A DNA stretch of 64,000 nucleotides from Pseudomonadota bacterium (lineage in GTDB: Bacteria > Myxococcota_A > UBA796 > GCA-2862545). A program made the position numbers and the translations under genes. Each line of letters opens with the position of its first letter. Position 1 is the stretch's first letter. Below are positions 1-64,000 of this stretch, piece by piece. Below the pieces are notes generated by a model. It saw only the letters and a list, made by a program, of their open reading frames with translations. It did no database searches and was not told the origin of the DNA. Where the stretch lies: contig CANJMY010000008.1 in assembly GCA_947475315.1 (NCBI GenBank), positions 1 through 64,000 of the forward strand. Direction: 5' to 3'.

Positions 1-285
1 ACCGACGGCGACACCCACGGCTTCGCGCGCGTCCACGTCGATCACCGCGGGCGGATCGTCGCGGCGACGGCGGTGGGCGCCGGTGCAGGCGAGTCGATCG
101 CCGAGGTGACGCTGGCCATGACCCAAGGCCTGACGCTGGGTCAGATCGGGGCCACGATCCACGCGTACCCGACGCGCGCCGAGGCCTGGAAGCGCCTGGC
201 CGACATGCACAACCGAACCCGGCTGACACCCACGGTGGCGGGCTGGATCCGGCGATGGATCCGCCTCTGGCTCGGGGCCGCCTGA
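1..285 (+). CDS. FAD-dependent pyridine nucleotide-disulfide oxidoreductase, C-terminal fragment
   Basis: Only the last 94 residues lie in the window; the reading frame is open from base 1. They resemble the dimerisation domain of mercuric reductase/dihydrolipoamide dehydrogenase-type flavoenzymes: a stretch ending AATAVGAGAGE, then a helix, then HAYPTRAEAWK, which corresponds to the conserved H-x-x-PT-x-x-E of this family, where the His/Glu pair of the partner subunit works at the redox disulfide. The tail after this motif (RTRLTPTVAGW and an Arg/Trp-rich end) is like that of mercuric-reductase-like proteins often found near TVP38 membrane proteins. The stop overlaps the next start (TGATG), so the two genes are translationally coupled. 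The FAD and NAD domains are outside the window, so the substrate cannot be judged. Confidence 0.75.
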   Translation, partial: TDGDTHGFARVHVDHRGRIVAATAVGAGAGESIAEVTLAMTQGLTLGQIGATIHAYPTRAEAWKRLADMHNRTRLTPTVAGWIRRWIRLWLGAA

Positions 286-968
286 TGCGGGTGAGCGTGA
301 TCATCCCCACGCTGAACGAGGCGGATCGCCTGCCCGCGCTGCTCGACGCGCTGCGCTGGATGCCGCTGCACGAGGTGATCGTCGCCGACGCCTCCAGCCC
401 AGACGGCACCGCGGCGGTCGCGTCCGCGCGCGGGGGCCGGGTGATCGCGGACGCGCCGCGCGGTCGGGGGCGACAGCTCGCCGCCGGGGCAAAGGTCGCG
501 ACCGGGGACGTGCTCTGGTTCATCCACGCCGACGCGATGCCGCCGGTGGACGCCGTCGCGCAGATCCGCGCCGCGCTCTCACGCCCAGGGGTCGTGGGCG
601 GTGCCTTCCTGCTTCGCACCGTGGACGAGGGCGACGGTGCGCCGCTCGGCCCGATCGTCCGGTTCGCCGACGTGCGCAGCCGCTACACGCACGCGCCCTA
701 CGGCGATCAGGCGATCTTCTGCCGTCGTGACGCGCTCGAGCGCGCGGGTGGTGTGCCTGAGCTCGCCCTGTTCGAGGACTTGGCGCTCTCGCTCGCGCTG
801 CGCCGCCAAGGACGCCTGGTCACCGTGCCCGCCGAGGTGACGGTGTCGGGCCGCCGCTTCACGCGCGACCCGCTGCGCGCGGTCGTGTGGATGAACGTGC
901 TGCCGGTGCTTTGGCGCGCGGGCGTGCCCGCCGAGCGGCTGGCCGCCTGGTACGGCAACCCGCGCTGA
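285..968 (+). CDS. Family 2 glycosyltransferase, rSAM/selenodomain-associated type (TIGR04283-like)
   Basis: A 227-residue protein. The start ATG at 285 shares one base with the upstream stop; an earlier GTG-class start at 255 would lie inside the preceding gene. It opens with RVSVIIPTLNEADRLPALL, the GT-A nucleotide-binding strand, has ADASSPDGT further on and a DxD-like HADAMP motif (about residue 85) for metal and sugar-nucleotide binding. GDQAIFCRR and FEDLALSLALRR fit the acceptor side of this short, soluble subfamily. Family members commonly neighbour a disulfide oxidoreductase and radical SAM/selenocysteine-associated genes. The upstream oxidoreductase fragment and the tRNA-Sec about 6 kb downstream fit that pattern. 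Sugar and acceptor are unknown. Confidence 0.8.
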   Translation: MRVSVIIPTLNEADRLPALLDALRWMPLHEVIVADASSPDGTAAVASARGGRVIADAPRGRGRQLAAGAKVATGDVLWFIHADAMPPVDAVAQIRAALSRPGVVGGAFLLRTVDEGDGAPLGPIVRFADVRSRYTHAPYGDQAIFCRRDALERAGGVPELALFEDLALSLALRRQGRLVTVPAEVTVSGRRFTRDPLRAVVWMNVLPVLWRAGVPAERLAAWYGNPR

Positions 969-987
969 GCGAACGACACGGCCTGCG

Positions 988-3363
988 TCACTGCGCGGTG
1001 GGCACGCCGTCGACCGCCGCAGAGCTGAGGAAGTCGCGCACGGTGGCCTGCGCCTCCGGCCGCGCGAACAGCACGAAGTGCGCGTCGGTCGTGGGGGGCT
1101 TGGCGTACAGGACCGCCACGCCGGTCACGCCACCGGCCACGTTCGACGACACCGGGAAGGTCTCCTGCGTGATGTACTGAAGGGGCGTGCTCCCGTTCGC
1201 GACCTGACCCACACCCAGCGCGCGGGCGAGCGCGTACTGCGTGCTGTCCGGGCTGTAGGTGTCGCCCACGCCGTAGAGCTGGAGCACCGAGCGCGCGGTG
1301 CTGCCCGGCTGCGGCGACGAGAGGAGGTAGCGGGCCTGGTTCACGCCGTCCGACGTGTCGGCGAGCTGCTGCGCGAGGTTGAGCACGGGGTGCATGCGCG
1401 ACACGCCGGCGTCCGCCAGCCCCACGCGCACCATCTGGGCGACGTTTCGCGGGCTGGTCTTGTCGAGCAGCGCGTTGACCGTGAGCGCGCCCGCGCCGGA
1501 CAGGATCACGCCGTCAAGCGCGGGCTCGTAGGCGGCGAACATCGGCCCGACCACGCCGCCCTGGCTGTGACCCAGGAAGAAGAAGCGGCTCAAGTCGAAG
1601 CGGATGTCGGTGCCCGTGGGGCTCTCGCCCGACGCCAGGTCGAGTGAGTCGAGCAGCCGGGTGATCGTCCACAGGTCCGCGGCCTCCTGGAGCGCGTTGT
1701 CGCGCGCGGCGCGCGGGTTCAGCGGGTTGAAGAACAGCACGTCGGGCGCGTAGGCGTCCGGGTCCACGTCGAGCCAGGCCTGTTTGAAGGCCTCTTTGTG
1801 CGCGCGCGGGCCGTGCAGCGGCGCGTCGAGGCTGATCATCGCGAACTCGACGGGCTGATCGGCCCAGGCGCCTTCGGTCAGCGCTTCGGCCAGGCCTTCG
1901 CGCTCAAAGGACGTGTAGTTCCCGCCGGTGCCGTGCGCGTAGAGGATGACCGGCCAGCCCGCGGCCGGCATCTCGCCGCCCTTCGGGATGGTGATGGCGA
2001 CGTGCACGTCCTCGGAGCGCACCGGCGAGAGCAGGCCCGCCACGGGCTCGGCGATCCCACCACCGTCGGCGAAGTCCTTGAACGGCGGCGTGCCCTCCTG
2101 GAACTGCGGCAAGGCAACGACGGCTTGGATCTCGGTGTAGAGCGCGGCCGGGTCGGTGCAGCCGCGGGTGTCGTCGGCCGGATCGGCGAACGGATCGGCG
2201 CCGCTCCCGCAGACCACCGCGTCCTTGAGCGTGGGCTCGGGCGCGGCGTCAACCGCGGCGCGGATCAGCTTGGGCACGCGGGTGACGTCCATGACCGTGA
2301 ACACGGCCGCCGCGGCGACCTTGCTCGGGTCGATCGACTGGGCGGTCAGGTAGGCGCGGAGCGGCGCGTAGGCCTGCCAGGCGTGATCGAGGCGCGGGTC
2401 CTTGGGGGCGTCGGTGGCGAGCATGGCGGGGAAGTCGGCGTCCTGCACGGGGGCGCGGCCGCTCTTGTCCAGGATGTCGGTGGACAGTATCGCCGCGTAG
2501 GTGTGCAGCGGCTCGAGCGGGCGCCCGTCGTTCGGGGTCAGCGCGATCCAGTTCTCGCAGATGTAGGGCGTCCGAGCGCTGCTGATGTTGTAGCCGAACG
2601 GCACGAGATCGGGTGAACTGGCCCCGGGCGTGACGTCGACCAGCGCGACCGTGCCCTGGCCCGGCAGGCCGAACGAGAGCGTGTTGGCGTCGGGGTAGTC
2701 GCTGAACCGGAAGTAGACCGACTCGTTCGCGCCGAACTTGCCGAGCGACTCAGACTCGATCACGCGGATCATGTTGCCCACGACGTCGCCGAGCAGCGGG
2801 ATCAGGATGCCGGGCGACGGGTGGCCCGACAGGTCGAGGCGGTCGTCGTCGAGCGCGCGGATGTCGTTGGGGTAGGGCAGCCGGTAAAAGTCCGACAGCG
2901 ACTCGCCCTCGTCAGGCACCTCGAAGAAGACCTTGTAGTCGGTCGTCGGCGTGGTCGAGTCACACTCGGCGCCGGGCCAGAAAGGAAGCTCCAAGCCCTT
3001 GCACTTGTCGGCCGTGCAGGTCAGCCCGAGCTGGCAGTCGGTGGTGTCGGCGCAGGCCTCGTCGAAGCCCGCCGTGCCCGGGTCACCGGGATCGGCGCAC
3101 ACGCCGGTCGCCGAGCACACCAGGCCCAGGCGGCACTGGGTGGTGGCGGCGCACTCGGAGTCCTTGGTGAGCGTGCCGGGCGAACCTTCGGCGCGGCAGA
3201 TGCCGTCATGCGCGCACACCAAGCCGTTGAGACAGTCGTCCCAGGCGATGCACTCGTCGCCCTCCTTGTTCACGCGCCCGCCGTTGTTGCAGGCGGCGAC
3301 GGCGATCGTCCCCAGCAAGAGGAGCTGACGGCCGACCTGGAGAGCGGCGGAAGGGAAGCGCAT
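988..3363 (-). CDS. Alpha/beta-hydrolase lipoprotein with Cys-rich repeats
   Basis: 791 residues, predicted to be an outer-membrane-anchored lipoprotein. The chosen start (ATG, first base 3363) gives a signal peptide MRFPSAALQVGRQ then a Leu-rich core and lipobox VAAC with the acylated Cys at residue 25; an in-frame start 21 codons upstream would spoil the signal. Residues about 30-130 hold three repeats of the form C-x(5)-C-x(5)-C-x(5)-C, like the Cys-rich modules seen in secreted myxobacterial proteins. The C-terminal two thirds is an alpha/beta hydrolase: ILYAHGTGG (oxyanion loop) and GHSQGG with the nucleophile Ser near residue 599, and a late His in TDAHFVLF. Probably a surface esterase or lipase-like enzyme; the substrate is not identifiable. 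Divergent from the lipoprotein gene at 3470. Confidence 0.8.
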   Translation of the reverse strand: MRFPSAALQVGRQLLLLGTIAVAACNNGGRVNKEGDECIAWDDCLNGLVCAHDGICRAEGSPGTLTKDSECAATTQCRLGLVCSATGVCADPGDPGTAGFDEACADTTDCQLGLTCTADKCKGLELPFWPGAECDSTTPTTDYKVFFEVPDEGESLSDFYRLPYPNDIRALDDDRLDLSGHPSPGILIPLLGDVVGNMIRVIESESLGKFGANESVYFRFSDYPDANTLSFGLPGQGTVALVDVTPGASSPDLVPFGYNISSARTPYICENWIALTPNDGRPLEPLHTYAAILSTDILDKSGRAPVQDADFPAMLATDAPKDPRLDHAWQAYAPLRAYLTAQSIDPSKVAAAAVFTVMDVTRVPKLIRAAVDAAPEPTLKDAVVCGSGADPFADPADDTRGCTDPAALYTEIQAVVALPQFQEGTPPFKDFADGGGIAEPVAGLLSPVRSEDVHVAITIPKGGEMPAAGWPVILYAHGTGGNYTSFEREGLAEALTEGAWADQPVEFAMISLDAPLHGPRAHKEAFKQAWLDVDPDAYAPDVLFFNPLNPRAARDNALQEAADLWTITRLLDSLDLASGESPTGTDIRFDLSRFFFLGHSQGGVVGPMFAAYEPALDGVILSGAGALTVNALLDKTSPRNVAQMVRVGLADAGVSRMHPVLNLAQQLADTSDGVNQARYLLSSPQPGSTARSVLQLYGVGDTYSPDSTQYALARALGVGQVANGSTPLQYITQETFPVSSNVAGGVTGVAVLYAKPPTTDAHFVLFARPEAQATVRDFLSSAAVDGVPTAQ

Positions 3364-3469
3364 GCGGGCCCCTGGGCGTAGGACCCCATCGTACCCTGCG
3401 GAGCGGGCGTGCAACCACTGGCGCAAAATGGGGGCGGATCACGGCCAGGCGTGGCAGACTTGGGCGGGG

Positions 3470-4024
3470 GTGCGCGTCGTGCGTGGGTTCGGGGCGTGGA
3501 TGTGGGTCGCGGGGTGCACGTCGTCGGTCACGCCGCCGCCGTCGCCCGACACCGATGGGTGCGTCCCGACCGACACCGGCCCGGGTGCGGACTGCGGCGC
3601 GGCGGGCCTGATCACGGTCGGCACCGGGACGAGCGTGTTCGTGGCACGCTCCGCGGTGGATCCCTGGCCGCTGGAGCGCGGCAGCCAGGGGCTTCAGCAC
3701 GTGATGCTGTCGCTGCGCCTGCCGGTCGATCCCGCCGCGCTGCCCGTCCCCCGCGCGGCGCTCACCGTGAGCGCGTGGCGGGTGGAGGACGGTCTGGCGG
3801 TGTCGACCGCGTTCACCTCCGGCTGGGCCCTCGACCCGGCCGAAGGCGGCGCTGAGGTCGTGGGCGTGCGGGTGGTTCTGCCGGTCCTCGACGACGTGCT
3901 CGGGCGGCCGGTGGGGTTTGACGTGCGCGTGGTGCCCGTCGGGTCGACCGAGCCGCTGCACGGGTGGGCGAGCGGGGTGGTTGACTGGGTGCCGGGCGAC
4001 ACGGACGTCGTCGAAGTGCCGTGA
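3470..4024 (+). CDS. Small putative lipoprotein, function unknown
   Basis: 184 residues from GTG 3470. That start gives a compact lipoprotein signal (MRVVRGFGAWMWVAGC, Cys 16) followed by a Pro/Asp/Thr-rich linker. GTG 3479 (preceded by a G-rich stretch) and ATG 3428 are alternatives; 3428 would give an unusually long N-terminus. After the linker comes a domain of about 140 residues with alternating hydrophobic strands (SLRLPVDP, LTVSAWRV, VGVRVVLPVLDD, FDVRVVPVG), which suggests a beta-sandwich, but no known family was recognised. Two Cys residues in the linker could form a disulfide. Likely exported and envelope-associated. Promoters for this gene and the divergent hydrolase must lie in 3364-3469. 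Confidence 0.55.
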   Translation: MRVVRGFGAWMWVAGCTSSVTPPPSPDTDGCVPTDTGPGADCGAAGLITVGTGTSVFVARSAVDPWPLERGSQGLQHVMLSLRLPVDPAALPVPRAALTVSAWRVEDGLAVSTAFTSGWALDPAEGGAEVVGVRVVLPVLDDVLGRPVGFDVRVVPVGSTEPLHGWASGVVDWVPGDTDVVEVP

Positions 4025-4034
4025 GGCCTTGCGC

Positions 4035-4976
4035 TTAGGGCGCGCCCACCCGGCCGCGCAGCTCGGCGCGGACGTCCTCGGTGTACAGCGCCTCCAGCGC
4101 GGCGATCGCGTCGTTGAGCTCGTCGTGGCCGCGGGCGTCCGGCAGCCGGACCTTGAGCTTGACCAGCAGATCGCCCGCCGGCTTGGCCTTGGGGGTGACG
4201 CCCTTGCCGCGCAGGCGCAGCGACTGACCGGACTGCGCCCCCGCGGGGACCTTGAGGTTGACGTTGCCCTCCAGGGTGGGGACCTCGATGGTGGCGCCGC
4301 GCAGGGCCTCGCTCAGGGTGATGGGCACCTCCAGGATGAGGTTGTCGCCGTCGCGCTCAAAGACCAGGTCGTCGGCGACCGAGATGGTGAGCAGCAGATC
4401 GCCGGCAGGGCCGCCCCGCGCGCCCGCCAGACCCTGGCCGCGCAAGCGCAGGCTGCCGCCGTCTCGCACGCCGGGCGGGATGCGCACCGTCACCTGCTTC
4501 CCGTCGATGCCGATCATGCGCTCGCCGCCGCGCACCGCGGTGCGGAAGTCGAGCGTCATCTCCGCCGAAATGTCGCGTCCCTTGGCGGGGCCTCGGGCGG
4601 CGCCGGGGCCAGCTCGGAAGCCGCCACGGCCGCCCAGCCCCCCGCCGAACATCTGGCTGAGCAGGTCGTCCATGTCGACGCCGCCGTCGGAGCCCGGACT
4701 GCCCTGGCCGCGCCAGTCGCGCTGGCCGCGGGCGGCCTTTTCGTTGAAGCCCAGCTTCTCGGCGTCCTCGCCGAACTCATCGTAAAGCTTGCGCTTGGCC
4801 GTGTCGGACAGCACCTCGTAGGCGTTGTTGACCTCCTTGAACTTGGCCTCTGCCGCCGTGTCTCCCGCGTTGCGATCGGGGTGGTACTTCTGGGCCAGCG
4901 TTCGATACGCCTTCTTGATCGTCTTGTCGTCGGCGTCAGTCGGGACGCCGAGCGTGTCGTAGTACTGCCGATGCAT
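4035..4976 (-). CDS. DnaJ-family co-chaperone, CbpA-like (class B, no zinc finger)
   Basis: 313 residues. ATG at 4976 follows a strong purine-rich site (GGGAGGGGGC). The J domain is at residues 1-70 with the HPD tripeptide in KYHPDRNAG, which stimulates DnaK ATPase. A Gly-rich segment (about residues 100-130, QMFGGGLGGRGGF) follows, then two C-terminal beta domains with the repeated peptide-binding signature RIPPGVRDG and KVPAGAQSG. The CxxCxGxG zinc repeats of classical DnaJ are absent, which places it with CbpA/DjlB-type co-chaperones. No dnaK or grpE is nearby. It is divergent from the small membrane protein at 5087 and convergent with the lipoprotein at 3470. Confidence 0.92.
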   Translation of the reverse strand: MHRQYYDTLGVPTDADDKTIKKAYRTLAQKYHPDRNAGDTAAEAKFKEVNNAYEVLSDTAKRKLYDEFGEDAEKLGFNEKAARGQRDWRGQGSPGSDGGVDMDDLLSQMFGGGLGGRGGFRAGPGAARGPAKGRDISAEMTLDFRTAVRGGERMIGIDGKQVTVRIPPGVRDGGSLRLRGQGLAGARGGPAGDLLLTISVADDLVFERDGDNLILEVPITLSEALRGATIEVPTLEGNVNLKVPAGAQSGQSLRLRGKGVTPKAKPAGDLLVKLKVRLPDARGHDELNDAIAALEALYTEDVRAELRGRVGAP

Positions 4977-5086
4977 GCCCCCTCCCGAGGGTCCGTCGTC
5001 GCGGGTGGAGCCACCGCAGCGCCAACGGGTTGTGACGAGAGGATAGCCACGCAACGCGCTACGGAAAGCGCCCCGGGAGAAGTCGG

Positions 5087-5455
5087 ATGGCGGAGCTGGG
5101 CCAGGTGCCGGTTGAGAAGGACCCCAAGAAGGGCATGTTGGACGCGTACTGGGAGCGCTACGGCACCGCGATGGTGGTGTCGTTCCTGGGCGTGCTCGCC
5201 ATTGAGATGGTGATCTTCACGCCGATGATCCACTTCGGCGTCGACATCAGCCCGCTGATGAAGTTCGGCTACGACAACTTTGGCCTGGGGAGCGGCACGG
5301 TGGGGCCGGTGAAGCCGGGCTGGATCGCGGCGATCCTCGCGGCGTACGTCGCCACGCGCGTGACCAAGCCTGTCACCTGGCCGCTGTCGTTCGCGCTGAC
5401 GCCGCTGGTGGCGCGGTGGATTGGGACGGAGAAGGCGGAGGAGCCGAAGGGGTGA
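5087..5455 (+). CDS. Small membrane protein resembling DUF1279/FAM210
   Basis: 122 residues; ATG preceded by GGGAGA at about 7 bases. Two hydrophobic segments, about residues 27-48 (AMVVSFLGVLAIEMVIFTP) and 80-92, are followed by RVTKPVTWPLSFALTPLVARW. An N-terminal aromatic Tyr/Trp cluster (AYWERYG), a first helix, a Gly-rich spacer and a second helix with T/K-P-x-x-x-PL-x-x-x-TP match my recollection of the DUF1279 domain of eukaryotic FAM210 proteins. That assignment is by pattern only and is tentative. Function in bacteria is unknown to me. It sits between divergent cbpA-like and lipoprotein genes, so it may be transcribed alone. Confidence 0.65.
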   Translation: MAELGQVPVEKDPKKGMLDAYWERYGTAMVVSFLGVLAIEMVIFTPMIHFGVDISPLMKFGYDNFGLGSGTVGPVKPGWIAAILAAYVATRVTKPVTWPLSFALTPLVARWIGTEKAEEPKG

Positions 5456-5504
5456 GGGCGATCGGGCGCGGCGCGCTCGCGGACCGTTCTTCGGGCGCCT
5501 GATC

Positions 5505-5527
5505 GATTCTCACGAGGGTGAAGAATC
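5505..5527. other. Intergenic hairpin
   Basis: GATTCTCAC at 5505-5513 and GTG-A-AGAATC at 5518-5527 can pair over nine base pairs with one bulged A and a GAGG loop. It lies between the stop at 5455 and the start at 5558. No T-run follows, so it is not a standard intrinsic terminator in either direction; it could be an operator or an mRNA leader structure. It is one of the few AT-containing segments in this neighbourhood. Confidence 0.4.
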
Positions 5528-5557
5528 TGTGTGCTACGGTCCGTCCAGGAGGCCTGA

Positions 5558-6373
5558 ATGGCCCGCGCTTGGACCGTGGTCGTTGCGTGTGTGTGGTCTG
5601 TCGCGTGTGCCAGCGGCGGCGACAAGCCCCAGGGGGGGGGCACGGACGCCGAGGACACGGACGGCCTCGTCGCCGACACCGACGTCGCGGATGGGGACAC
5701 GGACACGGCCCTGTTCGCGGAGACCGGCCTGTTCGACACGGATGCGCCGACTCCGACCGACACCTCGCAGCCGGCCGACACCGACCCTCCGACGGCTGCC
5801 GGGTTGGCGTTTGGTGACCTTGTGCTCACTGAGCTGATGATCGAGCCCTCAACCCTCGACTGCGACCCCGTGCTCACGGGTCAATACATCGAACTGAAGA
5901 ACGCCACGGATCACGTGGTCAACCTTCAGGGGCTCGTCCTTCGGTTCGGCCAGGCCTCGGACGCGGTCGCACAGGACGTGCGGGTGCAGCCGGGCGCCTA
6001 CGTGGTCGGGCGCCCAGACACGACGGCGTGTCCTGGGTTCCCGCCGTCGTTCTCCGCGGACTTCACGTACGCGGCCAGCGTGGTCCTGTCCGCGCAGGGG
6101 CCGTCGACGACCGTCCAGATCCTTACACCGCAGTCGATCACGATCGACAGCGTGAACGTCAACCCGTGGGCTCTTGGTGGGCCGAGCGCGCGCTTCCTGT
6201 CGGGCCACGCCGCGCACCTCAACGCGGGCGCTGAGGACGCAGCGTCCAACGACCTGCCGTCGAATTGGTGCAGCGCGGACGAGTCTCTCGGGACCTCGCT
6301 CCCGGTGGAGGACGCCACGTTTGGCACGCCCGGGCGGGCGGCGCAGGGCTGCGAGAGCGTGCCGACGCCGTGA
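5558..6373 (+). CDS. Lipoprotein with lamin-tail-like (LTD) domain
   Basis: 271 residues; ATG with a strong AGGAGG at 5547-5552. The signal peptide ends in lipobox SVAC (Cys 17), followed by a linker of about 55 residues full of Asp-Thr-Asp runs, common in secreted proteins of this group. From about residue 88 it reads FGDLVLTELMIEP ... GQYIELKNATDHVVNLQG, matching the LTD (lamin tail) fold, an Ig-like domain that bacteria use in surface and extracellular nuclease/phosphatase proteins. The late Cys residues (NWCSADE, QGCES) probably form a disulfide. No catalytic domain is attached. A run of nine G residues lies in the coding sequence at 5632-5640. Confidence 0.75.
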   Translation: MARAWTVVVACVWSVACASGGDKPQGGGTDAEDTDGLVADTDVADGDTDTALFAETGLFDTDAPTPTDTSQPADTDPPTAAGLAFGDLVLTELMIEPSTLDCDPVLTGQYIELKNATDHVVNLQGLVLRFGQASDAVAQDVRVQPGAYVVGRPDTTACPGFPPSFSADFTYAASVVLSAQGPSTTVQILTPQSITIDSVNVNPWALGGPSARFLSGHAAHLNAGAEDAASNDLPSNWCSADESLGTSLPVEDATFGTPGRAAQGCESVPTP

Positions 6374-6498
6374 GCGGTGGGGGCGACCGCGCGACAAAGG
6401 ACGTGATGCGCTGACGCTTGCGCACAATCGGAGGCACACGCGGACGAACAGGCGTTTGGGTCGGTCCGTAGCCAGCCTTGTCACCCACGAGGCCCGCC

Positions 6499-6900
6499 AT
6501 GCAGACACCGTCCGAAACCACCCCGTCTCCCCGAACCCCTTGGCGCGCCCGCCTGGGCTGGATGTTCGTCGGAGGCGCGGCGGTCGTCGGCGCCGAGACG
6601 GTGCTCGTGGTGTTCCTGCTCGCCGGGATGCCGTGCGAGTCGCAGAAGTCGACCGCCGAGCTGTCGATCTCCCGAATCAGCGAGAAGGTGAAGATCTTCC
6701 AGGTGAAGAAGAAGCGCCTGCCCGCGTCTATGGAGGAGCTGTACGCGGGCGAGTCCCAGCCCAAGGACCCGTGGGGGAACCCGTTCGTGATCCAGAATGG
6801 GGCCGAGCCCGCCGGGTACGACATCGTCTCGTACGGCGCGAACGGGGAGGTCGGCGGTACCGGCCTGGACGCGGACGTCCGCTTGAGCGAGCTTGACTAG
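6499..6900 (+). CDS. Membrane-anchored protein with GspG-like pseudopilin C-terminal domain
   Basis: 133 residues. ATG 6499 has GAGG six bases upstream and is preferred over an in-frame TTG at 6478. A single membrane helix lies at about residues 22-45 (MFVGGAAVVGAETVLVVFLLAG). The C-terminus DPWGNPFVIQNG ... YDIVSYGANGEVGGTG plus a terminal LDAD resembles the calcium-binding end of the type II secretion major pseudopilin GspG. The canonical prepilin cleavage motif (G-FTLIE) is missing; the N-terminal tail is Pro/Thr-rich instead. So it is probably not a processed pseudopilin but an uncleaved membrane-tethered relative. No other T2SS genes are near. Confidence 0.6.
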   Translation: MQTPSETTPSPRTPWRARLGWMFVGGAAVVGAETVLVVFLLAGMPCESQKSTAELSISRISEKVKIFQVKKKRLPASMEELYAGESQPKDPWGNPFVIQNGAEPAGYDIVSYGANGEVGGTGLDADVRLSELD

Positions 6901-6979
6901 GCGTGATCCCGCTCGGTCAGGTCGGCCTGGACCCGTTGGTCGCGCAGCGGACGCGCGCCCACGGCGTTAGAGTGGTGGC

Positions 6980-7076
6980 GGCAGGTCGCGCCAGGCTGGT
7001 GCCGGTCCCGGTCTTCAAAACCGTGTGGAGCCCTTCGGAAGGAGGACTCGGTGGGTTCGATCCCCATGGCCTGCCG
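6980..7076 (+). tRNA. selC: tRNA-Sec (anticodon TCA)
   Basis: An 8-bp acceptor stem pairs GGCAGGTC (6980-6987) with GGCCTGCC (7068-7075, one T-G wobble). A discriminator G and an encoded CCA follow (7077-7079). The anticodon loop CTTCAAA (7013-7019) carries TCA at 7015-7017. The T arm is GTGGG-TTCGATC-CCCAT (7051-7067), and a long extra arm spans about 7028-7049. The 8+5 acceptor/T arrangement, long variable arm and UCA anticodon are specific to bacterial selenocysteine tRNA. Oddities: the closing pair of the anticodon stem is a C-T mismatch. The D arm can fold either as GGC-TGGT-GCC with outer mismatches or as GCGCC/GGTGC. A -10-like TAGAGT (6968-6973) sits just upstream. No selA, selB or selD is in the window. 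Confidence 0.85.
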
Positions 7077-7210
7077 CCACACCCGTTCGTCCTCCACGCC
7101 AGGCGCGCCACGGTCGGCGTCCTCGTCTCTGAATGCGGGGCTCGCTCTACATGGCACCCGCGTGCACGGCACGAAACGTGCAGGGCGGCTGGACACCGTA
7201 GAGGCGCGCC

Positions 7211-7891
7211 ATGAGGTCCGTCGCCGCGATCCTCGTCCTCACCACCGCGTGCACATGCGCCTTGGGCCAGCGGGCGGTGTTTTTGGGTGGCGGCGCGGTG
7301 TCCGTGACGCTCGCGCCCGTCGACCCAGGCGCGCCGCACGGCAGCTTCCAGACCGCGGGCACGACGACCGAAGGGTTCGCCAACTTCGGGGAAGGCTTGG
7401 GCGCCGTGACCCAAGGGGCGATCGAACACGGCGTCGCCCAGGCCGCGATGCGCACGTCCACGATCGCGAGCGACGCGTGGGAGGTTCAGGCCTCGTTCCT
7501 GGTCCCGGCCGACGCGAACCCGCTGGATGGGTGCGGCGGCGAAGCAGAGTGGCTCGCCGTGCGCTTGTGGGGCGACAAAGACGAAGTCGGCCACGCGGTG
7601 CAGTTTGGCGTGCGCAGCGACACCGACACCGACACCGACGCCATGTTGGACACGTCGCCCCAAGTGGCGCGTAAGGGCGTAGGAACGCTCGAGACGGCCG
7701 AAGCGGGCCGGTTCCCGTTGTCGGGGACGTTCCGGACCCGCGGGGAGACCTGGTCGTCGAGCAAGCGGCGCTGCGCCGACGGTGAATTGGGCGTGAGCGA
7801 CATCGAGCTCACCTGGGCCTTCGATCCCGAGGTCCAGGTGGTCGTCGAGACGTGCAAGCCCACGACGAAGATGCAAATCGACGTGTTCTAG
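7211..7891 (+). CDS. Exported protein of unknown function
   Basis: 226 residues; ATG with GAGG six bases upstream. The N-terminus MRSVAAILVLTTACTCALG is a signal peptide, possibly a lipoprotein signal with a weak TTAC lipobox (Cys 14). The rest has mixed polar strands, an Asp-Thr repeat (DTDTDTDA, near residue 140) and four further Cys residues. It ends without a membrane segment. No family recognised. It lies directly downstream of tRNA-Sec and converges on boxB; no sign of operon membership. Confidence 0.5.
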   Translation: MRSVAAILVLTTACTCALGQRAVFLGGGAVSVTLAPVDPGAPHGSFQTAGTTTEGFANFGEGLGAVTQGAIEHGVAQAAMRTSTIASDAWEVQASFLVPADANPLDGCGGEAEWLAVRLWGDKDEVGHAVQFGVRSDTDTDTDAMLDTSPQVARKGVGTLETAEAGRFPLSGTFRTRGETWSSSKRRCADGELGVSDIELTWAFDPEVQVVVETCKPTTKMQIDVF

Positions 7892-7949
7892 GCGGGGCTT
7901 GGGTCTTGAGGACGGACCGGCGACGCGCCAATCGCATCAACCCCGCCGC

Positions 7950-9364
7950 TTAGACGTCCCGCCGCACGTAGTCGAAGTCGGCGGGCATCTTGTTGATCCC
8001 GCGCTTGGGCGCGGCGATCCAGTTCGCGACCTTCCCGTGGTCGAACACGCCGTGCATCAGGCTGGTGACGTAGGCGCGGTCGGCGTCGGTCGGCAGCCAC
8101 TCAGTCTTTCGGGCCTCGAACTCGCCGGCGGAGATCAGGTTGCCCTCGAAGTCGAAGGGCAGGCCCGCGTAGAGGCCCTGCCGGCGGAAGAAGCGGGGGT
8201 TCGGCAGGCGGACGCGGAACGTGGTCCCGGCCTCCTCCATCGCGCGGTTCCAGCGCACGACGACCTTCTCCGCGTCCTCGATGTACGCGTTGCGGAGCAG
8301 CTCGTTCATCGCGTTGCGGACGGGGACGTCCTGGTCGACCAGGCGGCCGTCCACCGGCGTGGGCATGCGGTAGGTCCCGGTCAGCGCCACGTGGTCGATG
8401 TCCAGCTCCTCCTCGCGGTACCGACCCTTGATACCGGACGCGAAGAAGTTGGCCGCGTTGGACGAGACCTCGCTGCCGAACAGGTCGATCGAATAGCTGA
8501 ACCAATACGTGATGTATTTCTGGATAGTGGCGAAATCAACGCCACCATTCTTGCGCACATCGCCGTTCGGATCCAGACGCTCCAGCTCAGCGGCGCGCTC
8601 CAAGACCCGGCGAACGCCGTCCTCGCCGACCGACAGGTGGTGGGCCTCTTCGGTGAGCATGAAGCGGCAGGTGCGCGACAGCGGATCGAAGCCGGACTCG
8701 GCCAGCGCGGCCAGCTGGTACTTGCCGTCGCGGTCGGTGAACGTGGTGAAGCAGAAGAAGGTCAGCCAGTCCACGCAGGGCTGGTTGAACGCGTCGAGGA
8801 TGCGGGGGTTGTCCGGATCCCCGGCGCGGCGGGCGAGGAGGGCGTCGGCCTCCTCTCGGCCGTCACGGCCGAAGTGGCGGTGCAGCAGGTAGACCATGGC
8901 CCACAGGTGGCGTCCTTCCTCGACGTTGACCTGGAACAGGTTGCGCAGATCGTACAGTGAGGGTGCCGTGGCGCCCAGGCGGCGCTGCTGCTCCACGCTC
9001 GCGGGCTCGGTGTCGGCCTGAGTGACGATGATGCGCTGGAGCGCGTTGCGGTGCTCGCCGGGGACGTCCTGCCAGACCGGCTCACCCTTGTGATCGCCGA
9101 ACGCGATGCGGCGGTCCGGGACGGCGTCCGCCAGGAAGATGCCCCAGCGGTACTCGGGCATCTTCACGAAGCCGAATTGCGCCCAGCCGCCGGGCTCGGT
9201 CGAGATGGCGGTGCGCAGGTAGACGTCGTCGGCCTGCCAGCCATCCGGGCCCATGTCGCCCCACCAGTCGAGGAACGCGGGCTGCCACTGCTCCAGCGCG
9301 CGCTGCAGGCGCTTGTCCGACGACAGGTCGACGTTGTTCGGGATGCGCTCGGAGTAGTCGATGC

Positions 9365-9368
<4 letters not shown>
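7950..9368 (-). CDS. boxB: Benzoyl-CoA 2,3-epoxidase, oxygenase component BoxB
   Basis: 472 residues. BoxB is the di-iron oxygenase that converts benzoyl-CoA to the 2,3-epoxide in aerobic, CoA-dependent aromatic degradation. Two carboxylate/His iron-binding motifs are visible: EEGRH in the helix after LFQVNV, and EEAHH in RFMLTEEAHHLSVG. Length is close to known BoxB (about 470-475), and the N-terminal IDYSERIPNNVDLSSD and the dense Trp-rich segment FLDWWGDMGPDGW match the family as I know it. The chosen ATG (9368) overlaps the boxC stop in ATGA; a TTG four codons upstream is possible but less likely. boxC precedes it on the same strand, so the two subunits are coupled. The reductase BoxA is not in the window. 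Confidence 0.92.
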
Positions 9369-11020
<1,652 letters not shown>

Positions 11021-11073
11021 CGGGGCGACCTCTGTGGGGCGGGGATTGGGACGGCTAGCCGGTCGGGTCAGGC

Positions 11074-11089
11074 TTGGCACGAACGCGGC
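11074..11089 (+). promoter_or_regulatory. Candidate sigma-54 (-24/-12) promoter
   Basis: TTGGCACG at 11074-11081 equals the -24 consensus exactly; after four bases CGGC (11086-11089) stands in the -12 position (consensus TTGC, two mismatches), so GG and GC have the required 10-base spacing. It points at the thioredoxin-like gene whose ATG is about 57 bases downstream. Support is limited to this match; no enhancer-binding protein is encoded nearby. Confidence 0.4.
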
Positions 11090-11145
11090 GACCGACGCGG
11101 TCGCGTGCTACCTGGGAGCGCGGTCCACCTCACGCGGAGCACCCC

Positions 11146-11694
11146 ATGATGGAGAAGCTTGCCGGCCTCATCGAGCGGCTGCGCGCCTGGGACGCCGCCG
11201 CCGCGCGCAACACGCTGGATCACTTCGAGCGCGTGCACGGCCTGGACCACGAGCCCGCCGTGGTGCGCTCCGGGACCATCGCCGACGTGCAGGACGCGCT
11301 CAAGCCGCGCGGGCGGCCGGTGATCGAGCACCACTGGGCCACCTGGTGTGAGCCCTGCCTGGACGAGCTCCCCCAGATCCAGGCGCTCGAGGCGGCGGTG
11401 CGCGGTCGCGCCGACGTGATCGGCGTGTCGTGGGAGCGCTTCACGGACGACCGCGGCGCGGAGGCGGCGGTCGAGAAGGTCGCTAAGTTCATGGCCTCGC
11501 GCGGGCTCACGTTCCGGACCATCGTCGTGGACAACGTGCCGGACGATCTCATGGTCGAGCTGGATCTGCCCGCGACCACCATCCCCCAGACCCGCGTCCT
11601 CGACGCGCGCGGCGTCGTCGTCGGCGCCTTCCCCGAGCCGCTCGACCTTGAGACCGCGGCCCAGGTGCGCGCGCTGGTCGGCGTCCTTAACTGA
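11146..11694 (+). CDS. TlpA/ResA-like thioredoxin-fold protein
   Basis: 182 residues. Two adjacent ATGs (11146, 11149); GGAG lies six bases before the first. After a helical N-terminal segment comes HHWATWCEPCLDELPQIQ, with the redox pair in WCEPC (about residue 67), and later the cis-Pro region ATTIPQTRVLDARGVVVG, typical of TlpA/ResA thiol-disulfide proteins. No signal peptide or membrane helix is visible, so it is predicted cytoplasmic, unlike most TlpA proteins. First of three closely spaced genes (11-base gap to the Hint-domain gene, which then overlaps the DUF885 gene). Possibly expressed from the sigma-54-like site upstream. Confidence 0.8.
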   Translation: MMEKLAGLIERLRAWDAAAARNTLDHFERVHGLDHEPAVVRSGTIADVQDALKPRGRPVIEHHWATWCEPCLDELPQIQALEAAVRGRADVIGVSWERFTDDRGAEAAVEKVAKFMASRGLTFRTIVVDNVPDDLMVELDLPATTIPQTRVLDARGVVVGAFPEPLDLETAAQVRALVGVLN

Positions 11695-11705
11695 CAGGAG
11701 GGCCC

Positions 11706-12149
11706 ATGCCCGTCGCGTTCGGCTTCATCGCAGGCACCAAGGTCAGCACAGCAGGCGGCGCGGTGGACATTGAGTCCCTGGGGGTTGGGGACCTCGTCCT
11801 CGCCTGGGATCTGTCAGCGTCCAAGGCGGTGTCGCGCACGGTGGCGGCGGTGTGGGCGGAGCCGGTCGACCAACTGGTCGCGGTCGACGGCGGCGAGGTC
11901 CTGCTCGCAGGCACCACGCCCGGAACAGCGGTGTGGGACGCGTTCGAGGGCACCTTTCGCGGCGCGGGGAGCCTGTCGACCGCGGGTGAGCTGCTGGTGT
12001 GGGACGGCCCCGACACCCACGTGGTGCCGATCGACGATCTCCCCGAGCGCGCGGCGGATGGTGCCAAGGTCTGGCACCTGACGCTGGACGGCGACGAGGG
12101 GACCTTCTTCGCGGATCGTGTGCTCGTGCGGCACCGGGAGTCCATGTGA
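11706..12149 (+). CDS. Free-standing Hint (hedgehog/intein) domain protein lacking the catalytic Cys
   Basis: 147 residues; ATG with AGGAGGG just upstream. The N-terminus FGFIAGTKVSTAGGAVDIESL followed by GVGDLVLAWD matches the first block of Hint domains (C-F-x-A-G-T-x-V ... I-E-x-L-x-x-G-D-x-V-L). The C-terminus EGTFFADRVLVRHR matches the last block. The nucleophile Cys that starts every active intein/hedgehog autoprocessing domain is replaced by Gly 6, and there is no extein or toxin part on either side. So self-splicing or cleavage is not expected. It sits between a thioredoxin-like gene and a DUF885 lipoprotein and overlaps the latter by four bases. Confidence 0.7.
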   Translation: MPVAFGFIAGTKVSTAGGAVDIESLGVGDLVLAWDLSASKAVSRTVAAVWAEPVDQLVAVDGGEVLLAGTTPGTAVWDAFEGTFRGAGSLSTAGELLVWDGPDTHVVPIDDLPERAADGAKVWHLTLDGDEGTFFADRVLVRHRESM

Positions 12150-13927
12150 GGGCGTGGGCGCTTGTCCTGCTGGTGGGGTGCGTGCACGGCGCCGGGCCGG
12201 TCGCGCAGGATCGACAGGACCCGATGCGCGCCGCGGCGGGCATCCAGGACCCGACCTTTCGCGCGCTGCTGGTCGACCAGTGGACCTGGACCATGCGCCA
12301 CTCACCGGAGTGGGCGACCGCGCTCGGTGAGCACGCCATGGACGATCAGGTCTCGGCCCGCTCGGTCGCCGCCGCGGAAGAAGCGACTGAGGTCCGTGAG
12401 GGCTTCCTCCGCCGCGCCAAGGCGCTGTCGGACACGCTGGTCGATGCCCGCGACGCGATGTTTCTGGACGTGTTCGTCCAGACGATCCAGTCGCAGGTGG
12501 ACACGGCGGTGTGCCACGACGAGTCGTGGAGCTTCTCGCCGCGCATGAACCCGATGGGTGATCTGTTCGACGCCGTCGAGCTCCAGCCGGTGGAGAATGA
12601 CGCGCAGGCCGAGGCGCTGCTGCGCCGCCTGACGGTCTTTCGCGGCGCGCTCGCCGATCATCAGGCCGCGCTGAGGGAGGGGCTGGAGCAGGGGCGGGTG
12701 GTGAACCGCACGTCGGCGGAGCGCACGCTCGCCATGGTCGACGCGCAGCTCGCCAAGCCCACGATGGACTGGTCCTTCGCGAGCAAGGGGCCGACCGGGG
12801 CGGGCGCCGCCGCCATCACCGAGTGGCCGGGTCGCCTGCACTCGGCGATCGACGGCACCCTGCGACCCGCGCTGACCGAGTACGCTGCCTTCCTGCGCGA
12901 CCTGATCCTGCCCGCGGCCCGTCCCGACGATCAGCCGGGCCTCTCGGGTCTGCCTGACATGCAGGGCTGCTACGCCGCGCTCGTCCGCCACTACGTCACC
13001 CGCGACCTGTCGCCGTCGGATCTTCACCAGACGGGCCTCGACCAGATGGCCAAGGTGCACGCCGAGATCGCCGACGTGGGTGAGCGGGTGTTCGGCACCC
13101 GCGACGTGCCGACCATCCTGGCGCGCCTGCGGGAGGATCCTACGCTGCGCTTCACCAGCGCCGACGAGATCGTCGCGTCCGCCACCACCGCGCTCGCGCG
13201 GGCGCAGGCCGCCGTACCACGCGTGTTTGGGCACCTCCCCAAGACCCCGTGCGGTGTGCAGGTGATCCCCGAGTACGCCGCGCCCTACACGACGATCGCC
13301 TACTACCAGCAGCCCAACCCCGATGGGTCGAAGCAGGGCAGCTACTTCGTCAACACGTACCAGCCGGCCACCCGCGCGCGGTTTGAGTCGGAGGTGCTGG
13401 CCTTTCACGAGTCGGTGCCCGGTCACCACCTCCAGATCGCCACCGCCTACGAGCTGCCCGCGGCGCCCGCCTTCCACCGCTACGACGGCGCCACGGCGTT
13501 TGTGGAGGGGTGGGGGCTTTACAGCGAGCGGCTGGCCGACGAGCTTGGTCTGTATTCGTCAGATCTCACCCGGCTCGGCATGCTGTCCTTCGACGCGTGG
13601 CGGGCGGCCAGGCTGGTGGTGGATACGGGACTTCACGCACAGGGTTGGAGTCGGGCGCAGGCCGAAGCCTACCTGCGCGACAACACCGCGCTCGCCGAGC
13701 AGAACGTGGTGAACGAGGTCGACCGTTACGTCACCTGGCCGGCTCAGGCGCTCGCGTACAAGACTGGTCAAATCGAGATCTTGGCGCTTCGGGCGGAGGC
13801 GGAGGCGCGGCTCGGGGACCGCTTCAACCTGTCCGCCTTCCATGACGTGATCCTGGGCGAGGGCGCCCTGCCGCTCGACGTGCTGCGCGCCCGCGTCGAG
13901 CGCTGGATCGCCGCCTCCGGTGGGTGA
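12146..13927 (+). CDS. DUF885-family zinc metallopeptidase, putative lipoprotein
   Basis: 593 residues. The start is GTG 12146, inside the preceding stop (ATGTGA), giving VRAWALVLLVGC as a short lipoprotein signal with Cys 12 in LVGC; earlier in-frame starts run through the Hint gene. The DUF885 signature is near the C-terminal half: FHESVPGHHLQIA with zinc ligands His 421 and His 427 and catalytic Glu 422, then FVEGWGLYSERL supplying the downstream Glu ligand. The family contains poorly characterised peptidases. Length is typical (about 580-600). Expected to be exported and anchored in the envelope. Confidence 0.88.
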   Translation: MRAWALVLLVGCVHGAGPVAQDRQDPMRAAAGIQDPTFRALLVDQWTWTMRHSPEWATALGEHAMDDQVSARSVAAAEEATEVREGFLRRAKALSDTLVDARDAMFLDVFVQTIQSQVDTAVCHDESWSFSPRMNPMGDLFDAVELQPVENDAQAEALLRRLTVFRGALADHQAALREGLEQGRVVNRTSAERTLAMVDAQLAKPTMDWSFASKGPTGAGAAAITEWPGRLHSAIDGTLRPALTEYAAFLRDLILPAARPDDQPGLSGLPDMQGCYAALVRHYVTRDLSPSDLHQTGLDQMAKVHAEIADVGERVFGTRDVPTILARLREDPTLRFTSADEIVASATTALARAQAAVPRVFGHLPKTPCGVQVIPEYAAPYTTIAYYQQPNPDGSKQGSYFVNTYQPATRARFESEVLAFHESVPGHHLQIATAYELPAAPAFHRYDGATAFVEGWGLYSERLADELGLYSSDLTRLGMLSFDAWRAARLVVDTGLHAQGWSRAQAEAYLRDNTALAEQNVVNEVDRYVTWPAQALAYKTGQIEILALRAEAEARLGDRFNLSAFHDVILGEGALPLDVLRARVERWIAASGG

Positions 13928-14003
13928 AGGTGCGCGGGGAACGCATTACGGACCGTCTGCTTTTCCGGTGTCGTGCTCTGACCACCGGACCCCGAGGCCT
14001 CCT

Positions 14004-16841
14004 TTGCTTTCTCCGAGCCTTCTTACCGGCGAGAACGCCGCTTTTCTCGATGAGCAGTACAACCTCTGGCTGACCAGTCCGGACAGCGTCGACGCCAGCT
14101 GGCGCGCGTTCTTCGACGGTATGCGTGACGGCTCGGTCGACGAGGGCGCGTTCGTGCCCGCCGCGCCTGACCGCCGCAGCATCTTCGCCAGCGCGTCTTC
14201 GTCGGTGGCGGTGGACGCGAGCAGCGCGCTGCGCATCGCCGTCCGCCAGACGGCGGTTGTGCAGTACATCAACGCGTGGCGCGTCCGCGGCCACTTCCGC
14301 GCGGACGTCGATCCGCTCGGTCGTCAGGCCAAGCGCGTGCACCCCGAGATCACCATCGAGCACTATGGCTTGAACGACGGCGATCTGGACGCGCGCGTCC
14401 CCACGGCCCCGATGTACGGCATGTCGGCCGTGGCGACCATCCGCCAGATCCGCGAGCGCCTGGCCATGGTCTACGGCGGCAGCATCGGCGCCGAGTTCAT
14501 GAACATCGACGACCTGGACCAGAAGCACTGGGTCCTCAAGCGCCTGGAGGAGCTGCCGGATCAGCAGGTCCTCACCGTCGAAGAAGAGCGTCGCATCCTG
14601 CGCAAGCTCGCGGACGCCGAGTCGTTCGAGCAGATGCTGCACACGCGCTTCCCCGGCACCAAACGCTTCTCGTTGGAGGGCGGCGAGACCCTCATCCCGT
14701 TGCTCGACCTGCTGATCACGCGCGGCCGACGCAACGGCGTACGCGAGATCGTCATCGGCATGCCGCACCGCGGTCGCCTCAACGTGCTGGCGAACACGCT
14801 CGAGAAGCCGGTGCGCGCCATCGTCGAGGAGTTCCAGGACTTCCGTATGCCCACGCAGGGCACCGGCGACGTGAAGTACCACCTGGGCTACAGCTCGGAC
14901 GTGCAGACCGTGGACGGCGAGACGGTCCACCTGTCGCTCACGCCCAACCCGTCGCACCTTGAGGCGGTCAACGCCGTGGTCGAGGGCCGCGTTCGCGCCA
15001 AGCAGGACCTCAACAGCGACCTTCACCGGGACTTCGCGATGGCCGTGCTCATGCACGGCGACGCCGCGTTCATCGGGCAGGGGTCGGTGGCAGAGACCCT
15101 GCAGCTGTCTGAGCTCGCGGGCTACCGCACCGGCGGCACGCTCCACCTGATCGTGAACAACCAAATCGGCTTCACGACCGACACCCGCGACGCGCGAAGC
15201 ACGCCCTACGCCACCGACGTGGCGCGCATGCTCGGCGTGCCGATCTTCCACGTCAATGGCGAAGACCCGCGCGCCGTCGCGGCCGTGGTGCAGATCGCGC
15301 TCGACTGGCGCCAGACCTTCCACCGCGACGTCGTCATCGACATGTACTGCTACCGCAAGCACGGCCACAACGAGGGCGACGAGCCATCGTTCACGCAGCC
15401 GCTGATGTACGAGCAGATCCGCGCGCGGCCGACCCCGCGCCTGAAGTATGCCGCGCGCTTGGTGGCCGCGGGCCGTATCAGCGCCGCCGAGGCCGAGTCG
15501 ATCGGCGTCGAGGCGCGCGCTGCGATGGACGCCGAGGCCTCGCAGCCGCTGGCCCCTGAGGCCAAGCACCCGACGATGAAGAAGGGCGGGGACGAGACGT
15601 CTCCGCTGCGCGGACGCTGGGCCCGGTGGCTGGGCGGCCACCCCGACGATCTCGTCCCCACACAGGTCCCACGGGCCACCCTTCAGCATCTGCTGGAGCG
15701 TGTGAACCGCATCCCAGAGGGCTTCACGCCTCACACGAAGGTTCGTCGCCTGATCGAGAACCGCCTAGAGATCGCGCGCGGTGAGCGGCCGGTCGACTGG
15801 GCCATGGCCGAGCAGGCCGCGTTCGCTAGCTTGGTGGTCGAGGGCCACCCGGTCCGTCTGTCCGGCCAGGACAGCGGCCGCGGCACGTTCTCGCACCGTC
15901 ACGCGGTCTGGACCGACGTGAACAACGGCGCCGAGCACTACCCGCTGCGTGGCATCGCGGACAATCAGGAGCAGGTCTGGGTCATCGACTCGTCGCTGTC
16001 GGAGTTCGCAGTCCTCGCGTTCGAGTACGGCTACACGCTTGACACGCCTGAGACGCTGGTGCTGTGGGAGGCGCAGTTCGGCGACTTCGCCAACGGTGCG
16101 CAGGTGATCGTGGACCAGTTCCTCGCGTCCACCGAGCAGAAGTGGAACCGCCACTCCGGCTTGGTGATGCTGTTGCCGCACGGCTACGAAGGGCAGGGGC
16201 CCGAGCACAGCTCGGCGCGTCTGGAGCGCTTCCTGCTGCTGTGCGCGCAGGACAATCTCCAGGTCGCCAACTGCACCACGCCGGCCAACTACTTCCACCT
16301 CCTGCGTCGGCAGGTGATCCGCAAGCTGCGCAAGCCGCTGGTGCTCATGAGCCCCAAGAGCCTGCTGCGCAGCGAACGCTGCGTGTCCACGCTGGACGAC
16401 CTGGCGAGCGGCAGCTTCCAGCCGGTCTTCCCGGACGTGCGCAACCCGGACCCGACCGGCGTAGAGCGCGTCGTCCTGTGCTCGGGTCACGTCTACTACG
16501 ACCTGGCCGCCGCGTTGGAGGCCATGCCGCCCGCCGAGCAGGCCAAGGTCGCCGTGGTGCGCGTCGAGATGCTCTACCCGTTCCCGGCCGAGGCCCTGCG
16601 CTACATCCTGGGGCCCTACACGGGCGCTGAGCTGGTGTGGTGCCAGGAGGAGCCCAAGAACATGGGCGCCTGGCCGGTCATCGCTACCTGGATCCGGGAC
16701 GAGCTTCCCGGGGGTGAGGCGGTGCGGTATGTCGGACGCTCCGACTCTGCGTCGCCGGCCACGGGCTCGCACGCGGTCCACAAGCGTGAGCAGACCACGC
16801 TCGTGCAGGACGCGCTCAACATCTCGCCTGCGGGCAACTGA
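14004..16841 (+). CDS. sucA: 2-Oxoglutarate dehydrogenase E1 component
   Basis: Thiamine-diphosphate decarboxylase of the TCA-cycle oxoglutarate dehydrogenase complex. 945 residues if started at TTG 14004, which has GAGG about six bases upstream and leads straight into the conserved LLTGENAAFLDEQYNLW peptide that docks E2; GTG 13968 is an alternative. Landmarks: IGMPHRGRLNVLANT in the ThDP region, GDAAFIGQG (ThDP/Mg loop), HGHNEGDEPSFTQP, the pyrimidine-domain segment GQDSGRGTFSHRHA, and QEEPKNMGAW near the C-terminus. No extra E2-like domain is fused, so it is the classical form. sucB follows after 23 bases. Confidence 0.97.
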   Translation: MLSPSLLTGENAAFLDEQYNLWLTSPDSVDASWRAFFDGMRDGSVDEGAFVPAAPDRRSIFASASSSVAVDASSALRIAVRQTAVVQYINAWRVRGHFRADVDPLGRQAKRVHPEITIEHYGLNDGDLDARVPTAPMYGMSAVATIRQIRERLAMVYGGSIGAEFMNIDDLDQKHWVLKRLEELPDQQVLTVEEERRILRKLADAESFEQMLHTRFPGTKRFSLEGGETLIPLLDLLITRGRRNGVREIVIGMPHRGRLNVLANTLEKPVRAIVEEFQDFRMPTQGTGDVKYHLGYSSDVQTVDGETVHLSLTPNPSHLEAVNAVVEGRVRAKQDLNSDLHRDFAMAVLMHGDAAFIGQGSVAETLQLSELAGYRTGGTLHLIVNNQIGFTTDTRDARSTPYATDVARMLGVPIFHVNGEDPRAVAAVVQIALDWRQTFHRDVVIDMYCYRKHGHNEGDEPSFTQPLMYEQIRARPTPRLKYAARLVAAGRISAAEAESIGVEARAAMDAEASQPLAPEAKHPTMKKGGDETSPLRGRWARWLGGHPDDLVPTQVPRATLQHLLERVNRIPEGFTPHTKVRRLIENRLEIARGERPVDWAMAEQAAFASLVVEGHPVRLSGQDSGRGTFSHRHAVWTDVNNGAEHYPLRGIADNQEQVWVIDSSLSEFAVLAFEYGYTLDTPETLVLWEAQFGDFANGAQVIVDQFLASTEQKWNRHSGLVMLLPHGYEGQGPEHSSARLERFLLLCAQDNLQVANCTTPANYFHLLRRQVIRKLRKPLVLMSPKSLLRSERCVSTLDDLASGSFQPVFPDVRNPDPTGVERVVLCSGHVYYDLAAALEAMPPAEQAKVAVVRVEMLYPFPAEALRYILGPYTGAELVWCQEEPKNMGAWPVIATWIRDELPGGEAVRYVGRSDSASPATGSHAVHKREQTTLVQDALNISPAGN

Positions 16842-16864
16842 ACCACTTCCTCGGAAGGTCTTGA

Positions 16865-18061
<1,197 letters not shown>

Positions 18062-18063
18062 TC

Positions 18064-19479
18064 ATGAACGCCACCACTCGCGTCGACGTGCTCGCGCTGC
18101 CGGTCTCAGAGGCCGGCCTGCGCGCCTTTCAAGACCTGGGCCGAGGCCCCGTGTCGGCGGAATTCGCCGGCGCCGTGGAGTCCGCGCTCTGCGGCCAGGA
18201 CGCCGTCGTGGCGCTGGAAGACCCGGGCGCGGCCACGCGCTTGCTCGTCGGCTTGGCGATCGAGCTGTCGGACACGGGCGCCGTGCTCGTGGTCGTGGCG
18301 GTCGCGGAGGTCGACGCGATGCGTGAGGCCGTCGCTCGGGCGGCGCGGCACGCGGGGCGTACCTTGGGCGACGCGGGCGCCGTTCGTGTGGTCGACGGCG
18401 GGGCGGACACGCTCCCGCTGGACGGCGTGGTGGCGGTGCTTGGGCTGCTGGGCGATCACACGCCCGCGGTGAGCGCGGCCGCCGAGGTGCTCGGCATCCA
18501 CCCGGTGCTGTGGGCCCACGCGCCGGACGCCACGCGTGTCACGGTCGAGCGGGCGTACCTCGCGGCGCTCACTGACGGTGACTCCGTCGACGCGGTGGTG
18601 CGTGTGGTCGCGGCGCGGTCGGCGGACGCCGGTCTGCTGGTGATCGTCGCGGACGCGGACGCCGTGTCGACGATCGCCGCGGGGCTGGCATCGGCCGAGC
18701 TCGACGCGCTGGTGCTCGACGTGCACGCCACGTCGCCGCGTCGCCACGCGATGGCCACCCGCGCGCGCCGCGGCGAGGTCGAGGCCCTGATCGCCACCGA
18801 GGACGCGCTGCGCGATCTCGACGGTCGTGGTTTTGGCGGCGTGCTGTTCGTTTCGCCGAGCCAGGGAGAGGCCTGGGTGGGTCGCGCCGCGCGCGCCCGC
18901 GAGGTCACGCTCCTCGTGCCCGAGGCTGATCTTGCGGAGTGGTCGGAGGCCGTCGTCCGCGCCGGTCGCGCCGCGGTGATCCGCGCGCTCCCTACGGACG
19001 CGCAGACCGAGGCCAAGCGTCTGACGCGCGTGCGTCGCGCTGTGGGCTCCCACGCGGGCAACCCTGAGCCCTGGCACGAGGCCCGCGTCCGCGAGCTGCT
19101 CGCGGCAGAGGGCGGTGTCGGCGTGCTGGCCGCCGCGCTGCGCGTCTTCCTCCGCGAGGAGCGCGAGCACGTCGTGTCCGTCGCCAACTTGTCTGAGCAC
19201 CACGCGCCGAGCACGGAGCCGAACGCGCCGCGCGCCACGCCCAAGCCCGAAGCGGCCAAGGCGGCCGAGCCCGCGACGGCAGCCTCCGCCACGGACGCAC
19301 CTCGCAAGAAGCGTCGGCGTCGGCGTCGCCGTCCGGCGGGAGAGGCCGCGTCCGTCGATGGCGCTGCGGCCGGAGCGGACGGTGACGAGGGTGACGATGA
19401 CGACTCCCCCGAGGCCGTGGAAGACGGCCCGGTGGAGATCGACATGGCGGATCTGGACGCGGTGCTCGAGGTCGAGTGA
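18064..19479 (+). CDS. Degenerate DEAD-box helicase-like protein (predicted non-catalytic)
   Basis: 471 residues; ATG two bases after the sucB stop, so co-transcribed. The layout copies a DEAD-box RNA helicase: FQDLGRGPVSAEFAGAVESAL looks like the Q-motif segment, and two RecA-like halves follow. In the second half RRHAMATRARRGEVEALIATEDALRDLD and then WVGRAARA-REVTLLVPE line up with the usual helicase motifs IV-VI (R-x(n)-F-x-x-G-x-x-x-x-LVATD-x-x-x-RGLD ... H-R-x-GR-x-x-R-A). Yet the Walker A GxGKT is replaced by ALEDPGAATR, DEAD by VAVLGL, and HRxGR by WVGRA. A basic tail (KKRRRRRRR, about residue 415) and a very acidic end follow, as in RNA-binding helicase tails. Function unknown. Confidence 0.6.
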   Translation: MNATTRVDVLALPVSEAGLRAFQDLGRGPVSAEFAGAVESALCGQDAVVALEDPGAATRLLVGLAIELSDTGAVLVVVAVAEVDAMREAVARAARHAGRTLGDAGAVRVVDGGADTLPLDGVVAVLGLLGDHTPAVSAAAEVLGIHPVLWAHAPDATRVTVERAYLAALTDGDSVDAVVRVVAARSADAGLLVIVADADAVSTIAAGLASAELDALVLDVHATSPRRHAMATRARRGEVEALIATEDALRDLDGRGFGGVLFVSPSQGEAWVGRAARAREVTLLVPEADLAEWSEAVVRAGRAAVIRALPTDAQTEAKRLTRVRRAVGSHAGNPEPWHEARVRELLAAEGGVGVLAAALRVFLREEREHVVSVANLSEHHAPSTEPNAPRATPKPEAAKAAEPATAASATDAPRKKRRRRRRRPAGEAASVDGAAAGADGDEGDDDDSPEAVEDGPVEIDMADLDAVLEVE

Positions 19480-19510
19480 CGGCGGGCCAGGTGTCCGCTG
19501 CCGTGGTCGG

Positions 19511-20311
19511 CTACCGGCCCGTCATGCGCTCGGGCACGGGCGCGTCCGTTCGCACCACCTCGATTGCGTGCACCGGCAGACCGCGCAGGCGGAACTTGCG
19601 CTGGTAGTTCGTCTCGATGTCCTCGGGCCACGGCGCCGGGTCGCGGGTGACGTCGTAGGCGCGGGCGCGGATCTCCAGCGGCAGGCGAGGGGCGGCGTTG
19701 AGCTCGCCGTCGTGGTCGAGCATGGCGATCAGGCGCTCTACGTTGGGGAGGTGATCCGTCTTCATGCGCAGGTGCGCGCCCGGCTTGAGCAGGTCGACCA
19801 CGTCCTCCAGGAACCAGCGCGAGATCAGCCGGTTGCCCTCGTGCCGCTCCTTGGGCCACGGGTCCGGATGGTTGACATAGAGCCCGTCGATGGTGCCCGC
19901 CTCGAACAGGTCGTCGAGGAACGCTGCGTGGTAGCGGACGATGCGCGCGTTCTGGACGCCGGCGCCCCTGATCTTGGTCGCGCACATCACGGTGCGCTTG
20001 TACCGGATCTCGATGCCGACCCAGTCCCAGTCTGGGCGAAGGCCGGCCATGCCGGACAGGAAGAAGCCGTTCCCGCTGCCGATCTCCACGTGCAGCGGCG
20101 CCTGGCGACCGAACGACTCGTGCCAGCGGGCGCGGAGCTTGAATGCCTCGTTCGCGGGGATGAGCGGCAGGCCGAAGGCCCGGTGCTCGTCGACGTAGCG
20201 GTTCTCGAACGGGTGACGGAAACGACCCTCGTCGCGATCACGGTAACGAGGGCGCTCGCCCGGTGGGCGGGTGGTGGGCGCTTGGGGAGTGGGCCGTCCG
20301 AGCGAGGCCAT
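19511..20311 (-). CDS. trmB: tRNA (guanine-N7-)-methyltransferase
   Basis: 266 residues; methylates G46 of tRNA using SAM. ATG 20311 has AGGAAGG six bases upstream; a longer in-frame extension is not needed. A basic, Pro/Arg-rich leader of about 45 residues precedes the catalytic core. Core motifs: HVEIGSGNGFFLSG (SAM loop), WVGIEIRYKR, YVNHPDPWPKERHEGNRL (the TrmB signature with the catalytic Asp/Arg), and FLEDVVDLLKPGAHLRMKTDH. Convergent with the pseudo-helicase gene, 31 bases between stops. Confidence 0.94.
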   Translation of the reverse strand: MASLGRPTPQAPTTRPPGERPRYRDRDEGRFRHPFENRYVDEHRAFGLPLIPANEAFKLRARWHESFGRQAPLHVEIGSGNGFFLSGMAGLRPDWDWVGIEIRYKRTVMCATKIRGAGVQNARIVRYHAAFLDDLFEAGTIDGLYVNHPDPWPKERHEGNRLISRWFLEDVVDLLKPGAHLRMKTDHLPNVERLIAMLDHDGELNAAPRLPLEIRARAYDVTRDPAPWPEDIETNYQRKFRLRGLPVHAIEVVRTDAPVPERMTGR

Positions 20312-20769
20312 GCCGAGCCTTCCTGGCGTGAGGTGAGAGCGCGTCCGCGCCGCGACGCCACCTAACCGCGCCAAAGGGCGGATGGCGCCGCATGGGCTGC
20401 GAATGCGTGGGGTCGGGCTCTGCACCAGAGTGTGTGCATGCCCTTATTTCACGGTAGGCCCCCCGTTCGCTACATGTCGTTGGAGCCACCGGTTCTTGAG
20501 CATCCGCTCGATGTTCTGCCGAGGCTCGGCACGCTCGAACTCGCCCCGAACTTCCTGTGGGTGATGGATTTTGATGCAACTCGCGCACCTCTCTACCGAT
20601 TGCGATCCCTGGGTCGGACCGCGCGCGTGGTCGTGCAGGGTTGTGTCACACCGCCGCCACAACGCTCAGCGGGGCAGCAAATGCACCCGGACGCTCCTTG
20701 GAGAGTGCCCGTGACCGCGCTAGACAATCACGTCCGTGGCGTTACCCGACCGGGCTGGGGGATTCGAGG
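20312..20769. other. 458-bp intergenic region, no assignable gene
   Basis: This divergent spacer between trmB and the PilZ-hydrolase-methyltransferase gene is the longest gene-poor stretch in the window. Part of it (about 20440-20600) is visibly less GC-rich than its surroundings, for example CTGTGGGTGATGGATTTTGA near 20555. Short open frames exist on both strands here (about 70 codons on minus, 20444-20662; about 110 on plus, 20432-20773) but neither matches a family I know. It may contain promoters for both flanking genes, an unrecognised small RNA, or a gene remnant. GGGGGA at 20756-20761 probably serves as ribosome binding site for the gene at 20770. Confidence 0.4.
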
Positions 20770-23700
20770 ATGAGCGGCTTGAACGAAGCGTCGTCTCACA
20801 CCTCGTCCGACGAGCCCATGTCGGACGAGGCGCGGCGCGCCGACAGTCGCGGCATCAACCGCATCCCCTTGCGTCTCGCCGTGTCCGCACGCGGCGTCAG
20901 CGCGCCGCTTGGACAGACGCGCGACATCAGCCTGCAGGGCGTGTTCGTGGAGACGTCAGAGCCGTTCGACGTCGGCGCCGTGCTGCCGATCAGCCTTGAT
21001 CTGGACAGCGACGGAAAGCCTCTCATGATCCGCGCGGAGGTCGTGCGTCGCGTCTCCAACGGCATGGGCCTGCGCTTCGACGCCGAGGACCAAGCTGCGG
21101 TGCGTCGTCTGCGACGCTGGATCGTCGATCAGACGTCGGTGGTCGGCACGCAGCGCCAGGTCGAGCAGCTCCACGCCGCCAGCTCGCACGTCGAGCCGAT
21201 CCGCACGCTCGGCCGACTCCGTGAGAAGCTGGAGGAGATCCAGGCCAGCCGCGAGAAGGTCACGCTCGTGCCTCCGGATCGTCTGGCGCGCGACTACGGC
21301 CGCCTCACGCGCATCCAGCGCGACGGGATCGAGTTCGCGCTCGACGGTCGCAGCACGCTGCGTGAGGGCGAGGAGGTCTACGCGCTGATCACGCTGGCCT
21401 TCGTGTCGTACTCGTTTGGCCTCCGGGTTCTGAGCGTCGATGACAACCGGGTGCTGTGCGCGCTGCCCGAGGTCATCGTCTACTCGGAGCGTCGCTCCAA
21501 GGATCGCGCGACCGCGCCGGAGGGCACGCGCGTGCGTTGGCCGGCGCCGTGGCTGCCCGGCGCGGTGGCCGAGCTGCCCGTCGTCGATGTCAGCCGCGAA
21601 GGCCTGAGCTTCAGCCTGCCCGCGGAGCACTGCCTGCTCACGCCGGGCACGCCGCTAGATGAGGCAGAGCTGGTGTCGCAGGGCGCCAGGCGCGCGCTCC
21701 CGAGCGCCATGGTCCGCCACATCACGCGCACAGAGGGGCCGGATGGCGCCCCGTGGGTTCGGGTGGGCGTGTCCTACGGTGTGCCTGCGTCGCGTCGCGG
21801 ATCGAGCGAGTCCACGGCGATGGTTGAGGTTTCGCGCGGTGGGTTCGCCGAGCGCATGCGCCGCGTGTGGAGCGACCTCACCACCAAGCTCGGGTACGCC
21901 GCGCACAAGGGTCGCGAGAGGATCACGCCGGTCGCGGTGGCGTCCACACTCACGGCCCGCCGCATCACGATCAACGGCGGCAAGTTCCCGCTCGTGGGCA
22001 TCCTGGATCGATCGGCGTCGGGCGGGGAGCGCCTGAAGTGCCCCCTGGTCATCGTCGTGCCGGGCTTCGCGGGCCGCAAGGAGCAGATGACCTTCCTCGC
22101 GGGCACCCTCGTCGACGGCTTTCGTCGGCAGCACCGCGACATCGCCGTCCTGCGCTTCGACGGCAGCAACAACCTCGGCGAGTCCGGGAAGGACCCTGGC
22201 TGCGAAGCCGAGGGCACGCACGCCCTGCACTACACCCTCTCCGGGCTGGTCTCGGACGTGTTCACCGTGCTGACGTGGGCGCGCTCCAACACCTTCGTCG
22301 AGCCGACGCACATCATCCTGGTGTCGGTGAGTATGTCGAGCGTGGCCGTGCGCCACGTCCTGACCAAGCCCGAGTCTGCCGACGTGGGCCTGTGGGTGTC
22401 CTACATGGGCGCGCCGGACCCGGTGGACGCCATCCGCCTGGTGTCGGGCAACATCGACCTACACGGCTACTGGCAGCAGGGGCAGAAGCTCGGCATCGTG
22501 TCGCTCGGCGGCGTGCTGACCGACGGCGACCGCTTCTGGGCCGATCTTCACGCCACCGGCCTGACGGACCTGGAGTCTGCGCGCCGTGAGATGTCCGAGA
22601 TCAAGTCCGACGTCGTCTGGGTGCAGGGCAAGCACGACGCGTGGATGGACCCGCGCCGCGTGAAGTCCATGATGGACATGCCGTCGAGCGGCGCGCGTGA
22701 GTACGTCGAGGTCGACAGCGGGCATCTGCCGCGCACGAGCGACGTGGCGATCGCCCAATTCGTAAGCATCACCCAGCGCATCTATCGCGCCGTGCACCAG
22801 GACCAGCTCCCGCCGTTCTCCCCGCCGATTGGCCGCATGGCCGCCATCGCCGAGTCGGAGTGGGCGCAGGTCCGTCGCAGCCGCCTGACCGATCGCAGCG
22901 TCTGGTGGCGGAACTACCTGCTGGACTCCGAGGGCCTGGGCTTCGACATCCTGCAGTTCGACCCCGAGTACCGCACGCTCATGGACCTCCAGGCTGGCCG
23001 CGCGGCGCCCGTCGGCGGCCGCGCGCTGGAGATGGGGGCGGGGACGGGCAACCTGACGCGTCGCCTGCTCAACGCGGGCGTGGCTGAGCTGGTGGCCACT
23101 GACTTTGTGCCCGAGGCCCTGGACGCGATCCGCGGCAAGATCGGGCCGGACGAGCGCCTTTCGCTCCAGGTGCTCGACATCGAGGGCACGCCGCTCTGCG
23201 CGGTGCGCCGGTGGATCGCGGGCGACCTGTCGAGCGCGCGCGTGCTGGCGGAGCGTGTGCCGGGCGTGCACCGCCCGTCGCTCGACCTGCTGATCGACAT
23301 GGCGGACGAGGGCGTCCACGCCGCCATGATCGGCCACGGAGTCGACGTGGGCGCGCTGGCCAGCCAGCACCGCCTGACCCCGGCGTGTACTCGCCTGCTC
23401 GCCGACCTCAACCTGCTCGGTCGGCACGTCCGAGGCCGCGTGAACCAGGACGAGGTGCGCGTGGCCTTGCAGGTGCTGCCTGCGTCGCTGCTCGACGCGC
23501 CGATGGGGCTGCCGTTCCCGGACGCCAGCTTCGACGCGGTCGCCATGAGCCTGGTGCTCTCGTACCTGGACCACCCCGAGGACGTCCTGTTCGAGGCCTG
23601 GCGTGTGCTCCGCCCCGGCGGGCGCCTCCTGGTCTCTTCAATGGTGCCCGACTCAGAGAACAGCAAGCTCTACGTGGACCTCGTGTCTCGCATCGAAGTG

Positions 23701-23937
23701 ATGCCTGACGCGGAGGTGCCCGTCGGGTTCACGCGCGAAAAGCTCCTGGACTCCGCCCGCAACTTCGTGGATCATGCGGCGGAGCTGTTCCGAATCGAAG
23801 AAGAGGGGCTCTTCCGCTTCTACGACTCCGCCTCACTGGCTGAGCTTGTGTCGCGGCGCGGCTTTGTCGACGTTCAGGTCGACGTGGCCTTCGGAAACCC
23901 TCCACAGGCGGTCGTCATCACCTCCCAGAAGCCATGA
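20770..23937 (+). CDS. PilZ - YcgR-like/PilZ - LuxD-like hydrolase - methyltransferase fusion
   Basis: 1055 residues, four parts. (1) PilZ domain about 20-115 with both c-di-GMP motifs: RGINR (27-31) and DISLQG (52-57). (2) About 150-375: a YcgR-N-like barrel leading into a second PilZ with RSKDR (242-246) and DVSREG (273-278). (3) About 395-690: alpha/beta hydrolase closest in pattern to LuxD acyl-transferase/thioesterase: VVPGFAGRKEQMTFLAG, LRFDGSNNLGESG, an elbow SVSMS (nucleophile Ser 521), Asp 623 (KHDAWMD) and His 652 (SGHLP). (4) About 700-1055: class I SAM methyltransferase, LEMGAGTGNL (754-763), with about 100 inserted residues before FPDASFDAVAMSLVLSYLDHPE and WRVLRPGGRLLVSS. No signal peptide or membrane helix. 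Its stop overlaps the kinase start. Likely a c-di-GMP-controlled lipid or acyl-modifying enzyme (inference). Confidence 0.85.
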   Translation: MSGLNEASSHTSSDEPMSDEARRADSRGINRIPLRLAVSARGVSAPLGQTRDISLQGVFVETSEPFDVGAVLPISLDLDSDGKPLMIRAEVVRRVSNGMGLRFDAEDQAAVRRLRRWIVDQTSVVGTQRQVEQLHAASSHVEPIRTLGRLREKLEEIQASREKVTLVPPDRLARDYGRLTRIQRDGIEFALDGRSTLREGEEVYALITLAFVSYSFGLRVLSVDDNRVLCALPEVIVYSERRSKDRATAPEGTRVRWPAPWLPGAVAELPVVDVSREGLSFSLPAEHCLLTPGTPLDEAELVSQGARRALPSAMVRHITRTEGPDGAPWVRVGVSYGVPASRRGSSESTAMVEVSRGGFAERMRRVWSDLTTKLGYAAHKGRERITPVAVASTLTARRITINGGKFPLVGILDRSASGGERLKCPLVIVVPGFAGRKEQMTFLAGTLVDGFRRQHRDIAVLRFDGSNNLGESGKDPGCEAEGTHALHYTLSGLVSDVFTVLTWARSNTFVEPTHIILVSVSMSSVAVRHVLTKPESADVGLWVSYMGAPDPVDAIRLVSGNIDLHGYWQQGQKLGIVSLGGVLTDGDRFWADLHATGLTDLESARREMSEIKSDVVWVQGKHDAWMDPRRVKSMMDMPSSGAREYVEVDSGHLPRTSDVAIAQFVSITQRIYRAVHQDQLPPFSPPIGRMAAIAESEWAQVRRSRLTDRSVWWRNYLLDSEGLGFDILQFDPEYRTLMDLQAGRAAPVGGRALEMGAGTGNLTRRLLNAGVAELVATDFVPEALDAIRGKIGPDERLSLQVLDIEGTPLCAVRRWIAGDLSSARVLAERVPGVHRPSLDLLIDMADEGVHAAMIGHGVDVGALASQHRLTPACTRLLADLNLLGRHVRGRVNQDEVRVALQVLPASLLDAPMGLPFPDASFDAVAMSLVLSYLDHPEDVLFEAWRVLRPGGRLLVSSMVPDSENSKLYVDLVSRIEVMPDAEVPVGFTREKLLDSARNFVDHAAELFRIEEEGLFRFYDSASLAELVSRRGFVDVQVDVAFGNPPQAVVITSQKP

Positions 23938-26459
23938 TCGAGCAAGTCTCCCAGCAGTTCGAACGGGAACTAAGGCGCACCGGCGCACCGATGGTCCGGG
24001 TGGCCACGGCGCTGGGCACCATGGCGATCGTCGGCATGGCGTTGGTAGACCCATACTTGGCGGCTGGGGACGATCTGCACTGGGCGCGCTGGGTCCGCCT
24101 GGTGTCGTCGCTGATGCTCATGGCGATCTACGCGGCGACGTACGTCGGCGACTGGAAGGGCGAGAAGGTCCGGCCCGCGGCGATCGCCAGCGCGGTCATC
24201 ACGGGCGGCGCGGTCATCATGCTGGCCTACTTCACGGGCGGCGGCGACAGCGACTACCACGAGGCCGTCTACGTCACGATCTTCGGCTACGCGATGCTGC
24301 CGATCCCCTGGAAGCGGTGGGACACGCTGGTCGTGTACATCGGGTTCATCGTCTTCTACGACAGCCTGTTGCTGCTGGGCGGACGGCCCGGCACTTGGGG
24401 CGCGCTCCTCACGCACAACGCGCTGCTCGGCGCCGCCACGTTCATCTCCGTCATCTTGCAGGGCATCATCCGCCGCAGCCGCCTCAACGAGTTCGCGCAG
24501 CGCGCCGAGCTGGCGAGCGCGAACGAGCGGTTGACTGCGCTTGACGAGGCCAAGACGCGCTTCTTCGCGAACTTGAGCCACGAGCTGCGGACGCCGCTGA
24601 CCCTCACGCTGGCGCCGCTGGACGCGCTGCTGGAGTCGTCCCGCGAGCCGCTCTCGGATGGTCAGCGCGAGAAGCTGGCGCTGGCCCAGCGCAACGCCCT
24701 GCGCCTGCTGCGTCAGGTCGACGATCTGTTGGCCCTGACCCGTGCCGAGGCCGCGAGCCTTAACCTGCAGATCTCCGATCTGGATCTGGTGGCGACGCTG
24801 CGTGAACTCGCCGGGGACATCGGGGAGCTGGCGCGGCGCAAGCGCATCTCGCTCGAGCTCAAGGCGGATGACGGCCTGCCCACGGTCAGCGCCGACGCGC
24901 AGCTGGTCGAGCGCGTGCTGCTCAACGTGATCGGCAACGCGGCCAAGTTCGTGAAGGAGGGCGGTCGCATCGTGCTGGGCGCCCGCCTTGTGGACAACGG
25001 CATCGACCTCACGGTCGAGGACAACGGCATCGGCATCAGCGCGAACGACCTGCCGCGCATCTTCGACCGCTTCTACCAGGCCGACAGCGGTAACAGGCGC
25101 GCGTTCGGCGGCACCGGCATCGGGCTTGCCCTGGCCCGCGAGATCGTCGAGCTGCACGGTGGTCGCATCCGCGCCGAGAGCGAGCTTGGCGTCGGGACGA
25201 CCATCCATTGCTGGTTCCCGCTGACCCTGCCGCCGTTCGCCGCCAAGCTGGCCAAGGTCGCGCCGTCGCGCACCAACCCTGAGGACGCGGGCCTGCCTGA
25301 GTGGCACGACGCCATCCGCACCGCGGCGAACTACCGTTTCCAGGGCATCGCCGACGCCACTGAGCGCCGCATCGCTCCGCGCCCGCAGCCCAAGGGGCAG
25401 GTGCCGACCGTCCTGGTGGTCGAGGACAACCCGGACATGATCCGGTTCATCTCGGCGCTGCTCGGCCACGACTACAACGTCCGCTCTGCGACCGATGGCG
25501 AGCAGGGTCTGCGCTACGCGACCGAGCACCGGCCCGATCTGATCATCAGCGACGTGATGATGCCGGTGATGGACGGCCTGGAGATGGGCCGCGAGCTGCG
25601 TAAGTCGCCGGCGACCAGCGCCATCCCGCTGATCTACCTGACCGCGCGCGGCGCGCCGGACGACCGCGTGCAGGGCATGGGATCAGGCGCGGACACCTAC
25701 CTCGCCAAGCCGTTCCGGAACGAGGAGCTGCTGGCGTCGGTCGAGTCGCTGCTCTCTCGTCAGCGCAACGTACGCGAGGCCGCCGTGCTCCGCCAGGACG
25801 AGGCGATCGTCTACATGGCGTCGGGGATCGCCGAGGCGCTGGACTCGACCGTCAACTCGCTGAGCGCGGCCCGCGACGCGCTGGCGGTGACGCCCAAGCT
25901 CTCAGCCCCTATCGAGGCCGCGCTCGTCCCGCTGCTCGACCTCTCGGTCGCGCTGACTGAGTTCACGCGCGCGGGCGTGAAGGCGGTCGACGTGGCTGCC
26001 AGCCTGTCGGCCGTGATCGCGCAGGCGGTCGCCGCGATCAACGTCCGTCGTAGCGCCCCTGGCGTCGAGATCCACGTGCAGGTCGAGTCCGGCGTGCGTG
26101 CTGGCCTTCGTGAGGACGAGCTAGCGCGCGTGGTCACCGCGGTGATGGGCCGCGCCGTTCGGGTCACGCCCGCGGGCCGGAACGTGTTCGTCAGCGCGCA
26201 TGTGGGCGAGCCCGGCAGCGTAGCGCTGACGATCACCGACCAGGGGCCCACGCTCTCGCCGACGCAGCTTGAGCGCCTGTTCTTCCCGTTCAACGAGGTC
26301 TCACCCAGCGGTCCGGGCGGCGTTCGCGCCGGCATGGCGCTGACCCACGCGGGCCGGCTGGTCACCGCGCGTGGTGGGGCGTTGTCCGTCGAGGTGGGCA
26401 TCGCGGGCGGTACCACCGTGTCGATCCGGCTGCCCCTGTGGACCGAGGGCGGACCGTGA
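23934..26459 (+). CDS. Membrane hybrid histidine kinase with receiver and second, degenerate kinase module
   Basis: 841 residues; ATG 23934 overlaps the previous stop (ATGA). N-terminal 190 residues contain about five to six hydrophobic helices, an integral membrane sensor of unrecognised type. HisKA: FANLSHELRTPL, phospho-acceptor His 216. HATPase: N box NVIGNAAKFV, G1 VEDNGIGIS, F box FDRFYQ, G2 GGTGIGLALAREI. Receiver about 485-605 with VLVVEDNPDM, phospho-Asp 540 (LIISDVMMP) and KPF. After that, about 620-841, a helical dimerisation-like segment without a His-Glu motif and an ATPase-like end (ITDQGPTLS ... MALTHAGRLVTARGG ... GGTTVSIRLPL) in which the G boxes are decayed. The following GGDEF/EAL gene starts inside its stop codon. 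Confidence 0.9.
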   Translation: MIEQVSQQFERELRRTGAPMVRVATALGTMAIVGMALVDPYLAAGDDLHWARWVRLVSSLMLMAIYAATYVGDWKGEKVRPAAIASAVITGGAVIMLAYFTGGGDSDYHEAVYVTIFGYAMLPIPWKRWDTLVVYIGFIVFYDSLLLLGGRPGTWGALLTHNALLGAATFISVILQGIIRRSRLNEFAQRAELASANERLTALDEAKTRFFANLSHELRTPLTLTLAPLDALLESSREPLSDGQREKLALAQRNALRLLRQVDDLLALTRAEAASLNLQISDLDLVATLRELAGDIGELARRKRISLELKADDGLPTVSADAQLVERVLLNVIGNAAKFVKEGGRIVLGARLVDNGIDLTVEDNGIGISANDLPRIFDRFYQADSGNRRAFGGTGIGLALAREIVELHGGRIRAESELGVGTTIHCWFPLTLPPFAAKLAKVAPSRTNPEDAGLPEWHDAIRTAANYRFQGIADATERRIAPRPQPKGQVPTVLVVEDNPDMIRFISALLGHDYNVRSATDGEQGLRYATEHRPDLIISDVMMPVMDGLEMGRELRKSPATSAIPLIYLTARGAPDDRVQGMGSGADTYLAKPFRNEELLASVESLLSRQRNVREAAVLRQDEAIVYMASGIAEALDSTVNSLSAARDALAVTPKLSAPIEAALVPLLDLSVALTEFTRAGVKAVDVAASLSAVIAQAVAAINVRRSAPGVEIHVQVESGVRAGLREDELARVVTAVMGRAVRVTPAGRNVFVSAHVGEPGSVALTITDQGPTLSPTQLERLFFPFNEVSPSGPGGVRAGMALTHAGRLVTARGGALSVEVGIAGGTTVSIRLPLWTEGGP

Positions 26460-28348
26460 GCGCGGGGCGGCGGTCGCTCGGGCTGTCTGCGGTCGCGTCG
26501 GCCGCCATGGCTGCTGGGCTCGCGTCGCTCGCCTATGCGGCGGACCATGGCGCGATCAGCGCGGGGATCGCGGGCTTGGCGGGCGGCGCGGCGGCTTGGG
26601 CTGGCATGCGTCGAGGCCTGCCGTCCGAGCAGGAGCAGCGGAGCCGACGAATCCTAAGCGTCGGCTCAGGCGCGTGCCTGTTCACCTGGGGTCCCGACGA
26701 CGACCTCTGGTTCTCGGACGGCTGGACCGAGGCCTTCGACATCCCGAGCGGGTCGCACACCCAGCCCGAGGTGTGGCTGGGTCGGGTCCATCCTGAGGAC
26801 TTCGGCGCGCTCGTCCACGGGATCGGCGCGGTGCGGTCCGGTGAGCAGGCCGTGTTGCGGCAGCACTACCGAATCCGCTGCGGCGAGGACTGGCACTGGT
26901 TTGACCTGCACGCACGGCGCGTTGAGGACGGGGGAGCGTTGGTGGTCGCGGGCGCGGTGCAGGACGTCACGCTCGCGCACTCCATGCAGACTCGGCTGGC
27001 ACACTCGGCGTTCCACGACCCGCTCACGGGCCTGCCCAACCGCGCGCTCTTCCTGGACCGGCTGGAGCACAGCACAGCGCGTGCGCGTCGCAACCCGCTG
27101 CACCGCTTCGCCGTGGTGTTCATCGACGTCGACAACTTCAAGGTGATCAACGACAGCTTGGGGCACCACGCGGGCGACGAGCTGCTCGACATCGTGGCCA
27201 AGCGGCTGGCGGCGTGCGCGCGGACTGGCGACACCGTCGCGCGCATCGGCGGCGACGAATTCACCGTCCTGCTCGAGCCGGTCGACAGCCCAGACGACGC
27301 AGACAAGGTCGCCCTACGCCTGCGCAACGCGGTTCACGGCAGCGCGCTCGTGGCGGGGCACCCCGTCGAGATCAGCACCAGCGTCGGCATCGCCTTCAGC
27401 AGCCCAGACTACACGGACGCGCTGGACCTGCTGCGCGACGCAGACACCGCGATGTACTACGCGAAGCGCGCGGGACCTGGGAACCAGCGCCGCTTCGATC
27501 AGGCCATGCACGAGTCCGCCAAGCGGCGTCTGAGCGTGGAAACCGAGCTTCGTCGTGGCCTTGAGGGCGATGGCCTGCTGGTCTACTACCAGCCGATCGT
27601 CAGCCTGCTGACCGGGCAGCTCGACGGCTTTGAGGCGCTTGTCCGCCTGATCGCGTCGAACGGCGCGCTGATCAGCCCGGCCGAGTTCATCCCGCTGGCC
27701 GAGAGCCAGGGGCTGATCGACAAGGTGCTCGACCGCGTGCTGGCCGACACCACGGCGCGCTTGGCCGAGTGGTCCACGGTGATGCCGGAAATCTACGTGA
27801 GCGTGAACGTGAGCGCGCGCTCGGTCGGCGCAGGGCTGGTGGCCAAGGTGCGCGACGCGCTCGCCGTCCACGACCTGAGCACGGCCCGCATCAAGCTCGA
27901 GCTCACCGAGAGCGTGCTGGTCGAGCCCTCCAGCCAGGTGGCGCAGTCGCTGATCACGCTGGGCGCCATGGGCGTGGGCTTGTTCATCGACGACTTCGGC
28001 ACGGGCTACTCGTCGCTCGCGTACCTGCACCAGTTCCCGGTGTCGCGGATCAAGCTGGACCGCACGTTTGTCATGGCGCTCGACGGCGATCACGTGCCCG
28101 AGATCGTCGAGACGATCGTGACCCTGTCCGCGAGCATCGGCGCCAAGGTGATCGCCGAGGGCATCGAGACGGCGACTCAGCTGGAGGCGCTGATCGCGCG
28201 CGGCTGCTCGTCCGGGCAGGGCTTCCTGTTCGCGCCTGCGCTGCCCGGCGACAAGGCCGCGCAGCTGGTGCACGAGCGCCGCGGCTGGCCGCTCACCACG
28301 ACGACGCGCCCCGTTCTCCTGTCGCGCGCGCCAACGGCCAGCGCCTAG
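26456..28348 (+). CDS. PAS-GGDEF-EAL c-di-GMP cyclase/phosphodiesterase
   Basis: 630 residues. GTG 26456 overlaps the kinase stop (GTGA). One or two hydrophobic stretches at the N-terminus (about 10-50), then a PAS fold about 70-180 (CLFTWGPDDDLWFSDGWTEAF, with PAC-like end VVAGAVQDVT). GGDEF domain: catalytic GGDEF at 265-269 and, five residues before it, RTGD matching the RxxD inhibitory site. EAL domain: FEALVRL (EAL 393-395), NVSA, ELTES, DDFGTGYSSLAYL, KLDRTF, AEGIET, all expected catalytic and metal residues present. Both activities therefore look intact. As last gene of the unit it is a natural source and sink of ligand for the two PilZ domains. Four-base convergent overlap with the MFS gene. 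Confidence 0.95.
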   Translation: MSAGRRSLGLSAVASAAMAAGLASLAYAADHGAISAGIAGLAGGAAAWAGMRRGLPSEQEQRSRRILSVGSGACLFTWGPDDDLWFSDGWTEAFDIPSGSHTQPEVWLGRVHPEDFGALVHGIGAVRSGEQAVLRQHYRIRCGEDWHWFDLHARRVEDGGALVVAGAVQDVTLAHSMQTRLAHSAFHDPLTGLPNRALFLDRLEHSTARARRNPLHRFAVVFIDVDNFKVINDSLGHHAGDELLDIVAKRLAACARTGDTVARIGGDEFTVLLEPVDSPDDADKVALRLRNAVHGSALVAGHPVEISTSVGIAFSSPDYTDALDLLRDADTAMYYAKRAGPGNQRRFDQAMHESAKRRLSVETELRRGLEGDGLLVYYQPIVSLLTGQLDGFEALVRLIASNGALISPAEFIPLAESQGLIDKVLDRVLADTTARLAEWSTVMPEIYVSVNVSARSVGAGLVAKVRDALAVHDLSTARIKLELTESVLVEPSSQVAQSLITLGAMGVGLFIDDFGTGYSSLAYLHQFPVSRIKLDRTFVMALDGDHVPEIVETIVTLSASIGAKVIAEGIETATQLEALIARGCSSGQGFLFAPALPGDKAAQLVHERRGWPLTTTTRPVLLSRAPTASA

Positions 28349-29580
28349 GCGCCTTCGGGCAGCGCGTCGGCCAGGCTGGTCTTGGCGATGAGCTTGCCGG
28401 ACATCGCGAACAGGCCGACGCCCAGCACGCCGAGCGCGGCCTCCGTCAGGAGCATGGCGGACGGCCCGCTGGCGTCGGCGACGCGCCCCAGCAGCAGGCC
28501 CAGCCACCAGATCGGGAAGTTCGAGAGCGACGCGTAGATCGTGTACTTGGACGCGCCCGAGCCCTTGCCCATGACGTCGAGCACGACCGCCGTGAACGCC
28601 GCATAGGCCAATCCCACGCCGAGCGCGTACACGATGTTCCACGCCATGTACGTGAACGGGGTGGCGGGGGTGATCGCCATCAAGGCGGCGACCGCGGCGA
28701 GCGCCGCGCCGATGGTGGTGTACGCGCGCTGCGGTCCCAGGCGTGTGCAGAGCGCGCCGCCCATGAAGCATCCCGCGGCGTTCACCGCCGCCGAGATGAG
28801 CCCGAACCACTCGACGTCGGACTCGCCCGCGCCCCAATGCGCGGCCACCGCCGACTGCATGAGCACGCCCTGGCCGGCGCCCGTGCCGATCGGCAGGAAG
28901 CACAGCGTGGCGGCGAGCAGGCCACCCTTGGTCCGTGCCAGCGCGAGCACGTCGTGGAACACGCCCTGGACGGCGACGACGGGTCCAGCCTCGTGGCCGT
29001 GGCGCTTCACGTCGGGGATGGCGAGCAGCAGCAGCCCGCACGCGAGGAAGCTCACCGCGAACACGGCGCCCGTCATCCAGGGCGCGGGCAGCGCCTTGAG
29101 CAGAAACAGGCCGCCGCCGCCGGCGAGGCCCGCGCCGCCCAGGTTGCCCGCTTGGAACCACGCGCTGTTGCGCGAGATGTCCTCGCGGGGCGTAGTCGCG
29201 GCGATGATCGCCTCCAGCGACATGCCGACCACGGTGTTCACGAGGCTGGCGATCGCGATGATCGGCAGCAGGAGCGGGAGGTTCTCCGACGACAGCGGGA
29301 TGGCCGACATTGCCAGGATCCCGATCGCCGACGTGACGATGGAGAACATGTACCAGAGCTTGGGCGACAGCGTGACGTCCACCGCGGGCGCCCAGGTCCA
29401 CTTCCACCACTGGCTCAGCATGTTGGCGCCGTTCAGCCAGGCGCCCTCGCTGATCGACATGCCGTTCTGGGTGGCCAGGAACGTCAGGGGGAAGCTGACG
29501 AAGCCGCCCAACGCGCCGAACGGGAAGTATAGGATGGTCCACACGATCGGGTGGAACGGCTGGCGGACGGGCTCGCTCAT
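28345..29580 (-). CDS. MFS permease, AmpG/PAT-like
   Basis: 411 residues, about 12 hydrophobic helices. Start ATG 29580. N-terminal half has LYFPFGALGGFVSFPLTFLA, a conserved Trp-rich loop (WWKWTWAPAVDV) between early helices, and an Asn/Gly-rich central part; these recall AmpG/peptide-acetyl-CoA transporter (PAT) family members. The typical MFS loop GxxxDRxGRR is not evident. Substrate unknown. It is transcribed toward the GGDEF/EAL gene and ends within it, so it is not part of that operon; nor does it overlap moaE. Confidence 0.75.
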   Translation of the reverse strand: MSEPVRQPFHPIVWTILYFPFGALGGFVSFPLTFLATQNGMSISEGAWLNGANMLSQWWKWTWAPAVDVTLSPKLWYMFSIVTSAIGILAMSAIPLSSENLPLLLPIIAIASLVNTVVGMSLEAIIAATTPREDISRNSAWFQAGNLGGAGLAGGGGLFLLKALPAPWMTGAVFAVSFLACGLLLLAIPDVKRHGHEAGPVVAVQGVFHDVLALARTKGGLLAATLCFLPIGTGAGQGVLMQSAVAAHWGAGESDVEWFGLISAAVNAAGCFMGGALCTRLGPQRAYTTIGAALAAVAALMAITPATPFTYMAWNIVYALGVGLAYAAFTAVVLDVMGKGSGASKYTIYASLSNFPIWWLGLLLGRVADASGPSAMLLTEAALGVLGVGLFAMSGKLIAKTSLADALPEGA

Positions 29581-29632
29581 CTGGGCCTCGGCGTCGACCG
29601 TCGCCCCGTATCGGGGGCGGTGGGGGACCGCC

Positions 29633-30067
29633 CTAGGTTCCTGTCGGATCCTCGTGAATCGCGGCGTTCGCCTTCCAGGCGTGGCCGTCGTCGTAGACCT
29701 CCTTCTTCCAGATCGGCACGCGCGCCTTCAGGGCCTCGATCGCGTAGCGGCTCGCGTCGTAGGCGTCGGCCCGGTGCGGCGTGGCGACCGCGATCACCAC
29801 GCTCGCCTCGGTCACAGGGACCACGCCTAGGCGGTGCACCAGCGCCGCCCGCGCGCCCGGCCAGCGCGCGCCGATCTCGGAGGCGATCGCCATCAGCTCG
29901 GCCTGGGCGAGCGCCACATAGGCCTCGTACTCAAGCCGCAGGACGGGCCTGTCGTCGAACGTGTCGCGCGTGGTGCCGACGAACACGAGCACCGCGCCGC
30001 ACGACGCGTCGCGCACGCTCGCCTCCACCTGAGCGACGTCGATCGCATGGTCGACCAAGGCGATCAT
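29633..30067 (-). CDS. moaE: Molybdopterin synthase catalytic subunit
   Basis: 144 residues. MoaE inserts sulfur, carried by MoaD, into precursor Z to make molybdopterin. Motifs: GAVLVFVGTTRDTFDDRPV, LRLEYEAYVALAQ, HRLGVVPVTEASVVIAV, and PIWKKEVYDDGHAW containing the catalytic lysines. ATG 30067 overlaps the moaD stop (ATGA), giving expected stoichiometric coupling of the two subunits. Last gene of the rnz-dinG-moaD-moaE run. Other cofactor genes (moaA, moaC) are not in the window. Confidence 0.94.
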   Translation of the reverse strand: MIALVDHAIDVAQVEASVRDASCGAVLVFVGTTRDTFDDRPVLRLEYEAYVALAQAELMAIASEIGARWPGARAALVHRLGVVPVTEASVVIAVATPHRADAYDASRYAIEALKARVPIWKKEVYDDGHAWKANAAIHEDPTGT

Positions 30068-30294
30068 CCGCCACCCACCGGCGGCAGGAAGGCGATCTCG
30101 TCGCCGTCTTGCGCGACGTCGCGCGCGTCCGCGTAGGTGCCGTTTCGCGCGTAGGCGATCGGCAGCGCGAGCAGGTCGGGGAAGCGCTCGACGAACAGCG
30201 TGTGCAGCGTGGTGCCCGCGTCGATGTCGGCGTCCTCGGTGGTGCACCCGGCGCGGTCGCGCACCGGCCCAAAGTACAAGAGCGAGACCTTCAC
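30064..30294 (-). CDS. moaD: Molybdopterin synthase sulfur carrier subunit
   Basis: 76 residues, ubiquitin-like fold. It begins KVSLLYFGPVRDRAG and ends AFLPPVGGG, the C-terminal Gly-Gly that becomes the thiocarboxylate. Start is GTG 30294, directly abutting the dinG stop with no gap, so translation probably depends on reinitiation from the upstream gene. Overlaps moaE. Confidence 0.93.
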   Translation of the reverse strand: MKVSLLYFGPVRDRAGCTTEDADIDAGTTLHTLFVERFPDLLALPIAYARNGTYADARDVAQDGDEIAFLPPVGGG

Positions 30295-32748
30295 CTAGAC
30301 CTCCGCAGGTCGAGGGGTGGTGGCGTAGAAGGTGCGGATCGCGTCGAGCACACGCGTCCACGGGCCCTTCACGCGACGCGCCGGAGGGAGCGCCGCGAGC
30401 AGCGTGTTGCCGTAGCCTTTGGTGTGCACGCGACCGTCCAGGATCAGCACGACGCCGCGGTCGTCCTGCGCGCGCAGCAGGCGTCCGTAGCCCTGGCGCA
30501 GCTTGATCGCGGTCTCTGGCAGGGTGTACGCGCGGAACGGATCGGCCCCGCTCGCGGCGACCTTCTCGTGCCGCGCGAGGCGCAGCGGATCGGTCGGCAC
30601 GCGGAACGGCAGGCGGGGCACGATCACCAGGCGCAGCGCCTCACCGCGCACGCTCACGCCCTCCCAGAACGAGTCCGTGCCGACGAGCACCGCGTTCCGC
30701 TCGCCCTTGAAGCGCGCGAGCAAGGCACCGCGGCCTTCGGTGCCCTGACTGAACACCGGGATGCCAGGTCGCAGGGCAGCCCGCAGCGCCGCCGTGTAGG
30801 CTGTGACGGCGTCGTGCGAGGTGCAGAGCACGAACGCGCCGCCGCCCGCGACCTCGATCGCGTCGACGATCGCGCGCGCGCTGGCGCGCAGGAAGCCGGG
30901 CTCGTCGGGGGACGGCAGATCGTTCGGCAGGCCGAGCAGCGCCTGCTGGAAGTGATCGAAGGGCGAGGGGAGCACCAGCTCCTCGGGCGACTCCAGGCCG
31001 TGCCGGCTCTTCCAGAACTTGAAGTCCCCTGCGACCGACAGCGTCGCCGACGTGGCGACCGCGCCCCGCAGCTTCTCCCACAGGATGTTCTTGAGCATGG
31101 GCGCCACGTCGATCGGCGACGCGCACAGCGCCGCAGTGCCGTCCTCGCGTCGGGTCTCCGCGCGCTCGATCCAGCGCACGCGCGTGTCGTCGCTGGGCTC
31201 GGTGAACACGCGCACGCCGTCCGCCAGCCGCGCCAAGCGCCCGGCCGCGCGCTGAAGGTCGAGCAGCGACTGAGACTGGCCTTCGGGCAGCTTGAAGTCG
31301 CCCAGCGCCTCTTGGATGCCGGCGAGCGCGCCCGACGCGTCCTCCAACGCCATGCGCAGGTGCTGCGCGCGCGGGAGCACCACGTTGGTCCACAGCTCCG
31401 TGCCGCGGAAGCGGTCGTCGATGCGCAGTTGCGGCGCCTCGGGGCCGAGCAGGTTGGCGATCTCGCCCAGCGCCTCGGTGGCGACCGACGTGAGCGGCAC
31501 CACCAGGTCCTTGGCCGCCGACGCCGCGGCCAGCGCCTTGTCCGCGACCTCAGGCGGGACCTTGGACGCGTTCGACACGGTGTCGGCGAAGCGGTCGAAC
31601 GCGCCCGGGCGCCTCTTCGCCGAGCGCAGCGGGAACACGGCGCGGCTGACGGCGCGCTGCGTGACGCGGGTGGCGCCCGCACCCGTCGCGACGTCCTCCA
31701 GGTGGTGGGCCTCGTCCAGGATCACGCGCTCGAAGCGGGGCAGCAGACCAAAGCCAGCCTCTTCGCGCAGCACCAGATCGGCCAGCAGCAGCGCGTGGTT
31801 CACCACGATGACGTGCGCGCCCGCGGCCGTGCGTCGCGCTGAGTAGTAGTGGCAGCTGTCGTAGTGCTCGCAGCGCATGCGCAGCGTGAGATCGCTGTCG
31901 GACTCCACGCGCTCCCACACGTCGGGCGGCACCGGGAAGCCGATCTCACTGCGCGACCCGCCCTTGGTCGTCGCGGCCCAGCCGAGCAGCGCGTCGAAGG
32001 CGATGCGCGCGTCGTCCGACAGCTCGGTCGCCTCGTCGCGCGCGAGCTGGAGCCGGCGCTTGCACAGGTAGTTGTTGCGGCCTTCGAGCACGGCCGTGCG
32101 CGCGTCGATCCCCCCGCGCGCCAGGATGGGGAGGTCGCTCGCGACAAGCTGCGCCTGCAGCGCGCGGGTGTGCGTGGCGATCACCACCTTGGCGTCGTTG
32201 GCCAGGGCCCACATGGCGGCGGGCAGCAGGTAGGCGAGCGACTTGCCGGTGCCGGTGCCGGCCTCGACCACCAGCGGGCGACCCTCGTTGAGCGCGGCCG
32301 TGACCCGCAAGGCCATCTCGCGCTGCGCGGGGCGGGACTCCCAACCGGGGAGCGCGGTCGGCAGCGTCTCGTCGAGGAAGCGCAGCACGTCGTCCGGGTC
32401 GATCTTCTTGGGTGCCGGCTGCCACGGCTCCACGATGAAGCTCGCGTTGCGGACGTCGTTGTCGACGATCACAAAGCCGACGCCGTCCTCAGAGAACTGA
32501 CCGGCGAGCGCCATGTCGGGGTCGGAGGGCCGGAGATCACCGGACGGGTGGTTGTGGATGACGACCTGACCCGCGCGCGGGCGGCCGAGGATCGCCAACA
32601 CCTGGTCCTCTTGGCCGCGCGCCACGATCTCCACGCCGATCACCGTGCCGTGATCGACCTCACCCACGGCGAACACCTCGCGCCCGCCCACCTCCACGAC
32701 GGCCGCGCGCATGGCTGCGGCGGCCTCTGGCGTGAAGCGCGGGCTCAC
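30295..32748 (-). CDS. dinG: JAMM/RadC-like domain fused to DinG-type superfamily 2 helicase
   Basis: 817 residues. Residues 1-100: a JAMM-type domain with VIHNHPSGDLRPSDPD (His 65, His 67, Ser 75, Asp 78), as in RadC. Residues about 130-817: DinG/XPD-like 5'-3' helicase with EAGTGTGKSLAYLLP (Walker A), ATHTRALQAQL, VILDEAHHLED (DEAH), SATLS, and C-terminal GTDSFWEGVSV and KLRQGYGRLLR (motif VI). Iron-sulfur region: NNYLCKRRL and later RCEHYDSCHYYSARR show three Cys; the fourth usual ligand just before that group appears to be missing. Start GTG 32748 overlaps the rnz stop (GTGA). Acts on DNA or RNA-DNA hybrids; the JAMM part may bind or cleave an unknown partner. Confidence 0.88.
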   Translation of the reverse strand: MSPRFTPEAAAAMRAAVVEVGGREVFAVGEVDHGTVIGVEIVARGQEDQVLAILGRPRAGQVVIHNHPSGDLRPSDPDMALAGQFSEDGVGFVIVDNDVRNASFIVEPWQPAPKKIDPDDVLRFLDETLPTALPGWESRPAQREMALRVTAALNEGRPLVVEAGTGTGKSLAYLLPAAMWALANDAKVVIATHTRALQAQLVASDLPILARGGIDARTAVLEGRNNYLCKRRLQLARDEATELSDDARIAFDALLGWAATTKGGSRSEIGFPVPPDVWERVESDSDLTLRMRCEHYDSCHYYSARRTAAGAHVIVVNHALLLADLVLREEAGFGLLPRFERVILDEAHHLEDVATGAGATRVTQRAVSRAVFPLRSAKRRPGAFDRFADTVSNASKVPPEVADKALAAASAAKDLVVPLTSVATEALGEIANLLGPEAPQLRIDDRFRGTELWTNVVLPRAQHLRMALEDASGALAGIQEALGDFKLPEGQSQSLLDLQRAAGRLARLADGVRVFTEPSDDTRVRWIERAETRREDGTAALCASPIDVAPMLKNILWEKLRGAVATSATLSVAGDFKFWKSRHGLESPEELVLPSPFDHFQQALLGLPNDLPSPDEPGFLRASARAIVDAIEVAGGGAFVLCTSHDAVTAYTAALRAALRPGIPVFSQGTEGRGALLARFKGERNAVLVGTDSFWEGVSVRGEALRLVIVPRLPFRVPTDPLRLARHEKVAASGADPFRAYTLPETAIKLRQGYGRLLRAQDDRGVVLILDGRVHTKGYGNTLLAALPPARRVKGPWTRVLDAIRTFYATTPRPAEV

Positions 32749-33662
32749 GGGCTCTCGCGCGGCGGCAGATCGAGGTGCAGGCCGTCGTAGGCCACGTGCA
32801 CGTCACCGTGGTGGCGGCGCGCCTCCTCGGCGAACGGGGCGTCCATCGGGTAGCGCTGGCTGAAGTGCGTGAGCAGCAACCGCCTGGCGCCCGCCTCCTT
32901 GGCGAGCAGACCGGCCTCGTCTGCGGTCATGTGCAGGTAGTTGCGGGCCTCCGCCGCCTCGGACGACAGGAAGGTCGACTCGCAGACCAGCAGATCCACG
33001 CCCTTGGCGAGCTGGCGGGCGCCCTCGCAGGGGCGGGTGTCCATGAGGAAGGCGAACGAGCGCCCCTTGCGGCGGTGCGACACCTGCTCGACCGTGACCT
33101 CGCGCCCGTCGACGGTGACGCGGCCGTCACGCTTCAAGCGGCCGACCGCCTCGCCGCGGATGCCAAGCGCGTCGGTGGCGGCGGGGTCGATCGTCCAGCC
33201 GTCCGGCTCCTCGATGCGGTAGCCCCAGGCGGGCGCGCCGTGGTGGAGGGGGGCGGTGGTGAGCGTCCAGTTGGGCGTCTGGGCGATCACCCCGGCCGCG
33301 TCGTGCGGGCGCGGGCGGATGTCGGCCTTGTCTTCGTAGATCGACGCGTGCCGGAGCCGCTCGTAGAACTCGACGCCGCTGCCCGGGAAGTGCACATGGA
33401 CGGGGTGATCAGCGCCGTCCAGGCTGATGCGCTGCAGGATGCCCGGCAGGCCCAGGCAGTGGTCGCCGTGGAAGTGGGTGACGCAGATGCGCGTGATCTG
33501 GCTGGCCCGCGCGCCAAACACCGTCATCTGGCGCTGCGTGCCTTCGCCCGGGTCGAACAGGAAGCCATCGCCGTCCCACAGCAGCAGGTAGCCGTTGTGG
33601 TTGCGATGTCGGGTGGGCACCTGGCTGGAGGAACCCAGCACGACGAGCTGACGAAGGGACAC
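32745..33662 (-). CDS. rnz: Ribonuclease Z, tRNA 3' endonuclease
   Basis: 305 residues with start GTG 33662 (GGAG five bases upstream), the usual bacterial RNase Z length; longer in-frame starts would run into the divergent gene. Metallo-beta-lactamase core: LVVLGSSSQVPTRHRNHNGYL, ICVTHFHGDHCLGLPG (HxHxDH zinc motif), LTTAPLHHGAPAWGYR, then LLVCESTFL, HMTADEAGLLA and LLLTHFSQRY with further zinc ligands. It matures the 3' ends of tRNAs, or trims them. First gene of the minus-strand run; overlaps dinG. Confidence 0.94.
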   Translation of the reverse strand: MSLRQLVVLGSSSQVPTRHRNHNGYLLLWDGDGFLFDPGEGTQRQMTVFGARASQITRICVTHFHGDHCLGLPGILQRISLDGADHPVHVHFPGSGVEFYERLRHASIYEDKADIRPRPHDAAGVIAQTPNWTLTTAPLHHGAPAWGYRIEEPDGWTIDPAATDALGIRGEAVGRLKRDGRVTVDGREVTVEQVSHRRKGRSFAFLMDTRPCEGARQLAKGVDLLVCESTFLSSEAAEARNYLHMTADEAGLLAKEAGARRLLLTHFSQRYPMDAPFAEEARRHHGDVHVAYDGLHLDLPPRESP

Positions 33663-33735
33663 GGACGCTCCGGACCCACCCCTTAGCGTCGCGGGACGGC
33701 CCCCGCCTGGGATACAGCATGGACGTGGAGTGTCG

Positions 33736-34848
33736 ATGCTCGCGATCTGGGTGATCGGGATGGCGGTGAGCCTCGCGGACACGGGCGTGGCCTCGTGTCC
33801 GACCCCGCCCGTCGCCGTGGCGATGAACCCGTGGGATGGCGCGACGACGTCATTCACGCCGGTCGCCCTGACCATGAGCACCGACACCTGCGCGACGAGC
33901 GCCAACTACCTGCTCACCCGCGACGGGCTGCCGGTGGAGGAGGGCGCCGACGTGGAGATTGTAGGGAGCACGGCCACCTGGACGCCGACGACGCCGCTGG
34001 CCGACTTGACAACGTGGTGCTGGACGGTGCGCGCCCTGGACGTGAACGGCGCGTCCGGAGGCGACACGTCGCGGTCGTGCTTCACAGTGGACACCGAGAA
34101 CCAGGCGCCGGGCGCGCCGAGCTGGGTGACGCCCCGCGCGGGGGCGGTGATCCTGTCCACGCAGCGCTTCACGCTGGCCCCTGCGGTGGACCCCGAGCAC
34201 CGCGCGCTTCGCTACGAGATCGAGGTCGTCGGCGAGGCGGGCACCGTCGGCCAGGGGCATGATCTTCGGGAGAGCGAGCTGACCGATCGCGTGCTCACCG
34301 GCCTTGTCGAGGACACCTGGTACTTGGCGCGCGCGCGCGCGACCGACTGGGGCAGCCTGGGCCCCTGGGCCACCACCGCGTTCTTCGTCAACGACGACAA
34401 CCGCGCCCCGAACGCCCCCCTCCTCGACGAGGCCCAGGTAGACCTCACCCTCGGCCGCGTGACGTTCTCCGCCCACGGCGCGGTCGATCCCGAGGGGTTC
34501 CCGGTCCGCTACACGGTCGAGCTGCGCGACGCGACCGGCGCCGCCGTGATGTCGTGGAGCGAGCTGCGCCCCGACCCGCAGGGGCTGGTCACGGTGATGA
34601 CCCGCGCGATCACGCCGGGGTCTTACCAATGGACCGCGCGCGCGATCGACTACCAGGGCATGCCGGGCCTGTGGCCGGGCTCGCAGGCGGTGCACGTCCC
34701 GTCCCCTGAGGACCTGCCGAGCGGTCGGCCCGTGCCGGACGATGGCCTTGGCGGGCTGGAGCAGGTGGGGTGTGGCTGTGACACGCCCGGCGCGCCGTCC
34801 GTCGCGTGGGTTGGGCTGCTCGCGTTGGCCGTTCGGCGTCGCCGTTGA
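33736..34848 (+). CDS. Secreted protein with fibronectin-III-like repeats and MYXO-CTERM-like tail
   Basis: 370 residues. ATG 33736 has GGAG five bases upstream; GTG 33730 is an alternative. A short signal (MLAIWVIGMAVSLADTGVA) is followed by three domains of about 95 residues with fibronectin-III-like periodicity: each contains a W-x-V/A-R-A strand (WCWTVRALDVNG, YLARARATDWGS, YQWTARAIDYQG), and the joins read DTENQAPGAPSW and DDNRAPNAPLL. The C-terminus GCGCDTPGAPSVAWVGLLALAVRRRR has a Cys pair, hydrophobic helix and Arg tail, the MYXO-CTERM sorting pattern. Likely displayed on the outer surface. It shares its stop with the mutY start. Confidence 0.75.
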   Translation: MLAIWVIGMAVSLADTGVASCPTPPVAVAMNPWDGATTSFTPVALTMSTDTCATSANYLLTRDGLPVEEGADVEIVGSTATWTPTTPLADLTTWCWTVRALDVNGASGGDTSRSCFTVDTENQAPGAPSWVTPRAGAVILSTQRFTLAPAVDPEHRALRYEIEVVGEAGTVGQGHDLRESELTDRVLTGLVEDTWYLARARATDWGSLGPWATTAFFVNDDNRAPNAPLLDEAQVDLTLGRVTFSAHGAVDPEGFPVRYTVELRDATGAAVMSWSELRPDPQGLVTVMTRAITPGSYQWTARAIDYQGMPGLWPGSQAVHVPSPEDLPSGRPVPDDGLGGLEQVGCGCDTPGAPSVAWVGLLALAVRRRR

Positions 34849-35951
34849 GCCCCGTCGCGTCGGGCGAGGCGCTCCGCGGTCGGCTGGTCCCTTGGTATCG
34901 AGCGAACGCCCGGGATCTGCCCTGGCGCCGTGACCCGTCGCCGTACCACATCCTGCTGTCCGAGCTGATGTGCCAGCAGACGCGCGTCGACACGGCGGCG
35001 CCGTACTTCAACCGCTTCACGGCTCGCTGGCCCACCATCGAGGCGTTCGCAGCGGCGTCACCCGACGACGTGCTGACGATGTGGGCGGGCCTTGGCTACT
35101 ACCGGCGCGCGCGCCTGCTGCACGCGGCGGCGGTCGCGGCGGTGGCGCGGGGCGGCCTGCCCGCGGACCCGGACGCGCTCGCGGAGCTGCCGGGGATCGG
35201 CGCCTACACCGCGGGCGCCATCGCCTCGATCGCGTTTGGCGTGCCCGCGGCCGCGGTGGATGGGAACGTGGAGCGGGTGATCAGCCGGGTGGACCGCCTG
35301 GACGCCGATCCGCGCTCCAAGGCCGGGAAGCAGGCGTTGCGCGAGCGAGCGCAGGCGATCCACGCGCCCGGCGTCGCGTCCGAGGTCACCCAGGGGCTGA
35401 TGGAGCTGGGTGCCACCGTCTGCACGCCGCGCGCCCCGCGCTGCGACGCCTGCCCGTGGTCCGACGTCTGCCTCGCCAAGCCTGCGGGGGGCGTGACGGC
35501 CTACCCCAAGCTCCTGGCGCGCAAGGCCGCGGTCGCCGCGCGGGCGGTGGCGGGGATCCTGCGTCGCGACGGGCGCGTCCTGTGTGGTCGACGCCCGGAG
35601 GGCTTGCTGGGCGGCCTGTGGGAGCCGGTCGGCGCTGAGATCGGCCCCGAGGATGACGCGGAGGCGGCGCTTCGCGGCGCGTTCGCGGCGCGCGCAGGCG
35701 TGCTTGCGCAGGTCGGGCCGCGTCGCGGGCAGATCGTGCACGTCTTCACGCACCGACGCCTCACGGTGGAGGTCTACGAGGTGAGCGCGGAGGAGGCGGT
35801 GGGGTTTGTGGGCGACGGCACGTACACGGAGCTCGCGTGGCTGGCGCCGGACGGCGACGGCGTGGGCTGGTCCAAGCTCGCCCAGAAGATCCTCGAGGCG
35901 GCGCCCGTCACAGGCGGTCAAGTCGGGGACACCCCACCGGCCGCCGGTTAG
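34845..35951 (+). CDS. mutY: A/G-specific adenine glycosylase
   Basis: 368 residues. TTG 34845 overlaps the previous stop (TTGA); no ATG is suitably placed. Removes adenine mispaired with 8-oxoguanine. Catalytic Glu 40 in SELMCQQTRV, helix-hairpin-helix LPGIGAYTAGAIAS, catalytic Asp 139 in VDGNVERV, and 4Fe-4S ligands C-x(6)-C-x(2)-C-x(5)-C in CTPRAPRCDACPWSDVC. A C-terminal MutT-like 8-oxoG-recognition domain (about 235-360, RRPEGLLGGLWEPVG, VFTHRRLTVEVYEV) is present. Ten bases separate it from the CinA-like gene. Confidence 0.95.
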   Translation: MSPVASGEALRGRLVPWYRANARDLPWRRDPSPYHILLSELMCQQTRVDTAAPYFNRFTARWPTIEAFAAASPDDVLTMWAGLGYYRRARLLHAAAVAAVARGGLPADPDALAELPGIGAYTAGAIASIAFGVPAAAVDGNVERVISRVDRLDADPRSKAGKQALRERAQAIHAPGVASEVTQGLMELGATVCTPRAPRCDACPWSDVCLAKPAGGVTAYPKLLARKAAVAARAVAGILRRDGRVLCGRRPEGLLGGLWEPVGAEIGPEDDAEAALRGAFAARAGVLAQVGPRRGQIVHVFTHRRLTVEVYEVSAEEAVGFVGDGTYTELAWLAPDGDGVGWSKLAQKILEAAPVTGGQVGDTPPAAG

Positions 35952-35960
35952 GGGCGAGCC

Positions 35961-36680
35961 ATGTCCACTGCGGCAGTGATCATCATCGGCGACGAGATCC
36001 TCTCGGGCAAGTTCGCCGACGAGAACGGTCCTTACTTCATCCGCCGTCTGCGCACGCTGGGCGTGGATCTGCGTCGGCTGGTCACCATCTCCGACGACCT
36101 GGACGCGATCGCCGACGAGGTGCGCCGCTGCGCCGCCACGTTCGACCACGTGTTCACCACCGGCGGCGTCGGCCCCACCCACGACGACATCACCTTTGAG
36201 GGCGTCGCGCGCGGCCTAGGCCTCCCGCTGCAGGTCGACCCGGAGCTGCTGGCCTTGGCCGAGCGCCACGGCTTCCCCAAGGACGGCGGCACGCTGCGCA
36301 TGGCCACCGTGCCCGCCGGCATGGAGCGCATCACGGGCGCCGCGCAGATCTTCCCGGTGCTGCGCGTCCAGAACATCTACGTGATGCCCGGCATCCCGGC
36401 GCTGGTGAAGCAGCAGTTCGAGTACATCGCGCCGTCGCTCGAAGGCGTCGCGGTGCGCTGCGTCCGCGTGTACGCGCACAACCTGGAGAGCGACATCGCC
36501 GTCGCGCTCTCGGACATCGCCGCGGCGCATCGCGGGGTCGCGATCGGTTCCTACCCACGCTTTGGCGACAAGGCGCACCGGCTGGTGGTGACGCTGGAGT
36601 CGCGCGACGACGACGCGCTGACGCTCGCGGTGGACGCGGTGCGCGGCATCCTCGACACCGTGCAGGTGGACGGCCCATGA
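35961..36680 (+). CDS. CinA-like molybdopterin-binding (MoCF) domain protein
   Basis: 239 residues. The MoCF fold is clear: AVIIIGDEILSGKFADEN at the start, FTTGGVGPTHDDITFEGVA (the GGxGPTxDD loop) and VYVMPGIPALVKQQFEYI. This is the N-terminal part of CinA; the C-terminal nicotinamide-nucleotide amidase domain is absent, and the remaining 80 residues are a KH-like/ferredoxin-like end. Related to stand-alone YfaY/FLAD1-N type proteins, so a nucleotide pyrophosphatase role is possible but unproven. Its stop overlaps the TPR gene start (ATGA). Confidence 0.85.
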   Translation: MSTAAVIIIGDEILSGKFADENGPYFIRRLRTLGVDLRRLVTISDDLDAIADEVRRCAATFDHVFTTGGVGPTHDDITFEGVARGLGLPLQVDPELLALAERHGFPKDGGTLRMATVPAGMERITGAAQIFPVLRVQNIYVMPGIPALVKQQFEYIAPSLEGVAVRCVRVYAHNLESDIAVALSDIAAAHRGVAIGSYPRFGDKAHRLVVTLESRDDDALTLAVDAVRGILDTVQVDGP

Positions 36681-38158
36681 GCCGCCGCGTCCTGCTCCGC
36701 GCCACGGCGAGGGTGCGTGGAGTGGACGTCGGCGAGGTGATGGTGCCGTCCGGCACGCCGCTGGTGATCGGCCCCACGGGCGCGCTCAAGGTGCCGGCGC
36801 TTCCGGGGCAGTCCTACGTGGCGCAGGCGCGCTGGACCGGTCGCGGCACGGTCGAGCTGTCCGAGCCCCAGGGCGCCACGCGCTCGCTCGCCCCCAACGG
36901 CGCGCTGACGGTGGTGGCGGGGGATCTGTCGGTCACCCTCCGCGTGGTCGAGGCGCCCGGGCTGACGCGCTTCGCGCTGTGGTCGCCCGACGGCTGGCTG
37001 CCGTGGTTCGTGGTGGTCTGCACGCTGACGGTGCTCACCTCGCAGGTCGAGGTGTTCGTCGAGAACCTTTGCCCGTGGTTCGGCATCGCTTGCCCGGTGG
37101 AGCGGGACGCGGGCGGCGGGCAGGGGATCGACGCCGAGTACCTCGCGAGGCTCATCCGCCACGACTACGCGGGCGCGGACGAGGCGACGTCGCCCAAGCG
37201 CAAGGCGGAGAAGACCGAGAAGCCCGCGCCCGGCTGGCTGCCCCCCGGCGACGCCGAGGGTGATCTCAATCACCTGGGCGGCGCGAGGGAAGTCGACAGC
37301 ACCCCGCAGCGGGTCAAGCCGCTCGCCACCGACTCAGTGCCCGCCGCCGCGCGTCGCCGCACACCCAACGTCGTAGCACCCCAGGCCACGCCCGCGCCGG
37401 TCGCCGCGCCCCAGGCGGACGACGGCACCGGCGACGACGCCGAAGGCATCACGACGGAGGCGCCGCCGGACGACGTGCCCAAGCCGCCCTCCGCGCCGCT
37501 GCTGGAGCGTGACCAGGGTTGGGGCGTGCCCGACTGGATGCAGGCCGAGCCCGAGGAGAAGCAGATCGAGTACGTGATCGACCGCGCGCAGCGTCGCCTG
37601 CGGATCGATCCGGACGACCCCGGTGCCATCTCCACGCTGGCCTACTACGAGTTCCTGGCGGAGGACTACGACGGCGCCGAGAAGTCCTATGACCGGCTGA
37701 TCGCCATGGATCCCGCAGACGCTGCCGCGTACAACAACAAGGCGCTGATCTACAAACGCAAGGGCGAATACCTGCGCGAGGAGGGCCTCTACCGCCTGGC
37801 GTTGGCGCTCGACCCCGGTGACACCACCGCGCTGAACAACCTCGCGGTCAACCTGGCGCACCAGGGCAAGTTCGACGAGGCCGTCCGGATCATGAAGGAG
37901 CTGGAGACGACGCTCCCGGCCGACCCATACTCCGACCTCCACCGCGCCAAGATCCAGGCGGCGATGGGCAACGACGACGCGGCCTTGAGGTTCATGGAGC
38001 TGGCGCTGAGCGGCGCCGCGCGCATGGACCTGCTCCACCAGATCGAGTTCCGCCAAGACATCCGCGTGGACCCGGCGTTCGCCCATCTGCGGGAAGACCC
38101 GCGCTTCCGCGCCGTGCTCACCAAGTGGTATGGATCCGACAGCCCCCTCGGAAAGTGA
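36677..38158 (+). CDS. Single-pass membrane protein with C-terminal TPR repeats
   Basis: 493 residues. The N-terminal 95 residues are beta-rich (SVTLRVVEA, VELSEPQG, APNGALTVV), like a small FHA-like cap or one found in gliding-motility TPR proteins. One membrane helix at about 112-135 (PWFVVVCTLTVLTSQVEVFV) is followed by a Cys pair, then a long Pro/Ala/Lys-rich linker. The C-terminal part (about 300-440) has at least three tetratricopeptide repeats, e.g. AAYNNKALIYKRKGEYLREEG and TTALNNLAVNLAHQGKFDEAV. Resembles AgmX/AglT-like proteins of myxobacteria only in general plan. Probably a scaffold at the envelope. Confidence 0.75.
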   Translation: MSRRVLLRATARVRGVDVGEVMVPSGTPLVIGPTGALKVPALPGQSYVAQARWTGRGTVELSEPQGATRSLAPNGALTVVAGDLSVTLRVVEAPGLTRFALWSPDGWLPWFVVVCTLTVLTSQVEVFVENLCPWFGIACPVERDAGGGQGIDAEYLARLIRHDYAGADEATSPKRKAEKTEKPAPGWLPPGDAEGDLNHLGGAREVDSTPQRVKPLATDSVPAAARRRTPNVVAPQATPAPVAAPQADDGTGDDAEGITTEAPPDDVPKPPSAPLLERDQGWGVPDWMQAEPEEKQIEYVIDRAQRRLRIDPDDPGAISTLAYYEFLAEDYDGAEKSYDRLIAMDPADAAAYNNKALIYKRKGEYLREEGLYRLALALDPGDTTALNNLAVNLAHQGKFDEAVRIMKELETTLPADPYSDLHRAKIQAAMGNDDAALRFMELALSGAARMDLLHQIEFRQDIRVDPAFAHLREDPRFRAVLTKWYGSDSPLGK

Positions 38159-38233
38159 CCGTCCGGGTGCGACAGTGGCAACCAGGACCCAGACGCCGTA
38201 AGGCGCAGGCCGAAAATCAGAGGAGGTCGAGCG

Positions 38234-38725
38234 ATGGCGCGTACGGCGATCTACGCGGGATCGTTTGATCCCGTCACCAATGGCCATGTCGACATCATCA
38301 CGCGTGGCGCGCGGCTGTTTGACCGCCTGGTCGTCGCGGTGGGGAACAACCCGACCAAGAAGTACCTGTTCGACCTGGAGACCCGCACGCAGATGATCGC
38401 CGAGGCGTGCACCGAGGTCCCCAACCTGGAGGTCGTGCCGTTCCGTGGCCTGCTGGTCGACGCCGCCCGCAAGCATGACGCCGACGTGGTCCTCCGCGGG
38501 CTCCGCGCGCTGTCGGACTTTGACCTCGAGTTCCGCAACGGCCTCGCCAACCGGGCGCTGTCCGGCATCGAGACCTTCTTCCTGCTCGCGGACCCGTCGC
38601 TGATCTACGTGTCGTCCTCGCTCGTACGCGAGATCGCCATGTACGGTGGCGACGTGTCCGGCTTTGTGCCGGGCCCCGTGGCGGAGGCGGTGCGTCGCCT
38701 GTACCCCGCGGCGCCCCCCGGATGA
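38234..38725 (+). CDS. coaD: Phosphopantetheine adenylyltransferase
   Basis: 163 residues; ATG with a strong AGGAGG about nine bases upstream. Penultimate step of CoA synthesis: transfers AMP to 4'-phosphopantetheine. Nucleotidyltransferase signature IYAGSFDPVTNGHVDII (TxGH near residue 15), then RGLRALSDFDLEFRNGLAN, and the C-terminal ISSS-type loop seen here as YVSSSLVREIA. 75 bases separate it from the TPR gene. The next gene starts inside its stop (ATGA). Confidence 0.97.
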   Translation: MARTAIYAGSFDPVTNGHVDIITRGARLFDRLVVAVGNNPTKKYLFDLETRTQMIAEACTEVPNLEVVPFRGLLVDAARKHDADVVLRGLRALSDFDLEFRNGLANRALSGIETFFLLADPSLIYVSSSLVREIAMYGGDVSGFVPGPVAEAVRRLYPAAPPG

Positions 38726-40884
38726 GCTTGTTCGCGTGCCTGTTCGGCGCCGCGCTCGCCGCGTCGTCGGTCGACACCGACGCGGACGACGGCGCCAAGC
38801 TCCAGGTCGCCTCATGGATCGACCTGGGCGAGCTCGGCAACGCGCTCGCGCTGAGTCGCCGCGGGTTCCGCGCCCACCCTGAGGACCCTGATTGGGCGAT
38901 CGCGCGCTTGGAGGCTCTCGCCGCCGCCGGCATGGACGCCTGGATCGCCGACGAGCTGTCCGACGCGCACCTCAAGCCTGCGGTCCGGGTCGCCGTCCAC
39001 CTGGAGCTGGTCGTTCTGGGGCGCGCCCGCGCGCTGCCCGCCACGGACGAGGGGCCTGACGCCGAGCTGGCGCGCGCTTGGATCTCGCTCGCCGCACACG
39101 ACTCAGGGCCCGCCAAACGGATCATGGGCACGACCTACGACACGGCGCACCTGCAGCTGCGCGCGGCGGTCGCCAAGGAGGAGGGGGATCGCGTCGCCCT
39201 CGCGGAGCTCCTCGACATCTGGCATGATGAACCCGACACCGACCTCACGCCGTTCGCGCCGCTGTGGGACGAGGACATCCCGCGGAGCCAGGCTCGCGTC
39301 GTCGAGGGCGCGAAGGCGACGCTGCTGCTGCGCGTCGCCACGCTCATCGCCGGGGAGGTTCCGGTCGGCTGGCTGCGCGCGGCTGAGCTGCTGCGTGCGG
39401 TGAAGGACAAGGGGCGCCTGGGCGCGCTCGCGGATCGGGTGGACGCGGATCGCGGCGGGCCGGTCACGCCCGAGCTCCTCGGCCTCGCGCTCAGCGGCCC
39501 CACGGAGTCGTGGGATCTTTGGGAGGTGGCGCGCCGGCCTCGCTGGTCGAAGGTGATGATCGACGCGGCGGCCGGCGTGCTGGGTCGCCAGCCGGCGCCG
39601 GTCTTCCCCTGGGCGCGACCGGACGAGGCTCCCCGACTGGCCGCGGGGATCGCCAAGCTGCTGATCGCGCACGGTCAGGACGTGGACGCGGACAAGCTGC
39701 TGCAGGCCCACGGCGGCGCGTGCGCGCGGCCGGTCGGGGCCGAGTGGGCGGTGGTCAACACGATGAAGCGGGAGGGGCGGGCGTTGGCCGAGCACGTCCT
39801 CCTGCGCTGCATCGGCTCGGTGGACCCGATGCCTGCGATCGATCCGACCAACCTCGACGTGGACCGGCAGATCAGCGAGGCCGCCGCGGGCTGGCGGGAC
39901 TTTGGCCGCGTGATGGCGCTGGGAGGCTGGAAGTCAGAGGCCGCCATCGCGTTTGGTGTGTCCGCGCACCTGGCCCCCGACGACGAGGTCATCTCGCTCG
40001 CGCGGGCCGACGCCGCGGACGCGGACCTGCCCGTGGATGGCCACGGTCTCCCGACCGTCCCGGGGCTGCTGGCGTCGCTGGACCGGGCGTCCTTCCTTCA
40101 GCCGGAGTCGGCGTTCGAGCTGGCGAGGGCCGCGGCCGTGCGGGCGCGGACCGCGGCTTGGCTGGACCCGTCCCCGGAGCACATGGTGGCGCGCGTGACC
40201 TCGCCGCGGGCGTGCGGCGCGCCGCTGCGCGATCGCTGCGCGCTGGAGGTCGCGGTGGTGGTGGAGGCCGCGCGACGTGCCTCGCGCTCGGTGCCGGAGG
40301 GGCTGCCCGCCGTGACGGACATGGGCGCCGCGCGGGCGGCGGGGGCGTGGATCGATCGCCTCCAGCGCTCCTGGTTCGCCCGCACAGCGGCGCTCGATCG
40401 CCTGTCGACCGAAGGGGATCGGCCTGACTTCTCCGCGATCCTGGCGCTCGGGACCGGTGTTCGGGTGGGGCGACCCATCCCGGAATTCGACCTGTCCGGC
40501 GTGAAGTCCACGGACTTGCGCGGCAACGTGCTCGTGCTGTCCTTCTGGGCGAGCTGGTGTCGGCCCTGCTTCGCCGAGCTGCCGCTGCTGGACTCGCTGG
40601 CGAAAGCCTGGGAGCGCGACCATCTGCCGGTCCGCGTGCTGGCGATCTCGGTCGACGACGACGTCAGCCGCTACGCGCGCGCGTTGGCCAAGCTGCCGTG
40701 GGACACCATGAGCGTGCTACGCGACCCGACCATGCGGGCTGACTTCCAGGTCGATACGTTGCCGACGACGTATGTGGTTGACACCACGGGCGTGCTCAGA
40801 TCAGTCACGGTCGGCTACGACGGATCAAACCTGGGTGCCTTGGATCGCGCTGTCCGCAGCTGGTCCAGTCTGGCGTCGCAGTAG
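38722..40884 (+). CDS. Large exported protein with C-terminal TlpA-like thioredoxin domain
   Basis: 720 residues. ATG 38722 overlaps the coaD stop. N-terminus MSLFACLFGAALAASS is a signal peptide. About 550 residues of Ala/Leu-rich helical sequence follow, arranged like TPR/SEL1-type solenoid repeats but too diverged to define. Residues about 585-720 are a thioredoxin-fold domain: GRPIPEFDLSG, VLVLSFWASWCRPCFAEL with redox WCRPC, and DTLPTTYVVDTTGVL with the cis-Pro. So a periplasmic thiol-disulfide role is likely, with the solenoid recruiting partners. The preceding spacer to glmS is only 12 bases. Confidence 0.72.
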   Translation: MSLFACLFGAALAASSVDTDADDGAKLQVASWIDLGELGNALALSRRGFRAHPEDPDWAIARLEALAAAGMDAWIADELSDAHLKPAVRVAVHLELVVLGRARALPATDEGPDAELARAWISLAAHDSGPAKRIMGTTYDTAHLQLRAAVAKEEGDRVALAELLDIWHDEPDTDLTPFAPLWDEDIPRSQARVVEGAKATLLLRVATLIAGEVPVGWLRAAELLRAVKDKGRLGALADRVDADRGGPVTPELLGLALSGPTESWDLWEVARRPRWSKVMIDAAAGVLGRQPAPVFPWARPDEAPRLAAGIAKLLIAHGQDVDADKLLQAHGGACARPVGAEWAVVNTMKREGRALAEHVLLRCIGSVDPMPAIDPTNLDVDRQISEAAAGWRDFGRVMALGGWKSEAAIAFGVSAHLAPDDEVISLARADAADADLPVDGHGLPTVPGLLASLDRASFLQPESAFELARAAAVRARTAAWLDPSPEHMVARVTSPRACGAPLRDRCALEVAVVVEAARRASRSVPEGLPAVTDMGAARAAGAWIDRLQRSWFARTAALDRLSTEGDRPDFSAILALGTGVRVGRPIPEFDLSGVKSTDLRGNVLVLSFWASWCRPCFAELPLLDSLAKAWERDHLPVRVLAISVDDDVSRYARALAKLPWDTMSVLRDPTMRADFQVDTLPTTYVVDTTGVLRSVTVGYDGSNLGALDRAVRSWSSLASQ

Positions 40885-40896
40885 CGGAGGTCTCGA

Positions 40897-42720
40897 ATGT
40901 GTGGAATCGTCGGGTACATCGGGTCTCGTCGCGCGCTGCCCGTGCTGGTCGAAGGTCTTCGTCGCCAGGAGTACCGCGGCTATGACTCCGCGGGCGTGGC
41001 GTTGGTGTCCGACGGCGAACTGTGGGTCCGCAAGACCACCGGCCGCGTGGCCGAGCTCGCGCGCGCCGTCGTGGACGGCCCCGGCGGGGTCGTCGGGATC
41101 GCCCACACCCGCTGGGCCACCCACGGCGGCGTCACGGTCGCCAATGCCCACCCGCACCTGGACAGCCTCGAACGCATCGCCGTCGTCCACAACGGCATCG
41201 TGGAGAACGAGCGGGCGCTTCGCCGCGCGCTGCAGGCCGAAGGCGTGGTGTTTCGCAGCGAGACCGACACGGAGGTCCTGCCGCACCTGATCCGCAAGTT
41301 CTACACGGGCAACCCGACGGAGGCCGTGCTGCGGGCGCTCGAGCACATCCGCGGCACCTACGGCATCGTCGTCGCGTTCGCCGATCACCCGGACATGCTG
41401 ATCGTGGCGCGTAACGGCTCGCCGCTGGTCTGCGGCATCGGCGACGGCGAGACGGTGATCGCGTCCGACCCGCAGGCGGTCGTCGAGCACACCCGCCGCG
41501 TGGTCTACCTGCAGGATCGCGAGATGGCGGTCGTGCGCGCGGGCGAGGTCGAGGTCCGTGGCTTTGACGGCGGCGTGCTGGACCTCAACGTCCAGCTGAT
41601 CGACGCCGACTACGACGTCGCCAACCGGGAGGGCTTCCCGCACTTCATGCTCAAGGAGATCCACGAGCAGCCGCGCAGCATCCGCCGCTGCCTGCTCGGG
41701 CGCATCCAGCGTGAGGACGGCCTGGCCAAGTTGGGCGGCCTGTCGATGAAGCCCCGCGATCTGGTCGCCATCCAGCGCGTGATCACCGTGGGCTGCGGCA
41801 CCAGCTTCCACGCCGGCATGGCGGGCGCCATGGCGATCGAGGCGCTGGCGCGTGTGCCTGCGCACTGCGAGATCGCGTCCGAGTACCGCTACCGCCACCC
41901 GATCATCGAGCGCGACGCGCTCTTCCTGGCCGTCAGCCAGTCGGGCGAGACGGCCGACACCCTGGGCGCGGTGCAGGAGATCCAGCTCAAGGGGGGGCAG
42001 GTGATGGGCGTGGTGAACGTGGTCGGCTCGACCATCGCGCGCACCACGGGCCGCGGCGTATACATCCACAGCGGGCCTGAGGTCGCGGTGGCGTCCACCA
42101 AGGCGTTCACCTCGCAGGTGACGGCGCTGCTGGTGTTCACGCTGATGCTCGCCCGCACGCGCGACCTGTCGCTGCCGCGCGGACAGGCGGTCGCCGCGGC
42201 GCTCGACTCGGTGCCGGAGCACGTGACCCACTACCTGCAGAACCCTGGCCCCATCGATCAGGTCGTCGAGGTCGTGAAGAACGCCCGCTACGTGCTGTTC
42301 ATGGGTCGCGGGTACTCGTACCCGGTGGCCCTGGAGGGCGCGCTCAAGCTCAAGGAGATCGCGTACCTGCCTTGTGAGGCCTACGCGTCCGGCGAGATGA
42401 AGCATGGCCCGATCGCGATGATTGAGGAGGGGACTCCGGTGATCGCGATCGTCCCCATGGACGATCAGCGCGAGAAGACGCTGTCGAACCTCAAGGAGGT
42501 CGAGGCGCGCGGCGCCCGCATCATCGCCATCCACACGGAAGGCGACGAGGAGATCGCGGCGCTGGCCCACATCGCCATCGCCATCCCGGCCGTGGCGGAC
42601 TTTGTCTCGCCGCTGGTGACGGTGCTGCCGCTGCAGCTCATCGCGTACCACACGGGCATCGCGCTCGGTCGCGACATCGACAAGCCTCGCAACCTCGCGA
42701 AGTCCGTCACCGTCGAGTAG
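40897..42720 (+). CDS. glmS: Glutamine-fructose-6-phosphate aminotransferase (isomerising)
   Basis: 607 residues (E. coli 609). First step to UDP-GlcNAc for wall and LPS. N-terminal glutaminase: CGIVGYIGSR with the nucleophile Cys after Met 1, HTRWATHGGV, HNGIVEN, SETDTEVLPHLI. Two SIS domains bind fructose-6-phosphate: VGCGTSFHAGMAG, AVSQSGETADT, and FMGRGYSYPVALEGALKLKEI; the C-terminus DKPRNLAKSVTVE is universal. CGGAGG at six bases from ATG. No glmS ribozyme is expected or seen in the 12-base spacer. Confidence 0.98.
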   Translation: MCGIVGYIGSRRALPVLVEGLRRQEYRGYDSAGVALVSDGELWVRKTTGRVAELARAVVDGPGGVVGIAHTRWATHGGVTVANAHPHLDSLERIAVVHNGIVENERALRRALQAEGVVFRSETDTEVLPHLIRKFYTGNPTEAVLRALEHIRGTYGIVVAFADHPDMLIVARNGSPLVCGIGDGETVIASDPQAVVEHTRRVVYLQDREMAVVRAGEVEVRGFDGGVLDLNVQLIDADYDVANREGFPHFMLKEIHEQPRSIRRCLLGRIQREDGLAKLGGLSMKPRDLVAIQRVITVGCGTSFHAGMAGAMAIEALARVPAHCEIASEYRYRHPIIERDALFLAVSQSGETADTLGAVQEIQLKGGQVMGVVNVVGSTIARTTGRGVYIHSGPEVAVASTKAFTSQVTALLVFTLMLARTRDLSLPRGQAVAAALDSVPEHVTHYLQNPGPIDQVVEVVKNARYVLFMGRGYSYPVALEGALKLKEIAYLPCEAYASGEMKHGPIAMIEEGTPVIAIVPMDDQREKTLSNLKEVEARGARIIAIHTEGDEEIAALAHIAIAIPAVADFVSPLVTVLPLQLIAYHTGIALGRDIDKPRNLAKSVTVE

Positions 42721-42758
42721 CGCTGGGCGCGGCCTGCGACCGGGCGGACGCCGAGCCG

Positions 42759-44009
42759 TCAGCCGGTCGACAGCAGCAGGCCCGACGCCGACCACATCCA
42801 GAGCCGGCCGTGCCGGGTCAAGCAGGAGTCCACCCCGAGCCGGGACCAGTTGGGCGGCGGCGGGGAGCACTTGGGTGCGGCGGGCAGGTCATGGACGTGT
42901 TCGACGGCGCCGTGGTTGGTCACCCGCACCCAACGGTGATCGGCGCTGCCAAAGTAGGCGGCGTCGCCGAGCGCGCGCGCGGTGACCCATTGGCCTTCCG
43001 GCATGCGGGTGCTGCCCAGGCTGGCGCCGGTGCGAGGGTCGAGCCAGCGGACGCGGCGGCGGCCGTCGCTGGTGGCCCAGCCGGCGCGGGTGGCGGCGGT
43101 GGGGCCGGGGCCGAGCAGGGATCCCGTGGTGCGCGCGTGGGTCACGAACGACCAGATCGTGCCCTCCGGACCGCCGATGTGCTCGTCGTCCCAGACCGGC
43201 GGGCAGGACATCCAGGCGAGCGCCGCGTCGTCGCCGGGCGCGAGCAGCGTGTCGGGGTCGAGCACGATGGCTCCGGGCTCGCGCACGCGCAGGCTGCCGT
43301 CGCGCGTGTCCAGGACGACCGCGTCGCCGTCGTGCAGTCCGGCCAGGCGGGCGCCGTCGGCGGAGAAGCGGACGGGGCCGTTCGGGTCGAGCGACAGGGC
43401 GAGGGAGGCGACGCTGTGGCTGGGGGCCGCGGCGCGATCGACGCCGTGCTCGCCCCGCACCGCGACCGCGCCGTGCGGGCCCGCGATCAGCGACTCACCG
43501 TCGCCGATCGCGCCGACGGCGACCGGCTGCAGGCCGGAGGCTTGCCGGTAAATCCAGCCGGAGTCCGACCACACCACGCCCTGGCCCTCCGTGAAGGGCG
43601 CGGTGTCGGACGCGCGTTGCGCCCCGTCGGTGAGCGTGAGCGCGTCCGTCGTCCAGCCCGCGCCCTGCCGACGCAGGAGCACGCCGTCGCCGCGCCGGAG
43701 GTGCCGGTCCCGCTCAAGGCTCCAGCCGGTGCTCTCGGCGCGAATCCGCCGGCCGTTGCCTGCGATCGCGACGACTTCACCCTGGTGCGTGACGTCGGGC
43801 GCCTCGCCGACTTGGGCGGCCAGGACGTGATCCTTGAGCGGGATCCAGGCGACGCCGCCCGCCACCACGCCCGTGCCGCCGGGGGCCACGAAGGCGTGCG
43901 AGGCGCGGGGCAGCGCGTGCACCGCGGGGCGGGCGTCCTGGGCGTCGCGGGCGAACACGCTCACGGGGGCGCAGACGTCAGACCAACGGGCAGAGGTGTG
44001 AGGAGCCAT
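42759..44009 (-). CDS. Predicted beta-propeller-like protein, function unknown
   Basis: 416 residues from ATG 44009. The sequence is a succession of short strands with repeated tight turns (GDGVLLRRQ, GQGVVWSDSGWIYRQ, GPVRFSADGARLAGLHDGDAVVLDTRDG, TIWSFVTHA), the rhythm of a WD40/PQQ-type propeller, without a canonical repeat motif. No signal peptide or membrane segment was found. No homolog recognised. Convergent with glmS and divergent from the MopE lipoprotein. Confidence 0.55.
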   Translation of the reverse strand: MAPHTSARWSDVCAPVSVFARDAQDARPAVHALPRASHAFVAPGGTGVVAGGVAWIPLKDHVLAAQVGEAPDVTHQGEVVAIAGNGRRIRAESTGWSLERDRHLRRGDGVLLRRQGAGWTTDALTLTDGAQRASDTAPFTEGQGVVWSDSGWIYRQASGLQPVAVGAIGDGESLIAGPHGAVAVRGEHGVDRAAAPSHSVASLALSLDPNGPVRFSADGARLAGLHDGDAVVLDTRDGSLRVREPGAIVLDPDTLLAPGDDAALAWMSCPPVWDDEHIGGPEGTIWSFVTHARTTGSLLGPGPTAATRAGWATSDGRRRVRWLDPRTGASLGSTRMPEGQWVTARALGDAAYFGSADHRWVRVTNHGAVEHVHDLPAAPKCSPPPPNWSRLGVDSCLTRHGRLWMWSASGLLLSTG

Positions 44010-44044
44010 CGGCCCCTGCTAGCCGCGGGCACGCCCCTTGGCGA

Positions 44045-44064
44045 GCGCGCGGTTTTACGCGCGC
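44045..44064. other. GC-rich inverted repeat in divergent upstream region
   Basis: GCGCGCG (44045-44051) and CGCGCGC (44058-44064) flank the AT loop GTTTTA, in the 100-bp gap between the divergent starts at 44009 and 44110. It could be a regulatory palindrome; in DNA this GC-rich it may also be chance. A TG-N-TAGATT sequence (about 44079-44087) is an extended -10-like element for the plus-strand gene, but no spaced -35 is evident. Confidence 0.3.
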
Positions 44065-44109
44065 GCCACCCCGCGAGGTGCTAGATTGCGGCCATCGAGG
44101 AGTGCCCCG

Positions 44110-44817
44110 ATGGTCGTTCACGTCTCTCCGCACGGATGGAACCGCGTTCTTGTCGCGTGCGTCGCCGCTGGCGCGCTGGCTGGCTGCACCCCCGCGGTGG
44201 TGCCTGACCCGGACGTCTCCGTCTACCCGCCGACCAGCCTGGATCTGTCGCCGCTCGCGTACTCGGACTCTGGCGCGGAGTGGCACAACGTCTCCATCCT
44301 CAACCAGACCTGGTACAATCTGGACGTGAAGGACGTGGAGCTGCGGGATGTCTCTCCGGACGTCGCCGCCACGCTGCCTGAGGGCACGCAGGCAGGCGGC
44401 GCCGCCTTCCTTGAGGTTCAGGGTGTCCCGGCGGGCACGGTCGGCCTTGTGCTGGCGCCGCGTCAGAGCGTCTCGCTTCAGGTTCGGGTGGCCAGCGCCA
44501 CGCAGGTCCCCCGCGAGCTTTGGACGCACAGCAAGTACGTGGCGCTGCTCCATTTTCAGGTGGGCGGCAGCGGCGTGGTCGACTCCGTGACCAACACCAC
44601 GGACATCAACAAGTACCGCTCGATCACCAAGGAGATCCAGCTCTCGTTCGAGCTGAACTGCGACATCGACGGGGACGGCGCGGAGGCCGAGGACTGCGGC
44701 GGAGCGGACTGCGATGATCACCGCGCCGCGGTGGGTCCTGACGTGGACGAGGCCTGCGACGGCTTCGACAACAACTGCTCTGGCTTGACCGACGAGGGTT
44801 GCCCGGCCTCCCCATGA
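44110..44817 (+). CDS. Lipoprotein with MopE-type metal-binding motif
   Basis: 235 residues; ATG 44110, GAGGAG seven bases upstream. Signal with lipobox LAGC (VACVAAGALAGC, Cys about 25) and a Pro-rich start. A beta-sandwich of about 130 residues follows (ASH/DUF-like strands YNLDVKDVELRDV, VGLVLAPRQSVSLQVRV). The end is a single MopE-type repeat: CGGADCDDHRAAVGP then ACDGFDNNCSGLTDEGC, the Asp/Cys pattern of the putative metal (copper or calcium) binding motif. Envelope role. The stop overlaps the radical SAM gene start (ATGA), an odd partner for a secreted protein. Confidence 0.75.
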   Translation: MVVHVSPHGWNRVLVACVAAGALAGCTPAVVPDPDVSVYPPTSLDLSPLAYSDSGAEWHNVSILNQTWYNLDVKDVELRDVSPDVAATLPEGTQAGGAAFLEVQGVPAGTVGLVLAPRQSVSLQVRVASATQVPRELWTHSKYVALLHFQVGGSGVVDSVTNTTDINKYRSITKEIQLSFELNCDIDGDGAEAEDCGGADCDDHRAAVGPDVDEACDGFDNNCSGLTDEGCPASP

Positions 44818-47417
44818 ACCGACTCGTGAACGTGGGTGACGTGCTCGAGCAGGAGATCCTGCCGATCGTCGAGAAGGCATCGCGCTACCTGGGCACTGAG
44901 GTCAACGCTGTCCACAAGGACAAGACCTCGGTCGAGGTGCGCATCGCGCTCGCGTTCCCGGATCTCTACGATCTGGGCTTGGGCAACCTCGGCCTGCACG
45001 TGCTGTATGCATGCGTGAACCGCCTGCCTTGGGCCTGGTGCGAGCGCACCTACGCGCCGGGCCGCGACATGGAGGACGCCCTTCGGGAGCGGGGGCTCCC
45101 GCTGTTCGCGCTGGAGAGCAAGGACGGCCTGGGCGTGTTCGACGGCATCGGCTTCACGCTGCAGAGCGAGCTGACCTACACGAACATCCTCAACATCCTG
45201 GACATGTCGCACATCCCCATGCGCACCGCGGACCGCGGCGAGCATGACCCGCTGACGTTCGCCGGCGGGCCCGCGGTGTTCAACCCCGAGCCGCTCTCGC
45301 CGTTCATGGACTTCTTCGTGATCGGCGACGGCGAGGACGCGATCCTCGAGATCGTCGAGGTGCTGCGCGCCACGCGCGGGCAGACCCGCTCGCAGCGCCT
45401 GCTCGTCATGTCCAAGCTGGAGGGCGTGTACGTCCCGGCGCTCTACCCGTTCGACGTCATGCCCGACGGCAGCGTGCTCCCGGCGGTCGGCGCCCCCAAG
45501 ATCCGCAAGCGCGTCACCCGCGATCTGAACGGCGCCACGTTCCCCACGGACTACATCATCCCGTACACCCAGCTGGTGCACGACCGCATCAGCCTGGAGG
45601 TCCTGCGCGGCTGCACCCAGGGGTGCCGGTTCTGCCAGGCGGGCATGGTGACGCGCCCCGTCCGCGAGCGCAGCCTGGAGAAGGTCGACGAGCTGCTCCG
45701 CCGAACGCTGGACGCCACCGGCTACGAAGAGGTCGGGCTGGTGAGCCTGTCCACCTGCGACTACAGCCGGGTGCGGCAGCTGGTCGAGAACACCGTCGAG
45801 GCCGTGCGCGACGAGCACGTCAGCGTCAGCCTCCCGTCGCTTCGGCTGGACAGCTTCTCGGTGGATCTGGCGGACATGGTCGCCGAGACCCGCCGCACGG
45901 GCCTGACCGTGGCGCCCGAGGCCGCCAGCCCGCGCCTGCGCGCCGTGATCAACAAGTGGATCCCGGACGAAGACCTGCTGAACATGGCGCACCGCGCGTT
46001 CGAGCTCAAGTGGGACCACGTGAAGCTCTACTTCATGATCGGGCTGCCCACCGAGCGCGACGACGACATCGTCGCCATCGCGGATCTGGCCCGGCGCACG
46101 CTTGAGGTGGGCCGCAAGGTCAACAAGCGCGCGGGCGTGAACCTGGGCGTGTCGACGTTCGTGCCCAAGCCGTTCACGCCGTTCCAGTGGTCGGCGCAGA
46201 TCAGCTACGACGAGACCATCCGTCGTCAGGACGTGCTGGAGGCGGTGCTGCCGCGCCAGGGCGTGAAGTTCGGCCGCCACCACCCGGAGGAGACCTTCCT
46301 CGAAGGGCTGATCTCGCGCGGGGACAGGCGGGTGGGGGACCTGCTGGAGGCCGCCTGGAAGCGCGGCTGCCGGTTCGACGCCTGGAGCGAGCACCTGAAC
46401 TTCGGCGCGTGGAAGAAGGCGATTGAGGACGTGGGCTTCGACGTCGTTCACGCCATCCGCGAGCGTGATCTGGACGAGCGCCTGCCTTGGGATCACCTGG
46501 ACATGCTGGTCGACAAGACCTGGTTCCAGGAGGACTACAAGCGCGCGCTCGAGCTCAAGCACGCCGAGGACTGCCGTCACAAGCGCTGTCACAAGTGCGG
46601 CGTGATCGACAAGGAGCGCGACCTGTGCGCGGCCATGCTCCGCGACAACGTCGCCAGCCGGAAGTCTGAGGCGGAGTGGACCCGCAAGCCGCCGCCGGAG
46701 ACGCCCGCGCCGAAAGCCACGGTGCAGCGCGTCTGGCTGCGGATCGGACGCACCGGGGTCGCCCGCTACCTGTCGCACCTGGAGTCGCTGGGCGCGTGGG
46801 TGCGCGCGCTGCGCCGGGCGAAGGCGCCGATCGGCTACAGCCAAGGCTTCCATCCGCACCCGTCGATCGCCTTCAGCGCCGCGCCGCCGCAGGGTGAGGA
46901 GAGCGTTGGCGACTACCTCGACATGGACCTGACCCGAAGGGTGGACGTGCCCGAGCTGATCGCGTCGCTTGCCCGGGTCCTTCCGGACGGCTTTGACGTG
47001 CTGGCGGGCGGGGAGGTCCCGCTCAAGTCGCCGTCGCTGATGTCGGTGAACGCGGGCGGCGTGTACCTGCTTCGTTTCCCCGATCACACGGACGCCAGCC
47101 TGGCCGCCCGCGTGGAGCAGCTCCTGGCGGCCGACCGCATCCTGGCCACCCGCCGGTCCAAGGCGGCCCGCGGGCCTGGGTCGGACGGCACCATCCAGGT
47201 CGACATCCGACCCATGATCCACGAGCTTGTCGCGCACCCGGACCGGGTCGCGGCGGTGAAGGCCGTGCTGTTGGACGTGGACGGAAAGCCCGCCAAGGCG
47301 GGGGAGGTGGCGCGCCTGCTCACCGACCGCCCCGAGGCCGCGCGCATCCTCCGCCTGGAGACCCTGCGCCGCGACGGGGATGCGTACACCGGCATCGGAG
47401 ATTCGCTCCCACGCTGA
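44814..47417 (+). CDS. B12-binding-type radical SAM protein (TIGR03960) fused to DUF2344 (TIGR03936)
   Basis: 867 residues. Middle domain: SLEVLRGCTQGCRFCQAG with 4Fe-4S Cys 267, 271, 274 and the SAM-binding PEAASPRLRAVINK. The N-terminal 200 residues match the cobalamin-like Rossmann segment of TIGR03960 (ALAFPDLYDLGLGNLGLHVLY), including the DGIGFTLQSELTYTNIL region, although B12 binding is not proven. After about residue 620 the C-terminal DUF2344 starts (RIGRTGVARYLSHLE, IGYSQGFHPHPSIAFSAA). Cys-rich CRHKRCHKCGVIDKERDLC joins them. This fused form occurs in several phyla; a role in RNA or ribosome modification is often guessed because of neighbouring rng/rplU, which are absent here. Confidence 0.9.
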   Translation: MNRLVNVGDVLEQEILPIVEKASRYLGTEVNAVHKDKTSVEVRIALAFPDLYDLGLGNLGLHVLYACVNRLPWAWCERTYAPGRDMEDALRERGLPLFALESKDGLGVFDGIGFTLQSELTYTNILNILDMSHIPMRTADRGEHDPLTFAGGPAVFNPEPLSPFMDFFVIGDGEDAILEIVEVLRATRGQTRSQRLLVMSKLEGVYVPALYPFDVMPDGSVLPAVGAPKIRKRVTRDLNGATFPTDYIIPYTQLVHDRISLEVLRGCTQGCRFCQAGMVTRPVRERSLEKVDELLRRTLDATGYEEVGLVSLSTCDYSRVRQLVENTVEAVRDEHVSVSLPSLRLDSFSVDLADMVAETRRTGLTVAPEAASPRLRAVINKWIPDEDLLNMAHRAFELKWDHVKLYFMIGLPTERDDDIVAIADLARRTLEVGRKVNKRAGVNLGVSTFVPKPFTPFQWSAQISYDETIRRQDVLEAVLPRQGVKFGRHHPEETFLEGLISRGDRRVGDLLEAAWKRGCRFDAWSEHLNFGAWKKAIEDVGFDVVHAIRERDLDERLPWDHLDMLVDKTWFQEDYKRALELKHAEDCRHKRCHKCGVIDKERDLCAAMLRDNVASRKSEAEWTRKPPPETPAPKATVQRVWLRIGRTGVARYLSHLESLGAWVRALRRAKAPIGYSQGFHPHPSIAFSAAPPQGEESVGDYLDMDLTRRVDVPELIASLARVLPDGFDVLAGGEVPLKSPSLMSVNAGGVYLLRFPDHTDASLAARVEQLLAADRILATRRSKAARGPGSDGTIQVDIRPMIHELVAHPDRVAAVKAVLLDVDGKPAKAGEVARLLTDRPEAARILRLETLRRDGDAYTGIGDSLPR

Positions 47418-47560
47418 AAGCCGCCGCGTTTCTCGCCTTTTGTTTTTGCTCCTGGATCGGTTTTTCCGAAATGCTCTAAAGGTCTATCGGGACGAGACGA
47501 TCGCAGGATATGCTTTCCCAGACCAAGGCTCTCGCGCCTCTCCGGGCGCACGAGGTGATG
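47418..47560. promoter_or_regulatory. AT-richer leader upstream of the large surface protein
   Basis: This 143-bp gap contains an unusually AT-rich stretch for the window (TTTTGTTTTTGC near 47439 and CGGTTTTTCCG around 47458-47468). It likely holds the promoter of the large surface-protein gene at 47561. I could not define a confident -35/-10 or -24/-12 pair. Confidence 0.35.
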
Positions 47561-50500
47561 ATGCGTTTCCCAGTCATGGCTGCCGCTCTGCTCGTCTCCA
47601 ATGTCGCCTTCGCGCGACAGTGGGTCGTCGACCCCACCAAGGTCGATGACCTCGTCACCCAGCTGTCCAACGCGCGTGATGGTGACATCCTCGCCCTGGA
47701 CCCTGGCGTGCACACGCTGACCCAGCCGATCACCGTCAACGTCAACATCACCATCACGGGCCTGCACACTCCCCGTGAAGTGGACGACAGCTCGGTCGGC
47801 GACTCCAGCGTCCTGTACTTCGACGTCCTGGCCGATGGCTGGACCGGCACGGATGTCGGCGTCATCAAGGTCGCCGCGGGCAAGACGCTGACCTTCCAGG
47901 ACATCGAGTTCCGTGAGAAGGAGCTGATCTGCACCGACGGCATCGACAACGACGGCAACGGCCTGGGCGACGACGCCGACCCTGCCTGCGAGGCGCCGAG
48001 CGACACCGCCGCGGGCGGCGTGGGCCCGCCCACCCTCAACCCTGGCCAGCTGCGCGCGTTCTACCTAGTGGGCGCCACCACGCCGACCGGCCCGACCGCC
48101 ACGCTGAACCTGGTCCGCACGCAGCTCCAGGGCTGGTCCATCGGCATCAAGGGCGGCGCGATCTACGCCAGCTCTCGCACCAACCTGAACATCACCGACT
48201 CGCTCGTGCTGTTCAACCGCGGCCTGCTCGCCCCCAACGCGGCGGGCGGCGGCGACGGTGGCCAGGGCTCGATCTACGCCACCACCAGCGCCAACGTCAC
48301 CATCCGCGGCACGCGCTTCGAGAAGAACGCGGCCCGCTACGGCGGCGCCGTGTACATCGCGGACGGCACCCACCTGCTGATCCAGAACTCGGCGTTCCAC
48401 GTGAACACCGGTGAGGACGGCGGCGCCATCTTCTCCGAGAACTCCTACGTCGACGTCAGCCAGACCTACTTCGTGTCGAACGGCGCCAACCTGGACGCGT
48501 TCGGCGGCAACCAGCTCTGGCTCGAGTACGAGGGCGGCGCGATCTACGGCGAAGACTCCGTGATCAGCCTGACCAACAACATCTTCCTGCAGAACGAGGC
48601 CAAGACCTGGGGCGCCGCGATCGCCGCGCACCGCTCCCTCGGCGGCTCCAACCCGCCTGAGATCATGAACAACACGTTCGTCGAGAACCGGTCTGGCCTG
48701 GAGGGTGGGGCGGAGTGCTTCTTCAACGGCACCGACTTCATCTACCGCAACAACATCGCGTACGGTGAGACCACCGGCGTGCTTGGCGCCACCAACTGGA
48801 TCCTCGGCCAGTACCCGGACGCGCACTACAACAACTACCCGTCACTCGGCGGCGCGATCCCTGTCGTGTTCACGGCGCAACTGTCCGTCTTCAACGTCGA
48901 CACGTCGACCAACCTGTTCGACGATCCCTTGTTCGTGTACTACCGCCCGCCCGGCGGCGCCACGCTCCAGGATCACGACGAGTGGCGCATCTGGCAGTTC
49001 TGGCTGCACCCGAACTCCCCGCTGATCGACGCCGGTGACCCCTCCATCCTGGACGTGGTCGGCGGGCCGTCGGACATCGGCGCGTACGGCGGCCCCGGCG
49101 CCGCCGTCCGTGATGACGACCTGGACGGCTGGGTCAACATCTACGACTGCAACGACCAGGACGCGACCATCAAGCCCTACGCGCAGGAGCTGTGCGACGA
49201 CATCGACAACGACTGCAACGGCGCGGTCGATGACCTCGAGCACCGTTGGTTCGCGGACCGCGACTTTGACAGCTACGGCGACTCGTCCGAGTACGTCGAC
49301 GCCTGCCCCACGGACGTTCTGCCGAGCCTCGGCTCGAGCGGTCGCTGGGTGCTGGTCGGTGGCGACTGCAACCCGACCAACGCGCAGGTCAGCCCTGGCC
49401 GCGCCGAGTTCTGCGACGGCATCGACAACAACTGTGACGGCAGCATCGACAACGGCCTGCCCACTGGCACGGTCTGGTACGTCGACAACGACCACGACGG
49501 CTTCGGCCGCATCTCCGCGAACGGATCGGTGCAGGGCTCCTGCCCGCCGAACACCGAGTACGCGAACTGGTCGCCGTTCAACACGGACTGCAAGGACACC
49601 AACGCCGACATCCACCCGCTGATCACGTCGGCGACCCGCGTGCATCCGCCGCTTGCCGACGCGGCCGAAGAGGCGTCCGAGCTCGACCGCGACGCGGCGT
49701 TCGTGGGCGACGGCATCGACGAGGACTGTGATCTGGTCGACCTCTGCTACTCCGACGCGGACGACGACAAGTTCGGCGACCGCGGCGTGGAAGGCGAGCC
49801 GCCCCCGGTCATCCCCGACAACAACCTGTCGTGCCGCGACCGCAGCCTGATCTACACGGCCGAGAACTCGCTCGACTGTGACGACGCCGACCGCACGGTC
49901 AACCCCGAGGCCAACGAGGTCACGGGCGACGGCCTCGACCAGAACTGCGACGGCCACGACCAGTGCTACGTCGACGAGGACGGCGACGGCTTCGGCAACG
50001 ACCAGGTCGTGCTGTCGGCCGGTGCCGGCTGCGGCGAGGGTGATGACCCCACCGCCGACCGCACCGGTGACTGCGACGACTCCACGCTGACCGGCCCCGC
50101 CTCCCGCCCCGGCGCGCAGGAGATCTGCGACGGCCAGGACAACAACTGCAACGGCGAGATCGACGAGGTCAGCAGCCCTGACGCCACCGTCTGGTTCCTC
50201 GACGCCGACGGCGACCTCTGGGGCGACGTGAAGTTCCAGATCAAGGCCTGCGGCCAGCCCGTTGGGTACGTCGCGCAGTCCGGTGACTGCAACGACGCCG
50301 AGAACCGCACCTACCCGCAGAACCAGGAGGTCTGTGACGGCCTGGACAACAACTGCGTGTCGGGCATCGACGAGAACGCGGCGATCGACGTGTTCACCTG
50401 GTACCAGGACGTCGACGGCGACGGCTACGGCAACAAGAACCTCGTGACCCAGTCCTGCGCGGCGCCGACCGACGGCACCTGGATCAAGGCGGGTACGCCG

Positions 50501-50662
50501 CTCGACTGCGACGACGCCAGCGTGGACGTTGGCCCGTGCCCTGACCCCATCTGCCCGAACGGCGCCGGCTGCTCGCAGCAGGGCCTTAGCGGCATGGCGC
50601 CCTACGGCATCCCGATGGCGGCCCTGGCGCTCCTGCGCCGCCGCCGCCGCGCCGCCAAGTAG
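47561..50662 (+). CDS. Beta-helix surface protein with MopE metal-binding repeats and MYXO-CTERM-like tail
   Basis: 1033 residues. ATG 47561 has GAGG five bases upstream; the adjacent ATG 47558 is too close. Signal peptide MRFPVMAAALLVSNVAFA. Residues about 20-510 form a right-handed parallel beta-helix (pectate-lyase-like: NAARYGGAVYIADGTHLLIQ, EGGAIYGEDSVISLTNNIFLQ). Then about 510-980: seven MopE-type repeats, e.g. DCNDQDATIKPYAQELCDD, FCDGIDNNCDGSIDNG, ICDGQDNNCNGEIDE, which bind divalent metal in related proteins. The C-terminus has a Cys, a hydrophobic stretch (GIPMAALALL) and RRRRR: MYXO-CTERM-like, so surface attachment after removal by a rhombosortase/exosortase-like system is likely. 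Followed by a strong terminator. Confidence 0.88.
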   Translation: MRFPVMAAALLVSNVAFARQWVVDPTKVDDLVTQLSNARDGDILALDPGVHTLTQPITVNVNITITGLHTPREVDDSSVGDSSVLYFDVLADGWTGTDVGVIKVAAGKTLTFQDIEFREKELICTDGIDNDGNGLGDDADPACEAPSDTAAGGVGPPTLNPGQLRAFYLVGATTPTGPTATLNLVRTQLQGWSIGIKGGAIYASSRTNLNITDSLVLFNRGLLAPNAAGGGDGGQGSIYATTSANVTIRGTRFEKNAARYGGAVYIADGTHLLIQNSAFHVNTGEDGGAIFSENSYVDVSQTYFVSNGANLDAFGGNQLWLEYEGGAIYGEDSVISLTNNIFLQNEAKTWGAAIAAHRSLGGSNPPEIMNNTFVENRSGLEGGAECFFNGTDFIYRNNIAYGETTGVLGATNWILGQYPDAHYNNYPSLGGAIPVVFTAQLSVFNVDTSTNLFDDPLFVYYRPPGGATLQDHDEWRIWQFWLHPNSPLIDAGDPSILDVVGGPSDIGAYGGPGAAVRDDDLDGWVNIYDCNDQDATIKPYAQELCDDIDNDCNGAVDDLEHRWFADRDFDSYGDSSEYVDACPTDVLPSLGSSGRWVLVGGDCNPTNAQVSPGRAEFCDGIDNNCDGSIDNGLPTGTVWYVDNDHDGFGRISANGSVQGSCPPNTEYANWSPFNTDCKDTNADIHPLITSATRVHPPLADAAEEASELDRDAAFVGDGIDEDCDLVDLCYSDADDDKFGDRGVEGEPPPVIPDNNLSCRDRSLIYTAENSLDCDDADRTVNPEANEVTGDGLDQNCDGHDQCYVDEDGDGFGNDQVVLSAGAGCGEGDDPTADRTGDCDDSTLTGPASRPGAQEICDGQDNNCNGEIDEVSSPDATVWFLDADGDLWGDVKFQIKACGQPVGYVAQSGDCNDAENRTYPQNQEVCDGLDNNCVSGIDENAAIDVFTWYQDVDGDGYGNKNLVTQSCAAPTDGTWIKAGTPLDCDDASVDVGPCPDPICPNGAGCSQQGLSGMAPYGIPMAALALLRRRRRAAK

Positions 50663-50686
50663 TCACGCGCCCTCGGGCGTGACGTC

Positions 50687-50721
50687 AAGGGCTCGCAGGG
50701 TGACACCTGCGGGCCCTTTTT
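50687..50721 (+). terminator. Intrinsic terminator after the beta-helix gene
   Basis: A 13-bp stem pairs AAGGGCTCGCAGG (50687-50699) with CCTGCGGGCCCTT (50706-50718, one T-G wobble) around a six-base loop and runs into TTTTT (50717-50721). A smaller hairpin (GTCACGC/GCGTGAC, 50662-50683) starts at the stop codon just before it. This is the clearest intrinsic terminator seen in the window. Confidence 0.85.
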
Positions 50722-50771
50722 GCTTTCTGTGGGGCCCGGGCAGACGAGCCGGGAGGGTCTGAAGGTCGCAC

Positions 50772-50811
50772 GTCCGCGGGCCCCGGCCGTCTGTTGACGG
50801 TCCGCGGGCCC
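50772..50811. repeat. Direct repeat around a small hairpin
   Basis: The 12-mer GTCCGCGGGCCC occurs at 50772-50783 and again at 50800-50811. Between them GGCCGTC-TGTT-GACGGTC (50785-50802) folds into a seven-pair stem with a TGTT loop. It lies just downstream of the minus-strand hydrolase stop, between convergent genes, so it may help end the leftward transcript; no T-run is present on that strand. Confidence 0.4.
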
Positions 50812-50813
50812 TG

Positions 50814-51608
50814 TCAGCCGTCCGCCGCCCGCGCGTGCTCCCGCAGGAGCGCGTTCACCAGGTCCGGCATCTGCGCCGTGACGCCGTGCCCACCGTTGGG
50901 GATCGACACCAGCCGGGCGCCGGGGATGGCGCGGGCGAGCGCGTCGCTGCAGCGTGGCGGGACCAGGATGTCGGCGTCCGGGCGGATCACCAGGGTGGGC
51001 AGGCCCGCGAGCTTGTGCAGCTGCGACTCGGTCCGGTGGGTCAGGATGGACGCCAGCTGCACCAAGCGCGTGCGGCCGGCGGCGGGTTCCGCGATCTCCT
51101 CGAAGGCGCCTTGCTCCACCGGGGCCTGGCCCGGCGGGTAGAGCAGCTGCTTGAGCACCGCTAGGCGCTCGGCGCCGGAGGATGCGTTCGCCTTGCGGAA
51201 CAGGCGCAGCGCCTTGAGGGACGGGAGCGTACGGTGCGGCCCGCCGCCGGCGTGGGTGGCGATCAGCGAGAGGCTCCGCACGCGCGCGCGGTGGTGGAGC
51301 GCGATGTGCTGCGCGGTCATGCCGCCCATGCTCACGCCGACGATGTGGGCGTCGGCCCACCCCAGCTCGTCCATGAGGCCCACGGCGTCCGCGGCCAGCT
51401 CGCCCAGGCCCAGGCGGAGCTTGCCCGCGGTGGACTCACCGATGCCGCGGTTGTCGAAGCAGCACACGGTGAAGTCAGACTTGAGGCCCGCCATCTGGTG
51501 GCGCCACGCCACGCGCTGCATGCCAAAGCCCATCAGGAAGAGCATGGGCGGGCCCTGGCCCTCCAGGTCGTAGCCGACCACGTGCCCACGAACGTTCACT
51601 TGAGCCAA
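50814..51608 (-). CDS. Alpha/beta hydrolase
   Basis: 264 residues. Start TTG 51608 with AGGAG seven bases upstream. Typical soluble hydrolase: LFLMGFGMQRVAWRHQM (oxyanion region), CCFDNRGIGES, nucleophile elbow GVSMGGMTAQ (Ser about 97), acid in LVIRPDADILVPP, and His in NGGHGVTAQ. Similar in length and plan to 3-oxoadipate enol-lactonase/AB-hydrolase-1 enzymes, but the substrate is not deducible. Five bases downstream of the sulfatase-fold gene on the same strand; likely co-transcribed. Confidence 0.85.
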   Translation of the reverse strand: MAQVNVRGHVVGYDLEGQGPPMLFLMGFGMQRVAWRHQMAGLKSDFTVCCFDNRGIGESTAGKLRLGLGELAADAVGLMDELGWADAHIVGVSMGGMTAQHIALHHRARVRSLSLIATHAGGGPHRTLPSLKALRLFRKANASSGAERLAVLKQLLYPPGQAPVEQGAFEEIAEPAAGRTRLVQLASILTHRTESQLHKLAGLPTLVIRPDADILVPPRCSDALARAIPGARLVSIPNGGHGVTAQMPDLVNALLREHARAADG

Positions 51609-51612
51609 GGCG

Positions 51613-53079
51613 TCACTCCTGATCAGCGGGGGGCGGCTTGGGGGCGTCCTTGGCGGGAGGCGGCTCCTCCTCGACGTAGCCGAGCTGCCGCAGGCGCTCG
51701 ATCTCTGCGTCCGAAAGCTTCTCGCGGTGGCCGCCGAGCTCCTTGCCGTGGGCGATCTGCGCGTCCACCAGCGCCTTGCCTTCGGTCACGCAGGCGTCGA
51801 GCCGGGCGTCATCCTTGCGTGGGGTGAGCTCGAATGGGTCGGACGCGCGGTCCCACAGCGACGTGGTGCCGTCCGCCGCCCACTCGCACTTGGTGGCGTC
51901 GCTCGTCAGCGTGTAGGTCTGCGGTACGCCGAACTTGAGCTGGCGGAGGCTGGTCTGGCTCAGCACGCCGCGCGGCGTGTAGTCCGCGGCCAGCACGTCC
52001 TTGCCGCTGACCTGAGAGAGGAACTCGGCCTCGCCGGGCAGGTCGACCAGACCCAAGGCGGTGGGGAAGACGTCGGGCATGGACAGCACGCCGGGGACAC
52101 GTCGCGCTGCCGCGCCAGGGGCGATCACCAGCAGCGGCGAGTGCAGCTGCTCCTCCCAGACCAGGCCGTGACCGGGCTCCTTATGCTGGTTCAGGCCCTC
52201 GCCGTGGTCGCCGACGATGACGATCAGCGTCTTGTCCAAGCGGTCGCGCGCGCGCAGGCCATCAAACAGGCGCGTGAGCTGGTCATCCATGAAGCGGAGC
52301 TCGGCGTCGTAGCCGTCCATCGCGCCGCGCGCGTTGACCTGCTCGCCGGTGGGGCGGTGGGTGATGCGCGCGACCTGGTGCGACTCCATCCAGTCCTTCA
52401 CGGCGGCGCCGTTCTGATCGAAGCCCTCGCGGAAGCGGGCGGGGGCGGTCCAGGGGTTGTGTGGGTCGTAGTAGTGGACCCAGAGCAGCATGGGCGTGCG
52501 CGGCGCGTCGGCCACCCAGCGCAGGGCTGCGTCGGTGGTCTGGTCGCCCGACCGCTCGGCCTTGGGCGCGGCGTCGAAGGTCTGGAAGCCGCGCTGGATG
52601 CCCGACTCGGTGTTCAGCGGCGCGGCCGACGTGAACGCGGCCGTCTGGTAGCCGTGAGCGGCGAGGATCGACGCCAAGCTCTGCAGGTGCTCGGACGGGA
52701 TGAAGCGCTCGCCGCCGTGCTCCACGTTGCCCAGGACGCCGTGCTCGTGCGGCCAGACGCCGGTCAGCAGCGACGTGTGGGACGGCAGCGTCGTCGCCAT
52801 CGGCACGATCAAGCGGTCGAACACCAGCGCGCCGTCCGCGAGCGACTCCAGGCCGGGCATGGTGTCGCGGAAGTATCCGTAGCGCTTGAGGTGATCGGCC
52901 CGCGTGGTGTCGAGCGTGATCAGCACCACGTCGGGCGAGCTGGCCGAGGCGGGCGGCGGCGCGTCCGGCGCGGCCTCAGGCTCCGGCGGGGGGAGCGCAG
53001 CGGGCTCAAACCACGCGCAGGCGGTGAAGGTGGTGATCGAGGCCGCGACCACGGCGAGCATCGGGCGGGAGGGGGACAT
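51613..53079 (-). CDS. Sulfatase-fold lipoprotein, Thr-type active site (paralog 1)
   Basis: 488 residues from ATG 53079, giving signal MSPSRPMLAVVAASITTFTAC (lipobox FTAC, Cys 21); an ATG ten codons upstream adds nothing. Alkaline-phosphatase/sulfatase fold: VVLITLDTTRADHLKRYGY (metal Asp), TTLPSHTSLLTG with Thr 97 in the position of the formylglycine Cys/Ser, IVIVGDHGEGLNQH (late metal ligands). Thr at this point, as in LtaS/EptA-type phospho-transferases, argues against simple sulfatase chemistry. Pro/Ala-rich linker and Pro/Lys-rich C-terminal tail ending near GYVEEEPPP. Divergent from paralog 2. Confidence 0.85.
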   Translation of the reverse strand: MSPSRPMLAVVAASITTFTACAWFEPAALPPPEPEAAPDAPPPASASSPDVVLITLDTTRADHLKRYGYFRDTMPGLESLADGALVFDRLIVPMATTLPSHTSLLTGVWPHEHGVLGNVEHGGERFIPSEHLQSLASILAAHGYQTAAFTSAAPLNTESGIQRGFQTFDAAPKAERSGDQTTDAALRWVADAPRTPMLLWVHYYDPHNPWTAPARFREGFDQNGAAVKDWMESHQVARITHRPTGEQVNARGAMDGYDAELRFMDDQLTRLFDGLRARDRLDKTLIVIVGDHGEGLNQHKEPGHGLVWEEQLHSPLLVIAPGAAARRVPGVLSMPDVFPTALGLVDLPGEAEFLSQVSGKDVLAADYTPRGVLSQTSLRQLKFGVPQTYTLTSDATKCEWAADGTTSLWDRASDPFELTPRKDDARLDACVTEGKALVDAQIAHGKELGGHREKLSDAEIERLRQLGYVEEEPPPAKDAPKPPPADQE

Positions 53080-53189
53080 CGGGTTCGACCTGTCCTGGAT
53101 CCACTCCATGTACCGCGAGCCTCGCCCCCACGCTTGCTGTGGACCATTGCGTTTCCGCGGGGCAAGGTGTTGCGCCCTTCGGAGTCTCC

Positions 53190-54893
53190 ATGCGCACCCT
53201 CTACCGTCGCACCCTTGGCCTCGCGGTCGTGTCGCTGCTGGCCGCGTCCTGCTGGTCCGGCAACGAGGAGCCCACCGAGGTCGCGCAGCGCCTCAAGCGG
53301 CGCGCGCAGGGGCCGGGCAAGGGGGGCAAGGCCGCGGCCGCTGCGCGCCCCGTGAAGCCTAAGGGGCCCGCGCCCACCGGCCCCAACGTGCTCATCCTGG
53401 TGTGGGACACGGTCCGCGCCGACCACCTGTCCGCCTACGGCTACGGCCTGGACACGTCGCCCAACCTCAAGGCGTTCGCGAAGGAGGGCGTGCTGTACGA
53501 GCGCGCCATCTCGCCCGCGATGTGGACCCTGCCGTCGCACTCCGCGATGTTCACCGGCCTGCCCGAGTCCGCGAACGGCGCCACGGCCGACCACAAGTGG
53601 CTCGACGACAAGTTCCCGACCATGGCAGAGTCTTTCTCCGACTACGGCTACGACACCTACCTGTTCTCCGCGAACCCCTACCTGCAGGACCACACCAACC
53701 TCGGCCAGGGCTTTGACGCGCGCGAGTACCCTTGGGACCCCAAGTGGAAGCGCAAGGCCGCGGCGAACACGCGCGCCAAGCTGATCGCCGACGACGCGTC
53801 GACCGAGCTGTCGCCCGCCTACGTCGAGGGTGAGTTCTCGTCGGGGCGCCCCAACGACAAGGTCAAGGAGGCCGGCCCCGTCAGCGCCGAGGCGCTGCTC
53901 ACGTGGGTGGACGGTCGGGCCGAGGCCGCGCGCCCCTGGTTCGCCGTCATCAACTATATGGAGGCGCACGCGCCGCGCATCCCGTCGATCGAGTCGCGCA
54001 GCGCGCTCTTCGACGTGGCGGCGATCGCCCAGCAGAAGAAGGTCGACGAGTCCTACGGCCGTCTGCTCGCCTACACCACCCACGTCCGCGAGTACACGGA
54101 CGCCGAGCTCGCCACCATCGCGCAGGTCTACGACGCGTCGCTGCGCGATTTGGACCAGGCGACCGGCGCGCTGTTCGACACGCTCCGCCAGAAGGGCGTG
54201 CTCGACAACACCATCGTGGTGATCACCGCCGACCACGGCGAGCACCTGGGCGAGAACCACCTGCTCGACCACAAATACAGCGTGTACAACGCGCTGGTGC
54301 ACGTCCCGCTGGTGATCCGCTACCCGGCGCGCCTCAAGCCCGGGGTGGTCACCCAGGTGGTGTCCAACCTTGGCATCTGGGGCACGGTCGCCGACCTAGC
54401 CGGCGCGCCGCCACCACCCGCGGGGACGCTGTCGCCCAGCCTGGTCGATCCGTCCAAGCTCATGCCCGAGGCCTTCTCCGAGCTGGTCGCCGCCACGCCG
54501 ATGGCGCTCGGCCGCATGGCCAAGGCCGGCGAGCAGTTCGAGTGGGGCCCGTTCCTGCGCACCTACGCGGCGGTGCAGGACAACGCGCACAAGTGCATCA
54601 TCAGCCACGCCAAGGACGGCACGGACGAGCAGCGCAAGCTGTTCGACCTGGTCGCCGATCCGCTGGAGGCCCGTGACCTGCCCGCCGGCAAGGCCAAGGA
54701 GGCCGCCGCGCTCTGCGATCGGATCGTGCCCTGGCGCGCGACGTTCACCGCCTACGATCCCGCCACTGGCGAGAAGCCGCCCGCGCGCGCGTCAGACCCC
54801 GAGCTGGCCGCGCGGCTACAGGCGCTGGGCTACCTGGACGAGGGCACCGCCGCCGCGCCCGCGGGCGACAAGCCCGCCACGGAGGGCAAGTGA
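53190..54893 (+). CDS. Sulfatase-fold lipoprotein, Thr-type active site (paralog 2)
   Basis: 567 residues; ATG 53190 with GGAG five bases upstream. Lipobox LAASC (Cys 21). A Lys/Pro/Gly-rich basic linker (about 25-65) precedes the fold: LILVWDTVRADHLSAYGYG, MWTLPSHSAMFTGL (Thr 113), NYMEAHAPRIPS, VVITADHGEHLGENHLLDHKYSVYN. The C-terminal domain of about 150 residues ends LQALGYLDEG, as in family members. Overlaps paralog 3 (GTGA); the two are clear tandem duplicates, sharing long stretches including GYDTYLFSANPY / GYDTYAFSANPY. Confidence 0.85.
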   Translation: MRTLYRRTLGLAVVSLLAASCWSGNEEPTEVAQRLKRRAQGPGKGGKAAAAARPVKPKGPAPTGPNVLILVWDTVRADHLSAYGYGLDTSPNLKAFAKEGVLYERAISPAMWTLPSHSAMFTGLPESANGATADHKWLDDKFPTMAESFSDYGYDTYLFSANPYLQDHTNLGQGFDAREYPWDPKWKRKAAANTRAKLIADDASTELSPAYVEGEFSSGRPNDKVKEAGPVSAEALLTWVDGRAEAARPWFAVINYMEAHAPRIPSIESRSALFDVAAIAQQKKVDESYGRLLAYTTHVREYTDAELATIAQVYDASLRDLDQATGALFDTLRQKGVLDNTIVVITADHGEHLGENHLLDHKYSVYNALVHVPLVIRYPARLKPGVVTQVVSNLGIWGTVADLAGAPPPPAGTLSPSLVDPSKLMPEAFSELVAATPMALGRMAKAGEQFEWGPFLRTYAAVQDNAHKCIISHAKDGTDEQRKLFDLVADPLEARDLPAGKAKEAAALCDRIVPWRATFTAYDPATGEKPPARASDPELAARLQALGYLDEGTAAAPAGDKPATEGK

Positions 54894-56524
54894 GCCGCGC
54901 CCGTCGCGCCATCACGCTGATCTCGTTCGGCGCGCTGCTCTCGGCGTGCTGGGGTGAGGCGCCTGTGCCCGAGCCCGACGCTGGCCCCAAGGGCCGCAAG
55001 GGCGCGCGCGCCGGCCAGCCCTCCGACGCGCCCAACGTGCCTGAAGGTCCTCGCGGGAGCGGGAAGGGCCCGAACATCCTGTTCATCATGTGGGACACCG
55101 TCCGCGCGGACCACACCAGCATGTACGACTACCCCAAGCCCACCACGCCCCGCACCGCCGCGTGGGCCGCGGAGGCCGGCGTCCGCTACACCCGCGCGGT
55201 GAGCCCCGCCGTGTGGACGCTGCCGTCGCACGCCACCCTGTTCACCGGGCTGCCGGTCCGAACGCACGGCGTCGACGCCGACTACACCCACCTCGACGAC
55301 GACTACACCACGTTCGCCGAGGCGTTCTTCAGCGCGGGGTACGACACCTACGCGTTCTCCGCGAACCCCTACATGATGGACTCGACCAACCTCTTCCAGG
55401 GCTTCGCCACCGTGGAGCACCCGTGGGAGAAGCCTTGGAAGGCCAAGGTGGGCGCGTTCACCCGCGGCAAGCTGATCGCCGAGGACGCCAGCGGCGTGCT
55501 CTCGCCCAAGTGGCCCAAGCCCGCGGCCAAGCAGAACAAGTACCTGTTCAAGGAGGCGGGTCCCGTCGCGAGCGAGGCGCTTTACGCGTGGATCGATCGC
55601 CGCGAGGACAAGACGCGCCCATGGTTCGCGTTCGTGAACATGATGGAGGCGCACATCCCGCGGATCCCGTCGTTGGCGGCGCGCAAGAAGGTCATGACCG
55701 ACGCCCAGATCGCGCGGTCCTACACGCTCGCGGAGACCACTGAGGACTTCCACCTCTTCATGACCGGCGAGCTCAAGTACACGCCGGAGGACCTCGCCAC
55801 GATCGCCGCGGTCTACGACGCCGCGCTGGTCGATCTGGACGACGCCACCGGCGTGATGCTCGACGAGCTGCGCACCCGCGGCTTGGACAAGGACACGATC
55901 GTGATCCTCGTCTCCGACCACGGCGAGAGCCTGGGCGATCACGATCTGCTGCTGCACAAGTACGCGGTGTACGACTCGCTGAGCCACGTCCCGATGGTCA
56001 TCTCCTGGACGGGCCACACCCCCGCGTCCCTGGAGGACCTGTCCGTGAGCACGTCCGAGGCGATCCCGCGCGCCATCGCCATGGCGAACATCCCGCTCGC
56101 CAAGGACTTCCTCGACAAGCTGGCCGCGCGCCCGGCGCTCCAGCAGCCCGGCGCCGTCACCGAGTACAACGCGGTCGCCAAGGGCTCGCTGTCCAAGCTG
56201 GAGGCCGAGCATGAGGGCGTGGGCTTGGAGCGCCTGGAGCGCACCTGGCGCGCGATCGAGATCGACCAGTGGAAGCTGTCGTTGGCGTCCGACGGCACGC
56301 GCGAGCTCTACGACGTGATCGCCGACCCCAATGAGGCCCGAAACGTCGCGGCGCGCGACCACGTCACCGTCGACCGCATCCAGGCCGGGCTGGACGCCTG
56401 GCTGGCCGCCGTGCCGGAGGTCGACAAGTCCAAGCGCACCGGCACGTACACGGGCCACACGTCGAGCGAGCAGAAGAGCGCCCTGGAGGCGCTTGGCTAC
56501 CTGGACAACAGCAAGGGGAACTGA
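54890..56524 (+). CDS. Sulfatase-fold lipoprotein, Thr-type active site (paralog 3)
   Basis: 544 residues. GTG 54890 inside the previous stop. Lipobox LLSAC (Cys 20 approx). Core: LFIMWDTVRADHTSMYDYP, VWTLPSHATLFTGL (Thr 110), FVNMMEAHIPRIPS, ILVSDHGESLGDHDLLLHKYAVYD. Ends EALGYLDNSKGN. Nearest relative in the window is paralog 2. Partner stop positions converge with paralog 4 about 20 bases away. No maturase (SUMF1/anSME) gene is in the window, consistent with a residue that needs no formylglycine. Confidence 0.85.
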   Translation: MSRARRAITLISFGALLSACWGEAPVPEPDAGPKGRKGARAGQPSDAPNVPEGPRGSGKGPNILFIMWDTVRADHTSMYDYPKPTTPRTAAWAAEAGVRYTRAVSPAVWTLPSHATLFTGLPVRTHGVDADYTHLDDDYTTFAEAFFSAGYDTYAFSANPYMMDSTNLFQGFATVEHPWEKPWKAKVGAFTRGKLIAEDASGVLSPKWPKPAAKQNKYLFKEAGPVASEALYAWIDRREDKTRPWFAFVNMMEAHIPRIPSLAARKKVMTDAQIARSYTLAETTEDFHLFMTGELKYTPEDLATIAAVYDAALVDLDDATGVMLDELRTRGLDKDTIVILVSDHGESLGDHDLLLHKYAVYDSLSHVPMVISWTGHTPASLEDLSVSTSEAIPRAIAMANIPLAKDFLDKLAARPALQQPGAVTEYNAVAKGSLSKLEAEHEGVGLERLERTWRAIEIDQWKLSLASDGTRELYDVIADPNEARNVAARDHVTVDRIQAGLDAWLAAVPEVDKSKRTGTYTGHTSSEQKSALEALGYLDNSKGN

Positions 56525-56543
56525 CGGGCGGTCGTCTGCCGCG

Positions 56544-59024
56544 TCAGTGGTACCCGAGCGCCTTGAGCTGGTCGCTGACCTCGGCGTGGGTGCCCGACAC
56601 CGCCACGCCGCCGGGCACGGGCGCCCAGGTCAGGTCGACGGACAGCTTCCACCCGCCGCTCTCCGGGATGGCCTCGCGTCGACCGCCGTCGTCCGCGCCC
56701 GTCACGCCGGTGGACGTCCAGGTGCCTGACGACGGGCCACCCTCCACGCTCACCGTGAGGCCGGTCGCGTCGTTGGGGTCGCCCACGGGCTGCACGTAGA
56801 TCACGTTGGGCGCGCGGACGCCGGGCGGCAGCAGCAGCGTCATCTTGCCGTCGTGGATCTCGGGCTGCGGGCCCGCGTACAGGCCCTTGGGGTCGTACCC
56901 GGTCCATGCGGCCTTCACGCCAGACGGGTGCGACACGGTCAGCGTCACCGCGGCCGAGGCCGGGCCGGGGCTGCTGGTCACGCGCCAGACCTGCGGCACC
57001 TCCCGCCCCAGGGCCGTGGACAGCGCCTTGGGGAACGCCGACCGGTCGGTGCTGGCCGCCACGTCGTGCGCCTCGGTGGGGTCGCTGGCGAGCGCGTAGA
57101 CGCTCTGCACGCCGTCCCGCGCGAACCACTTGTGCTGCAGCGACACCACGCCCCAGCCGTCCGCGCCGTACAGCGGACGACCGAACCCGATCGCGCGCGC
57201 CTCCAGACCCGCGAGCGCGTCCGCCTCGCCGCGCCCGGCGGGCAGCAAGGAGCGGCCCGGAGCGTCGTCGGGGAAGGGCAGCTTGAGCAGGTCGAGCACG
57301 GTCGGCGTCAGGTCGAGCAGGCTGGTCGGCGCCTTCACGACGCCCACCGGCACGCCGGGGCCGCGCACCACCATCGGCACGCGCAGCAGCTCGTCGTGAA
57401 AGCTGTGGCCGTGCTCAAACCCTCCGTGGTCCCAGAGCTCCTCGCCGTGATCGGAGAAGATCACGGTGATGGCGTCGTCACCCACCGCGCCAAACAGGCG
57501 GGAGACCTCGTCGTCCAGCACGCGGAGGTTCTGGTCGTAGCGCGCGATGACGTAGTCGCGGACGGCGGGGAAGTCGGGCTCGTCGCCGTGGAACTTGACC
57601 AGATCCACGCGGCTGACGTCCTTGAGGCCCGGGGGCGGGTCGCCCGCGAACAGGCCCTGGTAGGCGCGCGGCTCGCTGTACGGCAGGTGCGCCTCCATGA
57701 ACTGCACCCAGATCAGCACGTCGCGATCGGGGAAGCGCTCGAGCGTCTCCAGCGCGGCGTCGACCACCTTGTCGGCCGGGCGGAGCATGTCGTACGTGTA
57801 GTCGGCGAAGCCGCGGTCCACGTCGAACACCGGCGAGAGGTACGCGTTGGCGACGATCCCGCGCGTGTACAGGCCGGCCTTGGCCGCGCGCGCGGGCAGG
57901 GTGTCCACATCATAGAAGGACTCCGGCTGGTAGCCGGTGAGCGCCGCGCGCGCGGACGGTAGCGTCCACGGGGCGATCGTGCGCTGCTGGTCCATGCGCA
58001 GACCGCCCGCGGCCCAGGCGTCGAGCTTGGGTGTGGTGGGGTGCTTGGTGTAGCCGTACATGCCCAGGTGATCGGGCCGGACGGTGTCGAGGAACGCGAC
58101 GATCACGCGCTTGGGGTGCGCGGACGGCACGTAGATCGTGGGGTCCTCAAAGAAGGCCAGGTCCATGTCCGCGTTGCCCGCCGGATCACTCACCAAGCGA
58201 ACCACGACGCGACGCCCGGCGTAGGCCGACAGATCGACGCGCAGGTCTTGCCAGTCGCCCAAGCCCACGGCCTCGTCCGCGAGCACCGTCACCGCGTCCC
58301 CGTCGACCACCTCCAGGCGGACGTGCGCGCCGTCCGACGGCACAGAGGCGGCCACGGCGGGCGGCAGGAGCGTGGCGCGCGTGGTGAGCACCGCGCCCGC
58401 CGGCACCTGGACCGACCAGGCAGCGACGCCGGGCGCGGGCAGCAGCACGCCCGTGTACGACTCGTCGCCCACGGTGAGCGTGCGCAGCGCGAACGCCGAC
58501 GGCGTGTGCCCGGACGTGGCGAAGTGGTAGCTGCGCTCGAGCGCGGTGGCCTTCGGCCAGGTGAGGGTGACGTCCGTCGGCGCGGGTGATCCGGTCTTCA
58601 CGCCGACCAGCAGGTGCTCGCGATCGTAGCCCCAGCTGTGGGCCCGCGTGGCGTTGCGCTGGAAGCGGAGCACGCCGTCGGCCGCGGTCACCGTGAGGCC
58701 CACGGGCTCGTAGAAGCCAAACGTGCGCGCGCCGACCTGCGGCGACGGGCACAGGTTGGTGTCGACCGGCAGGGGGGCGGCCCACACGTCGACCTCATCC
58801 AGGTGCTGGAACAGGACAAAGGGCGCGGACGGCCCAAAGCTGGCCGGCGCCTCCGCGCCGTTCGGGCGCGTGCTCGCGGGCACGCCGATCGACGCTGAGT
58901 CCGCCAGCCGCGCGAGCGCGTAGGCGGCGGCCTCCGGCGTGGGCGGCGGGGGATCCACCGAGGGGGTCGGCGTGGGCGCGGGCGCTGAGGTGCAGGCGGC
59001 GAGCAGGGCCAAGAGCAGCAGCAA
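56544..59024 (-). CDS. Large sulfatase-fold lipoprotein with extra beta domains (paralog 4)
   Basis: 826 residues. Start TTG 59024 with GGAG five bases upstream; signal MLLLLALLAACTS (lipobox LAAC, Cys 11). An N-terminal region of about 280 residues is beta-rich (GDWQDLRVDLSAYAGRRVVVRL recalls a carbohydrate-binding jelly roll). The sulfatase fold follows: VIVAFLDTVRPDHLGMYGY, PWTLPSARAALTGY (Thr 354; Ala replaces His of the others), FMEAHLPYSEP, VIFSDHGEELWDHGGFEHGHSFHDE. A C-terminal beta domain (about 150 residues) ends SDQLKALGYH. More diverged than paralogs 2 and 3. Convergent with paralog 3. Confidence 0.8.
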   Translation of the reverse strand: MLLLLALLAACTSAPAPTPTPSVDPPPPTPEAAAYALARLADSASIGVPASTRPNGAEAPASFGPSAPFVLFQHLDEVDVWAAPLPVDTNLCPSPQVGARTFGFYEPVGLTVTAADGVLRFQRNATRAHSWGYDREHLLVGVKTGSPAPTDVTLTWPKATALERSYHFATSGHTPSAFALRTLTVGDESYTGVLLPAPGVAAWSVQVPAGAVLTTRATLLPPAVAASVPSDGAHVRLEVVDGDAVTVLADEAVGLGDWQDLRVDLSAYAGRRVVVRLVSDPAGNADMDLAFFEDPTIYVPSAHPKRVIVAFLDTVRPDHLGMYGYTKHPTTPKLDAWAAGGLRMDQQRTIAPWTLPSARAALTGYQPESFYDVDTLPARAAKAGLYTRGIVANAYLSPVFDVDRGFADYTYDMLRPADKVVDAALETLERFPDRDVLIWVQFMEAHLPYSEPRAYQGLFAGDPPPGLKDVSRVDLVKFHGDEPDFPAVRDYVIARYDQNLRVLDDEVSRLFGAVGDDAITVIFSDHGEELWDHGGFEHGHSFHDELLRVPMVVRGPGVPVGVVKAPTSLLDLTPTVLDLLKLPFPDDAPGRSLLPAGRGEADALAGLEARAIGFGRPLYGADGWGVVSLQHKWFARDGVQSVYALASDPTEAHDVAASTDRSAFPKALSTALGREVPQVWRVTSSPGPASAAVTLTVSHPSGVKAAWTGYDPKGLYAGPQPEIHDGKMTLLLPPGVRAPNVIYVQPVGDPNDATGLTVSVEGGPSSGTWTSTGVTGADDGGRREAIPESGGWKLSVDLTWAPVPGGVAVSGTHAEVSDQLKALGYH

Positions 59025-59055
59025 GGAGGCTCCGGGAACGGCCCCTAGTATCGCG

Positions 59056-60813
59056 TCAGTCCAGCGGCGGGGACGTGTGCGACTCCGCCATGCCTGACGG
59101 GTTGAGCGGGATCTCGCCGATCACGGTGGTGCCGCGGCCCGGCGCGGACTCGATCGTCACCGTGCCGCGCAGCAGGTTCGCGCGCTCCACCATGCTCATG
59201 ACGCCCAGGCCGATGCCCACCTCGCGCGTCTTCTGGCGGTCCGTCGCGGCCGGGTCGAAGCCCACGCCGTCGTCCTCGATGCGGACCTGAACGCGCTCCG
59301 CGTCGATGGTGAGCGTGACGTCCACGCGCTTGGCCTTGGAGTGGCGGGTGACGTTGGTCAGCGCCTCCTGGACGATGCGGTAGGCCGCAAGGCGGATGGT
59401 GGCGGACACGGTGCTCTCTCGCTCCACGCCGTAGGCGCGCACGTCGACCGCGATCTCGGACGCGTCGCGCGTGTCGGCGGCCAGACGTCGGACCGCCGCC
59501 GCGAGGCCCAGCTCGTCGAGGACGGACGGGTGCAGGCCGCGTGCGAGGCGCCCGATGTCGGCGACCACGGTGCGCAGCTGGTTTCCGAGCTGGGTGACCA
59601 TGCTCTTCTGGTCCTCGCGGTCCAGCGTGTTGGCCAGGCCGCGCAGGCCCACCAGCAGCGCCGTGAGGCTGCCGCCCGTGTCGTCGTGCAGCTCGCGCGC
59701 CAAGTGACGGCGCTCGTTCTCCTGCACCTCCATGACCGTCTCGATGAAGCGCTCGCGCAGGGCGGCGGCGGACTTGCGGATGGTCACGTCGGCCGCGATG
59801 TGAATGGCGCGCGTGGACTGGCCCCCTTCGCCGACGCCGTACACGCTGTGGCGGATCCAGCGGGTCTCGCCGCCGAACGTGATCCGGTACTCGTGATCGA
59901 CGCCGTCGGGGCTGCGCGGGACGCGGTCGTCGTCCTCCTCCAGCACCCGCTCCAGCCACACCCGGGCGTCCGCCTCCAGCCGGGTGCGCGACAGGTGGAA
60001 GACCTGCTCAAAGCCGACGTTCGCGTAGACGACGCGGTTGGAGCGAAGATCGTGCATCCAGATCGCCTGGCCGATGTGCTCGGCGATCTGGCGGATGTTG
60101 AGCTGGCTGGCGCGCAGCGCCTGGTTGGTGTGCTCGAGCTGGCTGTAGGCCTGGAACAGATCGGCCGACACGGCCTGCCGGGTGCGCTCGTAGTAGCGGC
60201 CGACAAACGACACAAACGCCAGCACAACGAACTGCGCGTACAGGATGTCGAGCGAGGTCGACGGATCCGCGTCGAGCGGCTTGGGGAACGCGTGCCCCTT
60301 GAGGTCGAGCAGGTAAAACGCCGTGAGCGTCAGACCGACCACGATGGTCGCCGTCGCGGCGCCCGCCGCACCAGAGAGGAACGTAGACAGCAGCGGCACG
60401 GCCGCCAGCCACCACATCACGGGGCTGTGAAAGCCGCCGCGGATGTACGCGAGCCACGCAAAGAACAGGACCAGCGAGGCTTGCAGGAAGAAGGCCGCCG
60501 ACCGACGCCGCGCGCCCGTGCGCGGCAGGAACGCGATCGACAGGTTCACGACGAGGTGCATCAGCAACGCGGACACCGCCGGGGCGGGGAGCACGAGCGT
60601 GCCTACGTGCGACCATGGCCTCCACGGCACCAGGAACAACGCCGAGACGTCGACGAACAGCAGCGCCAGCGCCGCGCCGACCACCAGTCGCGTGCGTCGG
60701 GCTTCGTCCGGGTCACGCCGCACGGAGTCCGGGATGAACCACTCGAGGAGGTTCTCCAGGCGCCAGTCCATCGCGGTGGACGCGCCGCCGGCGCGGGGGT
60801 CGCGGTCGTTCAT
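59056..60813 (-). CDS. Membrane sensor histidine kinase, NarX/DegS type (HisKA_3)
   Basis: 585 residues from ATG 60813. Several hydrophobic helices about 40-200 (VVGAALALLFVDVSALFLVPW, ATIVVGLTLTAFYLLDL). PAS domain about 235-350 (IRQIAEHIGQAIWMHDLRSNRVVYANVGFEQVF). HisKA_3: ERRHLARELHDDTGGSLTALLVG, phospho-His in ELHDD. HATPase: IVQEALTNVTRHSKAKRV (N box), IEDDGVGFDP, GLGVMSMVERANLLRG. This class normally pairs with a NarL/LuxR-family regulator; none is adjacent, so it is an orphan here. Divergent from the nucleotidyltransferase gene. Confidence 0.92.
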   Translation of the reverse strand: MNDRDPRAGGASTAMDWRLENLLEWFIPDSVRRDPDEARRTRLVVGAALALLFVDVSALFLVPWRPWSHVGTLVLPAPAVSALLMHLVVNLSIAFLPRTGARRRSAAFFLQASLVLFFAWLAYIRGGFHSPVMWWLAAVPLLSTFLSGAAGAATATIVVGLTLTAFYLLDLKGHAFPKPLDADPSTSLDILYAQFVVLAFVSFVGRYYERTRQAVSADLFQAYSQLEHTNQALRASQLNIRQIAEHIGQAIWMHDLRSNRVVYANVGFEQVFHLSRTRLEADARVWLERVLEEDDDRVPRSPDGVDHEYRITFGGETRWIRHSVYGVGEGGQSTRAIHIAADVTIRKSAAALRERFIETVMEVQENERRHLARELHDDTGGSLTALLVGLRGLANTLDREDQKSMVTQLGNQLRTVVADIGRLARGLHPSVLDELGLAAAVRRLAADTRDASEIAVDVRAYGVERESTVSATIRLAAYRIVQEALTNVTRHSKAKRVDVTLTIDAERVQVRIEDDGVGFDPAATDRQKTREVGIGLGVMSMVERANLLRGTVTIESAPGRGTTVIGEIPLNPSGMAESHTSPPLD

Positions 60814-60927
60814 TCCGACATCCTCGGCGCCATCCTAGAACGTCGCGGCCCTCGACGCGAGTTGCTTTGGAATCGTCCGGTGCGGAAGGCCCGCGTTATC
60901 GACCCAGGGTGGGCACTTGGGGGCGGT

Positions 60928-62592
60928 TTGCAGGTCGTGGTCCCGATGGCTGGGTTTGGGGAGCGCTTCCGGCGCGCCGGGTACGATCGCCCCAAGCCCT
61001 TGATCGAGGTGCACGGCCGCCCGATGATCGCCTGGGTCCTCGACCTGTTCCCCGGCGTGGATGACGTGATCCTGCTGTGCAACCAGGACCACCTGGACGA
61101 GCCCGAGTGGGCCATGCGCGACACGCTGCTCGGCCTGCGCCCGAACGCGCGCGTGGTCGGCGTGCCGTCGCACAACCTGGGCCCCGTGCACACGCTGGCC
61201 GAGGGCATGCACGCGCTGGATCTGGACGACGACGTCCTCGTCTGTGTGTGCGACCTCAACTTTGCCTGGGACTACGCGCACTTCGTCGAGTGGATCCACG
61301 CGTCGGGCGCGGACGGCGCGGTGGTGGCCTACCGGGGCTTCCACCCGCACCTGCTGCACTCGGTCCACTACGCGTTCCTGCAAGAGACGGACGGCTGGGC
61401 CACGCGCATCCAGGAGAAGAGCGCGTTCACCGACGACCCGATCGGCAACCAGGAGTGGTGCTCGAACGGCGTGTATTGGTTCCGCAGCGCGCGACGCATG
61501 GCCGAGCTGATCGATGGCGTCCGCCAGGACGAGGGGCTGGCGATCGCAGGGGAGCACTACCCGAGCCAGCTCTACCAGCCGGCGATCGACGCGGGCGATC
61601 GCATCGCCGTCTACCCGACCGACGCCTACTGCCAGTGGGGCAACCCGCGTGATCTGGCCGAGTACAACCACCACGCGACCGGGTTCGACCTGCGCGTCAC
61701 GCCGGGCTCCGCGCCGCCGCCGCTCGACGGCACGCTGCTGATCCCGCTGGCGGGCCTGGGCGAGCGCTTCAGTCGGGCGGGGATCGCCGAGCCCAAGCCG
61801 CTGGTCGAGGTCAACGGCCAGCCGATGGTGGTGTCCGCCGCCCACGAGCTGCGGGCCGCCACCCGCTCGGTGTTCGTGCTGCGCCAGGATCTCCCGGGCC
61901 TTGGCCGCATCCAGGCCGCGATCTCGGGCGCCTTCCCAGGCGCAAACCAGGTCGTGCTCGACGGCCCGACGGACGGACAGGCGCGCACGGTGTCGCTCGG
62001 CGTGGCCCTGGGCGACGTGCCCCTCGACAAGCCCCTGATCGTGGGCACCTGCGACAACGGCCTGCGCTTTGACCCCACCGCGCACGACGTCGCGCTCGCC
62101 CACGCAGACCTGCTGGTCTGGACGATGCGCGGCCACCCCGGGGCCGCCCTGAACCCGCAGATGTACGGCTGGATCGACGCGGACGGGAAGGGCAGGGTGC
62201 GCAGCGTGTCGGTGAAGGTGCCGCTGGCGGATCCGTCCCGCGATCCGGCGATCGTCGGCGCCTTCTCGTTCCGGCGCGCGTCGGACTTCAACCGCGCTGC
62301 TGAGCGCCTGTTCGCCCGCGACGGGCGCGTGAACGGCGAGCTCTACATGGACAGCCTGATCGACGACGCGCTCGCGCTGGGCATGGACGTGCGCATCTTC
62401 GACGTGGCGGCCTACTACGGCTGGGGCACGCCCAACGACTGGCGCACCTACAACTACTGGCAGGCCTACTTCCACAGCTGGTGGGGCCACCCGTACCGGC
62501 TGGACCGCGACCCGTCCGTGCCGCCGAGCGCCGTGGCCGACCTCGACGCGCGTTACAGGCCCGCACCGCTGCCGCCGCTAAGGCCGCGCTGA
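60928..62592 (+). CDS. Tandem nucleotidyltransferase (two sugar-1-P/NTP-transferase domains)
   Basis: 554 residues. TTG 60928 is chosen because it gives LQVVVPMAGFGERFRRAGY, the start common in this family, with GGGGG about five bases before; GTG 60880 and TTG 60862 are alternatives, and the open frame extends far upstream only as antisense to the kinase gene. Two nucleotidyltransferase domains in tandem: first GERFRRAGYDRPKPLIEVHGRP, second (from about 269) LLIPLAGLGERFSRAGIAEPKPLVEVNGQP, each with G-x-G-x-RF and PKP. C-terminal SDFNRAAERLF and WGTPNDWRTYNYWQAYF typical of putative sugar nucleotidyltransferases. Probably makes an activated sugar or alditol phosphate. Confidence 0.85.
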   Translation: MQVVVPMAGFGERFRRAGYDRPKPLIEVHGRPMIAWVLDLFPGVDDVILLCNQDHLDEPEWAMRDTLLGLRPNARVVGVPSHNLGPVHTLAEGMHALDLDDDVLVCVCDLNFAWDYAHFVEWIHASGADGAVVAYRGFHPHLLHSVHYAFLQETDGWATRIQEKSAFTDDPIGNQEWCSNGVYWFRSARRMAELIDGVRQDEGLAIAGEHYPSQLYQPAIDAGDRIAVYPTDAYCQWGNPRDLAEYNHHATGFDLRVTPGSAPPPLDGTLLIPLAGLGERFSRAGIAEPKPLVEVNGQPMVVSAAHELRAATRSVFVLRQDLPGLGRIQAAISGAFPGANQVVLDGPTDGQARTVSLGVALGDVPLDKPLIVGTCDNGLRFDPTAHDVALAHADLLVWTMRGHPGAALNPQMYGWIDADGKGRVRSVSVKVPLADPSRDPAIVGAFSFRRASDFNRAAERLFARDGRVNGELYMDSLIDDALALGMDVRIFDVAAYYGWGTPNDWRTYNYWQAYFHSWWGHPYRLDRDPSVPPSAVADLDARYRPAPLPPLRPR

Positions 62593-62604
62593 TCGGAGGC
62601 GAAC

Positions 62605-63315
62605 GTGCCCGCAGTCTCGCTGATCATCCCTTGCTACAACGAAGCCGACAACCTGCCGCTCCTCGTCGACCGCTGCGCCGATGTGTTCGGCGGCCGTGAC
62701 GACGTCGAGGTGATCCTGGTGGACAACGGCTCCACCGATCGCTCGGCGGATCTGCTGCCCGGCCTGATCGCGCCCTACCCGTTCCTGCGCAGCGTGCGGG
62801 TGCAGGTCAACGAGGGCTACGGCCACGGCATCCTCACCGGCCTGCGCGCCGCTAAGGGCAAGGTGCTCGCCTGGACCCACGCCGATCTGCAGACCGACCC
62901 GGGCGACCTGCTGCGCGGGCTCGACCTGCTCCACGCGTCGTCCGACCCGGAGCGTCAGTTCGTGAAGGGCCGCCGCTTTGGCCGCCCCGCGAGCGACGTC
63001 GTGTTCACCGTCGGCATGGCGGCGTTCGAGACCGCGCTGCTGCGCGTCCCCATGTGGGACATCAACGCCCAGCCGACCCTGTTCCCCAAGTCGTTCTTCG
63101 ACACCTGGACTGACCCGCCCAAGGACTTCTCGCTGGATCTGTTCGCCTACTACTCGGCGGTGAAGGCGGGGCTGAAGATCAGCCGGTTCCCCGTCTACTT
63201 TGGCAAGCGCGCCCACGGCATCAGCCGCTGGAACGTGAATTGGCAGGCCAAGGCCAAGTTCATTCGCCGCACCTACGACTACAGCCTCAAGATGCACGCG
63301 GAGCGGGTGCGATGA
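62605..63315 (+). CDS. Family 2 glycosyltransferase
   Basis: 236 residues; start GTG 62605 with CGGAGG five bases upstream. GT-A features: VSLIIPCYNEADNLPLLVD, VILVDNGSTDRSAD, and AWTHADLQTDPGDLL as the DxD-like metal site. The end (GKRAHGISRWN) fits dolichyl-phosphate-mannose synthase-like soluble enzymes without a membrane tail. Cassette member: 12 bases from the nucleotidyltransferase and overlapping the next gene (ATGA). Confidence 0.85.
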   Translation: MPAVSLIIPCYNEADNLPLLVDRCADVFGGRDDVEVILVDNGSTDRSADLLPGLIAPYPFLRSVRVQVNEGYGHGILTGLRAAKGKVLAWTHADLQTDPGDLLRGLDLLHASSDPERQFVKGRRFGRPASDVVFTVGMAAFETALLRVPMWDINAQPTLFPKSFFDTWTDPPKDFSLDLFAYYSAVKAGLKISRFPVYFGKRAHGISRWNVNWQAKAKFIRRTYDYSLKMHAERVR

Positions 63316-63899
63316 TCGTCGTCGCGCACCGGCGCAACGCGCTGGAGGCCCTGCGCGCCACGCCGACCGACCTGGGCGTGGAGATGGACGTCCGCCTGCG
63401 CGGCGACCGCCTGGTGGTGGCGCACGACCCGTTCGAGGACGGCTGCGACCTGGACGAGTGGCTGGACGCCTACGGCCACGCCCTGCTGATCGTGAACGTG
63501 AAGGAGGAGGCGCTGGAGCGCCTGATCCTGCCCAAGCTGGCGGCGCGCGGCATCCAGGCCTTCTTCTTCCTGGACCAGAGCTTCCCGTTCCTGATGCGCA
63601 CCCTCCGGTCCGGCGAGCGGCGCTGCGCGGTGCGGGTCAGCGAGCACGAGCACCCGGCCACGGCGCTGTCGCTGGCCGACAAGGCGGACTGGGTCTGGCT
63701 CGACGGCTTCTACGGCTTCCCGGTGGCGGCCGAGGTCGCGCAGGCGCTCAAGGACGCGGGCTACCGGATCTGCCTGGTCTCGCCTGAGCTGCACGGCCGG
63801 TCGGAGGCGGAGATCGCCGCGTTCCAGCAGGCCGCTGCGGAGACCGGCGTGGCGTTCGACGCGGTCTGCACGCGCGCGTGGGCGGCGTGGGAGCGCTGA
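63312..63899 (+). CDS. GDPD-like (glycerophosphodiester phosphodiesterase fold) protein
   Basis: 195 residues, ATG 63312 overlapping the GT2 stop. The N-terminus IVVAHRRNALEAL corresponds to the HRG start of GDPD/PI-PLC TIM barrels, EMDVRL to the metal-binding E-x-D, and LVVAHDPF to the second catalytic His. Barrel strands LLIVNVKEE, AFFFLDQSF, WVWLDGFYG and RICLVSPE follow. It is short (usual 230-250), with the HRG Gly replaced by Arg-Asn, so activity may be altered. It may act on a sugar- or glycerol-phosphodiester made by the two upstream enzymes. Confidence 0.7.
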   Translation: MIVVAHRRNALEALRATPTDLGVEMDVRLRGDRLVVAHDPFEDGCDLDEWLDAYGHALLIVNVKEEALERLILPKLAARGIQAFFFLDQSFPFLMRTLRSGERRCAVRVSEHEHPATALSLADKADWVWLDGFYGFPVAAEVAQALKDAGYRICLVSPELHGRSEAEIAAFQQAAAETGVAFDAVCTRAWAAWER

Positions 63900-64000
63900 T
63901 GCTGCCGCCAGCGCTGGGGTTGCTCCGGCAGCCTTGTCAGGCCGCCCGCGCTTGCGCGTCCCGAGCGCTCTAGGTCCACCGCCCGCGCCGAGTCCGCCCC
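63900..64000. other. Window end, weak inverted repeat only
   Basis: No gene can be supported in the last 101 bases. GCTGCCG at 63901-63907 and CGGCAGC at 63926-63932 could pair with an 18-base loop, but no T-run follows, so a terminator is doubtful. Whatever lies beyond is outside the window. Confidence 0.3.

Follow-up and report, generated by a model that had tools for sequence, protein, structure and literature searches.

A three-gene locus of an uncultured lake bacterium, apparently an undescribed system for the synthesis and sensing of a lipid signal

Introduction

The question raised by this locus is what an enzyme with predicted c-di-GMP receptor domains has to do with the sensor kinase and the GGDEF-EAL protein whose genes overlap in series with its own. 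The usual targets of c-di-GMP are motility, adhesion, and transcription, and to our knowledge few metabolic enzymes are switched by it in cis. The host is an uncultured lake bacterium, and the window is the whole 64,000-nucleotide stretch of DNA that was analysed. Together the three genes resemble a system, not described before, that would produce a lipid signal and detect it. No paper on the architecture was found in the literature searched, which was covered in part, and the original prediction likewise knew of no described system with this gene set.

The locus

The genes and their junctions are as follows.

20770..23937, + strand: gene 1, a PilZ / YcgR-like PilZ / LuxD-like a/b hydrolase / class I SAM methyltransferase fusion, 1055 aa
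23934..23937, + strand: ATGA start/stop overlap of genes 1 and 2, 4 bases, conserved in relatives
23934..26459, + strand: gene 2, a membrane hybrid histidine kinase, 841 aa
26456..26459, + strand: GTGA start/stop overlap of genes 2 and 3, 4 bases
26456..28348, + strand: gene 3, a TM-PAS-GGDEF-EAL protein, 630 aa

The three overlapping genes originally predicted are found at these coordinates, and each overlap is exactly 4 bases. Since the order and the overlaps are seen again in relatives at 38-54% identity, the arrangement is not due to chance. A 113-aa ORF at 20432-20773 also has a 4-base overlap with gene 1, and was rejected as a fourth gene on finding it unconserved in the same genus with its frame broken. 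The upstream sucA/sucB and trmB-like genes were rejected as well, being present in the window's own genus only and missing from the loci of relatives.

Gene 1, the enzyme

20833..21123, + strand: PilZ domain 1, R27xxxR31 and D52xS54xxG57 intact (PF07238, E = 4e-16, residues 22-118; motif scan)
21220..21798, + strand: YcgR-like region, an N-terminal barrel and PilZ domain 2, R242xxxR246 and DxSxxG ending at G278 (profile, fold, and motifs)
21982..22839, + strand: LuxD-like a/b hydrolase, Ser521 (22330), Asp623 (22636), His652 (22723) (alignment A4, 1THT)
22840..23934, + strand: class I SAM methyltransferase, motif I GAGTGN (PF08241, Methyltransf_11, E = 5e-17; alignment A1)
23191..23484, + strand: all-helical insert of ~98 residues between the methyltransferase halves (alignment A1; model pLDDT mostly 75-93)

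The description of gene 1 as a double-PilZ fusion enzyme stands, with PilZ domain 1 recognized by Pfam and PilZ domain 2 by its motifs and a YcgR-type fold match. Taken alone in the window protein, PilZ domain 2 (about residues 238-340) scores E = 0.016, under the Pfam cut-off. The fold matches to residues 1-350 are the c-di-GMP receptors YcgR, MrkH, and PP4397, and the A5 alignment profile of the YcgR-like region weakly matches PP4397 and YcgR. RxxxR and DxSxxG-type motifs are intact in both copies of the window protein, and we infer that it would bind c-di-GMP by one or two PilZ domains. A motif scan of the 44 loci with the N-terminus on the contig finds RxxxR and [DN]xSxxG in at least one PilZ copy at 39. 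In the same scan, four relatives have the variant D-x-N/T-x-x-G in PilZ 1 and L077 is without a PilZ motif, and therefore c-di-GMP control may not be universal.

The hydrolase triad of Ser521, Asp623, and His652 is invariant in 28/28 sequences of alignment A4. The best PDB profile match of this domain is the LuxD myristoyl-ACP thioesterase, 1THT (E = 1.5e-8), and the best fold match is again 1THT, covering most of the domain (E = 3.5e-11) at about 14% identity. With that level of identity, and with other lipases and feruloyl esterases close behind 1THT by a modest margin in the fold search, the substrate class is uncertain. The hydrolase part of the window protein has no Pfam match, including to the LuxD family Acyl_transf_2, which among the relatives gives a weak match in 4/28 with a best E of 7e-4.

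The insert of the methyltransferase is missing in distant relatives (alignment A1). NCBIfam nominates as names for the enzyme only generic methyltransferases, far under cut-off, and the enzyme itself has no membrane segment. Homology supports the earlier reading of gene 1 as a putative acyl-active and methyl-transferring enzyme, the acyl part being given more precisely as a LuxD-like a/b hydrolase.

Gene 2, the kinase

23934..24515, + strand: membrane sensor domain of 6-TM type, D39, R55, and Y108 invariant (alignment A6, 8WCN, Paraburkholderia kinase)
24549..25226, + strand: HisKA (His216 at 24579) and HATPase_c (domain search, alignment A2)
25410..25742, + strand: receiver domain (Asp540 at 25551) (domain search, alignment A2)
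25806..26438, + strand: degenerate second kinase module (alignment A2)

The domain search finds the HisKA, HATPase, and REC of the membrane hybrid kinase that was predicted, and a second HATPase stretch, giving the order kinase-receiver-pseudokinase. H216 is invariant and D540 nearly so in alignment A2; gene 2 has the His, HATPase, and receiver Asp of a predicted active hybrid kinase. The second module has no phospho-acceptor His in the window, and the His is kept in L049-L055 and in a distant clade whose loci contain an MMPL transporter.

The sensor has a profile match to the 6-TM sensor of ImcA (8WCN, E = 1e-4), and the kinase of a Paraburkholderia MTase-HK-RR-RR operon, which is phc-type by its gene order (phcBSRQ) only, matches it with 82 bits. 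The same sensor family also adjoins PilZ-methyltransferases, as the kinase partner, at L106, L108, and L110.

Gene 3 and other c-di-GMP enzymes

27008..27475, + strand: GGDEF domain with the GGDEF signature and RxxD inhibitory-site motif (domain search, invariant in alignment A3)
27545..28237, + strand: EAL domain, with EALVR, N451, E482, DD512-513, K533, E568, and Q588 conserved (domain search, alignment A3)

The GGDEF, EAL, and metal/substrate residues are intact in A3, making gene 3 a putative cyclase/phosphodiesterase. The domain search, in which PAS_3 is weak, and these conserved residues agree with the predicted PAS-GGDEF-EAL protein having both catalytic sites intact. Gene 3 has no receiver domain. 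A GGDEF-EAL gene lies directly 3' of the kinase at 10/11 loci of the window's clade with room for it, while other clades have a convergent REC-EAL, EAL, or REC-GGDEF-EAL gene at the locus, and a c-di-GMP enzyme is often missing from enzyme-kinase loci (MMPL clade, L049). Gene 3 is a clade-specific addition, outside the core of the system. The system may not be self-contained as had been proposed, there being 9 GGDEF domains in the window's genome and 16 in its congener.

Distribution of the enzyme-kinase pair

A locus search with a protein query covered genomes of this phylum, and a gene-1 relative is found in 46 of the 284 sampled. The kinase is beside the enzyme at 44/45 loci, the exception being at a contig end. 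Conversely, a search of 58 related genomes gives 15 strong sensor matches, and these coincide exactly with the 15 enzyme loci. The enzyme tree and the kinase tree agree even against taxonomy, with the f45 genomes, of another class, nesting with the window in both.

Rare co-occurrence was the refuting condition set by the original prediction, and the idea survives it, with enzyme and kinase together at 44/45 loci and the GGDEF-EAL gene at 10/11 loci of the window's clade with room. The core conserved across the phylum is the enzyme-kinase pair, and gene 3 is the addition described above. The interpretation given at that time is partly borne out, and it missed the LuxD kinship, the phylum-wide kinase pairing, the transporter variants, and the phc-like link of the sensor.

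In the distant clade, 21/22 loci have an MMPL/HAE3 transporter. MMPL/HAE3 is an exporter type for hydrophobic molecules and lipids, and the distant-clade transporter is HpnN-like. No MMPL transporter is near the window's locus, and there are 10 MMPL matches elsewhere in the genome. Soluble REC-HK genes are found at many of the relatives' loci. A divergent 834-850-aa gene at L044-L047 and L074 is by sequence a penicillin-binding transglycosylase/transpeptidase, and was rejected as a lineage-local neighbor. No plasmid copies of gene 1 were found.

Discussion

Our best explanation, held at a probability of roughly 0.45, is that the locus encodes a c-di-GMP-gated fatty-acyl hydrolase/methyltransferase with a lipid product that is read by the partner kinase. 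The c-di-GMP bound by PilZ would switch the LuxD-like a/b hydrolase, which, judging by homology and by the fusion, may take a fatty-acyl group off a thioester or lipid and either release or transfer it. On the same grounds the attached SAM methyltransferase would add a methyl group to the acyl product, a fatty acid methyl ester being one example of the outcome. Gene 2 might then read the membrane-soluble product, or a membrane state set by it, through the 6-TM domain, with His216 presumably passing phosphate to Asp540, and Asp540 to further partners. Gene 3, presumably on the same message, would set c-di-GMP by way of PAS-GGDEF-EAL and hence enzyme activity. A broader proposal is that lipid-signal systems gated by c-di-GMP form a family that spans the phylum, each having a PilZ-controlled synthase (LuxD-like hydrolase plus methyltransferase, or a PhcB-like methyltransferase) and a phc-type membrane kinase receptor in 1:1 pairing, with an MMPL exporter added in many lineages; we regard it as rather unlikely.

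The best explanation can be narrowed to quorum sensing by a diffusible signal: the enzyme's product would be a secreted molecule resembling a fatty acid methyl ester, the kinase would be its receptor in the manner of PhcB/PhcS, and c-di-GMP would time production. This is favored by the homology of the sensor to the kinase of the phc-ordered operon and to those next to PilZ-methyltransferases, and also by the MMPL exporter at 21/22 distant loci and, at many loci, REC-HK genes with the make-up of PhcR (PMC8578825). The window's own locus, however, is without a PhcR-like gene and the phc operon is without a counterpart of the hydrolase fusion, and we rate this form as unlikely, if well worth entertaining. 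The hydrolase of LuxD/lipase type, the MMPL/HpnN-like transporter of the distant clade, and a membrane-embedded sensor with no evident periplasmic domain are also consistent with membrane-lipid remodelling, whereby the enzyme would edit a phospholipid or envelope lipid at high c-di-GMP, in surface life, and the kinase would sense the state of the membrane instead of a signal. An enzyme without its own membrane segment fits poorly with that, as does a sensor whose kin are phc-type loci and not known membrane-stress kinases, and on balance remodelling seems improbable.

It is more doubtful again that a phosphorelay explains the locus, the kinase controlling the GGDEF-EAL protein or other regulators and the enzyme being a downstream target without feedback, so that common regulation alone holds the genes together. 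The receiver in the hybrid kinase and the REC-EAL and REC-GGDEF-EAL genes of other loci would suit such a relay, but it is the enzyme and the kinase that are conserved as a pair, the c-di-GMP enzyme is the often-missing part, and gene 3 here has no receiver to be addressed. Gene overlaps are frequent where genomes are compact and GC-rich, which might suggest an ordinary cluster of unrelated genes kept by chance or vertical descent; the 44/45 association over many families, the trees agreeing against taxonomy, and the reciprocal 15/15 contradict this and make it extremely improbable.

At this locus the predicted acyl-active/methyltransferase enzyme itself bears the c-di-GMP receptor domain, and throughout the phylum it is inseparably tied to a single kind of sensor kinase. 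If its product is a signal, c-di-GMP would be wired directly, in cis, to cell-cell communication by lipids, and 6-TM phc-type sensors would gain new candidate ligands. The pairing of enzyme and kinase genes makes the idea testable.

Comparison with known systems

Having PilZ in cis on an enzyme is established for the bacterial cellulose synthase BcsA. Gene 1 shares this trait, but is of another enzyme class and is paired with a sensor kinase. With YcgR, MrkH, PP4397, and VCA0042, gene 1 has in common the fold of its N-terminal half and the RxxxR and DxSxxG motifs; those proteins are regulators of motility or transcription, whereas gene 1 is a predicted enzyme with an additional PilZ domain ahead of the YcgR-like part. 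LuxD (1THT), a myristoyl-ACP thioesterase/acyltransferase, has the same Ser/Asp/His triad as the gene-1 hydrolase, which differs in being part of a fusion, with PilZ domains before it and a methyltransferase after it. ImcA (8WCN) has the 6-TM sensor fold of gene 2 on a diguanylate cyclase instead of on a kinase; it has no known lipid ligand, which counts against the best explanation, and its partner IsmP senses iron (PMC10904736).

PhcB-PhcS-PhcR-PhcQ is the quorum-sensing system of Ralstonia, in which 3-OH fatty acid methyl esters are the product of PhcB and the signal sensed by PhcS (PMC8578825, PMC6989110). The sensor of gene 2 was compared with the kinase of the Paraburkholderia operon, whose likeness to phc is one of gene order. 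The genes for PhcR (receiver and kinase domain) and PhcQ (receiver) are not at the window's locus, which has the GGDEF-EAL gene instead. The kinase here is a hybrid, and the methyltransferase is fused to PilZ domains and to a LuxD-like hydrolase, a fusion with no counterpart in the phc operon. The soluble REC-HK genes at other loci match the REC-HK make-up reported for PhcR (PMC8578825), and in the Phc system, as at this locus, the genes for a methyltransferase and a membrane kinase are adjacent.

The three-gene unit

The window comes from contig 8 of an assembly of 3.48 Mb, 85% complete; a relative in the same genus (the congener) is the lake MAG Kiruna bin-11227. The three genes and their overlaps are where the original prediction placed them:

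20770-23937, + strand: gene 1, the enzyme; overlaps gene 2 by ATGA
23191-23484, + strand: all-helical insert of ~98 residues splitting the gene 1 methyltransferase domain
23934-26459, + strand: gene 2, membrane hybrid kinase; overlaps gene 1 (ATGA) and gene 3 (GTGA)
25806-26438, + strand: second kinase module of gene 2, acceptor His lost
26456-28348, + strand: gene 3, TM-PAS-GGDEF-EAL; overlaps gene 2 by GTGA

Because a divergent gene (19511-20311, trmB-like by sequence) ends the upstream side with a gap of 458 bases before gene 1, and a convergent MFS gene follows gene 3, genes 1 to 3 form a closed unit. Immediately 5' of gene 1, the block at 20676-20748 is kept in the congener while the flanking region otherwise diverges; it is a possible promoter or leader. 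After sucB, the product of 18064-19479 is conserved, 471 aa long and without a Pfam match; it has a basic stretch rich in arginine and by eye looks like a degenerate helicase.

Domains of the three proteins

Gene 1 aligns end to end with 16 full-length relatives (28-95% identical). Pfam finds PilZ at 22-118 and a class I methyltransferase in two separate stretches, with no match to the central domain. Residues 150-340 form a barrel like that of YcgR, followed by a second PilZ: a profile of them against PDB has PP4397 and YcgR as best but weak matches (E = 0.009-0.03), and MrkH, PP4397, YcgR and VCA0042 match an AlphaFold model covering residues 1-350 (pLDDT 67), with E from 1e-10 to 1e-4. RxxxR and DxSxxG are present in both copies in the window; these motifs and the fold match support the double PilZ claimed earlier. 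At least one canonical copy is found in 39 of the 44 loci with the N-terminus on the contig. No PilZ domain other than gene 1's scores above cut-off in the assembly that the window comes from, which is incomplete; a further one turns up in the congener, whose assembly is more complete.

For this central, hydrolase domain, the top hit of a profile of 28 sequences is 1THT, the myristoyl-ACP thioesterase LuxD (E = 1.5e-8; runner-up 1.5e-3), and 1THT is also the top fold match (E = 3.5e-11) to a model of residues 395-1055 (pLDDT 73), followed by lipases and feruloyl esterases. S521, D623 and H652 are invariant (28/28). Gene 1 is not classed as LuxD proper, since the window's protein gave no Acyl_transf_2 Pfam match. 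The methyltransferase insert, found in the window's clade and missing from the MMPL-transporter and g15 (genus) clades, could act as a lid or as a substrate domain.

Gene 2 consists of a membrane sensor, HisKA (His216), HATPase, receiver (Asp540) and second kinase module. The phospho-acceptor His of that module, lost in the window's clade, is intact in relatives L049-L055 and the MMPL clade, which makes the module a pseudokinase descended from an active kinase. At E = 1e-4, the sensor profile hits the ImcA 6-TM domain (8WCN; PMC10904736). One related genome has a gene-2-type sensor domain fused to GGDEF, like ImcA (L109:9323-10450).

In gene 3, GGDEF, the RxxD motif and every EAL catalytic residue are invariant across six aligned orthologues, bearing out the prediction of two intact sites. 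Its nearest NCBIfam models are bifunctional phosphodiesterases, e.g. DibA, every one under cut-off. GGDEF domains number 9 in the window's genome and 16 in the congener.

Co-conservation and locus variants

Of 284 genomes sampled over the phylum, 46 have a gene 1 relative, and a hybrid kinase adjoins the relative, or sits one transporter away, in 44 of 45 distinct loci, counting L079, where an extra gene separates enzyme and kinase; the exception, L085, stops at a contig edge. The extra gene, an amine-oxidase/FAD-dependent oxidoreductase between transporter and kinase (L079:5142-6431, one distant locus), is possibly a further tailoring step. Outside the MMPL clade, 23 loci were compared: enzyme and kinase share 4 bases in 17 and 8 bases in four others, less certainly so in L072-L074, where the overlapping start would be TTG. 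Across 58 related genomes, the sensor profile has 15 matches at E <= 1e-45, which are exactly the 15 enzyme loci; the next is at 1e-32. The enzyme tree and the kinase tree, both maximum-likelihood, have their main groups in common: a 15-row clade (99% in both), the five-row g15 clade and the 8-row f18 clade. Family f45, of another class, nests with the window's family in both trees; therefore enzyme and kinase move as a pair.

Co-occurrence, the check set in the original prediction, is phylum-wide for this pair; the GGDEF-EAL gene is confined to the window's clade (variant A: enzyme, kinase, GGDEF-EAL), and is present there in 10 of the 11 loci with room. It would be a clade-specific means of setting c-di-GMP close to the enzyme, in a genome with other GGDEF proteins. 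Within variant A, L044 has gene 3 cut after the PAS part, L049 is without it, and L037, L048, L050 and L057 stop at contig edges. In variant B (g15, family f2), a soluble REC-HK gene lies upstream, and the downstream neighbour, in convergent orientation, encodes REC-EAL or EAL; a REC-HATPase gene is also upstream in L049 and L050, and L077 has a convergent REC-GGDEF-EAL gene. Variant C is the 22-row clade without the first PilZ, with an MMPL/HAE3 RND transporter between enzyme and kinase or divergent (21 loci) and a soluble REC-HK in several. Variant D (genomes G036, G046 and G027), with weaker sensor relatives, has, in this order, a kinase, a PilZ plus class I methyltransferase protein (494 aa) and a soluble REC-HK.

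Proposed mechanism and relation to known systems

Gene architecture, intact motifs, homologies and enzyme-kinase co-conservation are direct observations. As a mechanism, we propose that the PilZ domains, going by their named family, would bind c-di-GMP; that the hydrolase, as kin of LuxD and lipases, may take an acyl substrate; that the fused methyltransferase would methylate the acyl product; and that the kinase, from its pairing and sensor kinship, may read this product or the membrane altered by it.

The comparison with Phc runs through variant D:

L106:21-5556; L108:6397-12198; L110:3918-9118: hybrid kinase (gene-2 6-TM sensor family), PilZ plus phc-type methyltransferase, soluble REC-HK
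L114:4440-8815 (NZ_CP024936.1 432595-436970, plasmid): Paraburkholderia graminis methyltransferase-kinase-RR-RR operon

RxxxR and DxSMNG are intact in the PilZ-methyltransferase proteins of the first three, which apparently represent, in related genomes, a phc-like locus linked to c-di-GMP. The variant D methyltransferase matches the P. graminis gene (E = 5e-20), whose N-terminal ~100 residues align to the PilZ domain of the variant D proteins without its motifs. Against a sensor profile built solely from kinases adjoining gene 1 relatives, the N-terminus of the Paraburkholderia kinase scores 82 bits and a variant D kinase 68. The P. graminis operon has the gene order of phcBSRQ (PMC8578825) and is phc-type by gene order only. 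In Phc, 3-OH fatty acid methyl esters are made by PhcB and sensed by PhcS (PMC8578825, PMC6989110). The window's locus is not classed as Phc, because PhcR and PhcQ genes, looked for there, are absent.

A literature search of partial coverage, hence weak evidence, gave no description of a PilZ-LuxD-methyltransferase fusion or its kinase partnership; the main text of a study deleting all 24 PilZ genes of Myxococcus xanthus mentions neither hydrolase nor methyltransferase (PMC8316039). Each component is already known, and in kind the system would be a PilZ-controlled enzyme and a synthase-plus-kinase pair.
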